Positions 1-64,000 of a DNA stretch of 64,000 bases are shown piece after piece. This DNA comes from Lactiplantibacillus nangangensis (GTDB lineage: Bacteria; Bacillota; Bacilli; Lactobacillales; Lactobacillaceae). The notes beneath the pieces are model-generated. The model saw only the letters and a program-made list of their open reading frames with translations, was not told where the DNA came from and did no database searches. Location of the stretch: contig NZ_BJDI01000002.1 in NCBI RefSeq assembly GCF_005405065.1, positions 186,001-250,000 of the forward strand, written 5' to 3'. Position 1 is the first letter of the stretch, and the number at the start of each line of letters is the position of its first letter. The position numbers and the translations under genes are program-made.

Positions 1-1152
1 AATGATGAAACGAAGATCATGCCCAGCGCGGATATTGCCGCAGCCATTGCGGCGAATCGGCGGGCGGATGCCGCGAAGAGCCAAGCTAAGGCGCACCCCG
101 AAAAGACAACTGAGTCGACTGACACGGCGACGGATGAAGCACCATTACCAAAACGGTCATGGTCAAAACGCCATCCAGTGCGGCGACGCCTGATTATTTT
201 TGGGTCGATTGCGGTCTTGTTGATTGTGGCAATCGTGATTGGGTTGGAATTGAGTCGACCACAAATGACGAAAGTGCCTAAATTGACTGGCATGACGCAG
301 ACGACCGCGACTAAGGTCCTAGCAAAGCGCCATTTATCGGTCGGAACGATTAAGCATGCGAAGAGTAATGCGGTCGCTAAAAACCAAATTATTAAGAGTA
401 CCCCAGGAAGTCAGCAAAAAGTCCAGGAGCGGTCACGAATCAACTTGACGATCAGTAATGGCGCTAAGCAAACGAGCTTTGGCAATTACGTGAATGAGAG
501 TTATGGTGATGTACGGGCGACACTCAAGGCAGAAGGCTTTAAGGTCAAGCAACGATTCAGCACGTCAGCGGTCGCTGCTGGCCAGATCATTAGTCAAGAT
601 GTGGTTGCCGGTAGCTCAGTTTTGCCAACGAACACGACGGTTACATTTACCGTTAGTGCTGGCAGTCGCTATGTGGGCTTGAAGGATCTGACTGGTGAGA
701 GCCGTGGCGATATTTTGAACTATGCGACGGCTAACCGCATTAATATCAACTTTAAGCAAGGTTATTCGGATGACCAAAAAGCGGGTTATTCGTATGATCA
801 AACGCCTGAAGGGGGTGCTAGTGTCCGAGCCGGGTCAACAGTCACTGTGCTGATGTCTAAGGGGAGTCAACCCGCAAGTGCCAATTTAGCGGAAAGCTTT
901 AATGTTAAAGTTAAGGTGCCATACAAAGCGTTAACAACGGCCACTGCGACTGCAAATGATGTTAAAGTGTATTACCAAGATGATGAGCACCTGATTGGGA
1001 CCCTTTATCGTGAAATGGCCATCACCCAAGATACTGAAGTGACGATGCCGTTTCAATTGACTGGTTCGCAGACTGGCCAATATCGCATCGTGCGTAACGG
1101 TGTGACGATTGCCCAAAAGACTAAAGTAACGAATAAAGATGCTTCAAATTAA
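1..1152 (+). CDS. pknB: Serine/threonine protein kinase, PASTA-domain C-terminal part (5' end cut by window)
   Basis: The reading frame is open from base 1, so the kinase domain lies upstream of the window. What remains is a basic juxtamembrane stretch, one membrane helix (around residues 66-84 of the visible part) and an extracellular part with about three PASTA-like repeats (for example the segment starting VPKLTGMTQTTATK), then a C-terminal beta-rich tail. PASTA kinases sense muropeptides or lipid II and phosphorylate cell-division and wall-synthesis proteins. The next genes, rsgA, rpe and thiN, are the usual Firmicute neighbours. Identification of the missing kinase half is inferred from the family and the order. 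Confidence 0.9.
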   Translation, partial: NDETKIMPSADIAAAIAANRRADAAKSQAKAHPEKTTESTDTATDEAPLPKRSWSKRHPVRRRLIIFGSIAVLLIVAIVIGLELSRPQMTKVPKLTGMTQTTATKVLAKRHLSVGTIKHAKSNAVAKNQIIKSTPGSQQKVQERSRINLTISNGAKQTSFGNYVNESYGDVRATLKAEGFKVKQRFSTSAVAAGQIISQDVVAGSSVLPTNTTVTFTVSAGSRYVGLKDLTGESRGDILNYATANRININFKQGYSDDQKAGYSYDQTPEGGASVRAGSTVTVLMSKGSQPASANLAESFNVKVKVPYKALTTATATANDVKVYYQDDEHLIGTLYREMAITQDTEVTMPFQLTGSQTGQYRIVRNGVTIAQKTKVTNKDASN

Positions 1153-1187
1153 AAAAATCAAAGTCATGCCTAGGCATGACTTTTTTG
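1151..1187 (+). terminator. Rho-independent terminator after pknB
   Basis: A perfect inverted repeat (AAGTCATGCC / GGCATGACTT) is followed by six T. It lies directly after the pknB stop. A TACAAT-like -10 box follows at about 1188, so rsgA probably starts a new transcript. Confidence 0.85.
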
Positions 1188-1249
1188 GTACAATAGAGCC
1201 AACAAGCTTAAAGTGGACCGTACCAAAATAAAAATAAGGTGGTGCAAGT

Positions 1250-2146
1250 TTGAAAACTGGACAAATCCGACAATCGTTAAGTGGTTTCTATGATGTATAC
1301 GCCGATGGGCAGTTATATCGGACCCGAGCCCGTGGAAATTTCCGTAAACGCGGCATTACGCCGCTAGTGGGTGATCAAGTAGAATTCGATGCGCCGACTC
1401 AACAAGAGGGGTACATTTTAAAAGTACTGCCACGAAAGACTGAACTTGTGCGACCCCCCGTCGCTAATGTTGATTTAGCCATTGTGGTCACGGCAACCAC
1501 GACGCAAGAATTTTCGACGAACTTACTCGATCGACAATTGGTTGCGTTAGAGGTGGCTGGGATTCAGCCTGTAATCTATATGGCTAAAACTGATTTACTT
1601 TCAGATGAAGAATTTGCAGCCCGCCAACAATTGGCAAATGATTATGAACAAATTGGTTATCAGGTGATTATTGAACGAGCCGCTTTTGATGCACACGCTT
1701 TAGCCGCCGTTAAAGCCGCGTTGGCTGGGCATGTTGCCGTCGTGATGGGGCAAACGGGTGCCGGTAAATCGACACTGTTGAATCATTTACAACCAGGCTT
1801 GGATCTAGCAACTGGTGAAATCTCACAAGCCTTGAATCGTGGGAAACATACCACGCGTAAAGTTAGCCTGATTGAGATTGCGGATGGCTTGGTGGCAGAT
1901 ACGCCTGGATTTTCGTCTTATGAAGTCTTTGATATCGCCGCCAATGAGTTGACCCACTTTTTCCCAGAATTTGTGCGGTTGAGTGTGGATTGTAAGTATC
2001 GTGGTTGTGTGCACATTAATGAACCTAAATGTGCGGTGAAGGCTGCTTTGGCGGCGGGAACCGTGCGTCAAAGCCGTTATGATGATTATTTACAATTTTA
2101 TGAAACGATTAAAAATAAAAAGGTTATCTATAATAAGAAAAAGTGA
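1250..2146 (+). CDS. rsgA: Ribosome small subunit-dependent GTPase A
   Basis: A 298-residue circularly permuted GTPase that helps late 30S subunit maturation. An N-terminal OB-fold is followed by the permuted GTPase motifs: MAKTDL (G4-like, 111-116), GQTGAGKS (G1, 167-174) and DTPG (G3, 217-220). The C-terminal zinc site is visible as C248, C253, H255 and C261. The start is TTG, set by an AAGGTGG ribosome binding site about seven bases upstream. rpe follows with almost no gap, so the two are probably co-transcribed with thiN. Confidence 0.95.
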
Positions 2147-2155
2147 GTGAAGCTA

Positions 2156-2809
2156 ATGATTAAAGTTGCGCCTTCGATTTTAAGTGCTAATTTTGCTAAT
2201 TTACAACCAGATGTCGAATTGGTTGAACGAGCGGGGGCCGATGCCCTGCATATTGATGTCATGGATGGTCAATTTGTCCCTAATTTGTCATTTGGGATGA
2301 GTACCGTCGCGGCGATTCGGCCGATTACGTCGTTAACACTAGATTGTCATTTGATGATTGTTGAACCTGAACGCTTTGTGACGCAGTTCGCGCAAGCTGG
2401 TGCTGATTTGATTGGGGTCCATGTCGAAAGCACCCGCCATATTTATCACGTCTTGCAGTTGATCAAGCAAGCCGGTGCGAAAGCGGAAGTTGTCGTTAAT
2501 CCTGGGACACCATTGAGTATGATTGAAGAGGTGTTACCGCTAGTTGATCAGGTCCTGATTATGACAGTTAATCCCGGTTTTGGTGGCCAACACTTTTTGA
2601 CACCGATGGTTGATAAAATTCGCGCTTTGGCTCAATTAAAACAGCAACATGGCTATCAATTTGAGATTGAAGTTGATGGTGGTATTAATGATCAAACCGT
2701 CAAGACGGTCTATGATGCTGGTGCAACGGTGGCCGTTGCAGGCTCTTATGTTTATGGGAGTGATGATCCTAGTCAGCGGATCCAAGACTTAAAGGTGGCG
2801 ACGAACTAA
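2156..2809 (+). CDS. rpe: Ribulose-phosphate 3-epimerase
   Basis: A TIM-barrel enzyme that interconverts ribulose 5-phosphate and xylulose 5-phosphate in the pentose phosphate / phosphoketolase route. The family N-terminus IKVAPSILSAN, the metal-site segment HIDVMDGQFVPN and the phosphate-binding NPGFGGQ are all present. ATG 2156 is preferred over the in-frame GTG at 2147, because the protein then begins MIKVAPS as in homologues. It starts ten bases after rsgA and shares one base with thiN (ATGA-type overlap). Confidence 0.95.
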   Translation: MIKVAPSILSANFANLQPDVELVERAGADALHIDVMDGQFVPNLSFGMSTVAAIRPITSLTLDCHLMIVEPERFVTQFAQAGADLIGVHVESTRHIYHVLQLIKQAGAKAEVVVNPGTPLSMIEEVLPLVDQVLIMTVNPGFGGQHFLTPMVDKIRALAQLKQQHGYQFEIEVDGGINDQTVKTVYDAGATVAVAGSYVYGSDDPSQRIQDLKVATN

Positions 2810-3453
2810 TGACCAGCGTAAATTTGTTAGTCGGGGGACCGACGGCGAATTGGCCAGTGGACTTGGAAAAAATTCCAGGGCCATGGGTCGGTGCCGATCG
2901 TGGTGCCTTACGGTTAGTAAAGTTAGGGATTCGACCAGTGATGGTGGTCGGGGATTTTGATTCAATCAGTGAGACCGAACTAGAAACTGTTAAGCAATCT
3001 TTAGCGGGGACAGTCATTGTGAAGCCTGATCAAGATCATACCGACACGCAACTGGCTGTGAAGTCGATTTTTGAGCGGTTACAGCCGGATGAATTGCATA
3101 TTTACGGCGCTACGGGTGGCCGCCTGGACCACTTGCTGGCCAATTTATGGCTAGTGCTTGATCCGTTCTTTCGGGTCTGGGCACCGAAGATTCGCTTGAT
3201 TGACCGTCAAAATACAGTCCGGTATTTCTTGCCAGGGGCGTATACGATTACTAAAGAAGCTGATAAGCGTTATTTAGCTTTCGTCCCGTTGATGTCGATG
3301 CATTTAACCTTAGCGGATGAAAAGTATCCATTAACGGCCGCGCTCAATGATTATCCAATTTCTTGGGCCAGCAATGAGTTTGTTGGTGAAAAGGGGCATT
3401 TCAGCTTTGATGCCGGCGTGTTAGCTGTGATTCAGAGTTGCGATGCGGACTAG
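2809..3453 (+). CDS. thiN: Thiamine pyrophosphokinase
   Basis: A 214-residue protein that transfers pyrophosphate from ATP to thiamine to make thiamine diphosphate, the cofactor of phosphoketolase and related enzymes. Visible family segments are GADRGALRL, VGDFDS and DQDHTDTQLA, then GATGGRLDHLL. Translation is coupled to rpe by a one-base overlap. The rsgA-rpe-thiN order is standard in Firmicutes. A strong terminator follows. Confidence 0.93.
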   Translation: MTSVNLLVGGPTANWPVDLEKIPGPWVGADRGALRLVKLGIRPVMVVGDFDSISETELETVKQSLAGTVIVKPDQDHTDTQLAVKSIFERLQPDELHIYGATGGRLDHLLANLWLVLDPFFRVWAPKIRLIDRQNTVRYFLPGAYTITKEADKRYLAFVPLMSMHLTLADEKYPLTAALNDYPISWASNEFVGEKGHFSFDAGVLAVIQSCDAD

Positions 3454-3471
3454 CAATAATAAGAATAGTCG

Positions 3472-3514
3472 AAAAAGTCGAGACAGGGGGTCAACCCGTT
3501 GCCTCGACTTTTTT
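3472..3514 (+). terminator. Terminator after thiN
   Basis: AAAAAGTCGAG pairs with CTCGACTTTTT around a loop of about 20 bases that contains a further short stem. The descending arm runs into six T. It closes the pknB/rsgA-rpe-thiN block. Confidence 0.85.
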
Positions 3515-3574
3515 GTGAACGATTTAAAGGATAGAAAATTGCTGCTTCGTCTTGCTGTGTTAGCGGTTAAACAA

Positions 3575-3919
3575 TGAAGGATAGTTGCTGGTTGTCGCTT
3601 CCGGTTATTATTGATAACATGCGGCCGAGGGACCGGGCCAAGCCTGAAAAACGTCTTGTCCCTCGCCCGGAAGCCTTGCACAACTCGCAAATCTCCCGGC
3701 CGGTCCGTGGTGTAAGACCGGAAAATCACCGGTCAAACGCCACCCACACGCCCGATACTATCAATAATAACTACAGCTAGTAAACTTTTTTGACTAATAA
3801 GATAGTTGTTTAGTTAGCAAAGTCGGCCAGAGTGATACGAAATATAAAGCCATTTTAAACACAACAAACACTGGTATTACTGGATTTATGAGTGCCTTAT
3901 TACTTTCAACCTCGTAATT
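3575..3919 (+). repeat. Dispersed structured repeat, copy A (three copies in the window)
   Basis: About 345 bp, similar over its length to 18913-19325 and 55153-55495. The first 200 bp fold into a branched structure. A closing stem pairs TTATTATTGATA (3605-3616) with its exact complement at 3759-3770. Inside are hairpins around GGGCCAAG/CTTGTCCC (one mismatch), GCCCGG/CCGGCC and GACCGG/CCGGTC. The last 130 bp are less constrained and end with a conserved ACTTTCAACC. An open frame across it (3574-3780) is rejected as coding. From 3920 to 4144 I see only AT-rich sequence with no gene. Confidence 0.8.
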
Positions 3920-4144
3920 TGCTAGGTTAAAGTGGTTTGAAACTCAGCGACAGATTTCTAAACTTTAACTTTTTTGAGTGTCATTTTAAGTTCAAAAATA
4001 GGTGATAATAAGCATTTTGTGCTGCTTAATCTAAAAATAATCACTGATGTTATGTAAAGGTTCACGAGCCAATGACCTTTTTACCAGCGGCCAAAATTCT
4101 AAACTTTATAATTTTCTGACCGAAAAAAAGTGAAAAAGGGCAAC

Positions 4145-4178
4145 AAAAAACGCCACTCGCAAAAAAATTGCGGTGACG
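4145..4178 (-). terminator. Terminator of rpmB
   Basis: Read on the minus strand, CGTCAC-CGC pairs with GCG-AGTGGCG (one bulge, one G-U) around a T-rich loop, followed by TTTTTT. It lies about ten bases after the rpmB stop. Confidence 0.8.
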
Positions 4179-4188
4179 GTTTGCTGCG

Positions 4189-4374
4189 CTAAACGCGCGT
4201 TACTTTACCTGATTTCAAAGTCCGAGCTGAAACCCAAACCTTCTTTGGTTTACCATCAACTAAAATGCGAACTTTTTGCAAGTTAGCTTTCCAGCTGCGG
4301 CGGCTGTGGTTCAAAGCATGAGAACGCGAGTTACCAAAGTGCGTCCGTTTGCCTGTAACGAAGTCTTTTGCCAT
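4189..4374 (-). CDS. rpmB: 50S ribosomal protein L28
   Basis: A 61-residue basic protein beginning [20 protein letters not shown], the typical L28 start. The frame is open further upstream, but ATG 4374 is chosen because AAGGAGG sits at the right distance. It is the only minus-strand gene of the first block and lies divergent to the Asp23/Gls24-like gene, as in many Lactobacillaceae. Unlike some L28 forms, no Cys-x2-Cys zinc motif is visible. Confidence 0.96.
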
Positions 4375-4611
4375 GTTGATCTGCCTCCTTCGGTAATCAT
4401 TGATAAAAGGTCGATGCTTTATCATTCACTAGAATAATTTATCATAGATTAATAAAGGTTGCAATACATTTCTATCAAGTAATTTTACTTTACTGCTAAA
4501 TTCCGCTAATTCGGGCTTCCTGAAAGGCGGTCGTGTAATTTTTCTTTCATGAATTGTTGTGCTATGATAAACTATCGTAAATGAGCGCGTTAAAACAAGG
4601 AGGCTATTTTC

Positions 4612-4974
4612 ATGGCTGTCAAAATCAAAACGCAATTTGGAACAATCGACATCGATAATGATGTGATTGCGACAGTAGTTGGTGGTGCGGCAACAGATAA
4701 CTACGGGGTTGTCGGCATGGCTAGTCGGAATCAGATTCGTGATAACTTAAATGAAATTTTACGCCGCGAAAACTATGCACGTGGTGTCGTTGTGCGCCAA
4801 GAAGATAATGGTGTTTCAATTGAAGTGAACATTATTGTCAGTTATGGGACTAAAATCTCAGAAGTTTCACGGAACGTCCAAGCCAAGGTCAAATATAACT
4901 TACAAAATATGCTTGGCGTTGCGGCCAATTCGGTCAACGTCATTGTCCAAGGTGTTCGGGTAATGAACGACTAA
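4612..4974 (+). CDS. Asp23/Gls24 family envelope stress response protein (YloU-like)
   Basis: A 120-residue protein with the Asp23 (DUF322) features: an early IDIDNDVIATVVGGAA segment and a C-terminal VNVIVQGVRV. Family members are cytoplasmic or membrane-associated proteins linked to alkaline and envelope stress; the precise role is not established. Start ATG 4612 has AAGGAGG upstream. A TATGAT -10-like box lies near 4564. It is followed after a short gap by fakA, the conserved yloU-yloV pair. Confidence 0.9.
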   Translation: MAVKIKTQFGTIDIDNDVIATVVGGAATDNYGVVGMASRNQIRDNLNEILRRENYARGVVVRQEDNGVSIEVNIIVSYGTKISEVSRNVQAKVKYNLQNMLGVAANSVNVIVQGVRVMND

Positions 4975-5009
4975 TCGATATTGGTGTGAGCCAAGGAGGA
5001 ATTTTGAAA

Positions 5010-6713
5010 TTGAAAATCACCAAGATAACTAATCTTGAGTTTGGCAAGATGGTACAGGCCGCTTCACAAAAGCTGAACCAACGCGCCGAATTCATTAATT
5101 CTTTGAATGTCTTTCCGGTACCTGATGGTGATACCGGGACTAATATGAGCTTATCCATGGCCAGTGGGGCCAAGTATGAACGTGATGAAACGAGTACTCA
5201 AGTTGGCGATTTAGCTTCAGCTTTAGCCAAAGGGCTATTAATGGGTGCCCGCGGTAATTCCGGTGTTATTTTGTCACAAATCTTCCGGGGCTTTTCTAAA
5301 AAAGTCGCCGGTAAAGACGTTTTAACTGCCGAAGACTTAGCTTCAGCTTTCGCTGCTGGGGCACAGACGGCCTATAAAGCGGTGATGAAGCCAACTGAAG
5401 GGACCATTTTGACGGTCATTCGGAAAGCGGCTGGCGCTGGTAAAGAAGCCGTCAAGACGTCTGATGACATTTGTGAAGTCATGGACGCCGTCGTGACCGC
5501 TGCCGAAGCTGCCTTGAAGTCAACGCCTGACTTGTTACCTGTTTTGAAGCAAGTTGGTGTGGTTGATTCTGGCGGTCAAGGGTTGACCTTTGTTTTGGAA
5601 GCATTCAGCGATTCTTTAAGCGGTAAAATCGATGAATCTAAAGACTATGTGCCAGATGACGCTGAAATGGACTCAATGATCGATGCCACGCATCATCAGA
5701 GTGTCCAAGGTCAATTAGACCCGAATGATATCAAGTATGGCTACTGTACTGAAATCATGGTTAGAATCGGTGATGGTAAGTTAGTTGATCAAAAATTTGA
5801 TTACGACACTTTCTATAACTATTTAGCCAAATTAGGCGATTCATTATTGGTGATTAATGATGATGAAATCGTCAAAGTGCACGTGCATACGGAACATCCC
5901 GGCGATGTCATGACTTGGGGTCAACGTTTTGGGGCTTTAGTCAAAGTTAAAGTTGACAACATGCGTTTGCAACAAGAAACGATCATGGAACATGACGAGG
6001 CCGCTGCTGAGGCGACGCCAGCCGCTGAAACCATGGGTCAACCAAAACCTGATATGCACGGCTATGCCATTATTTCTGTCGCTTCTGGCGAAGGTATCGG
6101 CAAGCTGTTCAAAGGGTTAGGTGTCACGCATATTATTGCTGGTGGTCAAACGATGAATCCAAGTACGGCGGATATCGTCAAAGCAGTCAATGATAGTGGT
6201 GCTGAAAAGGCCTTAGTTTTACCTAACAACAAAAATATCTTCTTAGCCGCGGAACAAGCTGCGGATGTTGCGGATATTCCAGTTGAAATCATCCACAGTA
6301 AGACGATTTCACAAGGGATGACCGCGATGTTGGCGTTCAATCCAGAAGCTGAGTTAGCAGATAATCAAGCTGAAATGGAAGATACATTGGATACGGTCGT
6401 TAGTGGTCAAGTCACGCATGCAGTACGTGATACCACGATCGACGGGATGACGATTCGCAAAGACGACTACATGGGTCTAGTGGATGGTGACATCGTCGTG
6501 ACGGATCCTAAACGGGAAACTGCCACGATCAACATGGTCAAACACATGTTGGACGAAGACAGTGAACTAGTCACGATTATTTATGGCGCAGACGCTACTA
6601 AAGCGGATGCCGATAAATTATCTGCAGCGATTCAAAAACTCGATGATGAACTTGAAATCGAAATTCATGAGGGCGACCAACCAGTTTATCCATTCTTGGT
6701 CTCAGTCGAATAA
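5010..6713 (+). CDS. fakA: Fatty acid kinase catalytic subunit FakA (YloV, DhaK-like)
   Basis: A protein of about 567 residues that phosphorylates exogenous fatty acids held by a FakB (DegV-like) partner, feeding acyl-phosphate to PlsX/PlsY. The N-terminal DhaL-type nucleotide domain carries NVFPVPDGDTGTNM and GARGNSGVILSQ. The middle and C-terminal parts match the YloV arrangement. The start is uncertain: TTG 5004 and TTG 5010 both follow AAGGAGG (4993-4999) with 4 or 10 bases of spacing. TTG 5010 gives MKITKITNLEF. No FakB gene is in the window. Confidence 0.92.
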   Translation: MKITKITNLEFGKMVQAASQKLNQRAEFINSLNVFPVPDGDTGTNMSLSMASGAKYERDETSTQVGDLASALAKGLLMGARGNSGVILSQIFRGFSKKVAGKDVLTAEDLASAFAAGAQTAYKAVMKPTEGTILTVIRKAAGAGKEAVKTSDDICEVMDAVVTAAEAALKSTPDLLPVLKQVGVVDSGGQGLTFVLEAFSDSLSGKIDESKDYVPDDAEMDSMIDATHHQSVQGQLDPNDIKYGYCTEIMVRIGDGKLVDQKFDYDTFYNYLAKLGDSLLVINDDEIVKVHVHTEHPGDVMTWGQRFGALVKVKVDNMRLQQETIMEHDEAAAEATPAAETMGQPKPDMHGYAIISVASGEGIGKLFKGLGVTHIIAGGQTMNPSTADIVKAVNDSGAEKALVLPNNKNIFLAAEQAADVADIPVEIIHSKTISQGMTAMLAFNPEAELADNQAEMEDTLDTVVSGQVTHAVRDTTIDGMTIRKDDYMGLVDGDIVVTDPKRETATINMVKHMLDEDSELVTIIYGADATKADADKLSAAIQKLDDELEIEIHEGDQPVYPFLVSVE

Positions 6714-6727
6714 CTTAAACGTATTTT

Positions 6728-6765
6728 AAACGGGTCCGGACCGTCAAAGTCTGTGGCCCGTTTTT
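6728..6765 (+). terminator. Terminator after fakA
   Basis: AAACGGGTC pairs with GGCCCGTTT (one G-U), followed by a T run. It separates the yloU-fakA pair from recG. Confidence 0.8.
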
Positions 6766-6921
6766 AGCTGTTTACTGAAAACTTAACGAACGATTGTCCG
6801 TTGCATAATCTAATTGCGATTAGTTCCAGTAACCGGCGATTTAGCCTTGGGGTACTTTTCGTTTTTGTCTTGAGAGTTTGGTATAATTAACTGAAATACA
6901 ACTGAGAGGGGACTTTTTGAG

Positions 6922-8961
6922 ATGACTAAAACATTAACGGATCCGGTCGGCGAATTAGCTGGTGTTGGTCCAGCGCGGCAAAAGGCGTTGGTCGAGCTCG
7001 GTATTAATACGGTCGCCGATCTGTTAACTTATTACCCCTTTCGTTACGATGATTTACAAGTCAAAGATATTAACGAAATTGCGGATCAAGAAAAGGTCAC
7101 TTTGAAAGGGACCGTTGCGTCGGAACCAGTTTTAGTGCGGTTTGGACGCAAGAAGAACCGGTTAAATTTTCGGTTGCTTATTGACCATGATGTCTATATG
7201 GTCACCTTTTTTAACCAACCTTATTTGATGAAACAGATCGAAACGGGACAAGCGTTGGCGGTTTATGGCAAATGGGATGCCAAACGTAGCAGCATCACTG
7301 GGATGAAGATTATCAATCCTAATAACGCTGAGGAGGCGTTTGGGTCCATTTATCCGGCTAGTAAGTCAATTAAGCAGGGCACGATTCAAAAGCTTGTTAA
7401 GCAGGCTTACGAAGCGTATCAGGATAGCATCGTCGATGTGGTCCCTGAACCGTTGATTGCGAAGTATCGTTTGTTGCCACGACAACAGATGATTCACGAT
7501 ATGCATTTTCCAATCAGTCAGGAAGCTTCCGCGGCAGCACGGCGTTCGGCGACTTATGAAGAATTTTTAATGTTTCAGATGCAGATGCAAGTGTTAAAGC
7601 GTTCTGATCATGACACGGACGGGATTGCCATTCATTATGACAATGAGCGTTTAAAGGCTTTTATCAAAACGTTACCTTTCGAATTGACCCATGCGCAGAA
7701 GCGAGTCGTCAATGAAATCTGTCTGGATCTGAAATCGCCTAAACACATGAACCGCTTGCTTCAAGGGGACGTGGGTTCTGGTAAGACGATCGTGGCAGCA
7801 ATCGTGATGTATGCGGCAATCACGGCTGGCTATCAAACGGCGTTAATGGCGCCAACCGAAATATTGGCTGAACAACACGCCAATAATCTGGCGCGAGTTT
7901 TTGCCGATACGCCGGTGAACGTGGCGTTGCTGACTGGATCGACCAAGCCCGCTGCGCGTAAAACGTTACTGGCGGCTTTAGCGGCTGGTGAGATCAATTT
8001 GTTGATTGGAACGCACGCGCTGATTCAAGATGGCGTGGATTATGCCAACTTAGGTTTAGTCATCACGGATGAGCAACATCGTTTTGGGGTCAATCAGCGA
8101 GCGGCCTTCCGGCAAAAGGGTGGTCAGCCGGATGCGTTAGCCATGACCGCCACCCCGATTCCACGAACATTGGCGATTACGGCTTATGGTGAGATGGATG
8201 TATCTGAGATTGATGAGTTACCCGCTGGCCGCCAACCGATTCAGACAACTTGGGTTCGCAGTAATCAAGCGGATAATGCCTTGGTATTTGTCCGTAAACA
8301 GTTAGTGGCTGGGTCACAAGTCTATGTCGTGACCCCCCTGATTGAAGAGTCCGAAACGTTAGATGTTAAAAATGCTGAAGCGTTGTCAGAGAACTTGCAG
8401 ACCTATTTTGCGCCGGATTATACGGTTGGCTTGTTGCATGGTCGCATGAAGCCGGAAGAAAAAGAAGCCGTGATGGCGGACTTTAAAGCTGGTAAAATTC
8501 AACTGTTAGTTTCAACCACGGTCATTGAAGTGGGGGTCGACGTCAAAAACGCGACGGTCATGATGATTTATGATGCGGATCGTTTTGGCTTAGCTCAGTT
8601 ACACCAATTGCGCGGCCGGGTTGGTCGGGGTCAAAAAGCGTCTTATTGTATTTTGGTGGCTGATCCTAAAAATCAGCAAGGCATTGAACGCATGCAAATT
8701 ATGACGGAAACGACTAATGGTTTTGTTTTGGCGCAAAAAGATTTGGAATTACGGGGTTCGGGTGAAGTGCTCGGTGTGAAGCAATCCGGGATGCCATCGT
8801 TTAAGGTCGGCGACCCGATTGCGGATTTGAACGTCCTCCAAGTGGCGCAACAGGATGCGCATGCCATCGTGGCAACGCCTAAATGGGATCAACAGCCTGA
8901 AAATCAAGCTTTAGCCCACTATTTAAAAGGAAAACTTGCAGCGGTCGGAACTTTGGACTAG
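6922..8961 (+). CDS. recG: ATP-dependent DNA helicase RecG
   Basis: A 679-residue superfamily 2 helicase that remodels stalled forks and branched DNA. An N-terminal wedge/OB domain (about 60-150) precedes the motor. Walker A GDVGSGKT is at about 283-290, the DEQH box at about 382, and TATPIPRT and the QLRGRVGRG motif VI follow. An extended -10 promoter (TGGTATAAT, ending 6887) and a GAGAGGGG ribosome binding site support ATG 6922. plsX starts about 30 bases downstream, the usual Firmicute pairing. Confidence 0.96.
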   Translation: MTKTLTDPVGELAGVGPARQKALVELGINTVADLLTYYPFRYDDLQVKDINEIADQEKVTLKGTVASEPVLVRFGRKKNRLNFRLLIDHDVYMVTFFNQPYLMKQIETGQALAVYGKWDAKRSSITGMKIINPNNAEEAFGSIYPASKSIKQGTIQKLVKQAYEAYQDSIVDVVPEPLIAKYRLLPRQQMIHDMHFPISQEASAAARRSATYEEFLMFQMQMQVLKRSDHDTDGIAIHYDNERLKAFIKTLPFELTHAQKRVVNEICLDLKSPKHMNRLLQGDVGSGKTIVAAIVMYAAITAGYQTALMAPTEILAEQHANNLARVFADTPVNVALLTGSTKPAARKTLLAALAAGEINLLIGTHALIQDGVDYANLGLVITDEQHRFGVNQRAAFRQKGGQPDALAMTATPIPRTLAITAYGEMDVSEIDELPAGRQPIQTTWVRSNQADNALVFVRKQLVAGSQVYVVTPLIEESETLDVKNAEALSENLQTYFAPDYTVGLLHGRMKPEEKEAVMADFKAGKIQLLVSTTVIEVGVDVKNATVMMIYDADRFGLAQLHQLRGRVGRGQKASYCILVADPKNQQGIERMQIMTETTNGFVLAQKDLELRGSGEVLGVKQSGMPSFKVGDPIADLNVLQVAQQDAHAIVATPKWDQQPENQALAHYLKGKLAAVGTLD

Positions 8962-8990
8962 CTGACTATGAGAGGCAATGGTGATAAATT

Positions 8991-10037
8991 ATGGTAAAAA
9001 TTGCAATTGATGCAATGGGCGGCGACTATGCTCCCGAAGCAGTCATTGAAGGCGTAGAACAAGCCCGTGACTTATTTGAAGATACGGTATTCTTACTGTA
9101 TGGGAAGCGGGACGTCATTAATCAACATCTTAAAAATCGGGATCGAATTCAAGTCATCAATGCCGATGAAGTGATCACGATGGAAGACGAACCCGTGCGA
9201 GCCGTTCGGCGTAAGAAAAACTCCTCAATCGTGATGGCTGCAACGGCGGTCAAAGATGGCGAAGCTGATGCTTTCTTTTCTGCTGGTAATTCTGGGGCCG
9301 TTTTAGCTGCGGGCCTTTTCATCGTTGGTCGGATTAAAGGTATCGACCGGCCAGGCTTAGTCACGGCGTTGCCCGTGGTTCGTAATGCCAACCAGTCTAA
9401 TTTTGTGATGATGGATATTGGGGCAAATGCGGACAGCAAGCCTGTCAATTTGCAACAATATGCGGTTTTGGGGACATATTATGCAGAACGCATGATGCAA
9501 GCCAAGTCACCCCGGGTTGCTTTACTCAACAATGGGACTGAAGACGATAAGGGAAATAAAGTACACAAGGCCGCCTTTGAATTGCTACAACAAACCGCTG
9601 ACATTAACTTTATCGGGAATGTCGAATCGCGGGACTTGTTAAATGGGGTCGCAGATGTGGTCGTCACGGACGGCTTCACCGGTAATGCCGTTTTGAAGAG
9701 TATCGAAGGGACGGCTCGCTCAATGCTCGGTTTGGTCAAGGACGCGGTTTATAATACTGGTGTTAGTGGTAAATTGGGTGGCTTGCTGCTTAAAAATGGC
9801 TTTAATCAAATTCGCTCACAAATGGACTATTCACAATATGGTGGTGCGGTGTTACTCGGCTTGAAGGCCCCAGTTGTTAAGACTCATGGCTCTAGCAAAG
9901 CGCCAACGGTCGTTAATACGATTCGCCAAATTCGCCAAATGGTGGCGACCGATATCGTGCCCGGAGTAGCGGCTTACTATGCGAACCAGCAAGCAAATCA
10001 ACAGGCGAGTGTAGACAAGTCCGTCGAAAACGATTAA
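8991..10037 (+). CDS. plsX: Phosphate acyltransferase PlsX
   Basis: A 348-residue enzyme that converts acyl-ACP to acyl-phosphate, the donor for PlsY in phosphatidic acid synthesis. The N-terminus IAIDAMGGDYAPEAVIEG and the segments FFSAGNSGAV and VVTDGFTGNAVLKS are typical. It sits directly before acpP, so the enzyme and its carrier protein are made together. The C-terminal Gln/Ala tail is variable sequence. Confidence 0.96.
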   Translation: MVKIAIDAMGGDYAPEAVIEGVEQARDLFEDTVFLLYGKRDVINQHLKNRDRIQVINADEVITMEDEPVRAVRRKKNSSIVMAATAVKDGEADAFFSAGNSGAVLAAGLFIVGRIKGIDRPGLVTALPVVRNANQSNFVMMDIGANADSKPVNLQQYAVLGTYYAERMMQAKSPRVALLNNGTEDDKGNKVHKAAFELLQQTADINFIGNVESRDLLNGVADVVVTDGFTGNAVLKSIEGTARSMLGLVKDAVYNTGVSGKLGGLLLKNGFNQIRSQMDYSQYGGAVLLGLKAPVVKTHGSSKAPTVVNTIRQIRQMVATDIVPGVAAYYANQQANQQASVDKSVEND

Positions 10038-10075
10038 AATACTTTAGTGAATTCAAGTTAGTGAGGAGTAGTTGC

Positions 10076-10321
10076 ATGACAAAAGAAGAAATCTTCAATA
10101 AAATTGCGGCCATTATTGCGGACCGTTTTGAAGTTGAACAAAGTACTGTAACCAATGAAATGAATCTGCAAAAAGATTTGGATGCTGATTCAATCGATTT
10201 TGTCGAGTTCGTCTTAGAACTTGAAGATACGTTTGGCAGTGAAATCTCCGATGAAGATGCTGAAAAGTTGAATACTGTCGGCGAAGTTGTCGATTACGTT
10301 GCAGCTAACCAAACAAAATAG
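10076..10321 (+). CDS. acpP: Acyl carrier protein
   Basis: An 81-residue acidic helical protein that carries acyl chains on a phosphopantetheine arm. The attachment site is Ser39 in DLDADSIDF (DSI rather than the common DSL). ATG 10076 is chosen because GAGGAG lies just upstream; an in-frame GTG at 10061 would overlap that site. It is closely coupled to plsX and followed by a terminator. Confidence 0.95.
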   Translation: MTKEEIFNKIAAIIADRFEVEQSTVTNEMNLQKDLDADSIDFVEFVLELEDTFGSEISDEDAEKLNTVGEVVDYVAANQTK

Positions 10322-10348
10322 CACTTAGTTTTCAAAACTGAGCGACTA

Positions 10349-10386
10349 AATTAAAAAGCAGGCCAAACTGGTCTGCTTTTTAATTA
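10349..10386 (+). terminator. Terminator after acpP
   Basis: AATTAAAAAGCAGGCC pairs with GGTCTGCTTTTTAATT (one G-U) around AAACT. The A-rich ascending arm could let it act in both directions. A TATAAT-type promoter for rnc follows near 10428. Confidence 0.85.
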
Positions 10387-10476
10387 CCGTCATTAACAAA
10401 AAATTGTTAATCACTAGCTAACCATAGTATAATAGTTTAACGTATCGGGTTTTACCAAAAAGAAAGGATGTCAACT

Positions 10477-11172
10477 ATGATAACCGAGTTAGCAGCAATG
10501 TTAGAGGAACGTTTTGGGATTACTTTTAAGAATCCTGAGCTATTAGCAGAAGCGTTCACCCAAGCGTCATATGTCAACGAACACCAAGATCAAAAATTGA
10601 AGTACTATGAACGAGTCGAATTTTTGGGGGATGCCGTCTTAGAATTAGCGGTTTCTGAGTATTTATACAAACGTTATAAAGACATGCCCCAAGGCAAGTT
10701 GACTCGCCTGCGAGCGGCAATGGTCTGTGAAGATAGTTTTGCCAGCTTCGCGCGTGAGTGTGACTTTCCACAGTATATTCGCTTAGGTAAAGGCGAACAA
10801 AAAGCCAAAGCCTGGGAACGAGATTCCTTACTTTGTGATATTTTTGAATCATTCGTTGGGGCGCTATATTTAGATCAAGGCCGCGAACCAGTCTTGAAAT
10901 TCATCCATCAGGTGATTTTTCCTAAGTTGGATGAAGGCCGCTTTGACGGTGTCTTTGATTATAAAACGACGTTACAGGAATATTTGCAACAAGCTGGTGA
11001 TGTCGAGATTGATTACGAACTTGTTGAACAAGATGGGCCAGCCAACGAACGGTCGTATGAAATTGCGGTTTCAGCGAACGGGCGCAAGATTGGTGAAGGT
11101 CGCGGCCACTCCAAAAAAGAAGCCGAACAAAGTGCCGCTCGTCAAGCGTATACGCAATTGCAACAAAAATAG
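10477..11172 (+). CDS. rnc: Ribonuclease III
   Basis: A 231-residue double-strand-specific endoribonuclease for rRNA processing and antisense RNA decay. The catalytic signature ERVEFLGDAVLELAV and a C-terminal dsRNA-binding domain (TTLQEYLQQ to SKKEAEQSAA) are clear. ATG 10477 is preferred to the in-frame ATG 10468, because AGAAAGG directly abuts the latter and is well spaced for the former. smc and ftsY follow, the conserved rnc-smc-ftsY order. Confidence 0.96.
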   Translation: MITELAAMLEERFGITFKNPELLAEAFTQASYVNEHQDQKLKYYERVEFLGDAVLELAVSEYLYKRYKDMPQGKLTRLRAAMVCEDSFASFARECDFPQYIRLGKGEQKAKAWERDSLLCDIFESFVGALYLDQGREPVLKFIHQVIFPKLDEGRFDGVFDYKTTLQEYLQQAGDVEIDYELVEQDGPANERSYEIAVSANGRKIGEGRGHSKKEAEQSAARQAYTQLQQK

Positions 11173-11247
11173 CGTCTATTGCTACTGCCTTAAATTTTAG
11201 AAGCTTTAGAAAAATAACGATTAATAATTACAGGAAGTTTGTGTCGA

Positions 11248-14200
11248 ATGCAACTTAAATCATTAGAAATCAGCGGTTTTAAGTCTTTTGCCGATAAAAC
11301 AAAAATTGATTTTCAAGCCGGAATGACTGGCATTGTTGGCCCAAACGGTAGCGGTAAGAGTAATATCATTGAAGCGATTCGCTGGGTCTTAGGTGAACAA
11401 GCGGTTAAAAGTTTACGGGGCACTAAGATGACGGATGTTATTTTCGCGGGCTCAGATCATCGTAAACGTCTCAATATGGCCAAGGTCACTATTACCTTTG
11501 ATAACAGTGACCACTTTTTGCCCCTAGATTATGCGGAAGTCAGCATTACGCGGAAGTTATTTCGCAATGGGGACAGTGAGTATCTGATCAATAATCAGGC
11601 CTGCCGCTTAAAAGATATTACGAATTTAATGATTGATACGGGTCTGGGTAAGGATTCATTTTCAGTGATTTCGCAGGGGCGGGTCGAAGCCGTCTTCAAC
11701 GCTAAGCCGGAAGAACGACGGAGCATCATTGAGGATGTTGCCGGTGTTTTGAAGTACAAAAAAGATAAACAGACCACCGAGGCACGCTTGGCAGACACGA
11801 CGGATAACCTCAATCGGATCACTGATATTATTGCGGAACTCGATCAACAACGTGGTCCATTAGAAGAACAAGCTAGTTTGGCTCACGATTATCAGGATCA
11901 AAAACAGAAATATGATTATTTAGACCGCTCGCGCCTAGTACAAAAGGTGACGATTGCGCACAATCAATTGGTCAAAGTTAATCAGCAATTAGGCCAAGCA
12001 AAGGGTTTAGTACAACGTTATCAGGAACAAGTTGACGCTGGGGCGACACAGTTGGCCCAACTGAAAAGTGACCAAGCAGCGGCTCTACAAACAAAAGACG
12101 ACTTGGCTGCCAAAAATCTCGAGTTGACTAAAACGATTGAAAATACGCAAGGTCAACAAGGGGTCGATGCGGAACGGCGCCAAAATCAGCAAGCGACACA
12201 GGAACGCTTAACGACGGCGTTAGCGACTGCTAAAGACGCGGTCGCTACCTTGACGGCTCAAAAGCAGCAGTTAACGGTTAAACTTGCGGATCAACAGCAA
12301 CAGCTTAAAACCTTGCGGGCAAACGTCCAAAAACTGACGACGGCAACTAGTGAGGCTGGCCGGCAACAATTAGCGGACCAGTTGGAGCAAGTACGCGCGG
12401 CTTTCGTTGATGAAAAGCAAGTTGAGGCATCGTTGAAAAATGAAGCTAAAAATTTGGTGAAACAACACCAACAAGCTGGTTCACAAACTGACGCGACCAC
12501 GCAACGGTTGTCAGCGGCGCAAGCTGAGTTGGCACAGGCTAAGACGACAGTTGATACTGAGAATTATCAGTTGAGCGAGTTGAAGAACCAAGTGACGGCG
12601 CAGACCCAATTGTTAGCCAAACAACGGGCTGACTACCGAGCCAATGCGACTAAGTATGACGACCAGCAACACAATTATTATGCGGCGTTAGGCTTACGTG
12701 AAAAAGCTAAGTCACAGTTAGAGACGTTACAGTCGGCTCAAGAACGGTATACAAGCTTCTATGCTGGTGTTCGAGCGGCTTTGGAGCATCGGCAACAATT
12801 TCCAGGTGTCGCCGGCGCTGTTTCTGAACTGTTAACGATTCCGGCTAACTATACGAAAGCAGTCGAAATTGCGCTTGGTGGTCAAGTTCAAAACTTGGTT
12901 TGTGATACGCAACAAACGGCCAAAGCAGTCGTGGCTTTCTTAAAGCAACACCACGCTGGTCGAGCGACCTTTTTACCCGTTGAACGGATTGAAGCGCGTC
13001 AACTACCCGTTGCAACAGCACAAGCATTGCAACAGCAAGCTGGGGTTCTGGGTGTCGCAAGTGAGCTTGTGACTTGTGCGCAGCCGTATGTCGCCATTAA
13101 ACGTTATCTACTCGGGACAACGGTGATCGTGGATACGTTAGACCACGCGTTGGCCATTTCGCGGACACGACGTTTTCGTTGTAAATTAGTGACGATTGAC
13201 GGTGAAACGATTGCGGCCAGTGGGGCGATTACCGGTGGTGCCACCATGCATGGTGACCGGGGTGTGCTTCAACAGCAGCAACGCACGGAACAATTAGCGG
13301 CGGATGTCGAAAAAATGAACGCGGCTTTAAAAGCCAGTGAAGAACAGTTAAAAGCAACTAAGACTGCTACTGATGACTTGACCACGGCTGGTGAAGCCAG
13401 TCAGCAAAAGTTGAGTGATCTAAAGGATCAGGCTAGCCAAGCACAAGCAAAATTACAAACTGCGCAAGCGGCTTTGACGCAACTCTCACGGCAAGTTAAA
13501 GCATTGACTTACGAGCAGTCACAGCACGCTGACGAAGATAGCAGCTATGAGGCTCAGGTGGCACGTAACCAGCAAGCAACGGCTGAAAATCAGGCCAAGT
13601 TGGCTGATTATATGCAGCAAATGGCCACCATTCAGCAACAACAAGCGGACTACACGGCTTATCAACAACAGCAAGCTGGTGAGCTACGAGCGCAACGTGA
13701 TCAAGTGCTCGTGCTTCAAGAGCATGCCAAGCAAACGCAAGCACAGCTGACGCAGACGGACCAACAATTGAGGTCGCAACAAGCAGCGCAAACTCAGACC
13801 GAAAACGAGTTACAAACGGTTCAAAAAACGTTGGTTAATCAGCAGTTATCCGTCAAAGAACGGACGACGATCCTAGCGAAAGCCAAAGCTACCCAAGCGG
13901 AAGTTGTCGCTAAACAAACCACGGTGCAGGCTAAACTGACACAAGCCAATGATGCCTTAGCCGATTTGACGACTGTTCAAACGCGGACGCAACAACTGTT
14001 AGCGGCCGCGACAGATGATTATCGTCGCTTAGAATTAAGTCAAACTAAATTGACGGGTGAAGTTGACCACGCGACGGCTGATTTGAGTGAAAAGTACAGC
14101 CTCACTTTAGCCGCGGCCCAAGCCGATATCAGTGACTTAGCATTATCAGAACTCGAAGAACAATTAAAATTATTGAAGCGTGGTCTGGACGAAATTGGGA

Positions 14201-14817
14201 CGGTCAACTTAGGCGCGATTCAAGCCTTCGACGAATTGGCCGAGCGTGATGATTTCTTGACCAAGCAGGCGGATGATTTGAAACGGTCGAAGGCGGATCT
14301 GTTACAGACGATGGCCGATTTGGACGAAACGGTCGTGACTCGTTTTAAGACCGCTTTTGATCAAGTTGCGACCGAATTTAGTGCGATTTTTGTGCAAATG
14401 TTCGGTGGCGGCAAGGCTGAGCTGATTCTCACGGATCCAGAGCACCTGTTGACTAGTGGCGTCGACATCATGGCGCAGCCACCTGGCAAAAAGTTCCAGC
14501 GGTTGAGTTTGTTATCCGGTGGGGAACGGGCCTTGACAGCGATTACGTTGCTATTTGCTATTTTGGCAGTTCGGCCGGTGCCATTCAGTATTTTGGACGA
14601 GGCGGAAGCTGCTTTGGATGACGCCAACGTCGATCGTTTTAGCCAATATTTGCAGGATTTCCAGACGGGAACCCAGTTTGTGATCATCACGCACCGGAAA
14701 GGGACCATGATGCACGCCAACGTATTATACGGCGTGACAATGGAAGAATCCGGTGTTTCGAAGATGGTCTCAGTTTCGTTAGATGACTTGAAAGCTAGTT
14801 CGAAACTCAAAAATTAA
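11248..14817 (+). CDS. smc: Chromosome partition protein SMC
   Basis: A 1189-residue condensin ATPase. The Walker A GPNGSGKS is at about 31-38. Two long Gln/Ala-rich coiled coils flank a hinge at about 510-670 ([11 protein letters not shown] to [14 protein letters not shown]). The C-terminal head has [11 protein letters not shown] and the Walker [17 protein letters not shown] 11248 is used; an in-frame TTG lies at 11239. The coil is unusually rich in Gln, a compositional trait rather than a motif. ScpA/ScpB partners are not in this window. Confidence 0.96.
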
Positions 14818-14837
14818 TCTAAAGGGGAGTATTAAAG

Positions 14838-16223
14838 ATGGGATTATTTAGTCGCCTCAAGAAAGCATTTAGTTTACCAGAATCCGCCGACTCACAAGCG
14901 ACCTCGGCTGCCAGTGATGCGGCTGACAGTACGGCCAGCCAAGCTGAAACAGCCACTAGTAGTGCTAATACCGTAGTCAGTAGCACTGTTGCGGCGGTAA
15001 CTGACAGTTCAGCTGCGAGTTCTGAAGCCCCGGTGGCATCCGAAGCCCCTGCGATTTCAGAGACACCCGTTGCCAACGAAAGTGAGTCATCAGCACCCGT
15101 TAGCGCTGAATCGACAGCGCCAGCAACTGTGACGTCAGCTGCCGTGACCGCTAGTGCTGCTGAATCAGCGACAAGTGTGGCTACTGAAACGAGTGCTGTT
15201 GCTGAATCAATGGCGCCAGAGTCTTCAGTTGCCAACGAGACGGTCGACTCAGCTGCATCGACAGCACCAGCAGCAGACGCAGAACCAACGGAAGCGGAGC
15301 GTTATGACGAAGGGTTGAAAAAGTCTCGGAAAACTTTCGGGGATCGCATCAATGCCTTCCTCGCCAACTTCCGTCACGTTGATGAAGGGTTCTTCGATGA
15401 ACTTGAAGATACGCTGATCGAATCGGATGTCGGCTATGAAACGGCGATGCGGATCAGTGATGAATTGCGAGATGAAGCCAAACTCCAAAACGCGAAAAGT
15501 AAAAAAGAACTTTCCAGTGTGATCGTTGAAAAGCTCGTTGATATGTATGGCGAAGCTGGTCGTGGCGAGGATAATTCAATCCACTTAGCCAAATCTGGCC
15601 CGACGGTTATTTTATTTGTCGGCGTCAATGGTGCCGGTAAAACGACGACGATTGGTAAAATGGCGAACATGTACAAGCAGCAAGGTAAGAAAGTTTTACT
15701 AGCGGCTTGTGACACGTTCCGGGCTGGGGCCATTCAACAACTCCAAGTTTGGGGTGAACGGGATGGCGTTGACGTTGTCGCAGGGCCTGAAAAGAGTGAT
15801 CCTGCTTCGGTTTGTTTTGATGCAGTCAAAAAGGCCAAGGCGGAAGATTACGATATTTTATTCGTCGACACGGCTGGCCGGTTACAAAATAAGGTTAACT
15901 TGATGAACGAACTGGAAAAAATCAAACGGGTCATTACGCGTGAGATTCCAGCGGCGCCCCAAGAAGTCTTGTTAGTCTTAGACGCAACCACCGGTCAAAA
16001 TGCGTTGAACCAAGCAAAATTGTTCAAACAGTCGACGGCGGTGACCGGAATCGTCCTGACAAAACTAGATGGGACTGCCCGTGGTGGGATTGTCCTAGCC
16101 ATTCGAAACGAGCTGCACTTAGCGGTGAAGTATGTGGGTCTAGGCGAAAAAGTGACCGATTTGCGGCCATTTAATGCGAACGACTTTGTTTATGGTTTAT
16201 TTAAAGATGTGATTGCCGGTTAA
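14838..16223 (+). CDS. ftsY: Signal recognition particle receptor FtsY
   Basis: A 461-residue SRP GTPase that receives SRP-ribosome complexes at the membrane. Residues about 15-150 are a low-complexity Ala/Ser/Thr/Glu linker. The NG domain follows, with [10 protein letters not shown] (about 262), DTAGR (about 344) and TKLDG (about 408). The linker is much longer than in Bacillus subtilis FtsY and looks disordered. The gene starts 20 bases after smc with AAAGGGGAG upstream. Confidence 0.95.
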
Positions 16224-16231
16224 CGGTATTG

Positions 16232-16272
16232 AGAACGGTTTTTCGGTCAGCGGAAGATCGTTCTTCTTTTTT
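16232..16272 (+). terminator. Terminator after ftsY
   Basis: A 14-pair stem (AGAACGGTTTTTCG / CGGAAGATCGTTCT, the three non-Watson-Crick positions all G-U in plus-strand RNA) is followed by a T-rich tract. Confidence 0.8.
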
Positions 16273-16367
16273 GCTTGAAACTAACGGCTGAGAGTTGACG
16301 TTTCAAGCAAAAATCGGTAATCTAAGTTAGTGTGCAATTAGTTATTTTGTCCCCAAAGGAGCGTCCC

Positions 16368-16715
16368 ATGGAAATTGAAAAAAATTACCGCATCAATTCT
16401 TTATTTGAATTCTACGAACCACTGCTGACCAATAAGCAAAAGTCTTATATTCAGCTGTATTACGGTGATGATTATTCCTTAGGGGAAATTGCCGAAGAAT
16501 TTTCGGTCTCGCGCCAGGCGGTGTACGATAATATCAAACGCACAGAAAAGATTCTCGAAGGTTACGAAGCTAAATTGCATTTATATCAAGCATTTGTGGA
16601 ACGTAATCATGAGGTCGACGCGATTTCGGCGTATATCAAGCAGCACTATCACGGTGATGCGACGTTAATTAAAATGATTCAACAACTAGTCAACTTAGAA
16701 GCTGACTCAGAATAA
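16368..16715 (+). CDS. ylxM: YlxM family DNA-binding protein
   Basis: A 115-residue protein, nearly always encoded just before ffh and thought to modulate SRP. It has a sigma-70 region-4-like helix-turn-helix ([20 protein letters not shown]). ATG 16368 follows AAAGGAG at normal spacing; the frame is open upstream to 16332 without a better start. It lies 23 bases before ffh. Confidence 0.9.
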
Positions 16716-16738
16716 AAATGAAGGTTAGGTGAACACTG

Positions 16739-18193
16739 ATGGCATTTGAAGGCCTAACAGAACGTTTACAAAAAGCAATGACCAATCTCCGACGGAAAGG
16801 GAAAGTTTCCGAAAGTGATTTAAGAGACACCATGCGTGAAATTCGTCTGGCGTTATTAGAAGCCGACGTTAACTTTACCGTTGTCAAAGATTTCGTCAAA
16901 ACGGTGCGGGAACGTGCTTTGGGGGCAAAAGTCCTCGAAGGGTTAAATCCAGCCCAACAAATTGTAAAGATCGTTAACGAAGAATTAACGAAGACGATGG
17001 GTGAAACGGCAGTACCGTTGAACAAATCGCCGAAGATTCCAACGGTGATCATGATGGCCGGGCTCCAAGGGGCTGGGAAAACGACGACTGTCGGGAAACT
17101 GGCGTTAAAACTCAAGAATGAACAGAATGCCCGTCCCTTAATGATTGCTGCCGACGTTTATCGGCCAGCCGCGATTCAACAATTGCAACAGGTCGGCCAG
17201 CAAATTGGCGTGCCCGTTTTTGAGATGGGGACAGATGTTGATCCAGTCGAAATCGTCCGTCAAGGGATGGCTGAAGCCGAAGCTAATCACAACGATTACG
17301 TCTTCATTGATACGGCTGGTCGTTTACAAATCGATGAACAATTGATGACTGAATTAGCCAATATCAAAGATTTAGTGCATCCTGACGAAATTCTATTAGT
17401 CATCGATGCCATGACTGGTCAAAACGCGGTCAATACGGCCGAGGGCTTTGATCAGAAGCTTGATGTCACTGGGGTCGTTTTAACGAAGTTAGATGGGGAT
17501 ACCCGTGGTGGGGCCGCCTTATCGATTCGAGCCGTGACTGGGAAACCAATCAAGTTCGTTGGTCAAGGTGAAAAGATGACCGACCTCGATGTCTTCCATC
17601 CCGACCGAATGGCTGATCGGATCTTAGGTATGGGTGACATGTTGACGCTGATTGAAAAGGCGCAACAACAGTACGATGAAAAAGAAGCCGAACAAATGAA
17701 TCGCAAGATCCAAGAAAACACGTTCGACTTCAATGACTTCTTGGATCAGTTGGATCAAGTTGACAAAATGGGGAACATGGAAGACATCATGAAGATGATT
17801 CCCGGGATGGCTAATAATCCTGCCATGAAGAATATCAACATGGATCCAAAAGATGTCGCCCACATTCGGGCCATTGTTTACTCGATGACGCCCCAAGAAA
17901 AAGCGGACCCTGATGTCTTAAATCCATCGCGGCGGCGACGGATTGCGGCTGGTTCTGGTCGGCCAATTCATGAAGTGAACCGTATGATCAAACAATTCAA
18001 TCAAACGAAAAAAATGATGAATCAAATGTCCAAAGGAAACTTTTCTGGGATGGAAGGGCTAATGGGCGGTGCCGGTGGTGGTGGCGGTCTTGGTGGCAAG
18101 ATGCAGCAAATGGCCATGAAGCGGATGGTCCGCACGACCAAAAAGAATAAAAAGAAACGTTTAGCCAAGGCAATGCGCCGTCGTAAACACTAA
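16739..18193 (+). CDS. ffh: Signal recognition particle protein Ffh
   Basis: A 484-residue SRP54 protein that binds signal peptides and SRP RNA. GTPase motifs are GLQGAGKTTT (about 107), DTAGR and TKLDGD. The Met-rich M domain contains the RNA-binding signature RRRRIAAGSG at about 397, and a Gly/Met/Lys-rich tail. It works with FtsY encoded just upstream. The SRP RNA gene is not in the window. Confidence 0.97.
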   Translation: MAFEGLTERLQKAMTNLRRKGKVSESDLRDTMREIRLALLEADVNFTVVKDFVKTVRERALGAKVLEGLNPAQQIVKIVNEELTKTMGETAVPLNKSPKIPTVIMMAGLQGAGKTTTVGKLALKLKNEQNARPLMIAADVYRPAAIQQLQQVGQQIGVPVFEMGTDVDPVEIVRQGMAEAEANHNDYVFIDTAGRLQIDEQLMTELANIKDLVHPDEILLVIDAMTGQNAVNTAEGFDQKLDVTGVVLTKLDGDTRGGAALSIRAVTGKPIKFVGQGEKMTDLDVFHPDRMADRILGMGDMLTLIEKAQQQYDEKEAEQMNRKIQENTFDFNDFLDQLDQVDKMGNMEDIMKMIPGMANNPAMKNINMDPKDVAHIRAIVYSMTPQEKADPDVLNPSRRRRIAAGSGRPIHEVNRMIKQFNQTKKMMNQMSKGNFSGMEGLMGGAGGGGGLGGKMQQMAMKRMVRTTKKNKKKRLAKAMRRRKH

Positions 18194-18228
18194 TTTGAAA
18201 CTATTTTTAGCCTGTCAAGAAAAAAACC

Positions 18229-18257
18229 TTTACAAGCTATTGATTTACTGGTATATT
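18229..18257 (+). promoter_or_regulatory. Promoter of the rpsP-khpA operon
   Basis: TTTACA, a 17-base spacer and TATATT are a close match to the vegetative sigma-A consensus. They sit about 33 bases before the rpsP start, so rpsP is transcribed separately from ffh. Confidence 0.7.
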
Positions 18258-18289
18258 ATTACCTGTTAAAGAATTCGGGAGGTGTTTAA

Positions 18290-18562
18290 ATGTCAGTCAA
18301 GATTCGTCTAAAGCGGATGGGTTCAAAGAAAAATCCATTTTACCGGATTGTTGTCGCTGATTCACGTTCACCACGTGATGGTCGTTTTATCGCCCAAGTC
18401 GGCACATACAACCCACTTACAGAACCAGCCCAAGTTAAACTTGAAGAGGAAGATATCCTCGGTTGGTTGAACAATGGTGCACAACCTTCAGATACGGTTA
18501 AGAATATCTTATCTAAAGCCGGTATCATGAAGAAGTATCATGAAGCTAAGTTCACTAAATAA
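18290..18562 (+). CDS. rpsP: 30S ribosomal protein S16
   Basis: A 90-residue protein with the S16 pattern [20 protein letters not shown] near the start and [10 protein letters not shown] after it. A GGGAGG ribosome binding site precedes ATG 18290. The rpsP-khpA-rimM-trmD-rplS order is conserved in Firmicutes; here a terminator and a 400-bp repeat split the set after khpA. Confidence 0.97.
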
Positions 18563-18579
18563 TAAAGCGGTAATAGATC

Positions 18580-18837
18580 ATGGCAGATATTAAAGCTTTA
18601 ATCAAAACGGTCGTCACACCGTTGGTTCAATATCCTGCCGATATTGCGATTGATTTCAAAGAAACCACTCGTTACTTGGAATATAACTTAACGGTTAATC
18701 CTGAGGATATCGGTCGGGTCATTGGCCGACAAGGACGCGTTGCTTCGGCAATTCGGACGATTGTGTATAGTGTCCGAGTTTCAGGACCTAAACGAGTTCG
18801 TCTTACGATCGAAGATGGACAGAAAAAAAACTCTTGA
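18580..18837 (+). CDS. khpA: KH domain RNA-binding protein KhpA (YlqC)
   Basis: An 85-residue protein that is essentially one KH domain with the GxxG loop in VIGRQGRVAS. With KhpB it binds many small RNAs and affects cell elongation in streptococci and lactobacilli. It is spaced 17 bases from rpsP. Its stop lies inside the ascending arm of the terminator. Confidence 0.92.
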   Translation: MADIKALIKTVVTPLVQYPADIAIDFKETTRYLEYNLTVNPEDIGRVIGRQGRVASAIRTIVYSVRVSGPKRVRLTIEDGQKKNS

Positions 18838-18871
18838 GCGAAGCAGTAATGTTTTGTTCGAGAGCTTTTTT
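18831..18871 (+). terminator. Terminator overlapping the khpA stop
   Basis: CTCTTGAGC pairs with GTTCGAGAG (two G-U) and is followed by CTTTTTT. The gene end and the hairpin overlap. Confidence 0.75.
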
Positions 18872-18912
18872 ATTACAAACAAAAGGTTGAAAATAACTGG
18901 TTCATCCGACTG

Positions 18913-19325
18913 TGAAGGATAGTTGATAATTGTCGCTTCCGATTGTTGTTGATAACATGCGGCCGAGGGACCGGGACAAGCCTGAGAAACGTCTTGTCCC
19001 TCGCCCGGAAGACCTGCGTAAACCGCAAGTCTCCCGGCCGGTCCGTGGTGTAAGACCGGAAAGTCGCCGGTCAAACGCCACCCACACGGCCGATGCCATC
19101 AACAACAACCTACAGCTAGCTAACTGCTTTGAGTGATTGTCAGTTATTTAGATATTTAGCGAGATCAGTCAGAATTTGTGGCTGTGTCGACAGGGATAGT
19201 CGGCGTGGCGTTGAGACACGAAAATTGATTCTGCTTGTCGGAGCTGATAATCCGTATAAGGCCATTTTAGTCATAATCAACGCTAGTATTTCATGGCAGC
19301 TTTGATACTTTCAACCTTTAATTAC
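18913..19325 (+). repeat. Dispersed structured repeat, copy B
   Basis: Homologue of 3575-3919 in the same orientation, placed between khpA and rimM. The closing stem pairs TTGTTGTTGAT (18943-18953) with ATCAACAACAA (19098-19108), where copy A has A-U pairs at three of these G-C positions. The inner hairpins GGGACAAG/CTTGTCCC, AGAC-TGCG/CGCA-GTCT and GACCGG/CCGGTC are intact, making this the best-folding copy. The 3' part is about 60 bp longer than in A and ends with ACTTTCAACCTTT. Confidence 0.8.
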
Positions 19326-19356
19326 AAAAATAATGGTCAAATATAAGGAGGATTAA

Positions 19357-19881
19357 ATGGATTATTTTCGAGTAGGTACCTTAGTTAATACCCATGGCAT
19401 TCGTGGTGAAGTGAAAGTTGTGGTCATCACCGACTTTCCTGAAAAACGATTCGTTAAAGGGGAAAAGCTGATTTTATTTAAAAACGTGGACGACACGACT
19501 GGTGGCATTCCGTTAACGATTGAAAAGGCGCGCGAACAAAAAGGGCTCTTTTTCCTGACATTTAAAGGGCTTGATAACATTAATGACGTCGAAAAGTATA
19601 AAGGCTGGACGTTAAAAGTCGCTGCCGAAGCTTTGCAGGACCTACCAGCCGGTGAATATTACTATCACCAGATTATTGGTCTTAAAGTAGTAACAACTGA
19701 AGGCGAAACAATCGGTAAAATTAAGGAAATTATGTCGCCTGGGGCTAACGATGTCTGGGTCGTCCAACGCGACCATGGGCAAGCTGATGTCCTGTTACCT
19801 AAGATTCCGCAAGTCATCAAAAAGGTTGATTTAGACGCTGGTACCGTGACGATTGAATTGATGGAAGGATTGATCGATTAA
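19357..19881 (+). CDS. rimM: Ribosome maturation factor RimM
   Basis: A 174-residue 16S rRNA-processing factor that binds S19 during 30S head assembly. The N-terminal segment [16 protein letters not shown] and the PRC-barrel region with GANDVWVV are typical. An AAGGAGG site precedes ATG 19357. It shares one base with trmD, so their translation is coupled. Confidence 0.95.
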
Positions 19882-20621
19882 TGCGGATTGATATTTTAAG
19901 CTTATTTCCGCACATGTTCGATGGGCCATTACATGAATCGATGATCGGTAACGCGGTTGAAAATGACTTGATCGACGTTGGGGTGACGGATTTTCGCGAT
20001 TATACGACGGATAAACACAATCATGTTGACGACTACCCATATGGTGGCGGTGCCGGCATGTTGCTGCAACCCCAACCGATTTTTGATGCGTTAGCGGCTG
20101 TCGAAGAAAAGCATCCAGCGAAAGGCCGGGTCATTTTACTCGATCCAGCGGGTTACCAGTTCAATCAGACTGTTGCGGAGGACTTTGCCAAGGAAGATCA
20201 CTTGACGTTTATCTGTGGCCATTATGAGGGCTATGACGAACGTATTCGCTCACTGGTGACCGATGAAGTCTCTTTAGGGGACTACGTCTTGACCGGTGGT
20301 GAATTGGGCGCCATGGTCATGATCGATGCGACCGTCCGTTTGATTCCCGGCGTGCTGGGTAATTCTGAATCGGCGCCTGGCGACTCGTTCTCAAGTGGGT
20401 TATTAGAATATCCTCAATATACGCGTCCAGCCGATTTTCGGGGGCTAAAGGTCCCAGACATCTTGCTGAGCGGTGACCACGGTAAAATCGATGACTGGCG
20501 CTTAGAGCAAGCTTTAAAGCGAACCTATGAACGGCGTCCAGATATGCTAAAAGACTTGAAGTTGAGTGGTAAGGCTCGTCAAATGTTGGCAGATATTAAG
20601 GCAGATGCAGACGATTTATAA
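19881..20621 (+). CDS. trmD: tRNA (guanine-N1)-methyltransferase
   Basis: A 246-residue trefoil-knot methyltransferase that makes m1G37 and prevents frameshifting. It has [13 protein letters not shown] at the start, [13 protein letters not shown] and the knot segment [18 protein letters not shown]. It overlaps rimM by one base. rplS follows behind its own promoter. Confidence 0.97.
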
Positions 20622-20628
20622 AGAATCC

Positions 20629-20657
20629 TTGCACCAGCTAACAGATTATGTTAATCT
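20629..20657 (+). promoter_or_regulatory. Probable rplS promoter
   Basis: TTGCAC, a 17-base spacer and TAATCT lie just after the trmD stop. The transcript would have a leader of about 75 bases. Such leaders of L19 genes are sometimes autoregulatory, but I did not resolve a convincing structure here. Confidence 0.5.
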
Positions 20658-20738
20658 ATTTATTGGCTATCATGCCCATTAACGACATTCCGCTGACCAA
20701 AGCTGTCACGAATATCGGCGAAAGGAAGAAACAAAACT

Positions 20739-21095
20739 ATGCGTCAAAACCAATTGATCGAAAAGATCACCAATGACCAACTCCGTACGGATATTCCTAA
20801 TTTCCGCCCTGGAGATACTGTTCGTATTCACGCCCGTGTTGTTGAAGGCACTCGTGAACGGATCCAATTATTTGAAGGTGTCGTTATCAAACGTCACGGT
20901 TCAGGTATCAGCGAAACCTATACTGTTCGTAAGATCAGTAACGGTGTCGGTGTTGAACGGACTTTCCCATTACACACACCTCGTGTAGCGGCTATTGATG
21001 TTGTACGTCAAGGTCGGGTACGTCGTGCTAAGTTGTACTACTTACGCGACTTACATGGTAAGGCTGCTCGGATTCCAGAACGTCGTCGCGGCTAA
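20739..21095 (+). CDS. rplS: 50S ribosomal protein L19
   Basis: A 118-residue protein at the 30S/50S interface. Segments [30 protein letters not shown] and the C-terminal [17 protein letters not shown] match L19. GGAAGG lies upstream of ATG 20739. Confidence 0.97.
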
Positions 21096-21148
21096 ATCAA
21101 AGCAAGTTAAACTTAATTTGGTGGCTTAGGTCACGGATTAGGTCCAAG

Positions 21149-21185
21149 AATCGGTTACTGATTAATTTCGGTGATCGATTTTTTT
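21149..21185 (+). terminator. Terminator after rplS
   Basis: A 12-pair stem (ATCGGTTACTGA / TCGGTGATCGAT, with three G-U pairs) is followed by a T run. Confidence 0.8.
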
Positions 21186-21235
21186 GTGGCCTTTAGTTAA
21201 CTTTTGAAAAAATAATGATATGATAAAATTAGTCA

Positions 21236-21302
21236 CGATATTTCAAGATGTGGGGATCCTAGCAAGTGCCTCGTCAACAGCCGTAATTGCCTAGGAATAT
21301 CG
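21236..21302 (+). ncRNA. Folded leader before a 40-residue ORF (candidate cis-regulatory RNA)
   Basis: CGATATTTC (21236-21244) pairs with GGAATATCG (21294-21302), nine pairs with one G-U. Inside, TAGCAA (21260-21265) can pair with TTGCCTA with one bulge. A TATGAT -10-like box lies at 21219-21224 with TTAACT 16 bases before it, so the RNA would begin close to the helix. The function is unknown. Confidence 0.45.
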
Positions 21303-21329
21303 CAAATTGTGGTGTGGAGGTTAGGATAG

Positions 21330-21452
21330 GTGAAGACGTTATTAAGCCTCAATCCAGTCTTGGAAGAGTCGATTATGATTTGGCTCGCGGTTAGTACTGG
21401 GCTTACGGCAGTAATTTTTGGTGTGGTGTGGTTATGGAAACGACGGAAATAA
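21330..21452 (+). CDS. Small single-span membrane peptide, 40 residues
   Basis: GTG 21330 follows a GGAGG site by nine bases. The product begins MKTLLSLNPVLEESI, has one hydrophobic helix (about residues 16-35) and ends in WKRRK, so the C-terminus should be cytoplasmic. It is the only gene between the rplS terminator and its own terminator, behind a folded leader, and therefore looks like an independent unit. I do not recognise the family. Size and layout resemble small membrane regulators or type I toxins, which is only a comparison. Confidence 0.6.
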   Translation: MKTLLSLNPVLEESIMIWLAVSTGLTAVIFGVVWLWKRRK

Positions 21453-21457
21453 ACCTG

Positions 21458-21492
21458 GTTGCAATTGAGGTTGACTCGATTGCGACTTTTTT
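21458..21492 (+). terminator. Terminator of the 40-residue ORF
   Basis: GTTGCAATTGAG pairs with CTCGATTGCGAC (two G-U) around GTTGA, followed by six T. It starts six bases after the stop codon. Confidence 0.85.
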
Positions 21493-21652
21493 ATTCCCAT
21501 CAATGCTTAATCCGGTCGGTTAGGCGGTTGAACAATATCGACCAATTTTTGATTTTTACAAATTAATTTGTTTCAAAATATCACTTGTTTCCAGCTAAGT
21601 CATTATCTATACTCAAGTTAACTTAAACTAGAGAGATGGAGAGTGGCGAAAA

Positions 21653-22039
21653 GTGACCAAACAGAGGCGTGAGTGGTTGATTGGTGCAGTGGAGATTGGC
21701 TTGTTGATTGCGGTCGTCGGTTTGAATATTTGGTGGATGGTCTACCGTTACGGTGGGGAAACTTATTATGTACAAAACGGCAAAGCACTGAATTCTTATT
21801 CAGTAACAATGCCCACGGGGGTTGTGGGTACGGGACACACTTATTTAGGGATAGGAATTAATCGGCATGGGGCGAAGCGTCAGATTAAGTTTAAGTCGGA
21901 TGCGGTGGCACCAGCGCCATTTAGCAAGAGTAAAATTGTTAAGGTGACGGTTAATACACATTATGGCATCACCAACTATGAACCGGTCAAAAATTTGAAA
22001 CACTTACCAGTGCCAGTTCGTAATCAATTAGGCAATTAA
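21653..22039 (+). CDS. Membrane-anchored secreted protein, YxeA-like (DUF1093)
   Basis: A 128-residue protein with one N-terminal membrane helix (about 9-30) and an exported remainder. The segments GETYYVQNGKAL and a late VTNYEPV-like motif (GITNYEPVKN) recall the YxeA/DUF1093 family, whose function is not known. GTG 21653 follows GGAGAG. It stands alone on the plus strand. The family call is by pattern only. Confidence 0.6.
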   Translation: MTKQRREWLIGAVEIGLLIAVVGLNIWWMVYRYGGETYYVQNGKALNSYSVTMPTGVVGTGHTYLGIGINRHGAKRQIKFKSDAVAPAPFSKSKIVKVTVNTHYGITNYEPVKNLKHLPVPVRNQLGN

Positions 22040-22229
22040 AACCAACTAAGCCTTCAATTATGAGCTAATTTTGAATTGACGGGCTTTTGAATGCTGTTTG
22101 TAAGTAAAAGAATGAAACGGTAAAGACTTCCAGGATGATGGCGGATAATAGTAAAACTATAATGGTCTCAGTGATTGGGCATGCTGTTCAATGACGCGTA
22201 TACTTACAGTTATGGAGGGGTGTTTAACT

Positions 22230-23096
22230 ATGAAGGAAAAAGAAGTTTTTCATATTAATGGTTATATTGGACTAGTCTTAGCCATCTTGTTTGTACTCTT
22301 TGGTGGCTGGTTGATTTGGCAAGGGAGTGTCAGTGATCAGATTGTAACCGTCATTTTAGGCGGCCTGTTGCTCATTGTTGCCGGTTTGGGAGCAAGTTCA
22401 TTAACTATCGTTGGCCCAAATGAGGCGCGCGTCTTAACCTTCTTTGGTAAATATATTGGGACGATTCGAGATTCCGGCTTATTTATGACCGTGCCATTGA
22501 CGAGTAAATTTTCGATTTCGTTACGTGTCCGCAACTTTAATAGTGCCATTTTGAAAGTGAACGATTTACGTGGGAATCCGGTTGAAATTGCGGCTGTTAT
22601 CGTGTTTAAAGTGGTCGACACCAGCATGGCACTATTTGCGGTTGACGATTATGAACAATTTGTTGAGATTCAAACCGAATCCGCAGTACGACACGTCGCT
22701 TCGGAATATCCTTATGATACGTTTGATGATGGTAAAAAAGTGACTTTGCGGAGTAACCCAACCGAAGTTTCAGATCGTCTGACTGAAGAATTACAGGAAC
22801 GTTTGAACGTCGCCGGGGTTGAAATCGTGGAGACCCGTTTGACTCATTTGGCTTATGCCACTGAAATTGCGAGTGCCATGTTACAGCGTCAACAATCATC
22901 CGCTATCTTATCTGCGCGGAAGGTCATTGTTGAAGGGGCGGTGTCTATCACAGAAGACACCATTCAACGTTTGGAAAAAGACACTGGGATGCAGTTGTCG
23001 GATGATAAAAAATTACAACTGATCAATAATATGATGGTCACCATTATATCTGAGCGTGGGACACAGCCAGTTGTTAATACTTCGAAGGTGGAGTAG
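22230..23096 (+). CDS. SPFH domain / Band 7 membrane protein
   Basis: About 288 residues. Two closely spaced hydrophobic segments (about 11-50) precede an SPFH domain with GPNEARVLTFFGKYIGTI and the coiled region AILSARKVIVEGAV. Such proteins form membrane microdomain scaffolds. ATG 22230 is chosen because GGAGGGG precedes it; the frame is open from 22191. The gap 22040-22229 holds no other gene. Confidence 0.85.
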   Translation: MKEKEVFHINGYIGLVLAILFVLFGGWLIWQGSVSDQIVTVILGGLLLIVAGLGASSLTIVGPNEARVLTFFGKYIGTIRDSGLFMTVPLTSKFSISLRVRNFNSAILKVNDLRGNPVEIAAVIVFKVVDTSMALFAVDDYEQFVEIQTESAVRHVASEYPYDTFDDGKKVTLRSNPTEVSDRLTEELQERLNVAGVEIVETRLTHLAYATEIASAMLQRQQSSAILSARKVIVEGAVSITEDTIQRLEKDTGMQLSDDKKLQLINNMMVTIISERGTQPVVNTSKVE

Positions 23097-23134
23097 AAAC
23101 GTTGTCATATCAATGATTATAGCACTTTAAATTT

Positions 23135-23171
23135 AGAACCGGCTCTCTGAAAAAGAGGGCCGGTTCTTTTT
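23135..23171 (+). terminator. Terminator after the SPFH gene
   Basis: AGAACCGGCTCTCT pairs with AGAGGGCCGGTTCT (one G-U) around a short A-rich loop, followed by a T run. Confidence 0.85.
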
Positions 23172-23339
23172 GTGGTGAAGTTTTGGTTGAATTTTCATTT
23201 ACTAGGTTTTCGCGCAATGTGTATTAGCTAAAATCGTTATTTAAATCATCGAAACGAGTGATGTACTCGGGCTTAAAGCAGATAAGTTCCTCAAGTGGTC
23301 ATTTGATAAACTAGTTTTCCATGCAATAACAGTTAAACC

Positions 23340-23374
23340 ATGACATTTGTCACTTGAAACTCATGACAAAGTGA
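23340..23374 (+). promoter_or_regulatory. Candidate operator of the ABC transporter / two-component operon
   Basis: A palindrome TGACATTTGTCA (23341-23352) is followed by a second half-like site CATGACAAAGTGA (23362-23374), so ATGACA recurs 23 bases apart. It lies about 60-90 bases before the ABC operon. Binding by the response regulator encoded at the end of that operon is an inference; DesR/LiaR-type regulators use similar spaced repeats. Confidence 0.4.
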
Positions 23375-23431
23375 ACTACCGACAACATAGCCATCCTGCT
23401 AAGCTAATAGTTATTCAAGGGGGATGAAGAG

Positions 23432-24313
23432 ATGCAACCAATTATTCAGGCAGAACATGTGAGTTTTAGTTATGGCGAGCAGGCCATTTTAAAAGATATT
23501 AATTTAACCATTAATCCTGGTGAAATTATTGGTTTAATTGGGAAAAATGGGGCTGGAAAAACGACACTTTTGAACTTGTTGCTGGGGGTGCGGGCGAAGA
23601 AAAGTGGTCATTTAACCTTGTTCGATCAGGTACCCGGGGGACCGTTAACCAAGCGAAATATTGGCTCAATGTTACAGGGCGATTTGCCGATTCGTGGAGT
23701 CACGGTAGTGGAATTGTTAACCATGGCAGTGACGCATTATCCGACAGCGCTACAGCCGAAGCAATTAATGGCCGATTTAGCATTGACTGAGCTATCACAA
23801 CAACAATTAACAACTTTATCAGGTGGTCAGTTACGGCGTGTCACCTTTGCGTTAGCACTGATTGGCAATCCTAAGCTCTTATTTTTGGACGAACCAACAG
23901 TGGGTATGGACACCAATGCCCAGCAAGCTTTTTGGGCACGCGTCAAGGCATTAAAAGCACAAGGTAAAACAGTGATTATTACGAGCCACTATTTACCTGA
24001 GATTGAGCAAGTGGCCGATCGGATCCTGTTACTCCAAGATGGTCGCTTTATTTTTCAAGGAACGTTGGCCGAGTTGCAGCGGCAATATCAACAGGTCGAA
24101 ATTAGTTTTCAAACGTCATTAGCTTTGACAACTTTTGAGGCATTGGCTGGGGTGACGGCAGTGTCGCAAATCAATCAAGTTGTCCAAATGAGTAGCACGG
24201 ATGGCGATAAAACGTTACGGGCGCTGGTCCCATATTTATCACACTTGCAGCAAGTAACGATCAACCGAGAATCATTAGCCACTATTTTTGTCCACTTAAC
24301 CAAGGAGGTCTAA
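23432..24313 (+). CDS. ABC transporter ATP-binding protein
   Basis: A 293-residue ATPase with GKNGAGKTTLLN (Walker A), LSGGQLRRVTF (signature), LLFLDEPT (Walker B) and a switch His in ITSHYLPEIEQ. The C-terminal 70 residues are an extra domain common in ABC-2 drug or lipid exporters. It forms one operon with the permease (two-base gap), a histidine kinase and a response regulator. The substrate cannot be read from sequence; antimicrobial export or membrane stress response is a fair guess. Confidence 0.92.
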   Translation: MQPIIQAEHVSFSYGEQAILKDINLTINPGEIIGLIGKNGAGKTTLLNLLLGVRAKKSGHLTLFDQVPGGPLTKRNIGSMLQGDLPIRGVTVVELLTMAVTHYPTALQPKQLMADLALTELSQQQLTTLSGGQLRRVTFALALIGNPKLLFLDEPTVGMDTNAQQAFWARVKALKAQGKTVIITSHYLPEIEQVADRILLLQDGRFIFQGTLAELQRQYQQVEISFQTSLALTTFEALAGVTAVSQINQVVQMSSTDGDKTLRALVPYLSHLQQVTINRESLATIFVHLTKEV

Positions 24314-24315
24314 TC

Positions 24316-25074
24316 ATGAAACCATTTTTAGCACAATTAAAGTTTGATGGTCGGCGGCTGATTTTACGGAATTTTTCATTTCAATTTTTCTCAATCTTAA
24401 TGCCCGCCGGTTTCTACTTACTATTTACCAAAGTGATGGTGTCAGGCACGGTCCCAGTGAGTTTTAGTTTGCAGTATATGGCAAGCATGATTGTGTATAG
24501 TGGCACGATTAACGCGTTATTCGGGATTGCCTTAATCTTAATGCATGATCGTGAAAAAGGGCTACTCCAATGGTATCAACTGACGCCATCAGGAGTGCAA
24601 CCGTATTATTTGTCGGTAGGATTCTGGAGCATGGTGATGAATGGCATTGCGATTGTAGTGTTAGGAATGCTCGCAGTCGTTGTCAATCATGTCAGCTTAA
24701 CGCTCGGACAATGGTTTTCGGTGGCGGGGGTTGCGTTGGTTGGTCAAATACCAACCTTGCTGATGGGTGTCGCAATCTCATTTCTCAACCGGCCAGAAAC
24801 GTTAAGTATCGTTAGTAACCTCATTACATTTCCGATGGCGATTGTTAGCGGGCTATGGTGGCCGATGTCAATGTTGCCAAGCTGGCTACAACCAATCGGC
24901 AAGTTAATGCCAACTTATTTTGTGAACAATTGGTTGGGCGCAGTGGCGACTCATGCTACACTTAAAACAACAAATGTGATTGGTGTGAGTGCTTGGATTG
25001 GGGTCCTGTTAGTGCTTGTGATTTTTGAAACCCGCCAATTACTTAAACGGGGTGATGGGGTTGTCAAAGCCTAA
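24316..25074 (+). CDS. ABC-2 type transporter permease
   Basis: A 252-residue protein with about six membrane helices and the ABC-2 pattern, including FPMAIVSGLWWPMSMLP in the last third. It pairs with the ATPase encoded just before. An AAGGAGG site inside the end of the ATPase gene precedes ATG 24316. Its 3' end overlaps the kinase gene by about 20 bases. Confidence 0.88.
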   Translation: MKPFLAQLKFDGRRLILRNFSFQFFSILMPAGFYLLFTKVMVSGTVPVSFSLQYMASMIVYSGTINALFGIALILMHDREKGLLQWYQLTPSGVQPYYLSVGFWSMVMNGIAIVVLGMLAVVVNHVSLTLGQWFSVAGVALVGQIPTLLMGVAISFLNRPETLSIVSNLITFPMAIVSGLWWPMSMLPSWLQPIGKLMPTYFVNNWLGAVATHATLKTTNVIGVSAWIGVLLVLVIFETRQLLKRGDGVVKA

Positions 25075-26170
25075 GTGGCTGGCGCGCGTTAAGAACCTTG
25101 AATGGGATAGTTATATTTGGCTCGGTTATTTGCCTTATTCAGTCGCAATTTATTTACCGGTCAAAACGATTCAAGCCTGGTTTTGGCTGAGTTTATTGGC
25201 CGTTTTCTTAATTTTGTATGTTTTAGTTGTCGAAAAAGAGGCCTGGCGACCGGTGACAATTCCGCTGGAGTTACTCATCACTGGGATGTTTTCAGTCTTT
25301 GGGGGAAATAATTACTTGATTATTTTTCCAGGTTGGCAAGTTTCATTTATTTTGGCACAACGTCCTAAAAAGTATTTCTATTGGTTCTTGACGGCTTACT
25401 ATGGGTTTATTTTAACCAGTCTGGTTGAAGTCTATTACTCGAATCCTAGTTGGCATAACATTGAAGTGATGGGATTAGTGTTTCCGCTTCTATCACCATT
25501 AATGGCCTACACGTTTTCTCGGTCGATTATTCGACAGCGGCAACTTCGTCAAACCAATCGGCGGCTACAGTCAGTTGTGCAACGTGATGAACGTGAACGG
25601 ATTGCCCGGGACTTGCACGATACACTTGGTCAAAGCTTTTCGATGATTACATTGAAAACAGAGCTGGCTAAAAAGTTACTGGTCAAAGCACCAGAGAAGG
25701 TTGGCCCTGAACTTGACGATATTGCGCGAACCAGTCGGGAAAACTTACAATTAGTCCGCTCGATTGTAAATGACCTTCATCAGAAGTCGATTAGTGAAGT
25801 CTTACTTGAACAGAATCGGAATTTGTTGGCCGCCAATGTTTGGTTGGTGACCACTGGTGAAAAGCAAGCGGTTAAGTGGCCGACGGTGGTTCAAGGAGTG
25901 TTTTCCGCGACACTGGTCGAAGCACTGACCAATGTGATACGGCATGCGCATGCTCATCAAGTTCAGTTGAATTTTAGTGAAACGACTGTGCAGTATCAAG
26001 TTGTGGTTCAAGATAATGGCCGGGGTGGCTCATTAGAACGTGCAGGTGCGAATGGGATTACAGGCATGCGAACCCGTTTATTTGAGGCACACGGGACGTT
26101 TGAAATTAAACCGGTCGGTCGGGGAACCAGATTGATTTTAACGTTACCCAAAGAGGAGGCACTTCAATGA
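25055..26170 (+). CDS. Sensor histidine kinase, HisKA_3 (DesK/LiaS-like)
   Basis: About 371 residues. The N-terminal part has four or five membrane helices without a large external domain, then the phospho-acceptor region DERERIARDLHDTLGQ (His at about 185) and an HATPase domain with EALTNVIRHAHA and DNGRGG. Intramembrane-sensing kinases of this type often report on a neighbouring ABC exporter. ATG 25055 is chosen; TTG 25061 is possible. It overlaps the regulator gene by four bases. Confidence 0.9.
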   Translation: MGLSKPKWLARVKNLEWDSYIWLGYLPYSVAIYLPVKTIQAWFWLSLLAVFLILYVLVVEKEAWRPVTIPLELLITGMFSVFGGNNYLIIFPGWQVSFILAQRPKKYFYWFLTAYYGFILTSLVEVYYSNPSWHNIEVMGLVFPLLSPLMAYTFSRSIIRQRQLRQTNRRLQSVVQRDERERIARDLHDTLGQSFSMITLKTELAKKLLVKAPEKVGPELDDIARTSRENLQLVRSIVNDLHQKSISEVLLEQNRNLLAANVWLVTTGEKQAVKWPTVVQGVFSATLVEALTNVIRHAHAHQVQLNFSETTVQYQVVVQDNGRGGSLERAGANGITGMRTRLFEAHGTFEIKPVGRGTRLILTLPKEEALQ

Positions 26171-26775
26171 TCACAATTTATTTGGCGGAAGATCAGAGTA
26201 TGCTGAATTCTGCCTTGACACAGTTATTAGAGCTGGAAGATGATTTACATGTCGTCGGGTCGGCGGGCGATGGTCAAACTGCTTGGGACGAGCTACAACA
26301 ATTACAACCCCAAGTCGCAATTTTGGATATTGAAATGCCCGGCTTATCTGGTTTAGACGTCGCCGACCGGATTCAAAATAGTCAGCTCACGACTAAGGTT
26401 GTTATTTTGACGACGTTCGCGCAAAAGGCCTACTTTGAGCGAGCAGTTAAGGCACAGGTCGCGGGGTATTTGTTGAAGGATAGTCCTAGTGATGATCTGA
26501 TTGCAGCGATTCGAAAAGTGATGCTTGGGCAGACACTTTATGCGCCGGAATTAGTGGTCAATATGTTATCTGCCGACCAAAATCCCTTAACTGATCGTGA
26601 ACTGGCCGTGTTAAAAGTGGCTGATCAAGGCCTGCCGACGAAAGCGATTGCGAGTGAACTCTATTTATCTGCCGGCACGGTGCGTAATTATTTGTCGGCA
26701 ATATTTAGCAAACTTGGCGTCCATAATCGACTTGAGGCCATTAGTGTGGCTAAGCGTAATAAATGGCTGAGCTAG
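26167..26775 (+). CDS. Response regulator, NarL/FixJ family
   Basis: A 202-residue protein. The receiver domain has the acidic pair EDQ near the start and the phospho-acceptor Asp in VAILDIEMPGLSG; the LuxR-type helix-turn-helix spans about residues 143-200. ATG overlaps the kinase stop (ATGA). The last 180 bases recur almost unchanged at 30349-30528. The likely target is the operator before the ABC genes. Confidence 0.92.
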   Translation: MITIYLAEDQSMLNSALTQLLELEDDLHVVGSAGDGQTAWDELQQLQPQVAILDIEMPGLSGLDVADRIQNSQLTTKVVILTTFAQKAYFERAVKAQVAGYLLKDSPSDDLIAAIRKVMLGQTLYAPELVVNMLSADQNPLTDRELAVLKVADQGLPTKAIASELYLSAGTVRNYLSAIFSKLGVHNRLEAISVAKRNKWLS

Positions 26776-26804
26776 GGAATGTCATTTTTACTAACTACTG
26801 ATAC

Positions 26805-26850
26805 AAAAGCATCGACTTGAATTTTTTAAATCCTGAGTCGATACTTTTTT
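26805..26850 (+). terminator. Terminator after the response regulator
   Basis: AAAAG-ATCGACT pairs with AGTCGAT-CTTTT with one mismatch inside, around an AT-rich loop, ending in six T. It also faces the convergent gene at 26866. Confidence 0.75.
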
Positions 26851-26865
26851 AATGGAAAAGTCTTG

Positions 26866-27501
26866 TTAATTACAGGTTGGCATAATTGATTTTAGTTGTG
26901 TCACTTGTTTATCTGTGCCATTTTTGAAGATATAGTCGAAGACATCATGCTTTTGATAAATTGGTGCCATAAAATCAGAATCAATTTGGTTAATTGTGTC
27001 GATTAGATTAGTCTGAGCCAACTGTTTAATATTTTGCAACATCAGCGCGTCATGTTCTTTACGTTCAGAAGCTGCCTGCGGATAGCCAGTATTCATGGGA
27101 CCATCAAAGAGCTTTTCCAGCGTAAATTTGAGATTTAATTCACCCGCCCAGCCGAAATTTAGGCCTAGCGGTAGTGAGGCGCAGTTGCCGTGATTGATGC
27201 GGCCAAACAAGTAGGCATCACTAGGTGTGGGCAAATAACCACAAATGACATTGGGCAAACTATTGCAGGCAATTGCCATCCCATTGCCGGAACTACAACC
27301 AGTAATGACATAGTCGACCGCTTTAGTATTGAGCAGTAGGCCAACTAATAGTGAGACTTGAACGTAGGATAACTTTGGATCGTGTTCAAAAACACCAAAG
27401 TTAATCACCTCATTCTCAGCTCCAGCAGCTTGTTGGGTAGCCTGGAACAATAAGTTGTTTTTATCGATTTGCGTGGTAGCCTGGATCACTGCAACTTTCA
27501 T
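26866..27501 (-). CDS. RpiB/LacA/LacB family sugar-phosphate isomerase-like protein, paralogue 1
   Basis: A 211-residue protein starting MKVAVIQATTQ. The segment VDYVITGCSSGNGMAIACN resembles the RpiB/LacAB active-site loop, where the family usually has CGTGxG; here the Cys is kept but Thr-Gly is replaced. It is about 60 residues longer than typical RpiB. A close paralogue lies at 31414-32049. The substrate is unknown, and the changed loop makes the exact reaction uncertain. Confidence 0.75.
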   Translation of the reverse strand: MKVAVIQATTQIDKNNLLFQATQQAAGAENEVINFGVFEHDPKLSYVQVSLLVGLLLNTKAVDYVITGCSSGNGMAIACNSLPNVICGYLPTPSDAYLFGRINHGNCASLPLGLNFGWAGELNLKFTLEKLFDGPMNTGYPQAASERKEHDALMLQNIKQLAQTNLIDTINQIDSDFMAPIYQKHDVFDYIFKNGTDKQVTQLKSIMPTCN

Positions 27502-27604
27502 AGGCAGCGCTCCTTTTATTTACTAGAATAATTGTAACGCTATCACAATAATAATTGGTGAGCGACACTAAATATTTAAGCTGATTTTTTCGACATACTG
27601 TCAT

Positions 27605-27649
27605 AAAAAAACTGGTGTTAATGTGAAAACCATCAACACCAGTTTTTTT
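27605..27649. terminator. Bidirectional terminator hairpin
   Basis: AAAAAAACTGGTGTT pairs exactly with AACACCAGTTTTTTT, with A and T tracts on both sides. It lies just past the end of the minus-strand YhgE-type gene. Confidence 0.8.
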
Positions 27650-27679
27650 GAATTAGGCTCGAAATACGATGATAAGCTT

Positions 27680-29380
27680 TTAGTTCTCATACGAGAAAGA
27701 TGCTACCTTTTTCATATTTAACGAAAAAGTGATCAACATTAGCAGGTTAAAAATGAGAATCACGGTACCGAAAATAATTGTCTCGGATAGGATACTGTTG
27801 CCAATCGAAAGGGTACTTCTAAAAGCATTGATTGAAATACTCATTGGCAAGTAAGGGTGAATGACTTGGAAAAAGTGATTGGACAATTGAATGGGATAAG
27901 TCCCGGCTGAACCGCCTAATTGGATGATCATAAAGATAAGCATGAGCCAAGCACCGGTTTTTCCCATAATCAAATTGAAGAATGTTACGATGCTTCCAAA
28001 AGCCCACATAGTGAGGATAGTGAATAGCCACGTTTTAATGGGTTGTAACGGTATGAGCTGGTTAATGAACAGTAACATTAAGAACATGATAGTCGCGGCC
28101 GCTAACGTAAACGTGAAGAAGAAAGGAATCTTTTCACCCCACCAATCAAAAGCATTTTTGGGGCGGCGATGGGGTGTAAACATGTCATAAATAATATTAA
28201 AGGTAATACAACCGACAAATAAGGCCACGGACATCAGGTATGGTGTCATCCCGGTCCCATTATTTTTAACGTGCGTGGTGTCCGTGTGAGTAAGCTTGAC
28301 TGGTGTGACGATACTATTTATCTGGTGAGACGTGTTTTGACTAGTGGCGATTAGTTGATGGCCACCAGTTTTAAGCCCGGTGGCGATTTTAACATTGGCT
28401 TGGTGGATCAATCCGGTACTTTGAGCTAATTTAGTCGTATCTCCAGTCAGACTTGCAGCCCCAATACTTAACTTTGACATGTCTTGATTAAGAGACTGAA
28501 TGGCCGTCATATCTTGATTGTTACCAGTGATTGCTTGTTTGGCAATTACTGTGTTGGCAGTCAGTAGTCTTTCAGCTTTTTGTGTCAAATCGGATTGTGT
28601 GGTGTCCGTGTTTGCAGACTTTTGAGTTAACGTTGTTAGTATTTGTGCAAGTTGCTGATTGTTTTGTGGGATTTGTTCGAGCCCCATAGTTAATTTTGCC
28701 GTTCCACTGGATAATTGTGTGAGGCCATTTTGAAGCTCTGTTTCACGGTTACTTAGCGTTTGATCTGCGGTTGCAAGTTGTGTTTCACCTGTAACCGTTT
28801 GGGCTAAGCCGGTATTGGTTTGCGTTAGGGCTTGGTTGGCAGTGATTAATTTCTGTCCGGTAGTTGCGAGTGTCTTGTTCATGACTTGCAAGTAAGCGGT
28901 GGTGAGCTGCTGGTTGACGGATTTTTGGACACTTTCAGCAATTGTTGTCGACATTTTCATCGCAATAAAACTGAAGCCTGCATTGGTGTGATAATTTAAG
29001 TCAATATTTTTAAAATGATGTTGCCCTAATTCGGTCGCTTGTTTGGAAAAACTTTTTGGAATTGTAATGACCATATAAAGTTTCCCATTTTTTAGGTCGT
29101 GATTAGCGCGGGTCTGACTGAGCGCTTTGAAATCGGCAGTATTAGTTTGAGTTAGGCGAGTCGTTAGTTTTTGACCGAGTGAATAGCTAGTCTGGTGCTT
29201 GACAACTGTTACGTCGTCGTTAATGATACCGACGGGTAGCTGTTTCACATTACTATAAGGATTCCATAACGAGGCGAGAAAGATGACTGCGTAAAAGGTT
29301 GGAATCAGTAAAATTCCGAGAATAATTCGTAACAGTCCTTTGGTACGAAAAATGTATTTCCATTCATCTAAAAACATCAT
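27680..29380 (-). CDS. YhgE/Pip-type membrane protein (ABC-2 family)
   Basis: About 566 residues. One N-terminal membrane helix is followed by a long extracellular region (about 45-370) rich in Gln, Thr and coiled-coil repeats, then about five C-terminal helices (FVGCITFNIIYDMF onward). This is the layout of YhgE/Pip proteins, which include phage-infection and secretion-linked proteins. ATG 29380 is chosen because GGGGG precedes it; ATG 29392 is an alternative. A TetR gene lies upstream on the same strand, with a palindromic operator between them. Confidence 0.8.
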   Translation of the reverse strand: MMFLDEWKYIFRTKGLLRIILGILLIPTFYAVIFLASLWNPYSNVKQLPVGIINDDVTVVKHQTSYSLGQKLTTRLTQTNTADFKALSQTRANHDLKNGKLYMVITIPKSFSKQATELGQHHFKNIDLNYHTNAGFSFIAMKMSTTIAESVQKSVNQQLTTAYLQVMNKTLATTGQKLITANQALTQTNTGLAQTVTGETQLATADQTLSNRETELQNGLTQLSSGTAKLTMGLEQIPQNNQQLAQILTTLTQKSANTDTTQSDLTQKAERLLTANTVIAKQAITGNNQDMTAIQSLNQDMSKLSIGAASLTGDTTKLAQSTGLIHQANVKIATGLKTGGHQLIATSQNTSHQINSIVTPVKLTHTDTTHVKNNGTGMTPYLMSVALFVGCITFNIIYDMFTPHRRPKNAFDWWGEKIPFFFTFTLAAATIMFLMLLFINQLIPLQPIKTWLFTILTMWAFGSIVTFFNLIMGKTGAWLMLIFMIIQLGGSAGTYPIQLSNHFFQVIHPYLPMSISINAFRSTLSIGNSILSETIIFGTVILIFNLLMLITFSLNMKKVASFSYEN

Positions 29381-29400
29381 TGATGCCCCCATACTTTTAT

Positions 29401-29415
29401 AATGAACGATTCATT
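29401..29415 (-). promoter_or_regulatory. TetR operator before the YhgE-type gene
   Basis: AATGAACGATTCATT is a palindrome apart from its centre. It matches AATGAATCATTCATT at 30198 before tetR at all positions except the two central ones. A repeat of the same palindrome before both genes suggests that this TetR controls both. Confidence 0.6.
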
Positions 29416-29477
29416 CATCAGCCGACTTAAAGAAAAACGGCACGTTGACCGTATTTTCAAAGGTTTAACTAGCCGTT

Positions 29478-30149
29478 TCAGGTATAACTGGTCGTTAGTT
29501 GCTGGACGACGCACTTTTTCATTTCTTGCTGATCATAATGATTAGTCTGATGGTCAAAGGAGTCGTATTGTTTGTGAGCGGACCACCAGAAAACTTGATC
29601 AATAATCAGCAATGCGTCATTTTCTGGGTGGCTGAGATAACGGACTTCACCGGAAGTGACTAAAGCAGCTAACAATTGGGCAATGTCCGTGTATAGTTGT
29701 TGTCGATAGCGTTTATATAATTGTAATAGGGCTGGACTCATTTGCGGGTTACGTTCGAGAATTAAAAAGTAGGCACCGTATTCATGAAAATTAGTAAACA
29801 GATAGTCTAACATGGCCGAAAATCGTGCATCGGTTGGATAATCTGTCATCAGCGTGTGTAACTTGTCATTAGCCTGTTGGTAAATTTCAGCGGTGTGTGT
29901 GACTAGCTCATCAGCGGAAAGTGGTGCCACGGGTAAGGCTTGAACATGATCGATGACTGTCGAGTCTAGGGTGGTGGCAAACACAAATTGCAGTAGATCG
30001 TCTTTACTGCGAAACAAACTGTATAGCGTTCCAACAGCTAGATTGGCGTGTGTGGCGATGTCGGTCATCTTAGTTTCAGCATAGCCGGGCACAATAAATA
30101 AAATCTTAGCGCTTGTGATAACGCGTATTAACTTTTCGTGTAAATCCAT
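29478..30149 (-). CDS. TetR/AcrR family transcriptional regulator
   Basis: A 223-residue protein. The N-terminal helix-turn-helix reads YAETKMTDIATHANLAVGTL then YSLFRSKDDLL, as in TetR proteins. The C-terminal ligand domain is unassigned. The gene is transcribed toward the YhgE-type gene, 97 bases away. An inverted repeat AAACGGC/GCCGTTT (about 29433-29474) after the stop could be a weak terminator. Confidence 0.88.
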   Translation of the reverse strand: MDLHEKLIRVITSAKILFIVPGYAETKMTDIATHANLAVGTLYSLFRSKDDLLQFVFATTLDSTVIDHVQALPVAPLSADELVTHTAEIYQQANDKLHTLMTDYPTDARFSAMLDYLFTNFHEYGAYFLILERNPQMSPALLQLYKRYRQQLYTDIAQLLAALVTSGEVRYLSHPENDALLIIDQVFWWSAHKQYDSFDHQTNHYDQQEMKKCVVQQLTTSYT

Positions 30150-30197
30150 TCAATCACCTCCATGGAATGAGGCGAGTATAGCATCGTTCAGTTTTAG

Positions 30198-30212
30198 AAT
30201 GAATCATTCATT
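30198..30212 (-). promoter_or_regulatory. TetR operator before tetR, overlapping its -35 region
   Basis: AATGAATCATTCATT is a perfect palindrome around its central base. On the minus strand TTCATT, 17 bases and TATACT (30175-30180) make a promoter whose -35 lies inside the palindrome. Binding would block RNA polymerase, which fits autorepression. Confidence 0.6.
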
Positions 30213-30277
30213 CTTGTTTTGACAGGTTTCCTAACAAATGATGTTGCGTATGAAGGACTATATTTTCTAATATTATT

Positions 30278-30328
30278 AAAAGTGCCAGTAAATTAAGTGA
30301 GGTGGTCACTTGATTTGCTGGTACTTTT
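30278..30328 (+). terminator. Orphan plus-strand terminator-like hairpin, 23 pairs
   Basis: AAAAGTGCCAGTAAATTAAG and three more bases pair with the reverse complement around GGTGG. All three non-Watson-Crick positions are G-U in plus-strand RNA but would be A-C on the other strand, so selection was for plus-strand transcription. No plus-strand gene precedes it in the 3.5 kb back to the response regulator. A remnant of a lost operon is likely. Confidence 0.55.
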
Positions 30329-30330
30329 AA

Positions 30331-30528
30331 AGCTTTCCACTAACGGAACGTGAACTGGCCGTGTTAAAAGTGGCTGATCAAGGCCTGCCGACAAAAGCGA
30401 TTGCGAGTGAACTCTATTTATCTGCCGGCACGGTGCGTAATTATTTGTCGGCAATATTTAGCAAACTTGGCGTCCATAATCGACTTGAGGCCATTAGTGT
30501 GGCTAAGCGTAATAAATGGCTGAGCTAG
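30331..30528 (+). pseudogene. Fragment of a response-regulator gene (LuxR-type DNA-binding domain only)
   Basis: Bases 30349-30528 equal 26596-26775 with one change in 180, ending exactly at the stop codon. The preceding 15 bases still encode PLTER-like residues (PLTDR in the intact gene), then an in-frame TAA lies at 30328-30330. No start codon or ribosome binding site is present. It is a truncated copy left by duplication, deletion or gene conversion. Confidence 0.85.
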
Positions 30529-30637
30529 TGGTGGGTAGTGTTGTGAAGACGGACTCTGGATTTGGACACTAACCTTTTAAAACGTCAAACGAGTCAATGA
30601 AGGCAAACACTAATAACTAGAACATTACACTTGATTT

Positions 30638-30656
30638 ATACACACTGAATGTGTAT
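30638..30656 (+). promoter_or_regulatory. Candidate HicB operator
   Basis: ATACACA-CTGAA-TGTGTAT is a seven-base inverted repeat with a five-base spacer, about 35 bases before hicA. HicB antitoxins carry DNA-binding domains and usually autoregulate from such sites. Use as an operator is inferred from position. Confidence 0.5.
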
Positions 30657-30689
30657 CTTTAAAACAAGACGACTATAGAGGTGATCTAG

Positions 30690-30884
30690 ATGCCGATGAA
30701 GCCCCGGCAAATTGTAAAATTGCTCAAAGAGAATGGCTTTATCGAAAAATCACAAAACGGATCCTCACACCTTAAAATGTTTAACCCGAGCACTAATGTG
30801 ACTGTTATGGTTCCCATTCATGCGAAGGAATTAGGTAAGGGCTTAGAAAATGCGATTTTACGAGAAGCAAATTTAAAGAATTAA
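30690..30884 (+). CDS. hicA: HicA family toxin (mRNA interferase)
   Basis: A 64-residue dsRBD-like protein. The catalytic His lies in NGSSHLKM, and the segment VTVMVPIHAKELGKGLENAI is typical of HicA. HicA cleaves mRNA and is held inactive by HicB. GAGGTGAT lies upstream of ATG 30690. hicB follows after 66 bases. Confidence 0.9.
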   Translation: MPMKPRQIVKLLKENGFIEKSQNGSSHLKMFNPSTNVTVMVPIHAKELGKGLENAILREANLKN

Positions 30885-30950
30885 TTATTTCTTTAGCATC
30901 GAAAATGTTTTTTCCTGATGATCGTATATTTAAGTTCAAGGAGGCAAGCT

Positions 30951-31334
30951 ATGAAAAAAGATATTGTTATTTATCCGGCTATTTTTAGTCAAGATGGTGA
31001 TTACATTTTTGTGCGTATTCCAGACTTAAAGGGTGGGTTTACTCAGGGAAATGATACCGTTGATGCTGTACAGATGAGTGAAGACTTGATTGGAAACTTA
31101 TTGGAAGATCAAACGGAATATCCCCAAGCTACAGAGATTGATCCGTCATCCCTAGGCAGTGATGAAAAGTTGGTTTATATCACGACCGATTTAAGTGCTT
31201 TTCGCCAAGAATTTTCACGTACTATTCGAAAAAATGTCACGATCCCAGAGTATCTAAATGATATGGCAAAAAAGCAGAAATTAAATGTTTCGAAGGTATT
31301 AACGGACGCATTAAAGACTAAATTTGGTGTTTAA
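30951..31334 (+). CDS. hicB: HicB family antitoxin
   Basis: A 127-residue protein. The N-terminal HicB fold (YPAIFSQDGDYIFVRIPDL then GGFTQGND) binds the toxin, and the C-terminal IPEYLNDMAKKQKLNVSKVL looks like a ribbon-helix-helix DNA-binding domain. ATG 30951 is set by AAGGAGG; an in-frame upstream start at 30918 is less likely. Together with hicA it forms a complete type II system inside a rearranged stretch. Confidence 0.9.
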   Translation: MKKDIVIYPAIFSQDGDYIFVRIPDLKGGFTQGNDTVDAVQMSEDLIGNLLEDQTEYPQATEIDPSSLGSDEKLVYITTDLSAFRQEFSRTIRKNVTIPEYLNDMAKKQKLNVSKVLTDALKTKFGV

Positions 31335-31355
31335 AATGCTACGGATTTGCAACCA

Positions 31356-31382
31356 AGCTCAGCTGATACTGGGCTTTTTTTG
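31356..31382 (+). terminator. Terminator after hicB
   Basis: AAGCTCAG pairs with CTGGGCTT (one G-U) around CTGATA, followed by seven T. Confidence 0.8.
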
Positions 31383-31413
31383 ATATTCTTTAACTCATGC
31401 CTATTGAAGCCCG

Positions 31414-32049
31414 TTAGTAATCGGGAACAATGAGTTTTATGCTGTTCACAAGATTCTGTTCAGAACCATTTTTGAAGATATAGTCGAAGACATCATGTTT
31501 TCGATAAATTGGCGCCATAAAATCAGAGTCAATTTGGTTAATTGCACCGATTAGATTAGTCTGAGTCAACCGCTTAATATTTTGCAACATCAACGCGTCA
31601 TGTTCTTTACGTTTAGAAGCTGCCTGCGGATAACCGGTATTCATTGGACCATCAAAGAGCTTTTTCAACGTGAATTGGAGGTTTAATTCACCGGCCCACC
31701 CGAAATTTAGGCCTAGCGGTAGTGAGGCACAGTTGCCGTGATTAATGCGGCCAAATAAGTAGGCATCACTAGGTGTGGGCAAATAACCACAAATGACATT
31801 GGGCAAACTATTGCAGGCAATCGCCATCCCATTGCCAGAACTACAACCAGTAATGACATAGTCGACTGCTTTAGTATTGAGCAATAGGCCAACTAATAAT
31901 GAGACTTGGACGTAGGATAACTTCGAATCGTGTTCAAAAACACCAAAGTTAATCACCTCATTCTCAGCTCCAGCAGCTTGTTGGGTAGCTTGGAACAAGA
32001 GGTCGTTTTTATTGAGCTGTGTGGTTGCCTGAATCACTGCAATTTTCAT
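31414..32049 (-). CDS. RpiB/LacA/LacB family sugar-phosphate isomerase-like protein, paralogue 2
   Basis: A 211-residue paralogue of the product of 26866-27501. It carries the same ITGCSSGNGMAIACN loop. Roughly 9 percent of bases differ by eye in a 290-base stretch, and the last 15 residues are unrelated (ending LIVPDY instead of MPTCN). The upstream regions share an ACGCTCC and AATTGTAACGCT pattern. Both copies look intact, so subfunction or dosage rather than decay is likely. Confidence 0.75.
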   Translation of the reverse strand: MKIAVIQATTQLNKNDLLFQATQQAAGAENEVINFGVFEHDSKLSYVQVSLLVGLLLNTKAVDYVITGCSSGNGMAIACNSLPNVICGYLPTPSDAYLFGRINHGNCASLPLGLNFGWAGELNLQFTLKKLFDGPMNTGYPQAASKRKEHDALMLQNIKRLTQTNLIGAINQIDSDFMAPIYRKHDVFDYIFKNGSEQNLVNSIKLIVPDY

Positions 32050-32153
32050 TGATAACGCTCCCTTTTTGTCAAAGTAATTGTAACGCTTTTGAGACTTCGA
32101 GTGTCTGCATAATTTAAGGTGACGTTTGGAAATTAGTTGATGAAAATTATGTA

Positions 32154-32196
32154 AAACAAGCTCGATCAGAAAATGATAACTATTCTGATTGAGCTT
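32154..32196 (-). terminator. Terminator after the GNAT gene
   Basis: CAAGCTCGATCAGAA and TTCTGATTGAGCTTG pair (one mismatch on the minus strand, G-U on the plus strand), with T-rich flanks. It lies a few bases beyond the minus-strand acetyltransferase stop. Confidence 0.65.
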
Positions 32197-32202
32197 GTTG
32201 TT

Positions 32203-32601
32203 TTAAAATGGCCGTCGTCGCTGTAAGAAAGCATTATCAATGTGTTCAAATTCTAGCTTGGGGTAATATGTCATAGCTGCGGGGGCCGCTAACAAAACTA
32301 AAGCAACATCTGGGCCAATTTCTGTTTTAAGCTGCTGGACCAATTCGCGACCAATTCCTTGATGCTGATAGTCTTGAGCGACAGCCAAGTCAGATAGGTA
32401 ACAGGCATAGCTGAAATCCGTTAACGTCCTTGCGACGCCCACCAAGCGTTGGTCGTCCCAGGCAGTCCAGAGACAATCTGCCTGGTCTAGCATTTGTTGC
32501 AGACGGGGCGAATCAGTCGTTGGCCGATGGATGCCAGAACTGGTAAAAATTGAAGCCAACTGCGCTGCGGTTAATTGTTTTTGATTGGTGTAAGTAATCA
32601 T
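32203..32601 (-). CDS. GNAT family N-acetyltransferase
   Basis: A 132-residue single-domain acetyltransferase. The acetyl-CoA loop reads LAVAQDYQHQGIGRELVQQL, as in GNAT motif A. The acceptor is unknown. ATG 32601 has AAGGAG at normal spacing. It is a single-gene unit. Confidence 0.88.
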   Translation of the reverse strand: MITYTNQKQLTAAQLASIFTSSGIHRPTTDSPRLQQMLDQADCLWTAWDDQRLVGVARTLTDFSYACYLSDLAVAQDYQHQGIGRELVQQLKTEIGPDVALVLLAAPAAMTYYPKLEFEHIDNAFLQRRRPF

Positions 32602-32790
32602 TTAAAATCTCCTTACAAATTACTTTTTATCTCATGGACCACGTTCACCGGTTTCATGGCACAGTAGCGGCCTTTGGTGAATTTGTTTTTAAATAGAGAG
32701 CCAACTTATGGTGTAATCTATGATCTATCGGATGAGGCATTTTAAAATGATGACAACGGATTAAAAAGTGTGAACAGGAGGGGGCACTAG

Positions 32791-33594
32791 ATGCAATACA
32801 CGTTTATCGGGGATACCCATTCAGCGGCGGATGATTTAAAAGCTTTATTACAGGCCAAAGCGATTCAAAATAGTCGATTAGTCTTTTTAGGTGACTATAT
32901 TGATGGTCGCGCATCACGAAATGGCAGCAGCCACCCGGATGCGCTTGAACCATTAGCGGTGCTTGACATAATCATGACCCGTGTCAACGAGTATGGTGAT
33001 ATTGCCTTATTAGGAAATCATGATGATTTTTGGTTGCAAACGGCCTATGGAAATGACTTGAGCTACCAGACTTGGCGACTGAATGGTGGTGCTCGGACTT
33101 GGCGTCAATTAGGGATTCATTCGAGCAATTTGACGGTTGTTGCGGACGCCTTGAAGCATGACCCGCTATCTCGTTACACTAAATTTCTCGCTCAGTTATC
33201 GTTGACTTGGGAGAATAACACAATGTTGGCGATGCATGCAGGAATTGATTGGGCTTATCCGTTTGATCAGCAAGTGCGTGATGACTTGTTATGGATTCGT
33301 GATGACTATTATTTTGATCAAAATCGAAAGTGGCATCGCAATTTAACGAAGAAAGTCATGATTACCGGCCACACGCCAGTCCAAACCATTCATGATGATG
33401 GTTATGGCTTCATTAAAATGCAAGCAGATGAACAAGATGTCCCACGTTACCTCATTGATGCTGGGAGCCGTTCAGGTGCTCAAAATGGTGGTATTTTTGC
33501 GTTAACCCTCTCAGAGGATGGGGCGGTTATTGCTAAAAATTGGGTTGTGAACGGACAACTATTAGATGGCAACCAGCCCTATTTACAAGCTTAA
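32791..33594 (+). CDS. Metallophosphoesterase (calcineurin-like)
   Basis: A 267-residue phosphoesterase. The metal ligands are visible in GDTHSAADDL, FLGDYIDGR, LLGNHDDFW and MITGHTPVQ. It resembles bacterial Ser/Thr phosphatase or Ap4A hydrolase-like proteins; the substrate is not inferable. AGGAGGGGG precedes ATG 32791. The 190-base gap before it holds only a promoter-like stretch. Confidence 0.88.
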   Translation: MQYTFIGDTHSAADDLKALLQAKAIQNSRLVFLGDYIDGRASRNGSSHPDALEPLAVLDIIMTRVNEYGDIALLGNHDDFWLQTAYGNDLSYQTWRLNGGARTWRQLGIHSSNLTVVADALKHDPLSRYTKFLAQLSLTWENNTMLAMHAGIDWAYPFDQQVRDDLLWIRDDYYFDQNRKWHRNLTKKVMITGHTPVQTIHDDGYGFIKMQADEQDVPRYLIDAGSRSGAQNGGIFALTLSEDGAVIAKNWVVNGQLLDGNQPYLQA

Positions 33595-33701
33595 AATGAG
33601 TTAATTAGCCCTAGTTGGACGTGAAAATTAAATTCTTAGACACGCAATTGCTTAATTCTTTAGTATAATTAAGTTATTAATGACAAGTGTCGAGGTGCCT
33701 T

Positions 33702-34208
33702 ATGGAAACCATTAAAGTTTCACAAACATTATCCGTCAGTAATCACCGTGTCTTTTCCTCTGATTTAAATGAACATGACACGGTATTTGGCGGGAAGATT
33801 TTAGCTGCAATCGATGATAACTCTTCAATTCCCGCGTCTCGCGTGGCGCACATCGAAACGGTCACTGCTTCGGTGGATCAAGTTAATTTTATCTTGCCAT
33901 TTCGGTTGCAGGATTCAATGTGTACTGAATCATATGTGTCAGGTGTCGGTCATCGGTCAATCGAGGTCTTTACGAAGATTATTGGGGAACATTTGAAAAC
34001 GGGTGAACGTTTCTTAGGTTTAACCTGTTTTTCATCATTTGTCGTGATGGAACGTGAGATTCAATTGCCCAAAATTGTCCCGGATAGTGCAGAATACTGC
34101 TTCGTTTGTGAAGGGTACGCTACACGCCAAGCTGAACGGATGGCGAAGTTACAACGCCAGGAACATTTTAATCAGCACATTAGTTTAGATTTTCCATGGA
34201 CGAACTAA
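33702..34208 (+). CDS. Acyl-CoA thioesterase, hotdog fold (YkhA-like)
   Basis: A 168-residue protein with the 4HBT signature FSSDLNEHDTVFGGKILAAID. YkhA-type enzymes hydrolyse medium and long acyl-CoA. ATG 33702 is chosen because CGAGGTG precedes it; the frame is open from 33687. It is a single gene with its own terminator. Confidence 0.82.
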   Translation: METIKVSQTLSVSNHRVFSSDLNEHDTVFGGKILAAIDDNSSIPASRVAHIETVTASVDQVNFILPFRLQDSMCTESYVSGVGHRSIEVFTKIIGEHLKTGERFLGLTCFSSFVVMEREIQLPKIVPDSAEYCFVCEGYATRQAERMAKLQRQEHFNQHISLDFPWTN

Positions 34209-34210
34209 TT

Positions 34211-34247
34211 AAAAGCCACTAACCGAGAAAATTCGGTTAGTGGCTTT
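34211..34247. terminator. Bidirectional terminator between convergent genes
   Basis: AAAGCCACTAACCGA pairs exactly with TCGGTTAGTGGCTTT around GAAAAT. It lies between the thioesterase gene and the convergent dipeptidase gene. Confidence 0.85.
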
Positions 34248-34254
34248 AGTTCAT

Positions 34255-35694
34255 TTATAAGTTTAAATCTGTCTCGTAATTTAATGGTGAAAAATCGGTA
34301 CTCTTCGTAATCAGCTCAGCAGACAAGTTTTGCATGGCTGTGAGTGCAATCTTTGCCGCTTGTTCATTGGCTTGGGTCAACTTAGCCGATAATTCAGCGG
34401 CGGGGGTGTTGGCGATGGCTTGATCAGTCATGATTAAATGGTGACCAAGTTTAATAGTCGTTTCTTTTTGCACCTCATTCAGCAGGGCATGCAAGTCGTG
34501 ATAATGGGCATCAACGAGTACGCCCGCTAATTTATAAATCCAATAAGCCGACTGGTCGTCGTATTTTTCAGTCGCCAGTTGGTAAGCGGCGGGAGTCGTG
34601 TCAACGTTGGCATAAAATGGTACGTAGACACTTTCGGCAGCCACACCCATCGCTAACCAGTGAATGCCGCGTACGCCAGCTGGCTTATCTGGCCGCAGTT
34701 GTAAGACGTGGGACTCCTGTGTTTTGGCTAAACTAATTGGTCGGTAAGTGTGTTTTTCAGCGTCAGTACCGCCACCGACCGGATCAAATGGGGTCCCTTC
34801 ATAATGTGAGGCCAAGTAATGTTGGGCTTCATCAATATGGATGAGGCGGTTGGCCCGTTGGATGAATGGCAAATCAAATGATTCTGGATCTTGTTCGATT
34901 TCTGGCGTGAAGTATTTTTGACCATACCAAACACGCGGTGTGTTGTAGTGTTGGTCGGATAGATCAGCTGTGCCAAAAACGTCACGGAAGTTCAACCCGT
35001 TGGCCATTGAAGCTAATTGATTGTTAACAACAAAATCCCGAATACCCTTAGCGTACAAAAAGTTTTCGTGATCAGCATAGTCGACTTCTTGAATTGCGAG
35101 TTGATTGGCCACCACGGCATAAGCGTCGTCTGGAATTCGTTGAGCGACCCAATAATGCCCAGCACCAGTCTCCATGTACCAAACTTCGTCGGTATCACTA
35201 AAGAGAATGCCGTTGGTTTCGTAAGTCCCATGGGTTTCGATAATTTTACCCAAACGTTCGACGCCTTCACGCGCGGAGGTAATGTAAGGTAAGGTGACCG
35301 TCACCATAGCTTCTTCACCGATACCATCCTGCACATAGGGATCAGCGGCTAAAACGCGGGCATTGCAATAAGCACTTTCGGTCGCACTCATGGCGACCCC
35401 GTGTTCATTGATACCGTCTTCTTCAAATAATCCGAATTTTGGCGTCCATTCAGGAGTCGCGGTATATTTCGCACGGATCTTGGGCAGCGTCATCGTAAAC
35501 GGATGGTCTTGATCATGTGATTGGAACGTTTGTGGTGCGTCAAATTCGGCGTGGGGATGCACAACAAACTTTTTGGCCCAAGCGGCCTTAGAATCCTCAT
35601 TTCGGCCAATCATCGTTGAACCATCGGCAGTGGCATTTTTACCAATTAAAATACTGGTACAAGCTGAGTAGGGATTAAACTGATGTGTCAGCAT
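34255..35694 (-). CDS. pepD: Dipeptidase, C69 family (PepD-type)
   Basis: A 479-residue Ntn-hydrolase dipeptidase of broad specificity. The likely nucleophile is the Cys in PYSACTSILIGK, followed by the DGSTMIGRNEDS segment of the C69 family. It lies alone on the minus strand. Lactobacilli often carry several pepD paralogues, so the exact number of this one cannot be given. Confidence 0.9.
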   Translation of the reverse strand: MLTHQFNPYSACTSILIGKNATADGSTMIGRNEDSKAAWAKKFVVHPHAEFDAPQTFQSHDQDHPFTMTLPKIRAKYTATPEWTPKFGLFEEDGINEHGVAMSATESAYCNARVLAADPYVQDGIGEEAMVTVTLPYITSAREGVERLGKIIETHGTYETNGILFSDTDEVWYMETGAGHYWVAQRIPDDAYAVVANQLAIQEVDYADHENFLYAKGIRDFVVNNQLASMANGLNFRDVFGTADLSDQHYNTPRVWYGQKYFTPEIEQDPESFDLPFIQRANRLIHIDEAQHYLASHYEGTPFDPVGGGTDAEKHTYRPISLAKTQESHVLQLRPDKPAGVRGIHWLAMGVAAESVYVPFYANVDTTPAAYQLATEKYDDQSAYWIYKLAGVLVDAHYHDLHALLNEVQKETTIKLGHHLIMTDQAIANTPAAELSAKLTQANEQAAKIALTAMQNLSAELITKSTDFSPLNYETDLNL

Positions 35695-35818
35695 AAAGAA
35701 CCTTCTTTCTGTAAATACACCTTAAAATTTCACTAAACTTATTCTATCATTTAACTGTATAAATGGGGCTTTTTCGCTATAATAAGTGCAGCGAGAAAAT
35801 TGTAAAGAAGGTTTGAAG

Positions 35819-36712
35819 ATGTCACATATTACGAATCCACGGTTAGCGTTCCTCTGGCAATTAGTGATCATGCTTGCTTCCGCGGTGATTTCAGCGTTTG
35901 CGTTAAATGAGTTTTTGATCCCGGCCAATACTTTTAGTGGTGGGGTCAATGGGATCGCCCAGATTCTCTATTCCGCCGGTAAGCCACTGGGGCTACATAT
36001 TAATACTGGGTATTATATTCTGTTATTCAATACCCCAATTGCGTTGCTCGGTTGGTTCAAATTAGGACATCGGTTCACGATTATGAGTTTTGCCACCGCC
36101 TTTTTAACTTCAGCGGCGGCTGTAATCATGCCGGTGGTGAACGTGGCCCACAACCCCTTATTAGGGGCGTTATTTGGCGGGGTGTTAACTGGCGTTGGGA
36201 TTGGAATCACAATGCGTTACGGTTTCTCGACCGGTGGCTTTGATATCATCGTCTTGGTGCTAGAACGTGCTACTGGTCGGACGGTTGGAAGCCTGATGTT
36301 TTTGACTAACTTCGCGATTATTATCATCTCTGGGCTGTTATTCAGTTGGGAAAATGCCTTATTTACGATTATTTCCATTTATGCCTCAACGCGGCTTGTT
36401 GATCTGATTCATACGCGACATCAAAAACTGACGGCGATGATCGTTACGACTCAAGCAGATGCGGTGTCGAAAGCGATTCAGACGGCCATTTTACGTGGTG
36501 TGACGATTACAGATTCGCACGGCGGTTATTCTGGCAAACCGAACGCGACGTTAATGGTCGTTCTCAGTCGCTACGAATTATATGCGTTACAAGCGGCGGT
36601 TCAACAAACAGATCAGCATGCGTTTATCAATATTTTAAATACGGTTGATACCTCGGGTTTGTTTATGAATGAACGCCAACAAGCGGAGCAACGAAAGAGT
36701 TTACAAAATTAA
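35819..36712 (+). CDS. YitT family membrane protein
   Basis: About 297 residues with five or six membrane helices (DUF161) and a C-terminal cytoplasmic DUF2179-like domain (KLTAMIVTTQADAVSKAIQT onward). The NTFSGGVNGIAQIL segment is typical. The function of the family is not known. GAAGG lies upstream of ATG 35819; the gene is divergent from pepD. Confidence 0.9.
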   Translation: MSHITNPRLAFLWQLVIMLASAVISAFALNEFLIPANTFSGGVNGIAQILYSAGKPLGLHINTGYYILLFNTPIALLGWFKLGHRFTIMSFATAFLTSAAAVIMPVVNVAHNPLLGALFGGVLTGVGIGITMRYGFSTGGFDIIVLVLERATGRTVGSLMFLTNFAIIIISGLLFSWENALFTIISIYASTRLVDLIHTRHQKLTAMIVTTQADAVSKAIQTAILRGVTITDSHGGYSGKPNATLMVVLSRYELYALQAAVQQTDQHAFINILNTVDTSGLFMNERQQAEQRKSLQN

Positions 36713-36765
36713 AAAATTAAGATATGATTAGATTCTATCAAGACTAATAGAGGAGTGTGACAACG

Positions 36766-36960
36766 ATGCCAATCGTACACATTGATTTAATCGCGGGTCG
36801 TTCACAAGAACAACTTAAAAATCTCGTCAAAGATGTGACGGATGCGGTCAGCAAAAATACTGGCGCACCAGCTGAACATATTCACGTGATCTTAAGTGAA
36901 ATGCAAAAGAACCGTTACAGTGTTGGCGGTGTGTTAAAGAGCGACGAAGAGGCTAAATAG
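36766..36960 (+). CDS. 4-oxalocrotonate tautomerase family protein
   Basis: A 64-residue tautomerase. ATG 36766 gives a mature N-terminal Pro ([12 protein letters not shown]), the catalytic base of the family. An in-frame upstream start at 36757 would bury it and is rejected. The physiological substrate in lactobacilli is unknown. Confidence 0.9.
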
Positions 36961-36972
36961 TCACTTTGTCTG

Positions 36973-37004
36973 AACCGGCCAAGCAGTTAGGGCCGGTTTT
37001 TTTT
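36973..37004 (+). terminator. Terminator after the tautomerase gene
   Basis: AACCGGCC pairs with GGCCGGTT around AAGCAGTTAG, followed by eight T. Confidence 0.9.
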
Positions 37005-37042
37005 GAAAGCTGCATCGTTGTTAAAAAAAGAGAGGTTAGATC

Positions 37043-38371
37043 GTGAACGAACAAATTACAAACGCTGATTTAAACGCAGCTAAGCATTTAATGGTCGGCG
37101 GAGTGGACACTTTAGAGTTGGCTAAGCAGTATCAAACGCCTTTATACGTCTACGATACTGGAGAAATCCGTGCTGAAATTCAGGCTTTCAAGCAAGTCTT
37201 TGAAGCCAATCAAGTCAACTATCAAATCAGCTATGCCAGCAAAGCTTTCGCGACGGTTGCGATGTATCAATTGATTGCCCAAGCGGGGATTCATTGTGAC
37301 GTCGTTTCTGGTGGTGAACTTTATACGGCGAAACAAGCTGGTTTCCCTATGGCACATGTCTCATTTCACGGTAACAACAAGTCACTTGAAGAATTGACCA
37401 TGGCTTTGGATTACGGGGTCGGCTGTATTATTGTCGATAATTTTTATGAATTAGGCTTATTGCGTGACCTAGCTGCTCAACGGGAACAAGTCACGACGAT
37501 CATGTTACGTGTGGCACCGGGAATTTCAGCACATACCCATGAGTATATTTCTACTGGTCAAGAGGATTCCAAGTTTGGCTTTGATTTGAACAGTGGGCAG
37601 GCTGACGAGGCCGTCAAACAAGCCCAAGCAGCGCCATTCTTAGATTTAATTGGGATTCATTGTCACATTGGGTCGCAAATTTTTGAACTGGATGGCTTCA
37701 AGATGATCGTGGATAAACTAGTAACGGTCTTTGCTCGTTGGCGGAATGATTTGGGCTTCTACCCACAAGTCATGAATGTCGGTGGTGGTTTTGGGGTGAA
37801 ATATACGTCCGAAGACCAACCCTTATTGCCAACGGAATTTGTCGATGCAATTATTAAAGAAACAATGGTTCAGACGCAAGCTAAAGCAGTCCCAATGCTG
37901 GAAATCTGGATTGAACCAGGGCGTTCGTTGGTTGCGACGGCTGGGATGACCTTGTACACGCTCGGTGCGTCTAAAGATATTCCAGGCATTCGGAAGTATT
38001 TAGCAGTTGATGGTGGCATGGGTGATAATATCCGGCCCGCTTTATATGAAGCCAAATACGAAGCCGTGTTGGCTAAAGACCCGACGTTACCAAGTAAAGA
38101 AGTGGTCTCCATTGCGGGGAAGTATTGTGAGTCCGGTGACATGTTGATCTGGGATCAAAAATTACCAGCAACTCAACCTGGTGACGTGCTAGCGGTCTTA
38201 GATACTGGCGCATATGGTTATTCAATGGCTAGCAATTATAACCGTAATCCGCGGCCCGCAGTCGTTTTTTGTGAGGACGGCCATAGTCAACTCGTTGTCC
38301 AACGTGAAACTTATACGGATTTGACCCGTTTGGATGTGCCATTGGTGACTAAAACTGAAGTGAATAATTAA
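37043..38371 (+). CDS. lysA: Diaminopimelate decarboxylase
   Basis: A 442-residue PLP enzyme that makes lysine from meso-diaminopimelate. The PLP lysine is in ISYASKAFATVAM; HCHIGSQIF, GGGFGVKY, EPGRSLVA and the CESGD segment are all present. GTG 37043 follows AGAGAGG. It is a single gene with a terminator; other lysine-pathway genes are not in the window. Confidence 0.95.
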   Translation: MNEQITNADLNAAKHLMVGGVDTLELAKQYQTPLYVYDTGEIRAEIQAFKQVFEANQVNYQISYASKAFATVAMYQLIAQAGIHCDVVSGGELYTAKQAGFPMAHVSFHGNNKSLEELTMALDYGVGCIIVDNFYELGLLRDLAAQREQVTTIMLRVAPGISAHTHEYISTGQEDSKFGFDLNSGQADEAVKQAQAAPFLDLIGIHCHIGSQIFELDGFKMIVDKLVTVFARWRNDLGFYPQVMNVGGGFGVKYTSEDQPLLPTEFVDAIIKETMVQTQAKAVPMLEIWIEPGRSLVATAGMTLYTLGASKDIPGIRKYLAVDGGMGDNIRPALYEAKYEAVLAKDPTLPSKEVVSIAGKYCESGDMLIWDQKLPATQPGDVLAVLDTGAYGYSMASNYNRNPRPAVVFCEDGHSQLVVQRETYTDLTRLDVPLVTKTEVNN

Positions 38372-38378
38372 GTTTATG

Positions 38379-38407
38379 GACGAGAATGAAAATTTCTCGT
38401 CTTTTTT
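38379..38407 (+). terminator. Terminator after lysA
   Basis: GACGAGAA pairs with TTCTCGTC around an A-rich loop, followed by six T. Confidence 0.85.
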
Positions 38408-38484
38408 ATTGATTTAGGTTCTTTTGAGATAAAATAGAATTATATCAATAAATGAAGGCTATTTTGATTGAGAGAGGGATATTG

Positions 38485-39270
38485 ATGACAAAATTAACAG
38501 CGCCTATTGGGGTCTTTGACTCCGGTGTCGGTGGCATTAGTACGTTACAAACACTAGCAAAAACGTTACCACAAGAAGATTTTATTTTTTATGGCGATTC
38601 TAAAAATGCGCCTTATGGTGAGAAGTCTGCGGCCACTGTGACGGACTTATCGAAGCAAGTGGTTGAACAATTGCGTGCGCATGCCGTGAAAGCTATCGTC
38701 ATTGCTTGTAATACTGCCACTTCTGCAGCTAAGCCAGCGCTGATTACGGCTTACCCAGATTTACCAATTCTAGGCATCGAACCGGCACTCAAGGAAGCGG
38801 TTGACGCTGGCAAGCAACACATTTTGGTGATGGCGACGCCACTGACCTTGAGTCGACCGAAATACTTGGCCCAACGCAATCGGTTTAGTGACCAAGCGAT
38901 GATTCAATCGTTACCTTGTCCGGGATTAGCCGACCTGATTGAAGGTGGCGAGGCTCAGTTACCCGCGATTCGGCGTTTGCTGACCAAGTTGCTCACACCA
39001 CTAAGTGATCGACCAATTGATGCGGTCGTCTTAGGTTGCACACACTATCCATTTATTGAGGGACTGATTCGTGAAAGATTTGCCGCTGGTACTGCTTTTT
39101 ACACAGGCTATTCTGGCATTGCGGCTAATTTGAAACAAACCTTACAACGGCAACAATTACTCAGAACGGATGCGCATCAACAAACGGTTTCTTTTTATAG
39201 TAGTAATGAGACATGTGCTGAAATCAAGCTATATCAGCATTTATTTGAACATGGCATTGAATTGGACTAA
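38485..39270 (+). CDS. murI: Glutamate racemase
   Basis: A 261-residue enzyme that supplies D-glutamate for peptidoglycan. It begins with IGVFDSGVGGISTL and has the two catalytic Cys in VIACNTATSA and VLGCTHYPFI. ATG 38485 with GAGAGAGGG upstream is preferred to the in-frame ATG 38452. Confidence 0.95.
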   Translation: MTKLTAPIGVFDSGVGGISTLQTLAKTLPQEDFIFYGDSKNAPYGEKSAATVTDLSKQVVEQLRAHAVKAIVIACNTATSAAKPALITAYPDLPILGIEPALKEAVDAGKQHILVMATPLTLSRPKYLAQRNRFSDQAMIQSLPCPGLADLIEGGEAQLPAIRRLLTKLLTPLSDRPIDAVVLGCTHYPFIEGLIRERFAAGTAFYTGYSGIAANLKQTLQRQQLLRTDAHQQTVSFYSSNETCAEIKLYQHLFEHGIELD

Positions 39271-39324
39271 TTTTTAGCAAAGATTTGAGACTAATTACCG
39301 CAATATGAAAGTGAGGTTGATTGC

Positions 39325-39990
39325 ATGCGAATTAATGTCCTACAGCATACTCCAAATGAAGGTCCCGGGGCGATTCAGACTTGGTCACAACAACATGGTC
39401 ATCAGCTGTTTATCTATCATCCGTATCAATTTGGCCAGTTACCGACAGCGGCAGAAACGGACCTCTTGATCATTCTGGGCGGTCCAATGAGTCCAAATGA
39501 TGACCTAGATTGGATCAAACAAGAACGCGTGCTTATTCAGCAATTGTTAAATACGGACAAACCAATTTTCGGCGCATGTTTTGGCGCACAACAAATCACA
39601 AAAACTTTAGGCTATCCTGTGAGCAAGGCACCGGCCAAGGAAGTTGGTTGGGCACCGGTTTATCGACAGAGTACGGTAATTCCTGGCATTCCCGCTAAAT
39701 TGATGGCATTGCATTGGCATGAAGAAATGTTCGCGATTCCCGCAGAGGCGACTTGGTTATTTTCAAGTGACCGTGTCGCTAATCAAGGGTTTGTGATGAA
39801 TCATCGGGTCGTGGGGTTACAGTTTCATTTTGAACCGGAAGCGGACAATGTGCGTGAGATGGTTGTCAATGATGGTGCCTATACAGCTGGGTCGGTCTTA
39901 CAGCAATCACCGGCCGATATTTTAGCGACACTAGTGCCAGCTGAAAATCAGGCAGTGATGTTTAAAATCTTAGACTATATTACTGCTTAA
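39325..39990 (+). CDS. Class I glutamine amidotransferase (GMP synthase-like domain)
   Basis: A 221-residue stand-alone amidotransferase domain. The nucleophile is Cys in FGACFGAQQI and the His/Glu pair lies in GLQFHFEPE. It has no synthetase domain, so it is not GuaA; the acceptor is unknown. It follows murI by 54 bases and may share its transcript. Confidence 0.85.
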   Translation: MRINVLQHTPNEGPGAIQTWSQQHGHQLFIYHPYQFGQLPTAAETDLLIILGGPMSPNDDLDWIKQERVLIQQLLNTDKPIFGACFGAQQITKTLGYPVSKAPAKEVGWAPVYRQSTVIPGIPAKLMALHWHEEMFAIPAEATWLFSSDRVANQGFVMNHRVVGLQFHFEPEADNVREMVVNDGAYTAGSVLQQSPADILATLVPAENQAVMFKILDYITA

Positions 39991-40116
39991 TGATGTCAGT
40001 CCGAAAAGTGCTGATTTGTAACCTTAATAAATTACTAAATTGCAATTGTTACGACTAGTTAATTGGGCTGGATAAGACTATATTATAAATTAGCTTATAT
40101 CTAGGAGATTGATCGT

Positions 40117-40899
40117 ATGGGGAATCAACGCCAAAAATCATTAATTGTGGGCTATCATTTAATCGTGACGCTTCTAACAGTTTGGTCGGTTGCAAATGTG
40201 TTAATGATGACGTTCCATTTGGGAGACTGGCATCTTGAAATGGGCATCGCCAATGGTTTATTGGCGGTTTTTGCAGTTGATTATTTTGTCCGGCTCGCAA
40301 CGGCGAAGGATCGCAAGGCTTTCTTAATTCATTCAGCATTTGACTTGATGGGAATCATTCCGATGCACCCAGTCTTTGCTCTGTTTCGGTTAGGGCGATT
40401 GGCACGGATGATTCAATATCATCATCTGTTTTGGCGCCTGGGTCTGGACGGTAAATGGAGCCATGATTTTCATCGTTTCCTTTATAGTACGGGATTTATT
40501 TATCTGTTTTCAATCAGTATTGCGATTATCGTGTTGAGTGCGCTGTTGTTCTCGGTATTTGAACATCAAAGCCTATCGGATTCATTATGGTGGGCGATCA
40601 CAACCGCGACTACGGTTGGTTATGGTGACGAAACGCCGCATACACCAGTTGGCAAGATCATCGCAGCGGTCTTAATGATCGGTGGTATCGGGTTTATTGG
40701 GTTGTTAACGAGTACGATCACGGACTTCATCACCAATGAAACGAGCCAAAACTTAGTGGAAAAAGACGATGAAAAAGCGTCAGATATCAAATTGTTATTG
40801 GCGAAAATCGATCAGTTGACCCAAAAAGTTGATCATCTGCAGACTGAAGTAAAACGGCTAGAAACATCTAAACGTGGTAGTAAAAAGAAATCCGGTTAG
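40117..40899 (+). CDS. Potassium channel-like ion transporter
   Basis: A 260-residue protein with a voltage-sensor-like N-terminal set of helices (including FRLGRLARMIQYHHLFW, an Arg-containing S4-like stretch), a pore helix and the selectivity filter TTVGYGDE, then the last helix. A C-terminal coiled coil (KIDQLTQKVDHLQTEVKRLE) could mediate tetramer assembly. AGGAG is upstream of ATG 40117. Confidence 0.88.
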   Translation: MGNQRQKSLIVGYHLIVTLLTVWSVANVLMMTFHLGDWHLEMGIANGLLAVFAVDYFVRLATAKDRKAFLIHSAFDLMGIIPMHPVFALFRLGRLARMIQYHHLFWRLGLDGKWSHDFHRFLYSTGFIYLFSISIAIIVLSALLFSVFEHQSLSDSLWWAITTATTVGYGDETPHTPVGKIIAAVLMIGGIGFIGLLTSTITDFITNETSQNLVEKDDEKASDIKLLLAKIDQLTQKVDHLQTEVKRLETSKRGSKKKSG

Positions 40900-40989
40900 T
40901 CAAGTGACTGAATGAAATCTTTGGCTGTTATTTGCAAAGTCCTAGCGTTAAGTTAGGCTTGTAAATTAAGCAGATGAGAGGCCATGATC

Positions 40990-41310
40990 ATGAAAAGTCA
41001 TCAAGAGATTTTAGTTTGGTTAAGCGGGTTACGTGAAAATGGGCGTCGTTGGCATTGGCTAGTGGTGATGTCACTCAGCTTTGCCTTATTGATTGGTGGA
41101 CTCGGCTGGCAGGCACAAGCAAGTGCGTTTCAGAATAATCGGTCATCCAAGACCGAACTCTTTGATAGCAGAACTGGCGCCATGTTGGCTATAGCAACTA
41201 ATCATGATGCTAATGCCAATAAAATCAATCAGCTGAGTTTAGGGTTCTTAGCGGCAGGTGGTGTAGTCGGCAGTTATTGCTGGTATCTCGCCAAACATCG
41301 TCAACGCTAA
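40990..41310 (+). CDS. Two-span membrane protein of unknown function
   Basis: About 106 residues. The membrane helices are around residues 23-42 and 80-100, with an external loop of about 35 residues (NNRSSKTELFDSRTG) between them. I do not recognise a family. It follows the channel gene by 90 bases and could be co-transcribed. ATG 40990 is chosen over ATG 40984 because GAGAGG is better spaced. Confidence 0.6.
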   Translation: MKSHQEILVWLSGLRENGRRWHWLVVMSLSFALLIGGLGWQAQASAFQNNRSSKTELFDSRTGAMLAIATNHDANANKINQLSLGFLAAGGVVGSYCWYLAKHRQR

Positions 41311-41350
41311 AATGGTTGAAAAGGATTGTATGCTCAACTGTCATAATAAA

Positions 41351-41395
41351 AAACTAACCGTCCAGAAACAATCAACATTTCTGGACGGTTAGTTT
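41351..41395. terminator. Bidirectional terminator
   Basis: AAACTAACCGTCCAGAAA pairs exactly with TTTCTGGACGGTTAGTTT. It lies between the plus-strand membrane gene and the convergent HAD gene. Confidence 0.85.
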
Positions 41396-41416
41396 AATTT
41401 TGGCATCGTTTTTTGC

Positions 41417-42226
41417 TCATTCAGCAATTTCAAAGTAATCATTCAAGTAGCGGGCGACGCCATTTTGGTCATTATCATAAGGCGTCACGTCATCAGCAGC
41501 GGCCTTAATCGCAGTCGTGCCGTTATGCATTGCGACCCCTAAACCAGCGTATTGCAACATTTCTAAATCATTATGTTCATCGCCAAAAGCAATGATATTT
41601 TCACGTGAAATTTTAAAATAATCAGCTAAGTACGCGACACCCTTGGCCTTGTGGACGCCTTTTGAGGTGATTTCCAGAATGGCGTTAGGACCACCCCAAA
41701 CCCCAACATCAACTAAATCACCAAAGCGGTCATTGATCCAGTCAATGATGGCGGACCGTTTGTCTAATTGAACGAGTAAAACTAGTGAGTTCGGATTGCG
41801 GGTTAACGTTTCCGGTGTCAAGCGCGGACTGTTGGCAATTTCTGGGAAGAATTTGCCAGCAATCAGATCTTGACCGGCTGTCATGGTACTATTTTTATTT
41901 TCAGCAATAATTTCATTGATGCCCAGTTGCTCACGATATTTAACCAATGCCAAGACGATGGCTTTATTGAGCGTAAACTGGTATTCAGAGGCCCATTCTT
42001 GATGGGGTAAATGACCCAGCGAACCGTTAAAGTTAATCATCGGGCTAGTGAGTTGCAACCCATCATAGATGGCTTGTGAGCCTTGATAAGACCGGCCAGT
42101 GATGATGCTGACAACGTGGCCAGCAGCTTGCAATCGTTGCATGGTTTGGATTGTTGGTTGATTTAACTTAGAATCCGCGTTGAGCGTGGTACCATCTAAA
42201 TCTAAAGCAATTAATTTACGCGTCAT
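41417..42226 (-). CDS. Cof-type HAD superfamily phosphatase
   Basis: A 269-residue sugar-phosphatase-like HAD protein. Motif I is LIALDLDGTTLN and motif IV is FGDEHNDLEML, with a C2-type cap between them (Cof/YidA group). ATG 42226 is preferred because GAGGTGA is well spaced; GTG 42238 overlaps that site. The substrate is unknown. Confidence 0.88.
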   Translation of the reverse strand: MTRKLIALDLDGTTLNADSKLNQPTIQTMQRLQAAGHVVSIITGRSYQGSQAIYDGLQLTSPMINFNGSLGHLPHQEWASEYQFTLNKAIVLALVKYREQLGINEIIAENKNSTMTAGQDLIAGKFFPEIANSPRLTPETLTRNPNSLVLLVQLDKRSAIIDWINDRFGDLVDVGVWGGPNAILEITSKGVHKAKGVAYLADYFKISRENIIAFGDEHNDLEMLQYAGLGVAMHNGTTAIKAAADDVTPYDNDQNGVARYLNDYFEIAE

Positions 42227-42372
42227 TGAAAAGGTCACCTCAGTTTTCAGAATTGTGCTAAGTGAGTTAAATTTAGCATATTTTCTGAAAGAATGCGAAT
42301 TCCGTTGCTTGTTGAGGACTGAAAATGTGGTAATCTATTTGAGGAAGACTATCGTTTGAGGAGGATTTTTGG

Positions 42373-43740
42373 GTGAAGCTACCAGCAGAATTTATTACTA
42401 AATATGAAAAATTATTAGGAACAGCCGCGCCGGCTTTTTTTGCAGCGTTTGACGGCTCAGTTGAAAAGGGGTTCCGGGTTAATCCGATGAAGCCAACCAC
42501 GCCGGCCATGCGGCAAAAAATGACGGCTGCCATTCCGTATAGTCCGATTGGGTATTATGGGAAAGTTAATGGAAATTCTTTGGAACATTTAGCCGGGGCT
42601 GTTTATAGCCAAGAACCTAGTGCGATGACGGTCGGCGAAGTTGCCAAGCCGGCGCTCAATGAACGGGTGCTTGATTTGTGCGCCGCACCGGGCGGTAAAA
42701 CGACCCATTTGTTGAGTTACTTAAAGCAAACTGGTTTGTTGGTTACAAATGAGATTAATCCAAAGCGTGTCACGGCATTGGGTGACAATGTGGAACGTTA
42801 TGGTGCTCGTAATACTGTCATTACTAATGAGACACCGGCTCATTTAGCCAAAGCCTTACCAGGGTTCTTTGACCGTATTTTAGTAGATGCGCCATGTTCT
42901 GGCGAAGGGATGTTTCGTAAAGATCCAGCAGCGATGCAGTATTGGACACCGGACTATCCGGCAGAATGTGCGACCAGACAGCGTGAGATTCTGACTGAAA
43001 CGGTTAAAATGTTGCGCCCAGGTGGTCATTTGATCTATTCAACTTGTACGTTTGCCCCAGAAGAAGACGAGCAAATGATTGCTTGGCTACTACAAACGTA
43101 TCCTGAGTTTGAACTTGAACCCATTGAAAAAACTGCTGGGATGGTCGATGCCAAGCCAGAATGGGCAGACGGTAATCCAGAGTTGAATAAGGCTGCACGC
43201 TTATTTCCACATTTGATGCGTGGCGAAGGCCACTTTATTGCGAAGCTAGTTTATCATGGTGCAGCTGAACCCAAGGAGCCGAAATTAGTTCGGTCGGATC
43301 TCAAACCAGAACAACGTAAACTCTGGGAAGGCTATTTACAACAAACTAAGTTGGCAGCGTTGCCGGGGCTTGTTTTGCAAGCACATGGTGATCAATTGTA
43401 TGGTGTGCCTGCAATGATGCCTGTAACGCGGCGGTTAAAGATTTTTCGGGCAGGTATACAACTTGGAACTTTCAAGAAAAATCGGTTTGAACCGAGTTAT
43501 GCGTTGGCTTTAGCTAGCACCGATTTGGACTTGCCAAAATTAGCCATTGACCATGCACAGTGGGAAAAGTACGTGCATGGTGAAACGTTCCAACTTGAAG
43601 CTAGCGCTGAAACTGGCTTCACAGTTTTGACTTGTGATGGGCTACCCGTTGGCTTTGGCAAGGTTGTTGGTCGGACGGTTAAAAACTTCTTTCCCAAGGG
43701 CTTACGGTTTTTGGCGACTGATGAAAATACGATTTTGTAA
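42373..43740 (+). CDS. 16S rRNA (cytosine-C5)-methyltransferase, RsmF-type (NOL1/NOP2/Sun family)
   Basis: A 455-residue methyltransferase. The SAM site is LDLCAAPGGKTTHL, and the catalytic and accessory Cys lie in DAPCSGEGMFRKDP and IYSTCTFAPEEDE. A C-terminal RNA-binding extension follows. GTG 42373 has GAGGAGGA upstream. RsmF-type is inferred from length and extension; RsmB is less likely because the N-terminal NusB-like domain is missing. Confidence 0.88.
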   Translation: MKLPAEFITKYEKLLGTAAPAFFAAFDGSVEKGFRVNPMKPTTPAMRQKMTAAIPYSPIGYYGKVNGNSLEHLAGAVYSQEPSAMTVGEVAKPALNERVLDLCAAPGGKTTHLLSYLKQTGLLVTNEINPKRVTALGDNVERYGARNTVITNETPAHLAKALPGFFDRILVDAPCSGEGMFRKDPAAMQYWTPDYPAECATRQREILTETVKMLRPGGHLIYSTCTFAPEEDEQMIAWLLQTYPEFELEPIEKTAGMVDAKPEWADGNPELNKAARLFPHLMRGEGHFIAKLVYHGAAEPKEPKLVRSDLKPEQRKLWEGYLQQTKLAALPGLVLQAHGDQLYGVPAMMPVTRRLKIFRAGIQLGTFKKNRFEPSYALALASTDLDLPKLAIDHAQWEKYVHGETFQLEASAETGFTVLTCDGLPVGFGKVVGRTVKNFFPKGLRFLATDENTIL

Positions 43741-43762
43741 CTAGCAATTAGATGATATGTAC

Positions 43763-43817
43763 TAACATGGCATCGGCAACTATTCCTGAGTTTGGAATTA
43801 TCGCTGATGCCATGTTA
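43763..43817. other. Long hairpin without a T tract between convergent genes
   Basis: TAACATGGCATCGGC (43763-43777) pairs with GCTGATGCCATGTTA (43803-43817), with one G-U, and an inner ATTCC/GGAAT. No T run follows, so it is not a standard terminator. It may protect the mRNA 3' end of the methyltransferase gene or be a small palindromic repeat. Confidence 0.6.
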
Positions 43818-43870
43818 AGTGAAATAGAAAAATTTTAACGGGCTTTGACCGATAGCTCAAATTGATGCGA

Positions 43871-44047
43871 TTATTGACTGGCAGTTTTAGCGCGCAGAAC
43901 TTCAATACAATCAACGCAGTAAGGGACGGCGTTGTGTTTTAAGAAAGTGTTGATCTCAGTGAGGGTATGATGAGGTGGAATTTCCAGTAAGAAGTATGCC
44001 TCATCCCATTTTTTCAGCACGCGACCACAGTTTTGACAAATTAGCAT
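43871..44047 (-). CDS. Small zinc-ribbon protein, paralogue 1
   Basis: About 58 residues, MLICQNCGRVLKKWDEAYF at the start and VPYCVDCIEVL near the end: two Cys-x2-Cys pairs about 40 residues apart. It is homologous in layout to the protein at 61581-61763. GAGGTG lies upstream of the ATG. The function is unknown. Confidence 0.7.
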   Translation of the reverse strand: MLICQNCGRVLKKWDEAYFLLEIPPHHTLTEINTFLKHNAVPYCVDCIEVLRAKTASQ

Positions 44048-44259
44048 GTTGAGCACCTCCAGTTAAGTTAAGCCTAATATAAATTAATTTATTGTGAGAT
44101 GCCCAGCAGTCACATTTGTTAAGATGTTTCCCGAATAGTCGCGACTGACTAAAATTTCCTAAAATTTTGTTATAAGTTAGGTTAAATCGTCATCAGTTGG
44201 TGAATCACTGGTATCCTATTAACAGTTAGGCATAATTATGGGAAAGCGAGAATTGGTGA

Positions 44260-44433
44260 ATGTTGAACAAAAATGGACGGATTGCGCTCGGCATTGCCGG
44301 ACTAATTGAAGTTATTTTACTAATTTGGCAATGGGGTGCCGTCTTAACAAATTTATATACAATCGTTTTGATTGTGGTTGTGGTTTGGCTGAATCAGCAG
44401 CAACGTCGCCACCACAATGAACAAGATAAATAA
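44260..44433 (+). CDS. Small two-span membrane protein, 57 residues
   Basis: MLNKNGRIALGIAGLIEVIL begins the protein; two hydrophobic helices (about 8-24 and 29-45) are followed by a polar tail QQQRRHHNEQDK. GGAAAGCGAG lies upstream at ten bases. A terminator starts seven bases after the stop, which supports a real gene. I do not recognise a family. The 44057-44259 gap holds promoter-like AT-rich sequence only. Confidence 0.6.
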   Translation: MLNKNGRIALGIAGLIEVILLIWQWGAVLTNLYTIVLIVVVVWLNQQQRRHHNEQDK

Positions 44434-44439
44434 GCCTAG

Positions 44440-44468
44440 AAGTAGCTACCTGGTCGGATAGCTACTTT
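44440..44468 (+). terminator. Terminator after the 57-residue gene
   Basis: AAGTAGCTA pairs with TAGCTACTT around a 10-base loop, followed by TTAG; the T tract is weak. Confidence 0.65.
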
Positions 44469-44514
44469 TAGTTTACAATCAGTATTAAATCGGCAGACTA
44501 ATTGGGAGGGTCAA

Positions 44515-45018
44515 ATGCGAAAACTATACTTGGCACAAAATATTTGGTCAATGCGGGGAAAATTTGTGGTTTCAGATGAACAGGGAAAACCGGTCTATCG
44601 TGTCGTCGGGAGTCTTTTTAAGTTCGCCAAGCACTTTGATATTTTAAACTTAAATGGGTCGGTAGCGGCGACCGTGACAAAAGCCCCCATCAGCTGGTTG
44701 CCACGGTTTGATTTGACAATTGATGGTCGGTCTGTTGCCACGATTCAAAAGAAATGGACACTTTTTAAGCCACGTTATGAACTCTCCGCAGTAGGAATCA
44801 CGGTCATTGGTGACTTTTGGAATATGAATTTTGAACTACGGCGGGGCAATCGATTGATTGGTCAAGTTGCCAAACGTTGGTTTAGTATCGGAGATAAATA
44901 TGAGTTGACGGTCGTCGCTGAGGAAGATGACTTACTGGTAGTCGGACTGGTGTTAGCGATTGATTACGCTAAACGACAAGCGGCGGCAGCAGCTAGTGTT
45001 TCGGCAAGTCAGTCATGA
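44515..45018 (+). CDS. LURP-one-related (YxjI-like) protein
   Basis: A 167-residue protein with the tubby-like/LURP-one pattern: repeated short strands such as FVVSDEQGKPVYRVVG and WFSIGDKYELTVV. The family may bind phospholipid or act as a scaffold; its function in bacteria is not settled. GGGAGG precedes ATG 44515. A terminator follows. Confidence 0.8.
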   Translation: MRKLYLAQNIWSMRGKFVVSDEQGKPVYRVVGSLFKFAKHFDILNLNGSVAATVTKAPISWLPRFDLTIDGRSVATIQKKWTLFKPRYELSAVGITVIGDFWNMNFELRRGNRLIGQVAKRWFSIGDKYELTVVAEEDDLLVVGLVLAIDYAKRQAAAAASVSASQS

Positions 45019-45069
45019 TACCGGGAAGTAATCTGGGAAGACTTTAGTTTCAAAATTAGGCCAAAAAAT

Positions 45070-45105
45070 AAGCGTGGCAGAAAATTGATTTCTGTTACGC
45101 TTTTT
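45070..45105. terminator. Terminator between the LURP-one gene and fni
   Basis: AAGCGTGGCAGAAA pairs with TTTCTGTTACGCTT through two G-U on the plus strand, followed by TTT. On the minus strand the same hairpin has two A-C mismatches but a good T tract, so it may also serve fni. Confidence 0.7.
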
Positions 45106-45107
45106 GA

Positions 45108-46145
45108 TTAGGATAAAGTTTGTTTGTATGTGACAAGTTTTGAGGAGAGTATCAACTTATCAGTCATTTGGTGTAGATCAGCAATCTTTGTAGCACCAAC
45201 TAAAGCCATCAATAAGCGAAGTTGGTATTGCCAACTATTCAGCATGGCAATCACTTCTTCATCACTGTGGTGGAGCAAGGCATGTAAGATGACCCCAGCA
45301 ACGCCAACTGCATCCGCCCCTAGCATTAAGGCTTTTAACACATCAAGTGGGTGGCGAATCCCGCCGGCAGCAAAGATTGTTAAGTCGCTCGGATGGTTTT
45401 GAACTGCCAGCAGGGATTCGACGGTTGATAAGCCAAACGTGCTGAGATAACTCATTTCTTGTAGTGGTCGACGCCGGTCTTCAATGTCGGCGAAGTTGGT
45501 CCCGCCATGGCCGCCGAGATCGATAAAGCGTACGCCAGCGGTATAAAGTTGTTGCATCGTTGGTTTGGAAATGCCGAAACCAACTTCTTTGACAATGACG
45601 GGACAAGCTAGTTGTGTCACAAGTTCAGCAATAGTCGCTAACCACTTAAAATCACGATCACCTTCAGGCATGATAATTTCTTGTACCGCATTTAAGTGGA
45701 GTTCCAATGCATCTGCGTGTAGCATCTTGATCGCGGTGTGGGCGGCGGTCAGCGAATGACCGGCCCCTAAATTACCGAAGATCAGGCCATGAGGGTCATT
45801 TTCTCGTACGGTACTAAAAGTTGGTGCAAGTGTTGGATCTTTAATGGCCACGCTTTGCGAACCAGTTGCCATGGGCAATTTGCAGGCGGCTGCGATTTTA
45901 CCGAGCCGGGCATTTAGCTTGCCAGTCTGGACTGAGCCACCGGTCATGCCTTCAATATACAATGGTGATGACCAATGCCATGGGCCAATGGTCGTGGCGG
46001 TGCTGATTTCAGCCACCGTCGTTTCCGGTAAGGCGTCGTGTCGAATCCGAACTTGGTCGAAATCACTTGGTTGATCAGCGTGAAAGTATTTTTCTGCCAA
46101 TGAAACGTGCTCGTCCTTACGATGGGATTGTTTACTCTGTGACAT
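45108..46145 (-). CDS. fni: Isopentenyl-diphosphate delta-isomerase, type 2 (FMN-dependent)
   Basis: A 345-residue FMN/NADPH-dependent isomerase that converts isopentenyl to dimethylallyl diphosphate. [38 protein letters not shown] and [15 protein letters not shown] are recognisable. It is the last gene of the minus-strand mevalonate cluster, after a hairpin that follows mvaK2. GAGGTGG lies upstream of ATG 46145. Confidence 0.94.
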
Positions 46146-46171
46146 TGAGCCACCTCCATGTTATTTTTGAT

Positions 46172-46209
46172 AAAACGCGTGCGACAACAGTTGCTGTCGC
46201 ACGCGTTTT
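46172..46209 (-). terminator. Strong hairpin between mvaK2 and fni
   Basis: AAAACGCGTGCGACA pairs exactly with TGTCGCACGCGTTTT around eight bases, directly after the mvaK2 stop. On the minus strand it is followed by TTTTATC. It could partially terminate and lower fni expression relative to the upstream genes. Confidence 0.7.
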
Positions 46210-46210
46210 C

Positions 46211-47296
46211 TTATGAGATGAGATCATCAGCGACAGTATGTACATTGAGCTTTAAACGTTCAATACCTTCACTGGCCCAACTGGCTAATAGGGGTTGCGG
46301 GTTGATTGCACGATCAATAAGGACGATCCCACAATCACCGCCACCAGCACCAGAGGTTTTGGCAGCAGCACCAGCAGCTTCAGCAATTGCAATCATCTTT
46401 TTCAAAGTCGGTGTTTCAATCGTGACATGGCTGAAGCGACCGAGGCCTTGCAGTAAGGCCCGATTTTGGCGTAACTCAGTTTGAATCGTAGCGAGATCAC
46501 CCGCATGGAAGCCGGCAATCATGCGTTTCAAACAGGCTTTGCTTTCGCTCAAGAATGTTTGATATTCACCACGTTGCTTGGCCTTAACGAGCGCGACCTT
46601 ATCGACTAAATGTGACGTTGAAGCGGGAGAGCCCGTCCAACCAATCATCAATCGTAAGTCGCTAGGTGGTGTCAATAAGTCAATTTTCAAGTTTGGCCAA
46701 TCCATCGCAAGTAATTCGGTCAAAGTGGATTTTTGACGTTGGACGTGCAGCCATTCCCGGTCGAATGAATGATAAGCAATCCAGCCGCCATAGACGCTGG
46801 CGGCAATATCACCAAGTGAGCCATTGCCTTGTACGGATAGGTGGGCGATAGCAGCTAATTTGAATAGTTTATTTTTGTCCATTGGTAAGTGATAGAACTT
46901 ACAGAGGGCTTTGACCGTCGCAACGGTTACGGCTGCCGAAGAGCCCAGACCGTACTTTTTCCCGTCGGCGCTATCTAATTCACTATTGATACCGAGGTGA
47001 TAGACGCCAAGTTCACGGCCAGTTTCGTGCGCATAATTTTCAGTTAAGCTGATGGCAGAAAGGATGTAGTGAAAGGGGTTGTCCCGATTGTCGAACACCA
47101 TTTCGTCTCCTTGACGACGCCAGAAGATTGAATTTTCTTGATACTGTTTAGAAACGATACTCCCGAAGGTATCGCTTGGTGAAATCGTCGCCGTTACAAA
47201 TTGGTCCAACGCCACGATAATGGCTGGAAATCCATACTCTACAACTGCGTATTCCCCCGCAATGTAAAGTTTTCCAGGTGCTTTCACCGTAATCAT
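46211..47296 (-). CDS. mvaK2: Phosphomevalonate kinase
   Basis: A 361-residue GHMP kinase that makes mevalonate 5-diphosphate. It begins TVKAPGKLYIAGEYAVVE and has the GHMP ATP loop GLGSSAAVTVATVKAL and a late KTSGAGGGDCG. ATG 47296 is chosen: GAAAGGA lies nine bases upstream, while ATG 47314 has no ribosome binding site. Order on the minus strand is mvaK1, mvaD, mvaK2, fni. Confidence 0.94.
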   Translation of the reverse strand: MITVKAPGKLYIAGEYAVVEYGFPAIIVALDQFVTATISPSDTFGSIVSKQYQENSIFWRRQGDEMVFDNRDNPFHYILSAISLTENYAHETGRELGVYHLGINSELDSADGKKYGLGSSAAVTVATVKALCKFYHLPMDKNKLFKLAAIAHLSVQGNGSLGDIAASVYGGWIAYHSFDREWLHVQRQKSTLTELLAMDWPNLKIDLLTPPSDLRLMIGWTGSPASTSHLVDKVALVKAKQRGEYQTFLSESKACLKRMIAGFHAGDLATIQTELRQNRALLQGLGRFSHVTIETPTLKKMIAIAEAAGAAAKTSGAGGGDCGIVLIDRAINPQPLLASWASEGIERLKLNVHTVADDLIS

Positions 47297-47349
47297 GCCA
47301 TCATGTCCTTTCATGGTCGAGTCGTTTACTCGCCATCACTCTAATCTTG

Positions 47350-48336
47350 TTAGTGTAAAGTTTCAGTTATTGAGATTCCAGGTCCTGGTTGTGCCACGAT
47401 CAATTGTGAGGCAGCAAAATAGCGTTGTAGGGCCGTCTTGATCGTGCCCGTATCAGAACTGGCGCAAATGATTTTTACGTTTGGACCTGCATCCAAAGTA
47501 TAATAACAGTTTATCCCGTTGGCGCGCAAGTCTTGGACGGCTTTAATTGCGGTCAAAGTGTCCGCAGTGAAGTAGTTGAATGCTGGTTTTGCACTCAAAT
47601 TCAGGGCGTGCATCCGCATGGCATTCGTTTCTGCCAGCTCGCCAACAGCCGCTAAGTCATGCGCAGCAATTGCCTGACGCATGGCGACGAGATCTGCATT
47701 GGCGGTTTCGACCCAAGCTGGATAATATGGCGAGGTTGTGACGACGCGTTGCATCCCAGCAGTTGAACTAATGGGTTTTTTGCTTGCTTGTAAGACGACG
47801 GCAATCATCTGGATGTCCCAGTCAACGGGGTCCTGGATTGGTTCAGCGTAAGAGCTGGCGTCATCACTACCGGCGTGCCATTCCACAAAGCCACCAAAAA
47901 TGGAACGGGTGGCGGAACCGGAACCCCGGCGCGCGAGGCGACTTAGGTCGGTCAAGCTTAACTCGAGGCCAGCTGCACGACTACCTGCAGCTGCTAAAGC
48001 GGCGAAACCGGAAGCCGATGAAGCGAGTCCCGCTGAGGTGGGGACATGATTACTGGTTTTGACGATGGCGCGGGCAGTTTCACCACTGCGTTCTCGAATC
48101 AAGTCCAAGAATTTAATGATTCGTTGGGCTTTTTGAGGGGCGATGACCTTTTGATTGAAGCTGACTTGATCCGCAGTGGCATGGGGGTCAAAGGTGACGC
48201 TTGTTTCGGTGTAAAAGTGGTCCAGCGTCAGGGAGATACTGCCATTTTGTGGCAACATCAATTTGGGGTCTTTTTTGCCCCAGTATTTCACGAGCGCAAT
48301 GTTCGTGTGCGCTTTTACAGTAACGGTTTTTGACAT
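47350..48336 (-). CDS. mvaD: Diphosphomevalonate decarboxylase
   Basis: A 328-residue GHMP-fold enzyme that gives isopentenyl diphosphate. AHTNIALVKYWGKKD near the start, PTSAGLASSASGFAALA and RRGSGSATRSIFGGFVEW are diagnostic. Its ribosome binding site GGAGG overlaps the end of mvaK1, so translation of the two is linked. Confidence 0.96.
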   Translation of the reverse strand: MSKTVTVKAHTNIALVKYWGKKDPKLMLPQNGSISLTLDHFYTETSVTFDPHATADQVSFNQKVIAPQKAQRIIKFLDLIRERSGETARAIVKTSNHVPTSAGLASSASGFAALAAAGSRAAGLELSLTDLSRLARRGSGSATRSIFGGFVEWHAGSDDASSYAEPIQDPVDWDIQMIAVVLQASKKPISSTAGMQRVVTTSPYYPAWVETANADLVAMRQAIAAHDLAAVGELAETNAMRMHALNLSAKPAFNYFTADTLTAIKAVQDLRANGINCYYTLDAGPNVKIICASSDTGTIKTALQRYFAASQLIVAQPGPGISITETLH

Positions 48337-48348
48337 GGCTCCTCCAAA

Positions 48349-49287
48349 TTAATCAGTTGGTAATAGTGGCTCGACCCAAGTGGCAGTAGCGCCCGCGGCC
48401 GATAACTTTTGTGATAAGGTGTTGGCGATAGATTCTTCCGGCGCGACGGCAATCATGCAACCGCCTTGACCACTCCCTGTCAGCTTCGCTGCAATGGCCC
48501 CATTTTGGCGGGCGACTGCCAAGAGTTGTTCTAAGGCGGGGTGACTGACACCCAAGGAACGTAAATCGTCCTGAGCGTGATTTAAAGCGGTCGCTAGATT
48601 GGTCAAATCACCATTGGCCAAAGCTGAGCGCGTTTGTCGTGTGAGCCGACCCAAGTCGTCAATGCGAGTCTGAATCGTTTCGCCTTCGACCATCAAGAGG
48701 TTACGGACCGTGGCCACAGCGACCTTGGTCTGACTCTTAATGCCGGTATCCGCAATGACGAGGTAACCAGGTGATTTGACTGGAATCGTATAATTTTCAC
48801 GGCCTTTGATGAACCAGACCGGTGCTTTGGCACTAGCTGTGGCAACATCTAAGCCACTAGGTTGACCGTGAGTATAACTTTCTGCGATGTTCGCCGTCTT
48901 CAACAAGACTTCGTGTGTCAAAGGTTGCTCAAAAAAGTCATAAAAAGCCCGCGTGACGGCCACTGCGGCCGCAGCGGAAGAACCCATCCCACGTTCTGAA
49001 GGAATATCACTCGTAATGTGAATATCAAAGCCTTGATCTGGAGCGTTAAAGCGGGCTAATAACGTCTTAATGAGGGCTTGAATCCCACCTAAGTTAGCGC
49101 TCATGGTATTAAAATCACCATTAAAGTAACGGCTCTTAACGGTTTGGGCGGTCGTTTGTTGATGGATCACGGCCTGCATTTGAATCGTTGAAATTGGGAG
49201 TGCAATTGCGGGTTGTCCATAAACCACGCCATGCTCGCCAATTAGAATAATTTTGGCATGACTAGTGCCGGTAGCTAGATTTTTCAA
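48349..49287 (-). CDS. mvaK1: Mevalonate kinase
   Basis: A GHMP kinase of about 312 residues that phosphorylates mevalonate. Segments ILIGEHGVVYGQPAIALP, ERGMGSSAAAAVAVTRAF and a late KLTGSGQGGCM are typical. The frame is open to 49407, but TTG 49287 is chosen: AGAAAGG lies about 11 bases upstream and the protein then has the usual N-terminus. First gene of the cluster. Confidence 0.93.
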   Translation of the reverse strand: MKNLATGTSHAKIILIGEHGVVYGQPAIALPISTIQMQAVIHQQTTAQTVKSRYFNGDFNTMSANLGGIQALIKTLLARFNAPDQGFDIHITSDIPSERGMGSSAAAAVAVTRAFYDFFEQPLTHEVLLKTANIAESYTHGQPSGLDVATASAKAPVWFIKGRENYTIPVKSPGYLVIADTGIKSQTKVAVATVRNLLMVEGETIQTRIDDLGRLTRQTRSALANGDLTNLATALNHAQDDLRSLGVSHPALEQLLAVARQNGAIAAKLTGSGQGGCMIAVAPEESIANTLSQKLSAAGATATWVEPLLPTD

Positions 49288-49739
49288 TCGTGTCGCTGCC
49301 TTTCTAAATGGATTAATAATAGGATAATAATACCGTATTATGCTGGTTTTGACCATGCTTGGACGTATGACGGCGACTAATTGGTGAAACCTTAAGCAAA
49401 AGGCCACAAATTAATTTGGAAATCAAGCCGGTTATCGAGTGGCTTTTTTAAGTGAAAGTCAGTAGGCAAGGGGTGTCTGCTGTGCTAAAATTAGAAAATA
49501 ATAAAAGATTCGTGATGATTTCATGAAATGACGTTAGTCTGTGGTTGATTAGCGATTTCATGAGAGCAGCGCTATGACTAAAACCGTGTGAGTTAACTGT
49601 CGCTTTCGGGCAGCATGCGACCGGACGTTAATGTGGTGATGGCTATGCTATAATTTAAGGCGAAACATAAAAATGACAGTTGTAGGCTGGACCTATGACT
49701 GTTGGTTTAAATCTTAATCACTGATTTGGGGCAATAACC
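49288..49739. other. Intergenic region between divergent mvaK1 and dinG
   Basis: No gene seen in 450 bases. GATTTCATGA occurs twice (49517-49526, 49554-49563), the first within a TTTCATGAAA palindrome. A weak plus-strand hairpin lies at about 49399-49448 (AAGGCCAC/GTGGCTTT). An extended -10 box TGCTATAAT ends near 49654, and a leader hairpin (ACAGT/ACTGT with TAGG/CCTA) lies at 49676-49704, both before dinG. Confidence 0.5.
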
Positions 49740-52541
49740 ATGAAACCAAACACGACCTATGCCGTTGTGGATATTGAAACCACCGGTACTAGTGTTAAGG
49801 ATGGCGATCGCATCATCCAGATTGGCTGTGCGTTCGTTAAAAATAATAAAGTCATTAATACATTTGCAGCGGATGTAAATCCGTTAACGACGGTGCCACC
49901 AGTTATTGAAAATTTGACTGGCATCAGTAATGCCCGGGTTCGCAAAGCGCCGCCATTTGACGATTTGGCTGGAACCATCTATAGCTTATTACAAGGAACC
50001 GTATTTGTGGCGCATAACGTCAATTTTGACTTGCCGTTTATTAATGCGGAACTGCAGCGTGTCGGCTATCCAGAATTGCCGATTCAAGCGGTAGATACTG
50101 TTTCTTTGAGTCAAATACTATTACCGACCGCGCCGAGCTTTCGGTTGCGCGATCTAAGCAGTCTTTTGAACATTGAACACGACCATCCCCATGCAGCGGA
50201 TAGTGATGCAGTCGCGACAGCTCATCTGTTTATTTTCTTACAGAAACGACTCGCCAATTTACCGTTGATCACGTTACAACAGATGGTCCAGTTAACACCC
50301 GAGTTACCCCGTGAAACGGCGGAGCTATTTGCGTACGCGCTACAACAGGGTAAAAAACACCCTGGTCGGCTACCAAAAGACTTAATGATTCGCAACGGCT
50401 TAGCGCTCCGCAAAAAGTCGTTACCACAACAAGCGGCTGGTCGGCAAAAACGGCGTTATCCGGTGACTAAAGCCCAAAAGATGCAGCTGTTTGGGAAAGA
50501 TCTAACTTATCGTCCACAACAAGCTCGGATGATGAATCAGATTCATCGCCATTATACCCAAGCAGAGACGGCGACTGAGCCGTTGATGATTGAAGCCCCA
50601 ACCGGAACGGGTAAAACGCTAGGCTATCTGTTGCCATTGGCTTACCTCGCACAGTCTGGTCGGCAGGTTATCGTTAGCACGGCGACAACGGTCTTGCAGG
50701 CCCAGTTGCTGGATCAGGGTGTTCAATTGTTGAACAATTTATTACCAGAACCAGTCACGGCAGTGGTGATCAAAGGCAACCAACATTATGTTGATCTGGA
50801 TCGTTTTGCACGCGGCTTGGCGTTACATGAGCATTCCAAGCAGACCCAGTTATTGAAATTGCGCGTTCTAGTTTGGTTGACCACGACGACTAGTGGCGAT
50901 TTAGACGAATTACATTTAACGACCTATCAAGCGCCATATTTCACGGAAATTTCCCATCATGGGGTGGCTTCGTTAAAAGCGGATGATCCGTTCTTTAAAG
51001 ATGACTTCTTGCGTTTTCGTGATCAATTGACCGCCCAAGCGACGTTTATTATTACGAACCATGCTTATTTAATGCGACACGTCGCGCAACTTGGTAGTCG
51101 GCAACAGCGACCGCTTTTAGTTTTAGATGAGGCGCAACATTTGGCTGATGGCGTCCTACATGAGTCTCGGCAACGCTTCGATTTCAATTACTATATGGCG
51201 GCTTGCCATAGCTTGACGAGCCGTATCGATCAGGAACACGGGCTGAATTTGCGAGCACTCTTTGCGGAACAACCGCAGTCGGATTATCGTTTGAAGTTGT
51301 TAGACAACTCATTGAACGATACCGACTTACACTTGCAACAATTACAAGCGGCGTTGGCCCGAACCTTTGTCCCGCATCAAAAAGGTGGCAGTCAACCGGT
51401 CGAAATTGCGATCACAACGGAACAGATCACGACCTTCTTTGCTGAAAACAATGCGTTGGTCCGTCAATTACAGACAGCCATCGAAAATTGTTTCTTGCAG
51501 TTCCAGCAATTAAACGAGCAGTATCAACACGATCAAGCCGAGATTTTGCCACCGGAACAACATGTTTTGGACGATTTCTTTAATCGGATGCAGAGTTTAC
51601 GTCAGGCTTATGATCTGTTACGAGTCTGGTTGATTCCAGCAACCCGTGAACAGCGGGTCTTCTGGATCAGTTTGAATCAGTGGCATGACCGCGGGAGTCT
51701 CGTTCTTGCAGGCAGTTTGATCGATACTAAGGGGTATTTCAAGTCGCAATTGTATCCTTATTTCAGCGCACCGTTATTTACGGGAGCAACGTTGTTTGCA
51801 ACCGGCAAATCGCAGTATGTTTATGAACAATTGGATTTGGATCCACAGGCCACCGTTCATCATCGGTTATCCACGCCATTTGATTTGGAAAAACAAGCAC
51901 GGTTGCTGATTGTGACGGATGCCACTGCTGCGGAAGCACCTAGTGGTAAACAACGCGTGGCTTATTTAACGCATGCCATTCACGAGATTGTGACGGCAGC
52001 ACCTAAACAGACTTTGATCCTATTCAATTCGTTGAACATGATTGAAGCGGTCTTTTACAGTTTGCATCAAACGGGACTCAGCTCGGATCGCGAAATACTC
52101 GCTCAAGGGGTCAATGGGAGTCGTGAAAAATTGTTGCGGCGCTTCATGCAGGGTGATAATGCCATTTTGTTAGGGGCAGCTAGTTTTTGGGAAGGGATTG
52201 ATTTGCCCCAAGAACAACTGGAACTCTTGATCGTCACCCAATTACCATTTGAGTCGCCAGATCAAACGACCACCAAAGCCCGCTACCAACAATTACGGCA
52301 AGCTAAGGTCAATCCATTTTATAATGAAGCTTTACCAAAGGCGGCCTTGAAATTACGGCAAGGTATCGGGCGCTTGATTCGCACGGATCAAGATACCGGT
52401 GCCGCAGTGATCTTGGATGACCGGCTGGTGACTAAACGGTATGGGCAAACGATTTTAAAGGCGTTGCCTAAGTCGATGCCACCGATTGATGGTTCGGTCG
52501 CTGAAATAACCGCTGAATTACAAAAGTTTTTCCAAAAGTAG
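49740..52541 (+). CDS. dinG: DinG-family helicase with N-terminal DEDDh exonuclease domain
   Basis: A 933-residue protein. Residues about 1-170 form a DnaQ-like 3'-5' exonuclease (AVVDIETTGTS, FVAHNVNFDL and HPHAADSDAVATAH). The helicase has Walker A EAPTGTGKT at about 284, a DEAQ box (LVLDEAQHLAD) at about 462 and RQGIGRLIRT near the end. The iron-sulphur Cys cluster of enterobacterial DinG is not visible, as is usual for Firmicute forms, which act mainly as nucleases. ypmB-like and aspB genes follow. Confidence 0.94.
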   Translation: MKPNTTYAVVDIETTGTSVKDGDRIIQIGCAFVKNNKVINTFAADVNPLTTVPPVIENLTGISNARVRKAPPFDDLAGTIYSLLQGTVFVAHNVNFDLPFINAELQRVGYPELPIQAVDTVSLSQILLPTAPSFRLRDLSSLLNIEHDHPHAADSDAVATAHLFIFLQKRLANLPLITLQQMVQLTPELPRETAELFAYALQQGKKHPGRLPKDLMIRNGLALRKKSLPQQAAGRQKRRYPVTKAQKMQLFGKDLTYRPQQARMMNQIHRHYTQAETATEPLMIEAPTGTGKTLGYLLPLAYLAQSGRQVIVSTATTVLQAQLLDQGVQLLNNLLPEPVTAVVIKGNQHYVDLDRFARGLALHEHSKQTQLLKLRVLVWLTTTTSGDLDELHLTTYQAPYFTEISHHGVASLKADDPFFKDDFLRFRDQLTAQATFIITNHAYLMRHVAQLGSRQQRPLLVLDEAQHLADGVLHESRQRFDFNYYMAACHSLTSRIDQEHGLNLRALFAEQPQSDYRLKLLDNSLNDTDLHLQQLQAALARTFVPHQKGGSQPVEIAITTEQITTFFAENNALVRQLQTAIENCFLQFQQLNEQYQHDQAEILPPEQHVLDDFFNRMQSLRQAYDLLRVWLIPATREQRVFWISLNQWHDRGSLVLAGSLIDTKGYFKSQLYPYFSAPLFTGATLFATGKSQYVYEQLDLDPQATVHHRLSTPFDLEKQARLLIVTDATAAEAPSGKQRVAYLTHAIHEIVTAAPKQTLILFNSLNMIEAVFYSLHQTGLSSDREILAQGVNGSREKLLRRFMQGDNAILLGAASFWEGIDLPQEQLELLIVTQLPFESPDQTTTKARYQQLRQAKVNPFYNEALPKAALKLRQGIGRLIRTDQDTGAAVILDDRLVTKRYGQTILKALPKSMPPIDGSVAEITAELQKFFQK

Positions 52542-52615
52542 CCCAGAAAGCGTTCCGGGTCGAATGGAATTTGCTATAATGGGGCTATTGTTTTTTTGAA
52601 AGGATTGGGAAAAAT

Positions 52616-53116
52616 ATGAGAGTGCAACGCAAACGACGTCCAGAACGCCTGATCATGATTATTCTGTTAGTGATTTTGGCCTTGATCGTCGCTGCTTATG
52701 GAACTTTGTGGGCCGCCCAGCGACCGATGCACCATGCGCAGAAGACTGCTTATAGCTTGGCCACCAGTAAAGCTAAATTAAAAACGACCACGGCATTTTC
52801 CCAATATAACGGGACTGAAAGTTACTACGTTGTGACCGGAACTTCCAGCAAAAATGTCCCAGTGTATGCGTTGATCAATACCAATAAATCGCACAAAACG
52901 ACGATTGTTAAACAGTCAGCTGGTATTTCGCGGACTAAAGCTTTGAAAAAAGTTTGGGCGAAACGTCATCCTAGCAAAGTAATTAAGGCCACACTGGGTA
53001 AAGCAAACGGTGAAGTTGTCTGGGAAATCACGTATTTAAATCAAAAAAAGGCGCTCTGTTATGAAGTTTTACAGTACAGTAACGGGAGCCAATTAAAATC
53101 AATTATCAATATCTAA
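52616..53116 (+). CDS. YpmB-like membrane-anchored protein (DUF5590/PepSY)
   Basis: A 166-residue protein with one N-terminal helix (about 13-33) and an external part that carries a PepSY-like half (VWEITYLNQKKALCYEVLQY). It sits between dinG and aspB exactly as ypmB does in Bacillus. The function is unknown. GAAAGGATTGGG is upstream of the ATG. Confidence 0.8.
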   Translation: MRVQRKRRPERLIMIILLVILALIVAAYGTLWAAQRPMHHAQKTAYSLATSKAKLKTTTAFSQYNGTESYYVVTGTSSKNVPVYALINTNKSHKTTIVKQSAGISRTKALKKVWAKRHPSKVIKATLGKANGEVVWEITYLNQKKALCYEVLQYSNGSQLKSIINI

Positions 53117-53139
53117 CTTGCAAAGGAGCTCGGTCATCT

Positions 53140-54348
53140 ATGGAATTATCGCGTAAAGTTATGCAAATTCAGCCATCTGCGACGTTAAAGATTAGCGCGC
53201 AGGCTAAACAAATGATTGCTGACGGGGTCGATGTCATTAATTTGGGCATCGGGGAACCAGATTATCAAACGCCTGACAATATCAAGCAAGCGGCCATCGA
53301 TAGTATTCAAAATGGTCAAGCTAGTTTCTACACACCAGCAACGGGGCTACCAGCATTAAAGCAAGCCATTAGCCAACGGATCGAAGCTGATCATGGTTAT
53401 CATTTTGATCCTAGTCAGATTGTTGTGACCGATGGGGCGAAGATGGCGCTATTTACGCTATTCCAAGTCATTTTGAATCCAGACGACGAAGTTTTGTTGC
53501 CCGTCCCTTATTGGGTCAGTTATTCGGAACAAGTGAAGTTAGCTGGTGGGGTCCCCGTGGAAGTCGGGACTGATCGCCAGTTACGATTTACGGTTGCGGA
53601 TTTGGAAGCACAACGGACACCTAAGACGAAAGCCCTTGTGTTAAATTCACCACAAAATCCATCCGGACTGGTCTTCAGTCGCGCCGAATTAACCGCCATC
53701 GTCAACTGGGCAGTTCAACACTATATTTTGATCGTCGCGGATGAAATTTATGAAAAGCTCTTGTATAATGGCAATCACTTCACCTCGGTCTTAGAGTTGG
53801 GTGAAGCTAACATGGACCACGTCATCTTGATCAATGGGGTCTCAAAAGCTTATTCTATGACTGGTTGGCGCATTGGTTACGCCGCGGGTCCTAAGGCAAT
53901 TATGGCTAAGATGGGTATCGTATTGGGACATGCAGCTAGCAATCCAGCAGCGGTCTCACAATATGCGGCTATTGAAGCGTTTAGCGGTGACCAGTGTTCG
54001 GTAGAAACGATGCGGCAAGGATTTGAGCAACGGTTAAACGAGCTCTATCCATTGATTGAAGCATTACCAGGCTTTAAATTACCAGGCGGCAAGCCAGCCG
54101 GAGCTTTCTATCTATTCCCTGATGTGACTGAAACGTTACGTTTGACCGGGTATGCGGATGCACCAAGCTTCGTCACAGCTGTTCTGAGTGAGGCACACGT
54201 CGGCTTAGTTCCTGGAGAAGCCTTTGGGTTGCCTGGTCATATTCGGTTGAGCTATGCGACTGATATGGCATCATTACGGACAGCTTATCAACGGCTTAAG
54301 ACGTTTATTGATGAAAAAATGGCCCAACAGCCAGCAGCAGAATTGTAA
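53140..54348 (+). CDS. aspB: Pyridoxal phosphate-dependent aspartate aminotransferase
   Basis: A 402-residue class I aminotransferase (subgroup I-gamma). The PLP lysine is in GVSKAYSMTGWRIGY; NLGIGEPDYQTP, LNSPQNPSG and the C-terminal RLSYATD are all present. AAAGGAG precedes ATG 53140. In Bacillus asnS follows aspB; here a hairpin and dnaD follow instead. Confidence 0.94.
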   Translation: MELSRKVMQIQPSATLKISAQAKQMIADGVDVINLGIGEPDYQTPDNIKQAAIDSIQNGQASFYTPATGLPALKQAISQRIEADHGYHFDPSQIVVTDGAKMALFTLFQVILNPDDEVLLPVPYWVSYSEQVKLAGGVPVEVGTDRQLRFTVADLEAQRTPKTKALVLNSPQNPSGLVFSRAELTAIVNWAVQHYILIVADEIYEKLLYNGNHFTSVLELGEANMDHVILINGVSKAYSMTGWRIGYAAGPKAIMAKMGIVLGHAASNPAAVSQYAAIEAFSGDQCSVETMRQGFEQRLNELYPLIEALPGFKLPGGKPAGAFYLFPDVTETLRLTGYADAPSFVTAVLSEAHVGLVPGEAFGLPGHIRLSYATDMASLRTAYQRLKTFIDEKMAQQPAAEL

Positions 54349-54360
54349 TTATCGGTTTAA

Positions 54361-54397
54361 TACTCAAGGGAGTGTGTCCAAGTGGCGCACTCCCTTG
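54361..54397 (+). other. Hairpin between aspB and dnaD without a T tract
   Basis: TCAAGGGAGTG pairs with CACTCCCTTGA around TGTCCAAGTGGCG. Because no T run follows, it may be an mRNA stability or attenuator element. It lies where asnS is found in Bacillus. Confidence 0.6.
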
Positions 54398-54419
54398 ATG
54401 GTTAGAATTGGAGACGAGT

Positions 54420-55151
54420 ATGGATCAATTAACACAAGCCATCATTAATGGTGGGCAGACGACCATTGCCAACGTATTATTGCAACATTATCGCGAGATT
54501 GGGTTGACTAACGCGGAATTATTGGTTTATTTACAATTTAAACGATTGATGGATCAAGGTGAGGCCTTTCCAGACGCCAATCAAGTGGCTGAAAGCTTAG
54601 GTGAAACGAGTAATACGGTCTTTCAACATTTACATGAAATGCTCGCAAAGAAGCTCTTAACGATCGAATCAATTACGGCCGCTGATCAGAAAATTCATGA
54701 TCGTTATAACTTCGATGGTCTCTATGAGAAATTGGCGTTAGCGCTCAAAAAGCAGCCGAGTGAAGTTACTGATACTGCCACAGCGAGTGGTGAAAACAAA
54801 CGGCAAAAGGTCTTCAAGTCTATTGAGACTGAGTTCGGTCGGGCACTCTCACCAATGGAAATGGAGAGTATTAGTAAATGGTTTGATGAAGATCACTACG
54901 ATCCAGAAATCATTGAATTAGCGTTACGCGAGGCTGTGTTACGACAAGTTTATAATTTAACTTATATGGACCGGATTTTATTGAACTGGCACAAGCGCAA
55001 TTTGACCACTGCCGCGCAGGTTGAGGCAGATAAGCAACGTGGTATTGAGAACCGTTTGAATTCGGCACCCAAGCCACAACGTCAAACCGGTGGGAAGGCT
55101 TGGCCAAACATTCCATTATTCAAATTGGGTGAAGATCCCGATAAACAGTAA
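54420..55151 (+). CDS. dnaD: Replication initiation protein DnaD
   Basis: A 243-residue primosomal protein. The N-terminal winged-helix part (NAELLVYLQFKRLMDQ) and a C-terminal DnaD/DnaB-II domain (FGRALSPMEMESISKWF and NLTYMDRILLNW) are recognisable. ATG 54420 follows GGAGACGAG. The stop codon lies inside the 15-base direct repeat that bounds repeat copy C. nth, often the next gene in Bacillus, is missing here. Confidence 0.93.
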   Translation: MDQLTQAIINGGQTTIANVLLQHYREIGLTNAELLVYLQFKRLMDQGEAFPDANQVAESLGETSNTVFQHLHEMLAKKLLTIESITAADQKIHDRYNFDGLYEKLALALKKQPSEVTDTATASGENKRQKVFKSIETEFGRALSPMEMESISKWFDEDHYDPEIIELALREAVLRQVYNLTYMDRILLNWHKRNLTTAAQVEADKQRGIENRLNSAPKPQRQTGGKAWPNIPLFKLGEDPDKQ

Positions 55152-55156
55152 TTGAA
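55142..55156 (+). repeat. Left 15-base direct repeat flanking copy C
   Basis: TAAACAGTAATTGAA occurs here and again at 55483-55497. This copy includes the last codons and stop of dnaD. The pair brackets repeat copy C in the manner of a target-site duplication. Confidence 0.75.
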
Positions 55157-55495
55157 GGTAGTCGATGATTGCTGCTACCGGTTGTTGCTGATAGCATTCG
55201 GTCGAGGGACCGGGGCAAGCCTCAGAAACGTCTTGCCCCTCGGCTGGAACTTTGCCAAAATCGCAAATCTCCCAGCCAATCCGTGGCGTAAGACCGGAAA
55301 GTCGCCGGTAAAACGCCACCCACACGGCCGATGCTATCAGCAACAGCCTACAGCTAGTCAACATTTTTGAGTGACTTGTTAGTTGGTTAAATTTAGCGGA
55401 ATGACCAGTTGTATGAGTCCATTTTGGAGATAGCCAACGCCAGTGTTACTGGATTCACGCCAGCTTTGACACTTTCAATCTTTAAACAGTAATTG
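55153..55495 (+). repeat. Dispersed structured repeat, copy C
   Basis: Homologue of copies A and B, same orientation. The closing stem GTTGCTGATAGCAT (55184-55197) pairs exactly with ATGCTATCAGCAAC (55331-55344), 14 pairs. GGGGCAAG/CTTGCCCC replaces GGGACAAG/CTTGTCCC of copy B, and GGCTGG/CCAGCC replaces GCCCGG/CCGGCC: both are paired changes. At the 5' end GGTAG/CTACC replaces GGATAG/CTTCC. It lies between dnaD and its presumed terminator. Confidence 0.82.
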
Positions 55496-55497
55496 AA
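55483..55497 (+). repeat. Right 15-base direct repeat flanking copy C
   Basis: Second exact copy of TAAACAGTAATTGAA. It leads straight into the AAAAAGCGC of the terminator hairpin, so joining left and right repeats restores a dnaD stop followed at once by a terminator. Confidence 0.75.
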
Positions 55498-55538
55498 AAA
55501 GCGCTCAAATCGCAAATAACTGCGATTTGAGCGCTTTT
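55497..55538. terminator. Bidirectional terminator between dnaD and ponA
   Basis: AAAAGCGCTCAAATCGCA pairs exactly with TGCGATTTGAGCGCTTTT around AATAAC. It can serve both the plus-strand dnaD and the minus-strand recU-ponA unit. Confidence 0.85.
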
Positions 55539-55552
55539 GATTGAACCATGAC

Positions 55553-57847
55553 TTATCTATTTTCTTGATTCTCAGCAGGCTGTTCAGCGGAGCTAGAAGC
55601 TTCTGAAGAGGAACTTTCAGGTTGGCTGCTAGATTCGGTGCTGCTTTCACTGGAAGACGATTCAGAACTTGAAGAAGATGATGATTCTGAACTGGAGCTA
55701 GACGATTCGGAACTTGATGAGTCGCTCGAAGATGATTCATGTGAAGATTCCGAACTAGCTGGTTCATGATTCGTCGTTGAAGAGGTTGACGAAGCGGCCG
55801 TCCCAGACGAAGCTTCCGCCGCGGAGAAGATGTGGCCAACCACGTACAATTCTTCAATCCCGTTCTTCTTGACAGTCCCGACAGAACTTGGTTTTGTCCA
55901 ATCCGAGTTTGGTGAATGTTCAGCTAAGTAAGTCATCATTTCACGGTAAATATCTTGTGAGATCTTTGAAGTACTTGAAGTTAAATAGCCACCGCTAGCA
56001 AATGGATGATCATAACCAGTCCAAACAGCGACGGAGTAGTTCTTAGTATAACCCGCCATCCAGGAGTCCATGTCAGCGTCAGTCGGGAAGCCATACTTCT
56101 TCTCGTAGCCATTAGTCCCAGTTTTACCGGCTTGGTAAACACCGCTAATGTGCGCAGTGGTCCCAGTCCCAGTAGCGCTGTTAATGACGTCCTTCAGCAT
56201 ATTGGTAATCATATAAGCGGTCGACTTTTTCATGACCCGTTTACCAGTACTACTGTAGCTGGTTGTGCGGTTATCCTGGGTCACAATCTTATTGATGTAA
56301 TAAGGTTTGTAATAAGTCCCGCCATTAGCAAATGCCGCATAAGCCCCGGCGACTTGTAGTGAGGAGACCCCAGCCCCAATCGCATTCGAATATTCAACGG
56401 TGCCTTTGAGATTCATCCCAAGATTATTGGCAAACGTTTTGGCTCTGGTTCGGCCAACTTGTTCTAAAGTCTTCACGGCTGGAATGTTTCGTGACTGAAC
56501 TAAAGCTTGGCGCATCGTCATATCGCCCAATGTTTTGTTATCAAAGTCATTGACGGTGATATTAGTCCCAGGATATTTGTATTTTGTATCAGCGACGGTT
56601 TTATAGGTTGGCCAACTTTCATATTCGATTGCGGGACCATAATCCAAGATAGGCTTCATGGTTGACGCATTCGACCGACTCGTTTGGACCGCGCGGTTAG
56701 TCCCGTAGGTCACATTGCCATTTTTCCGAGCCCCAATCATGGCTGAAATCTTTCCGGTATATGAATCAACGACGGAAACACCTAATTGGAACCGATTGGC
56801 GGCAGTGTCGCTTGGATAAGAAACGTATTCTGACGTGTTGGCAATATCGTAGAGTCGTTGTTGCGCATTCATATTCAAGTTGGTATAGACTTTGAGGCCG
56901 TCGTTCTTGTAGTCGTAGCCCTTAGCCTCGAGGTCTGAAATAACTTCTTTCAAATAAGGATCGATGACCTTATGACTTTGTTGGGCGACAATGCTAGCAC
57001 GGTCAGCGCTGGAGGCGAGGCCAGTTTTAACACTAACCTTTTCAGCAGCTGTTTCTTGTTGCTGCGTGATCACTTTATTGTCAGCCATTGCTTGTAAGAC
57101 TAAGTTTCGGCGACTAGTCGCATATTGGGGATATTGAATTGGATCATAGTAAGTTGGCGACTGGGGCATCCCAGCGAGTAATGCCAATTGACTTAGATTC
57201 AACTCTTTGAGAGATTTGCCGTAGTAGTAGTGCGCGGCCGTGCCCATACCGTAAATACCGTTACCCATGTAGACCTTGTTAATGTAAAATTCCAAAATTT
57301 GCGCTTTGCTGAAGTGTTTCTCAACATTTAACGCCAGCCAAGCTTCTTGAGATTTAACTTTAAGGTTCCGGTCTGAAGTATTCGTTGAGAAGACGGAGAG
57401 TTTGACGAGTTGCATCGTCAAAGTACTCCCACCTTGCATCCCGAGTGAGCTACCTTTTAAGTTACCTAAGGCTGCCCCAATAATCCGGTAATAGTCGACC
57501 CCTTTATGTTGATAGAAGCGGCGATCTTCAATGGAGACGACCGCATTTTTCAACGTTGCGGGAATTTGATTAGATTTCACGTACTCACGGTTGCTGGCGC
57601 CTAAGTTAGCAATCAGTTTTCCATTTGCATCGTATACTCGCGTCGCATTTTCACTCTTCATGCTACTTTCGGTGATTTTGGGAGAAGTTTGTGCATAATA
57701 GAAAAATAAGCCAATGCCTGCCAAGCCACCGATGACGATCAGCGCAATAATCGCTAAAATAATTCGTCGAAACCAGTGCTTTTTGGGTGGTTGCTGCTGA
57801 TTTCGGTTGCGCGCGACCCGTGAATTCTGTTCATTGTTACCTGCCAT
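55553..57847 (-). CDS. ponA: Class A penicillin-binding protein 1A
   Basis: A 764-residue bifunctional wall synthase. Membrane helix about 27-51; glycosyltransferase motif EDRRFYQHKG (107-116); transpeptidase motifs STMK (395-398), SRN (452-454) and KTGT (575-578). From about residue 690 the protein is a Ser/Glu low-complexity tail. recU lies 27 bases upstream on the same strand, the conserved recU-ponA pair that links DNA repair and division. Confidence 0.96.
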   Translation of the reverse strand: MAGNNEQNSRVARNRNQQQPPKKHWFRRIILAIIALIVIGGLAGIGLFFYYAQTSPKITESSMKSENATRVYDANGKLIANLGASNREYVKSNQIPATLKNAVVSIEDRRFYQHKGVDYYRIIGAALGNLKGSSLGMQGGSTLTMQLVKLSVFSTNTSDRNLKVKSQEAWLALNVEKHFSKAQILEFYINKVYMGNGIYGMGTAAHYYYGKSLKELNLSQLALLAGMPQSPTYYDPIQYPQYATSRRNLVLQAMADNKVITQQQETAAEKVSVKTGLASSADRASIVAQQSHKVIDPYLKEVISDLEAKGYDYKNDGLKVYTNLNMNAQQRLYDIANTSEYVSYPSDTAANRFQLGVSVVDSYTGKISAMIGARKNGNVTYGTNRAVQTSRSNASTMKPILDYGPAIEYESWPTYKTVADTKYKYPGTNITVNDFDNKTLGDMTMRQALVQSRNIPAVKTLEQVGRTRAKTFANNLGMNLKGTVEYSNAIGAGVSSLQVAGAYAAFANGGTYYKPYYINKIVTQDNRTTSYSSTGKRVMKKSTAYMITNMLKDVINSATGTGTTAHISGVYQAGKTGTNGYEKKYGFPTDADMDSWMAGYTKNYSVAVWTGYDHPFASGGYLTSSTSKISQDIYREMMTYLAEHSPNSDWTKPSSVGTVKKNGIEELYVVGHIFSAAEASSGTAASSTSSTTNHEPASSESSHESSSSDSSSSESSSSSSESSSSSSSESSSSESSTESSSQPESSSSEASSSAEQPAENQENR

Positions 57848-57874
57848 GATGTTCTCCTTTAACTAGGTGATAAT

Positions 57875-58483
57875 TTAGCCCTCAATTAGTTTGTCAACTG
57901 CTGCCAAATATGGAATGAGGGGATTGATGTGATAGTGTAGCTCGGTCGCCAACTTTTCAATATCCTTGAGTGGAATTGATTTTCGACCGCCGTCAGCTTG
58001 ATGGTCCCAATAGTGAAAGAGGTCGGTCGCTGTCAACAAAAATAAGCGATTTAAGACCGCAAAACGAATGATAACAAAGCAAATGCCATCTTGCGCCAAA
58101 CATTTACGCATGTGTTCAATTTGATGCGCATGGAAGTTTTTGAGGGGAAACGCGGTTTTACTTTTAGTTTCCTTAGCCTCAAAATCTAAATACTTCCCAC
58201 GATAAACCCCGTTATAATCAGTGGTTGACGCTTGTTGAAAGTAAGCTTCACGGATTACAGCGGCACTACGGTTTGGATAATCAACTTTAACGATCTGAAT
58301 TGGAATTGGCTTTTTATGAATAACTGCGATATCATTTTCCAAATAATAGGTATTACTACTATTGAGTTCTGCTTCCAGGCTCATACCTCGATCACCAAAG
58401 TTAACATTGGCAAATTTAGTGGATTTTGATTTAGAATGAGAAGGTTGGCGATAAGCTTTGCCGTTTGGATAACGAATCGTCAC
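57875..58483 (-). CDS. recU: Holliday junction resolvase RecU
   Basis: A 202-residue Firmicute-specific resolvase. The nuclease core is visible in GMSLEAELNSSN and GKYLDFEAKETKSKTAFPL, which hold the conserved Glu/Asp/Lys residues, followed by HQIEHMR. ATG 58483 has GGAGG upstream. ypsA is divergent, as in Bacillus. Confidence 0.95.
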   Translation of the reverse strand: MTIRYPNGKAYRQPSHSKSKSTKFANVNFGDRGMSLEAELNSSNTYYLENDIAVIHKKPIPIQIVKVDYPNRSAAVIREAYFQQASTTDYNGVYRGKYLDFEAKETKSKTAFPLKNFHAHQIEHMRKCLAQDGICFVIIRFAVLNRLFLLTATDLFHYWDHQADGGRKSIPLKDIEKLATELHYHINPLIPYLAAVDKLIEG

Positions 58484-58587
58484 ATTATCAACCTCCTAAT
58501 AAACTCATATTTTACCATTAAAGCGGGTAATGTGAAATAACTGTGACGTTTTGAAGGCCGAATCGATAGGAAAAAGGAGATTTTTTT

Positions 58588-59157
58588 GTGAGTCGACTAT
58601 GGATGAGTGGCTACCGAAGTTATGAATTAAATGTTTTTAGTGATCAAGATGACAAATTAAAAGTGATTAAATATGCACTGACCAGTTATTTGACTGAGCA
58701 AATTGAAGACGGCGTCGACTGGTTGATCACTGGTGGACAATTAGGGGTTGAACAGTGGTGTGCCGAGGTCGGCCTGGAATTAAAAAAGACCTATCCTGAA
58801 TTGAAAGTCGCCATGATGTTACCATACGCCGAGTTTGGTGGTCGCTGGAATGAGAATAATCAAGCAAAATTACAAGCTTTATTAGCTTCGGTCGATTTTC
58901 ATGCAGCAGTTAGTAAACAAACTTATGAAAATCCGCAACAATTAAAAAATTATCAAGAATTCATGATTACCCATACAGATGGGGCAGCTTTGGTGTATGA
59001 TCCTGATAACCCCGGTAAACCGACGTATGACTACGATATTATTCAGTCATTTAACGAGGAACATCCGTACCCGTTAACCGTCATTGACTTCGATTGGTTA
59101 CAAGAAAGTGCGAATGAGTATGCAGAAAAACAGAATAATGGTTTTAATTTTGAATAA
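58588..59157 (+). CDS. ypsA: YpsA-type SLOG domain protein (DUF1273)
   Basis: A 189-residue Rossmann-like protein. LWMSGYRSYELNVFSDQDD near the start and WLITGGQLGVEQWCAEVGLE are family segments. In Bacillus and Staphylococcus YpsA influences cell division; the ligand is thought to be a nucleotide-derived molecule. GTG 58588 follows AAAAAGGAG. gpsB is next, matching the ypsA-gpsB order. Confidence 0.9.
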   Translation: MSRLWMSGYRSYELNVFSDQDDKLKVIKYALTSYLTEQIEDGVDWLITGGQLGVEQWCAEVGLELKKTYPELKVAMMLPYAEFGGRWNENNQAKLQALLASVDFHAAVSKQTYENPQQLKNYQEFMITHTDGAALVYDPDNPGKPTYDYDIIQSFNEEHPYPLTVIDFDWLQESANEYAEKQNNGFNFE

Positions 59158-59231
59158 AGTCTGCTACAATGTTTTAAGTAATGCGGATGCCGTTTCGGTG
59201 TCGCGCGAATAACAATGAGGTGTTTTTAAAT

Positions 59232-59573
59232 ATGGCTAAACGTAACTTTACTCCCAAAGACATCCTGCAAAAAGAATTCAAACCAAAGATGCGGGGTTAT
59301 GATCCTGCTGATGTGGATGGGTTCTTAGATAATGTCATTAAGGACTATGAGTCATTTACTAAAGATAACCAACAACTTTCAGATGAAAACGAACGGTTGC
59401 GTGCCAAGGTCGACGAACTTACTAAGCAAGTCGCTGTTGGTGCAACCAGCCCATCTTCACAGCCAACTAGTACGGTGACGAACATGGATATTCTGAAACG
59501 TCTATCTAATTTGGAACGTCACGTCTTTGGCGCCCAATTAGATAATAATCAAAACGAATCACATCGTCTATAA
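59232..59573 (+). CDS. gpsB: Cell cycle protein GpsB
   Basis: A 113-residue DivIVA-like coiled-coil protein that links class A penicillin-binding proteins to division. [20 protein letters not shown] is the lipid/PBP-binding N-terminal lobe, followed by a coiled coil and a C-terminal trimer segment ([16 protein letters not shown]). ATG 59232 is used; the frame is open upstream from 59181 but lacks a ribosome binding site there. Confidence 0.94.
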
Positions 59574-59584
59574 AAGTGATTCAA

Positions 59585-59976
59585 TGTAAATTCTGGGTAA
59601 TCGCGGTCGGCTTAAGTCGGCTGAGGAAGGTCCATGCCCGCACAAGCTGCGATGCTTGTAGTGTTCGTGCTCGGTGAAAAAATAAGCTGGGGAACCGATT
59701 TTATCGGTTACGGCGGAAAAAACGGCTAAGGCGCAAGCTATGCCCGAGTATTCCTGAAAAGTGCCACAGTGACGATACTTAGTTGGAAACGACTAAGTTG
59801 GAACGCGGTAAACCCCTCGAGCGGGCAACCCAAACTACGGTAGGGGCGCTTCACATAAGTAAATGAACTAAATGTGGGGGGAGATCCTTGTGATCTCGAG
59901 ATAGATGATTGCCGCCTAACTAACAGACACCTGTACTTTAGTTAGGTACAAAACATGGCCTACAGGAATTTACATT
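59585..59976 (+). ncRNA. rnpB: RNase P RNA, type B
   Basis: The catalytic RNA of RNase P, which matures tRNA 5' ends. GAGGAAGGTCCATGC at about 59621, the ACGGCTAAGGCGCAAGC and AACCCAAACTACGG segments and a 3' ACAGGAATTTACA are diagnostic. The 5' TGTAAATTCTG pairs with the 3' CAGGAATTTACA to close helix P1, which sets the ends. It lies between gpsB and rlmL as in Bacillus. Confidence 0.95.
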
Positions 59977-59986
59977 TAGACAGGAG

Positions 59987-60022
59987 ACTAGGACAAAAGC
60001 TTGCTTTTGCCCTAGTTTTTTT
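59987..60022 (+). terminator. Terminator of rnpB
   Basis: ACTAGGACAAAAGC pairs with GCTTTTGCCCTAGT with one mismatch, followed by a T run. Confidence 0.9.
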
Positions 60023-60062
60023 ATACGGAAAGTTTCCGAACGGTGAAATATGCTAAACTAGA

Positions 60063-60172
60063 GTGTGAAGACCAGCGGGTTGGGGTCGAGCATTGCCTAG
60101 CTAAGGGTGAACTGCGGGTTGAGCAGTTTGGCCTTAGCGTAGCAAGCGGAGTCCCCAGCTGGGCTGAACACG
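60063..60172 (+). ncRNA. Folded leader of rlmL, probable 23S-methyl RNA motif
   Basis: One long arm: GTGT/ACAC, an internal loop, CCAGC/GCTGG and TGGGG/CCCCA with a bulge, then TTGC/GCAA, GCTAAGG/CCTTAGC and a terminal AACTGC/GCAGTT hairpin. An extended -10 box (TGCTAAACT, 60051-60059) stands just before it. The motif named 23S-methyl is known from Lactobacillales upstream of rRNA methyltransferase genes, which fits; this is from memory of the family, not a search. Downstream, GGTCAG/CTGATC and AGTAGC/GCTACT (60183-60222) are mutually exclusive pairings. A 78-codon open frame over it is not considered real. Confidence 0.7.
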
Positions 60173-60312
60173 TTTCGGAAGCGGTCAGTAGCGGTGAACG
60201 GCAAGCTGATCATTTGGCTACTACTTTGTGCATGATATTGGAAAGGCATGTCTGCTTTTCAACAAAAAACAAAAACTAAAATATAACTAAGAACAACAAT
60301 CAGGAGGAACCT

Positions 60313-61461
60313 ATGCAAGAATTTAGATTAATTGCAACATGTGCCAGTGGGATGGAAGCATTAGTCGGTCGCGAATTACGTGACCTTGGCTACCAGACCC
60401 AAGTCGAAAATGGTCGGGTCCGTTTTAACGGCACAATTGAGGATATTTTACGAACCAATATTTGGTTACGGACGGCGGATCGGGTCAAAATCATTGTGGG
60501 CGAATTTAATGCCTATACATTCGATGACTTATTTGAAAAGACATTGGCTTTACCATGGGATCAATTATTGCCAATGGATGCTGAATTCCCAGTGGAAGGT
60601 AAGTCACGTAACTCGAAACTACACAGTGTGCCGGACGTGCAGTCAATCGTCAAAAAGGCCATTGTGAACCAGTTAGCCGCAACTTACCACCGGAATGGTC
60701 ATTTGCCAGAGACCGGTGCTTTATTCCCCTTAGAAGTCGCCATTAACAAGGATAAGGTCATGCTGACGTTGGACACTACTGGTAGTAGTTTGTTTAAACG
60801 GGGCTACCGGCTTGAAAAAGGTGGCGCGCCTTTGAAGGAAAACATGGCGGCTGCCTTGGTCATGCTAGCCAAGTGGTATTCGGATAATCCATTTGTCGAT
60901 CCCGTTTGTGGTTCTGGGACGATTCCAATTGAAGCGGCCTTATTAGCGCGTAATATTGCGCCCGGTATCAAACGGGCCTTTGCTTGTGAAAAGTGGGATT
61001 GGGTGCCAGCGGGTCTGAGTCAAGAATTACGGGATGACGCGAAGTCTAAGATCAATACTGACATTGAACTTGACATCAGCGGTTATGATATTGACGGTAA
61101 GATGATCGATATTGCGCGGTTAAATGCCCAAGAAGCTGGTGTCTTGCATGATATTAACTTCAAGCAATTAGCCGTCAAAGACTTTACGACGGACAAGATC
61201 AATGGGGTTATCATCGCCAACCCACCTTATGGGGAACGATTGAGTGATCGGGATACTGTCCGGATCTTATACCGTCAAATGGGACAGGTTTACGCCAAAC
61301 TACCTAGTTGGAGTAAATATATTTTGACTAGTGATCTTGAATTTGAAGATTATTTTGGCAAGAAGGCGACTAAACGTCGTAAGCTCTATAATGGGGCGTT
61401 ACGGACTGATTACTTCCAGTATTGGGGTAAACGGATTCGTCCAGCTAGAACAGAAGCTTAG
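60313..61461 (+). CDS. rlmL: 23S rRNA (guanine-N2)-methyltransferase, RlmL/YpsC type
   Basis: A 382-residue protein. An N-terminal THUMP domain (about 1-160) is followed by a Rossmann methyltransferase domain with DPVCGSGTIPIEAAL and the catalytic NPPYGERL. The fused RlmK part of enterobacteria is absent, as normal in Firmicutes. AGGAGG precedes ATG 60313 and a long folded leader lies upstream. Confidence 0.93.
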   Translation: MQEFRLIATCASGMEALVGRELRDLGYQTQVENGRVRFNGTIEDILRTNIWLRTADRVKIIVGEFNAYTFDDLFEKTLALPWDQLLPMDAEFPVEGKSRNSKLHSVPDVQSIVKKAIVNQLAATYHRNGHLPETGALFPLEVAINKDKVMLTLDTTGSSLFKRGYRLEKGGAPLKENMAAALVMLAKWYSDNPFVDPVCGSGTIPIEAALLARNIAPGIKRAFACEKWDWVPAGLSQELRDDAKSKINTDIELDISGYDIDGKMIDIARLNAQEAGVLHDINFKQLAVKDFTTDKINGVIIANPPYGERLSDRDTVRILYRQMGQVYAKLPSWSKYILTSDLEFEDYFGKKATKRRKLYNGALRTDYFQYWGKRIRPARTEA

Positions 61462-61470
61462 TTAAAAATT

Positions 61471-61514
61471 AAGGCCATCACTGGCAAGCGCATTGCTTGC
61501 CAGTGATGGCCTTT
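61471..61514 (+). terminator. Terminator after rlmL
   Basis: AAGGCCATCACTGGCAAGC pairs exactly with GCTTGCCAGTGATGGCCTT around GCATT, followed by TTT. Confidence 0.85.
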
Positions 61515-61580
61515 TAGACTGTGTAAGACGAGTTTGCAATCAGTAGTCCTAGAAGTTGGCGGCTGATTACGGTGATTGTG

Positions 61581-61763
61581 TTAGTTAGTATTGTTTTTTC
61601 TAGATTGGACGATTTGTAAACAATTAAGGCAATACGGTTTGGCGTTGTTCAACTTGAGCCAAGCTTGAAGTTCGGTGAAGCCGCGTGGTGGGACTGGCAT
61701 GCAAAAATATGCCTGTTCAGTTGTTTTGAGTGGTTTGCCGCAATTGGTGCAAGTGAATTTCAT
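61581..61763 (-). CDS. Small zinc-ribbon protein, paralogue 2
   Basis: About 60 residues. MKFTCTNCGKPLKTTEQAYF at the start and KPYCLNCLQIV near the end give the same two Cys-x2-Cys pairs as the protein at 43871-44047. GGAGGTG is upstream of the ATG. Like its paralogue it lies convergent to an rRNA methyltransferase gene. The function is unknown. Confidence 0.72.
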   Translation of the reverse strand: MKFTCTNCGKPLKTTEQAYFCMPVPPRGFTELQAWLKLNNAKPYCLNCLQIVQSRKNNTN

Positions 61764-61780
61764 CAAGGACACCTCCAAAA

Positions 61781-62131
61781 TTAGCCATTAGGTTGATCGG
61801 TAGCAATTCTATTGTATTGTTGTTCCCATTTTGCCATCTCATGGATCAATGGTTGTAACGTTCGCCCATAATCAGTCAGGCGGTAGTCCGTTTTAGGTGG
61901 CATAACCGGGTAAACGCGTTTGGTGATCAGATGATCTTGTTCCAGCTCTTTAAGCTGTAAGGCCAACATACGCGTAGATAAGTTGGGGTAAAGTTGTTGA
62001 AAATCACGAAAGCGACAAGTGTCATGTTGAAATAATTGGTAGATTAATACGGCTTTCCATTTGCCAGAAATAAGTTGTAAAGTGCTGACAATCGGACAAC
62101 CTTCAGCACAGTCATAGCGATAGCGTGTCAT
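61781..62131 (-). CDS. HxlR family transcriptional regulator
   Basis: A 116-residue winged-helix regulator. Two Cys near the start (YDCAEGCPIV) could sense electrophiles or oxidants, as in HypR/YodB relatives. The LSTRMLALQLKELEQDHLI segment is the usual HxlR recognition region. It is divergent from an oxidoreductase gene, its likely target; a candidate site lies in the 130-base gap but I could not define it. Confidence 0.9.
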   Translation of the reverse strand: MTRYRYDCAEGCPIVSTLQLISGKWKAVLIYQLFQHDTCRFRDFQQLYPNLSTRMLALQLKELEQDHLITKRVYPVMPPKTDYRLTDYGRTLQPLIHEMAKWEQQYNRIATDQPNG

Positions 62132-62261
62132 TCAAAAGCCCCCTTTGATGTGTTAAGAATACACCTATACACTGACAAGTATGTAACTAATTCCCAAAAT
62201 TTTCAGAATTGTTTTTGGTTATGGAAAGTTTATATTGGGATCACAGAGGGGGCTTGGTAAG

Positions 62262-63287
62262 ATGCAAGCTTATGGATTTAAACAGGGACTTAGTTTAAAA
62301 GATGACCAATCAATTTTCGCGTTCGAAACACCGAAACCAGTCGCAACTGGGCGTGATTTATTAGTGAAGGTGTTAGCGGTCTCAGTCAATCCAGTAGATG
62401 TTGGCGTGCGAAAAGGCCAACGAACACCGTTAGATCAGCCAAAAGTCATCGGTTGGGACGCCATGGGAATTGTGGAAACAATCGGTGATCAGGTGAGTTT
62501 ATTTCAGGCTGGTGATCGTGTCTTCTATGCGGGAGCCTTCGATCGACCAGGCTGCGACAGTGATTACCAGTTAGTTGACGAACGTTTAGTAGGTGCGGCA
62601 CCGAAATCCTTAACTCCAGCCGAGATTGCGGCGATGCCGTTGACGGGACTAACTGCCTGGGAAGCCCTGTTTGAGCAACTAGGGATTGATCCGACAGCTA
62701 AGGTTGAAAATGCGAAACACACGCTATTAGTGATCAATGGAGCTGGTGGTGTGGGGTCGGTCGCAACGCAACTGGCACGTTGGTCTGGACTGCAAGTGAT
62801 TGCGACTGCCTCGCGTCCTGCATCAATGGCTTGGGTAAAAGCACACGGTGCGGATGCGATAGTTGACTATCACCAAGATATCGTGAGGCAAGTTCACGAC
62901 TTAGGCTGGCAGCAGGTCGATTATATCCTCGAATTACAAAATTTGGCGCACTACTGGTCAACCATCGTGGCATTAATAAAACCTTTAGGGACAATCGTTT
63001 CAACGACTGGTAGTCGGCAACCTATCAATCTGGTTGCTTTAAAAGCCAAACAAGTCAAATTTGCCTGGGAGTGGGTCTACGCTAAGTCGTTCTATCAGTT
63101 GCCAGCAATGATTTCACAGCATGCGGCGTTAACACAATTGAGTGGGTTATTAGATCAGGGGATTCTCAAATCTACAGTGACCAAAGTCTTGAGTCCAATT
63201 TCTGGTAAAACGCTTCGGCAAGCGCATCAATTAGTTGGCGCGCATCACATGGTCGGTAAGGTTGTGATAACTAATAATCAAGCCTAG
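62262..63287 (+). CDS. Zinc-type alcohol dehydrogenase-like / quinone oxidoreductase (MDR family)
   Basis: A 341-residue medium-chain reductase. NPVDVGVRKGQ, VIGWDAMGIVE and the NAD(P) loop INGAGGVGSVATQLA are clear. The structural zinc Cys cluster is missing, so it is of the zinc-free quinone reductase type. ATG 62262 is set by GAGGGGG; the frame is open from 62235. Control by the divergent HxlR regulator is inferred. Confidence 0.88.
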   Translation: MQAYGFKQGLSLKDDQSIFAFETPKPVATGRDLLVKVLAVSVNPVDVGVRKGQRTPLDQPKVIGWDAMGIVETIGDQVSLFQAGDRVFYAGAFDRPGCDSDYQLVDERLVGAAPKSLTPAEIAAMPLTGLTAWEALFEQLGIDPTAKVENAKHTLLVINGAGGVGSVATQLARWSGLQVIATASRPASMAWVKAHGADAIVDYHQDIVRQVHDLGWQQVDYILELQNLAHYWSTIVALIKPLGTIVSTTGSRQPINLVALKAKQVKFAWEWVYAKSFYQLPAMISQHAALTQLSGLLDQGILKSTVTKVLSPISGKTLRQAHQLVGAHHMVGKVVITNNQA

Positions 63288-63294
63288 TTAGCGT

Positions 63295-63329
63295 TAAAGT
63301 CCACCTGACGTGAAGTCGAGTGGACTTTA
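63295..63329. terminator. Bidirectional terminator
   Basis: TAAAGTCCAC pairs exactly with GTGGACTTTA around a 15-base loop. It lies between the oxidoreductase gene and the convergent hydrolase gene. Confidence 0.8.
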
Positions 63330-63330
63330 T

Positions 63331-64000
63331 TTAGTCGGTCAAATAATAGTCAAAAAAGTTTGCTATTTTGTTCATTAGTGGAATTTTAACTAGGTGTTTA
63401 GCTTGATAACCGGTAATGAACGCAACTTGATCAGCGTATGCTTCTGGATGGACATGGTCAAAAAAATCGCGTGACTGGGCATATGGAATGCGTTCATCAT
63501 CCGTCCCATGCCAAAATAACAACGGCCGATGCGCAATTTTTTCTGGTTGTAAGTTCAAATCGTAATGGTCGATCCAGCTCGTTAAATTTGCCATATCTGT
63601 TGGTAAATATAAGTGATGCTCGGCGGCAACGGTCCTCACTAATTGTGCATAGGCATTTAGATTAGGCGTTCCCATGATGATGGTAGCGGCTTTGATTTCT
63701 GGATGCTGGGTCAATAAAGCGCCAGTAGTCATGCCGCCCATCGAGTAACCGCCGACCCCAATTTGATCGTTCAAAATTAGTTGTCGATGACGATAAAAAT
63801 CGGTGATCAGCTGAAATTCGGCGAGGTTGCCTTGAATACTGTTCCAGAAAGTAAATGAAGGTAACGTACTCACTGGCTGTTGGCGTTGTCCGTGATTCAT
63901 GGCATCTGGCAAAATGACACGAATGTTTTTCTGAGCCAGTTTGCGTGCTTGGGTGAGTACGAGTTCTTTCTCCGAACGCCAACCGTGATAAAAGACGACT
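63331..64000 (-). CDS. Alpha/beta hydrolase (esterase/prolyl oligopeptidase-like), 5' end cut by window
   Basis: The frame runs past the last in-window ATG (63912) to the window edge, so the gene starts beyond 64000. The upstream part reads VVFYHGWRSEKELVL, the HGW oxyanion region of this family. The nucleophile elbow is GGYSMGGMTTG, an Asp lies in WHGTDDERIPY, and a late KHLVK could supply the His. It resembles YitV-type hydrolases; the substrate is unknown. Confidence 0.85.
   Translation of the reverse strand, partial: VVFYHGWRSEKELVLTQARKLAQKNIRVILPDAMNHGQRQQPVSTLPSFTFWNSIQGNLAEFQLITDFYRHRQLILNDQIGVGGYSMGGMTTGALLTQHPEIKAATIIMGTPNLNAYAQLVRTVAAEHHLYLPTDMANLTSWIDHYDLNLQPEKIAHRPLLFWHGTDDERIPYAQSRDFFDHVHPEAYADQVAFITGYQAKHLVKIPLMNKIANFFDYYLTD

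Follow-up and report, generated by a model that had tools for sequence, protein, structure and literature searches.

A foldback DNA family of Lactobacillaceae, probably kept paired at the DNA level and carried in Lactiplantibacillus by an IS4-type vehicle

The stretch of Lactiplantibacillus nangangensis DNA analysed here (64,000 nt, positions 186001-250000 of contig C2 in a genome of 2.9 Mb; hereafter the window) contains three copies of an intergenic repeat in which bases on the two sides of the stems change together, and this raises the question of what keeps the stems paired: a functional RNA, a fold of the DNA itself or a mutational process that imitates selection. The first-pass annotation held that the fold of an RNA, or alternatively of the DNA, is selected and favoured a structured RNA carried on a small dispersed element. 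The features of the window on which the analysis is built are the following, with bit scores and E values referring to the covariance model R1 introduced below:

3473..3516, + strand: intrinsic-terminator-like hairpin and T-run 3' of the upstream gene, ~10 nt before element A (read, and found by script)
3525..3914, + strand: copy A, entire element, with a degenerate left end TAAAGGATAGAAA (3525-3537) and a right end TTTCAACCTCG (3904-3914)
3596..3778, + strand: copy A, folded arm (core); 187.2 bits, E 7e-48; DNA fold z -4.4
18823..18871, + strand: intrinsic-terminator-like hairpin and T-run immediately 5' of the copy B target duplication (read, and found by script)
18872..18879, + strand: copy B, left 8-bp target-site duplication ATTACAAA
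18880..19320, + strand: copy B, entire element, with inverted ends CAAAAGGTTGAAAA (18880-18893) and TTTCAACCTTTA (19309-19320)
18934..19117, + strand: copy B, folded arm (core); 203.9 bits, E 2e-52; DNA fold z -7.1 (+ strand) and -9.4 (- strand)
19321..19328, + strand: copy B, right 8-bp target-site duplication ATTACAAA
55143..55156, + strand: 14-nt direct repeat AAACAGTAATTGAA left of copy C, containing the stop codon of the upstream ORF
55157..55484, + strand: copy C, entire element, with right end TTTCAATCTTTA (55473-55484)
55173..55355, + strand: copy C, folded arm (core); 184.7 bits, E 3e-47; DNA fold z -8.4
55484..55497, + strand: 14-nt direct repeat right of copy C, with one base in common with the right end
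55497..55539, no single strand: bidirectional intrinsic-terminator-like hairpin immediately 3' of copy C (read, and found by script)
59589-59967: RNase P class B RNA (336 bits), which served as the RNA control

The three copies are real and all lie on the + strand, with cores that are 83-90% identical in pairwise comparison (A/B 164/183, A/C 151/182, B/C 156/183). Their common orientation, as annotated, is thus correct; a common overall length is not, because the ends delimit three different spans and near-constancy of length is confined to the core. Young copies from a relative served to set the ends of copy A, and inspection of its flanks revealed no recognisable target duplication; at the left of copy C no inverted end is recognisable. 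A terminator-like hairpin adjoins every one of the three copies, at a distance of ~10 nt (A) or directly (B and C). Copy B is flanked by what we take to be a KH-domain-like gene on one side and a rimM-like gene on the other. The corresponding site of another genome (G018, locus L048, 1470-1684) is occupied by an arm of a different subfamily, with flanks homologous on both sides, either because the target site has been used more than once or because an old insertion is shared.

The paired changes that had drawn attention to the repeat are present in the sequence, as is the single mismatch of copy A. The 5' hairpin GGATAG/CTTCC, by contrast, has no place in the family-wide fold, having been built on leader sequence that is altered or missing in other copies; in the consensus a 5' CGCT pairs with a 3' AGC instead. 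To define the fold, 30 diverse cores were aligned and 63 candidate pairs tested, of which one was dropped, and model R1 was built on the remaining 62. The conserved unit is a branched foldback arm of ~185 nt: a short foot (CGC...GCT) leads into an outer stem of ~13 pairs, a second stem of ~9 pairs and a three-way junction, from which one branch forms the hairpin GTGGTGT...ACGCCAC and the other, a 4-pair GGAC/GTCC stem, opens into a second three-way junction bearing two hairpins.

This arm is abundant in the genome that carries the window: R1 yielded 108 matches, 9 of them antisense readings, which leaves 99 places, and 85 score above 100 bits. Across the genus, matches with E <= 0.001 were obtained in 16 of 21 genomes, in 12 with E below 1e-15 and in four weakly (G001, E 5.7e-4; G010, G012 and G013, ~2e-10), and three genomes contain at least 126 scored candidates each. 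Such per-genome counts pool second arms with first ones and contain some antisense readings. When the best 10 candidates per genome were scored throughout the Lactobacillaceae, 49 of 251 genomes (the present one included) and 10 of 40 genera proved positive. A sample of 299 genomes of the class, scanned under stricter filters with the best 8 candidates scored per genome, produced a match in the present genome only. A DNA pattern scan has Lactiplantibacillus species, Companilactobacillus species and an uncultured Lactobacillus among the matches listed, and the plasmid and phage records contained nothing matching copy B. A shorter relative of ~154 nt, scoring 50-64 bits with R1 (G000:C2:6892-7045, C13:5930-6083, C3:69086-69239 and others), recurs in the present genome, in G010 and in G013 (loci L073, L074, L089 and L090) and is perhaps a separate subfamily.

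Arms also occur as twins, two of them tail to tail, in 33 of 163 elements from relatives (first grouping) and, by our own count, in 25 of the 40 stretches that came from other genera. The second arm of a twin has diverged in sequence, yet it scores on R1. In the present genome a second arm is recognisable in 2 of 29 stretches, and in none within the window.

Covariation persists, and at a level well beyond chance, in the larger alignment. Among the 30 diverse homologues, 39 of the 62 pairs have changed on both sides, as compared with 20.6 (s.d. 2.5) in shuffled alignments, none of 500 of which reached that number; 93.7% of the pairing cells are paired, against 81.7% after shuffling and at most 41.9% when the partner is slid by 1-3 columns. 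In other genera, many pairs take every one of the four Watson-Crick forms and exceptions are few, and the cross-genus alignments show conservation of the unpaired motifs as well as of the branched layout. The outer stem, the strands of which are ~150 nt apart, covaries as strongly as the short hairpins. Folded as single-stranded DNA, the cores of copies A, B and C are 4.4, 7.1 and 8.4 s.d. better than their dinucleotide shuffles, and the core of copy B folds strongly on both strands (z -7.1 on the + strand and -9.4 on the - strand).

One rival explanation can be dealt with at this point, namely that the arm encodes a short protein. A frame starting at ATGCGG is indeed open to the end of the core in 52 of the 62 copies of the present genome. 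As read by eye, the same frame is interrupted by TAG in the G020 copies and in some copies of G009 such as L032; core lengths elsewhere fall into all three phases (remainders 0, 1 and 2 in 65, 37 and 48 cores of alignment A2, and in 26, 20 and 22 of A4); and covariation through four Watson-Crick types is not a product of codons. The coding reading was rejected on these three grounds, and we give it next to no credence.

Compensatory changes are routinely read as the mark of a functional RNA, and this family combines strong covariation with a DNA-like wobble signature. In RNA, a G·U pair is almost as good as a Watson-Crick pair and an A·C apposition is not; for a DNA fold, or for anything that needs both strands, G·T and A·C are equivalent. 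Counting the two kinds of intermediate is therefore a simple computational check of RNA against DNA. The control behaved as expected of an RNA: class B RNase P sequences from the present and related genomes, aligned on the Rfam structure (31 sequences), contain 350 G·T and 18 A·C among 2,995 cells, the numbers for the 14 from the genus alone are 186 and 3, and a count between nearest neighbours gave 95 and 13, with 179 Watson-Crick doubles.

The arms behave differently. In comparisons between nearest neighbours among the 62 copies of the present genome, where reciprocal neighbours enter twice, single changes comprise 98 G·T, 98 A·C and 52 other mismatches; with every neighbour pair taken once, the figures are 81, 80 and 47, with 62 Watson-Crick doubles. 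The first of these two counts also contains 97 double changes, against 13 expected if the sides were independent, and 75 of these lead from one Watson-Crick pair to another. Arms of other genera, every pair taken once, gave 58 G·T, 95 A·C, 83 other mismatches and 347 Watson-Crick doubles. Alignment A2 (the best 150 of 183 matches) contains 278 G·T and 262 A·C; a single frequent T·G pair accounts for 96 of the G·T, and a single pair of doubtful status for 22 more. These main counts rest on alignments A2, A4 and A5. Alignment A3 (the best 150 of 182 matches) holds ~10 low-scoring antisense readings of arms already included, in which G·T and A·C are swapped; they are absent from A2, A4 and A5 and enter the subfamily consensuses, the tally of the T·G pair, the pooled count and the clustering count given below.

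The consensuses of eight subfamilies (256 of 267 distinct rows kept) share one recurrent T·G (5/8) and otherwise contain 3 G·T, 7 A·C and 19 other mismatches. Since they follow the same pattern, decay of dead copies fails to explain the missing wobble. Weak strand effects do exist, and in both directions. The base pair of the last hairpin, read on the + strand, is TG in 140 cases, TA in 41, CG in 31, GC in 26 and AT in 9, a frequency of T·G that favours folding of the + strand at that position, and the pooled counts, with some antisense rows included, have an excess of A·C (343) over G·T (255). The stems of the arm thus change in Watson-Crick pairs, with G·T and A·C intermediates tolerated alike (STATISTICALLY), and we conclude that the force keeping the arm pairs is blind to the difference between the two.

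The preference for G·U over A·C that characterises an RNA family is accordingly not found in the arms, where the ratios are 98:98 in the genome and 58:95 in other genera as against 350:18 for RNase P, and because the pairing force treats G·T and A·C alike, a stable RNA is unlikely as the selected form. Of the initial annotation, the dispersed element with a kept fold stands and the alternative of a DNA fold was rightly kept; the wobble counts, the strong folding of both strands and the changes of DNA-hairpin type described below for young copies speak against its structured RNA. A requirement on RNA made from both strands is formally possible and less simple. The Rfam search that the annotation had proposed pointed the same way: at gathering scores neither the arms of the window nor those of ten other loci had a hit, and at a lax threshold copy A drew two weak ones (E 0.65 and 2.7), so that the arms match no described family.

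The position of the arms relative to genes bears on the same rival, which in its full form holds that a functional structured RNA, a 3'-UTR element or a small RNA on a dispersed element, acts on the gene upstream of each copy. In addition to the strong covariation, the conserved unpaired motifs and the one frequent T·G pair, this reading could claim that solo arms have a sense bias relative to the upstream gene (51 co-oriented, '>>', against 19 '<<') and that many arms in other genera start 3-25 nt after a stop codon. Any transcript running through a tail-to-tail twin, however, would contain one of its arms in antisense. Of the 42 twin arms in other genera whose upstream gene is in sense, 24 start within 23 nt of the stop codon of that gene. 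In several twins a terminator-like hairpin, seen by eye, lies between the arms.

Conservation in place was assessed in eight pairs of apparently orthologous loci. Four comparisons at three loci of genus g39 put the identity of the arms at 92-98%, that of the inter-arm stretch at 77-85% and that of the 150 nt next to the arms at 84-99%, with one adjacent side exceeding the arm in one of the four comparisons, so that orthologous arms there are better kept than most of the neighbouring noncoding DNA, as the RNA reading would have it. A close pair within Lactiplantibacillus revealed no difference (arm 89%, adjacent sequence 87-89%), and in three distant pairs of that genus the arms (78, 78 and 64%) stand beside adjacent sequence of 46-67% with many gaps, in what may be separate insertions. 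The conservation of arms at orthologous sites hints at either a role in place or slower mutation. Within the present genome, arms diverge by 11.8% where trailers diverge by 28.9% (120 pairs; trailers recognisable in 16 of 62 copies) and by 8.6% where leaders diverge by 19.8% (21 pairs; leaders recognisable in 7 of 62); we do not count this contrast as selection in place because the usable copies are few and an evolving source element could give the same result. On the balance of this evidence and of the wobble counts, we regard an RNA acting on the upstream gene as quite improbable.

With pairing at the DNA level as the preferred reading, the next question is how the arms move. Of 19 stretches fetched from a relative, genome G020, 14 contain near-identical young copies with both ends. 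These copies begin with CTAAAGGTTGAAA and end with its complement, forming terminal inverted repeats, measure 336-544 bp and lack a transposase gene. At least 7 of 8 positions of the flanking 8-bp target duplications agree in 11 of the 14, compared with 1 of 182 mismatched flank pairs. The same genome contains an autonomous insertion sequence (IS) of 1.57 kb with the same ends (C1:64426-65992; L237:927-2493), which is flanked by the target duplication GATAGGAG and encodes a 457-aa transposase matching the NCBIfam IS4 family model NF049925.1 (460.3 bits, cut-off 250) as well as Pfam DDE_5 and DDE_Tnp_1, both above their cut-offs. Judging from these shared ends and duplications, Lactiplantibacillus arms ride non-autonomous IS4-family elements, that is, miniature inverted-repeat transposable elements (MITEs). 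A search of 41 genomes for this transposase (E <= 0.001) returned matches in 11, many of them weak or fragmentary, and none in the genome of the window.

The vehicle and the arm are nevertheless not coextensive. We looked for the left end of the MITE in the 130 nt preceding each arm, allowing a single mismatch. It is recognisable at 1 of 70 arms from L. fabifermentans, at 57 of 172 from the rest of Lactiplantibacillus, at 3 of 21 from genus g30 and at none of 68 from other genera, and the reverse-complement control was 0 throughout. As the sampled arms of other lineages are mostly devoid of its ends, arms are distributed more widely than the IS4-type vehicle. Furthermore, the stretches fetched for the G020 IS and for four other loci with a related transposase yielded no arm. 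The annotation had named a known IS family as a possible explanation of the sequence; the IS4 family does account for the movement of copies within the genus and, since the fetched IS stretch contains no arm, it does not account for the arms. No autonomous element with a gene between two arms was found either, the gaps of 1.6 kb (L092) and 2.7 kb (L358) containing, by eye, long host-like ORFs.

The association with terminators extends to the insertion sites of the vehicle. In 9 of 17 empty sites reconstructed for G020, that of the IS included, the insertion point lies within 15 nt of a terminator-like hairpin, and in eight at 10-13 nt; the corresponding value for 400 random intergenic points of the window, which belongs to a different genome from the insertions, is 15%, mostly within a hairpin. 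The finder, which misses loops longer than 9 nt, saw no hairpin near 5 of the 17 insertions, and the IS, one of these five, has a terminator seen by eye only; both ends had been found in 17 of the 20 loci supplied. This documents an IS4-type transposon with a tendency to insert beside transcription terminators. As observed by eye, the IS sits behind a terminator-like hairpin and carries another just inside its left end.

Comparison of a twin of genus g4 with four relatives yielded no clean empty site, as gene order differed. At the homologous gene end a terminator-like hairpin follows at once in G135 and G256 and ~30 nt on in G023, and none was seen nearby in G109. The two genes flanking the twin at L256, 587-1007 (G205), lie at a distance from each other in G023 and on separate contigs in three further relatives, and this twin-arm element may mark a rearrangement breakpoint.

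The young copies also provide a view of the events that alter an arm. In L201, the sequence along one side of the last hairpin and its neighbour has given way to an exact reverse-complement copy of the facing side, producing a perfect palindrome at the cost of the conserved GTCC. Copies L205 and L206, at different sites and with duplications of their own, have in common a deletion that removed a hairpin unit between GGACCG repeats; L188 and L197 have lost the second arm, and L196, L203 and L204 parts of an arm. In L043 of G009 the internal loop of the last hairpin, which relatives retain, has become a perfect palindrome. One young copy thus bears a clear footprint of template switching, and another copy a probable one. 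Between the orthologous copies L271 and L276, one hairpin tip (L271, ~890-925) has been rewritten as a block while the remaining arm is nearly identical, possibly in another templated event.

These rewrites, together with the equal treatment of G·T and A·C, make it necessary to weigh an explanation in which no fold is selected: inverted repeats would be kept complementary by template-switch (quasipalindrome) mutation, and the apparent compensatory evolution would be illusory. Template switching that restores stems has been described for RNA genes (PMC8794818, in the part available to us), which lends this reading a published mechanism. Templated mutation alone cannot, however, conserve unpaired motifs and a branched layout across genera. 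Moreover, compensations came in 205 runs of length 1, 12 of length 2 and 3 of length 3, and neighbouring double changes numbered 18 against 11.2 expected, with 300 simulations reaching 22, a slight clustering within the simulated range. Because double changes are barely clustered and the long-range outer stem covaries like the short hairpins, template switching is insufficient on its own; we consider it unlikely as the only cause and take templated repair to be a contributor to the pairing of the arm.

Collectively, these observations are best explained by a foldback DNA family of Lactobacillaceae whose pairing is kept at the DNA level and for which the IS4-type enzyme is only a vehicle in Lactiplantibacillus, an interpretation that we hold to be probable. 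The fold would form in DNA, as a hairpin on single-stranded DNA during replication or as a cruciform, and its upkeep may be due partly to selection for the DNA fold and partly to hairpin-templated (template-switch) repair. That the IS4-type enzyme would be a mere vehicle is argued from the armless IS, from the damaged-arm copy that reached a second site and from the arms found elsewhere without these ends. Our best guess is that the arms are recognised by a host or element factor acting on folded DNA.

A bolder version of this interpretation, which we put forward tentatively and rate as somewhat less probable than its negation, makes the arm itself what is selected and what spreads. It would be a folded-DNA element of the whole family, with one three-way junction nested in another, whose pairing is constrained in DNA, double- or single-stranded, and not in RNA; through some factor it would act at gene ends beside terminators in the ten sampled genera, the IS4 transposon being only borrowed in some lineages.

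Several known systems resemble the arms in part. REP sequences, BIMEs and REPINs are extragenic, lie near gene 3' ends and terminators, singly or in inverted pairs, and are thought to be recognised as folded DNA; a Y1 (RAYT) transposase mobilises these short, simple hairpins and leaves no target duplication. The arms share their extragenic location near gene 3' ends or terminators and the single or inversely paired arrangement, and differ in being ~185 nt long and branched and in having, in this genus, a DDE (IS4) transposase as vehicle: the Lactiplantibacillus copies are bounded by IS4-type ends and 8-bp duplications. The attC sites of integrons are near-palindromic single hairpins in cassette arrays, whose single-stranded DNA fold is kept while the sequence drifts. 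In the arms, too, the fold outlasts sequence drift; they are branched and dispersed, unlike the single hairpins of attC arrays. IS4-family insertion sequences have the transposase, inverted ends and 8-bp duplication of the G020 partner and differ in that the stretches fetched for that partner and for four related loci contain no arm.

Bacterial MITEs mobilised by IS in trans (PMC10969869, a review available in part) are, in the text accessible there, similarly short, non-autonomous and intergenic, with ends and duplications common to a resident IS and a strong fold. Unlike such elements, the arms have a 62-pair branched structure that covaries, occur in 10 genera and also without IS ends, and behave in Watson-Crick fashion only. 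The BOX, RUP and SPRITE repeats of Streptococcus pneumoniae are structured intergenic repeats of a Firmicute proposed to be MITEs, and SPRITE is enriched near gene 3' ends (PMC3049150), all of which the arms recall. Their folds are drawn for the transcribed form and the term covariation is absent from that paper. The likeness noted here is one of description. Lactobacillus johnsonii is included in a table of stem-loop families (PMC2267715, in the portion available). A search of the open-licence literature turned up no description of the present repeat in lactobacilli, and other literature may describe it. The family documented here is an abundant one in Lactobacillaceae and, with many dozens of copies in single genomes, offers a natural data set on the formation, copying and repair of DNA hairpins in living cells.

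Finally, the window contains two other pairs of direct repeats, 26583-26775 and 30336-30528 (193 nt, 97%) and 26918-27217 and 31466-31765 (300 nt, 92%), the latter inside two 211-aa ORFs on the - strand. The two pairs probably represent a local duplication.
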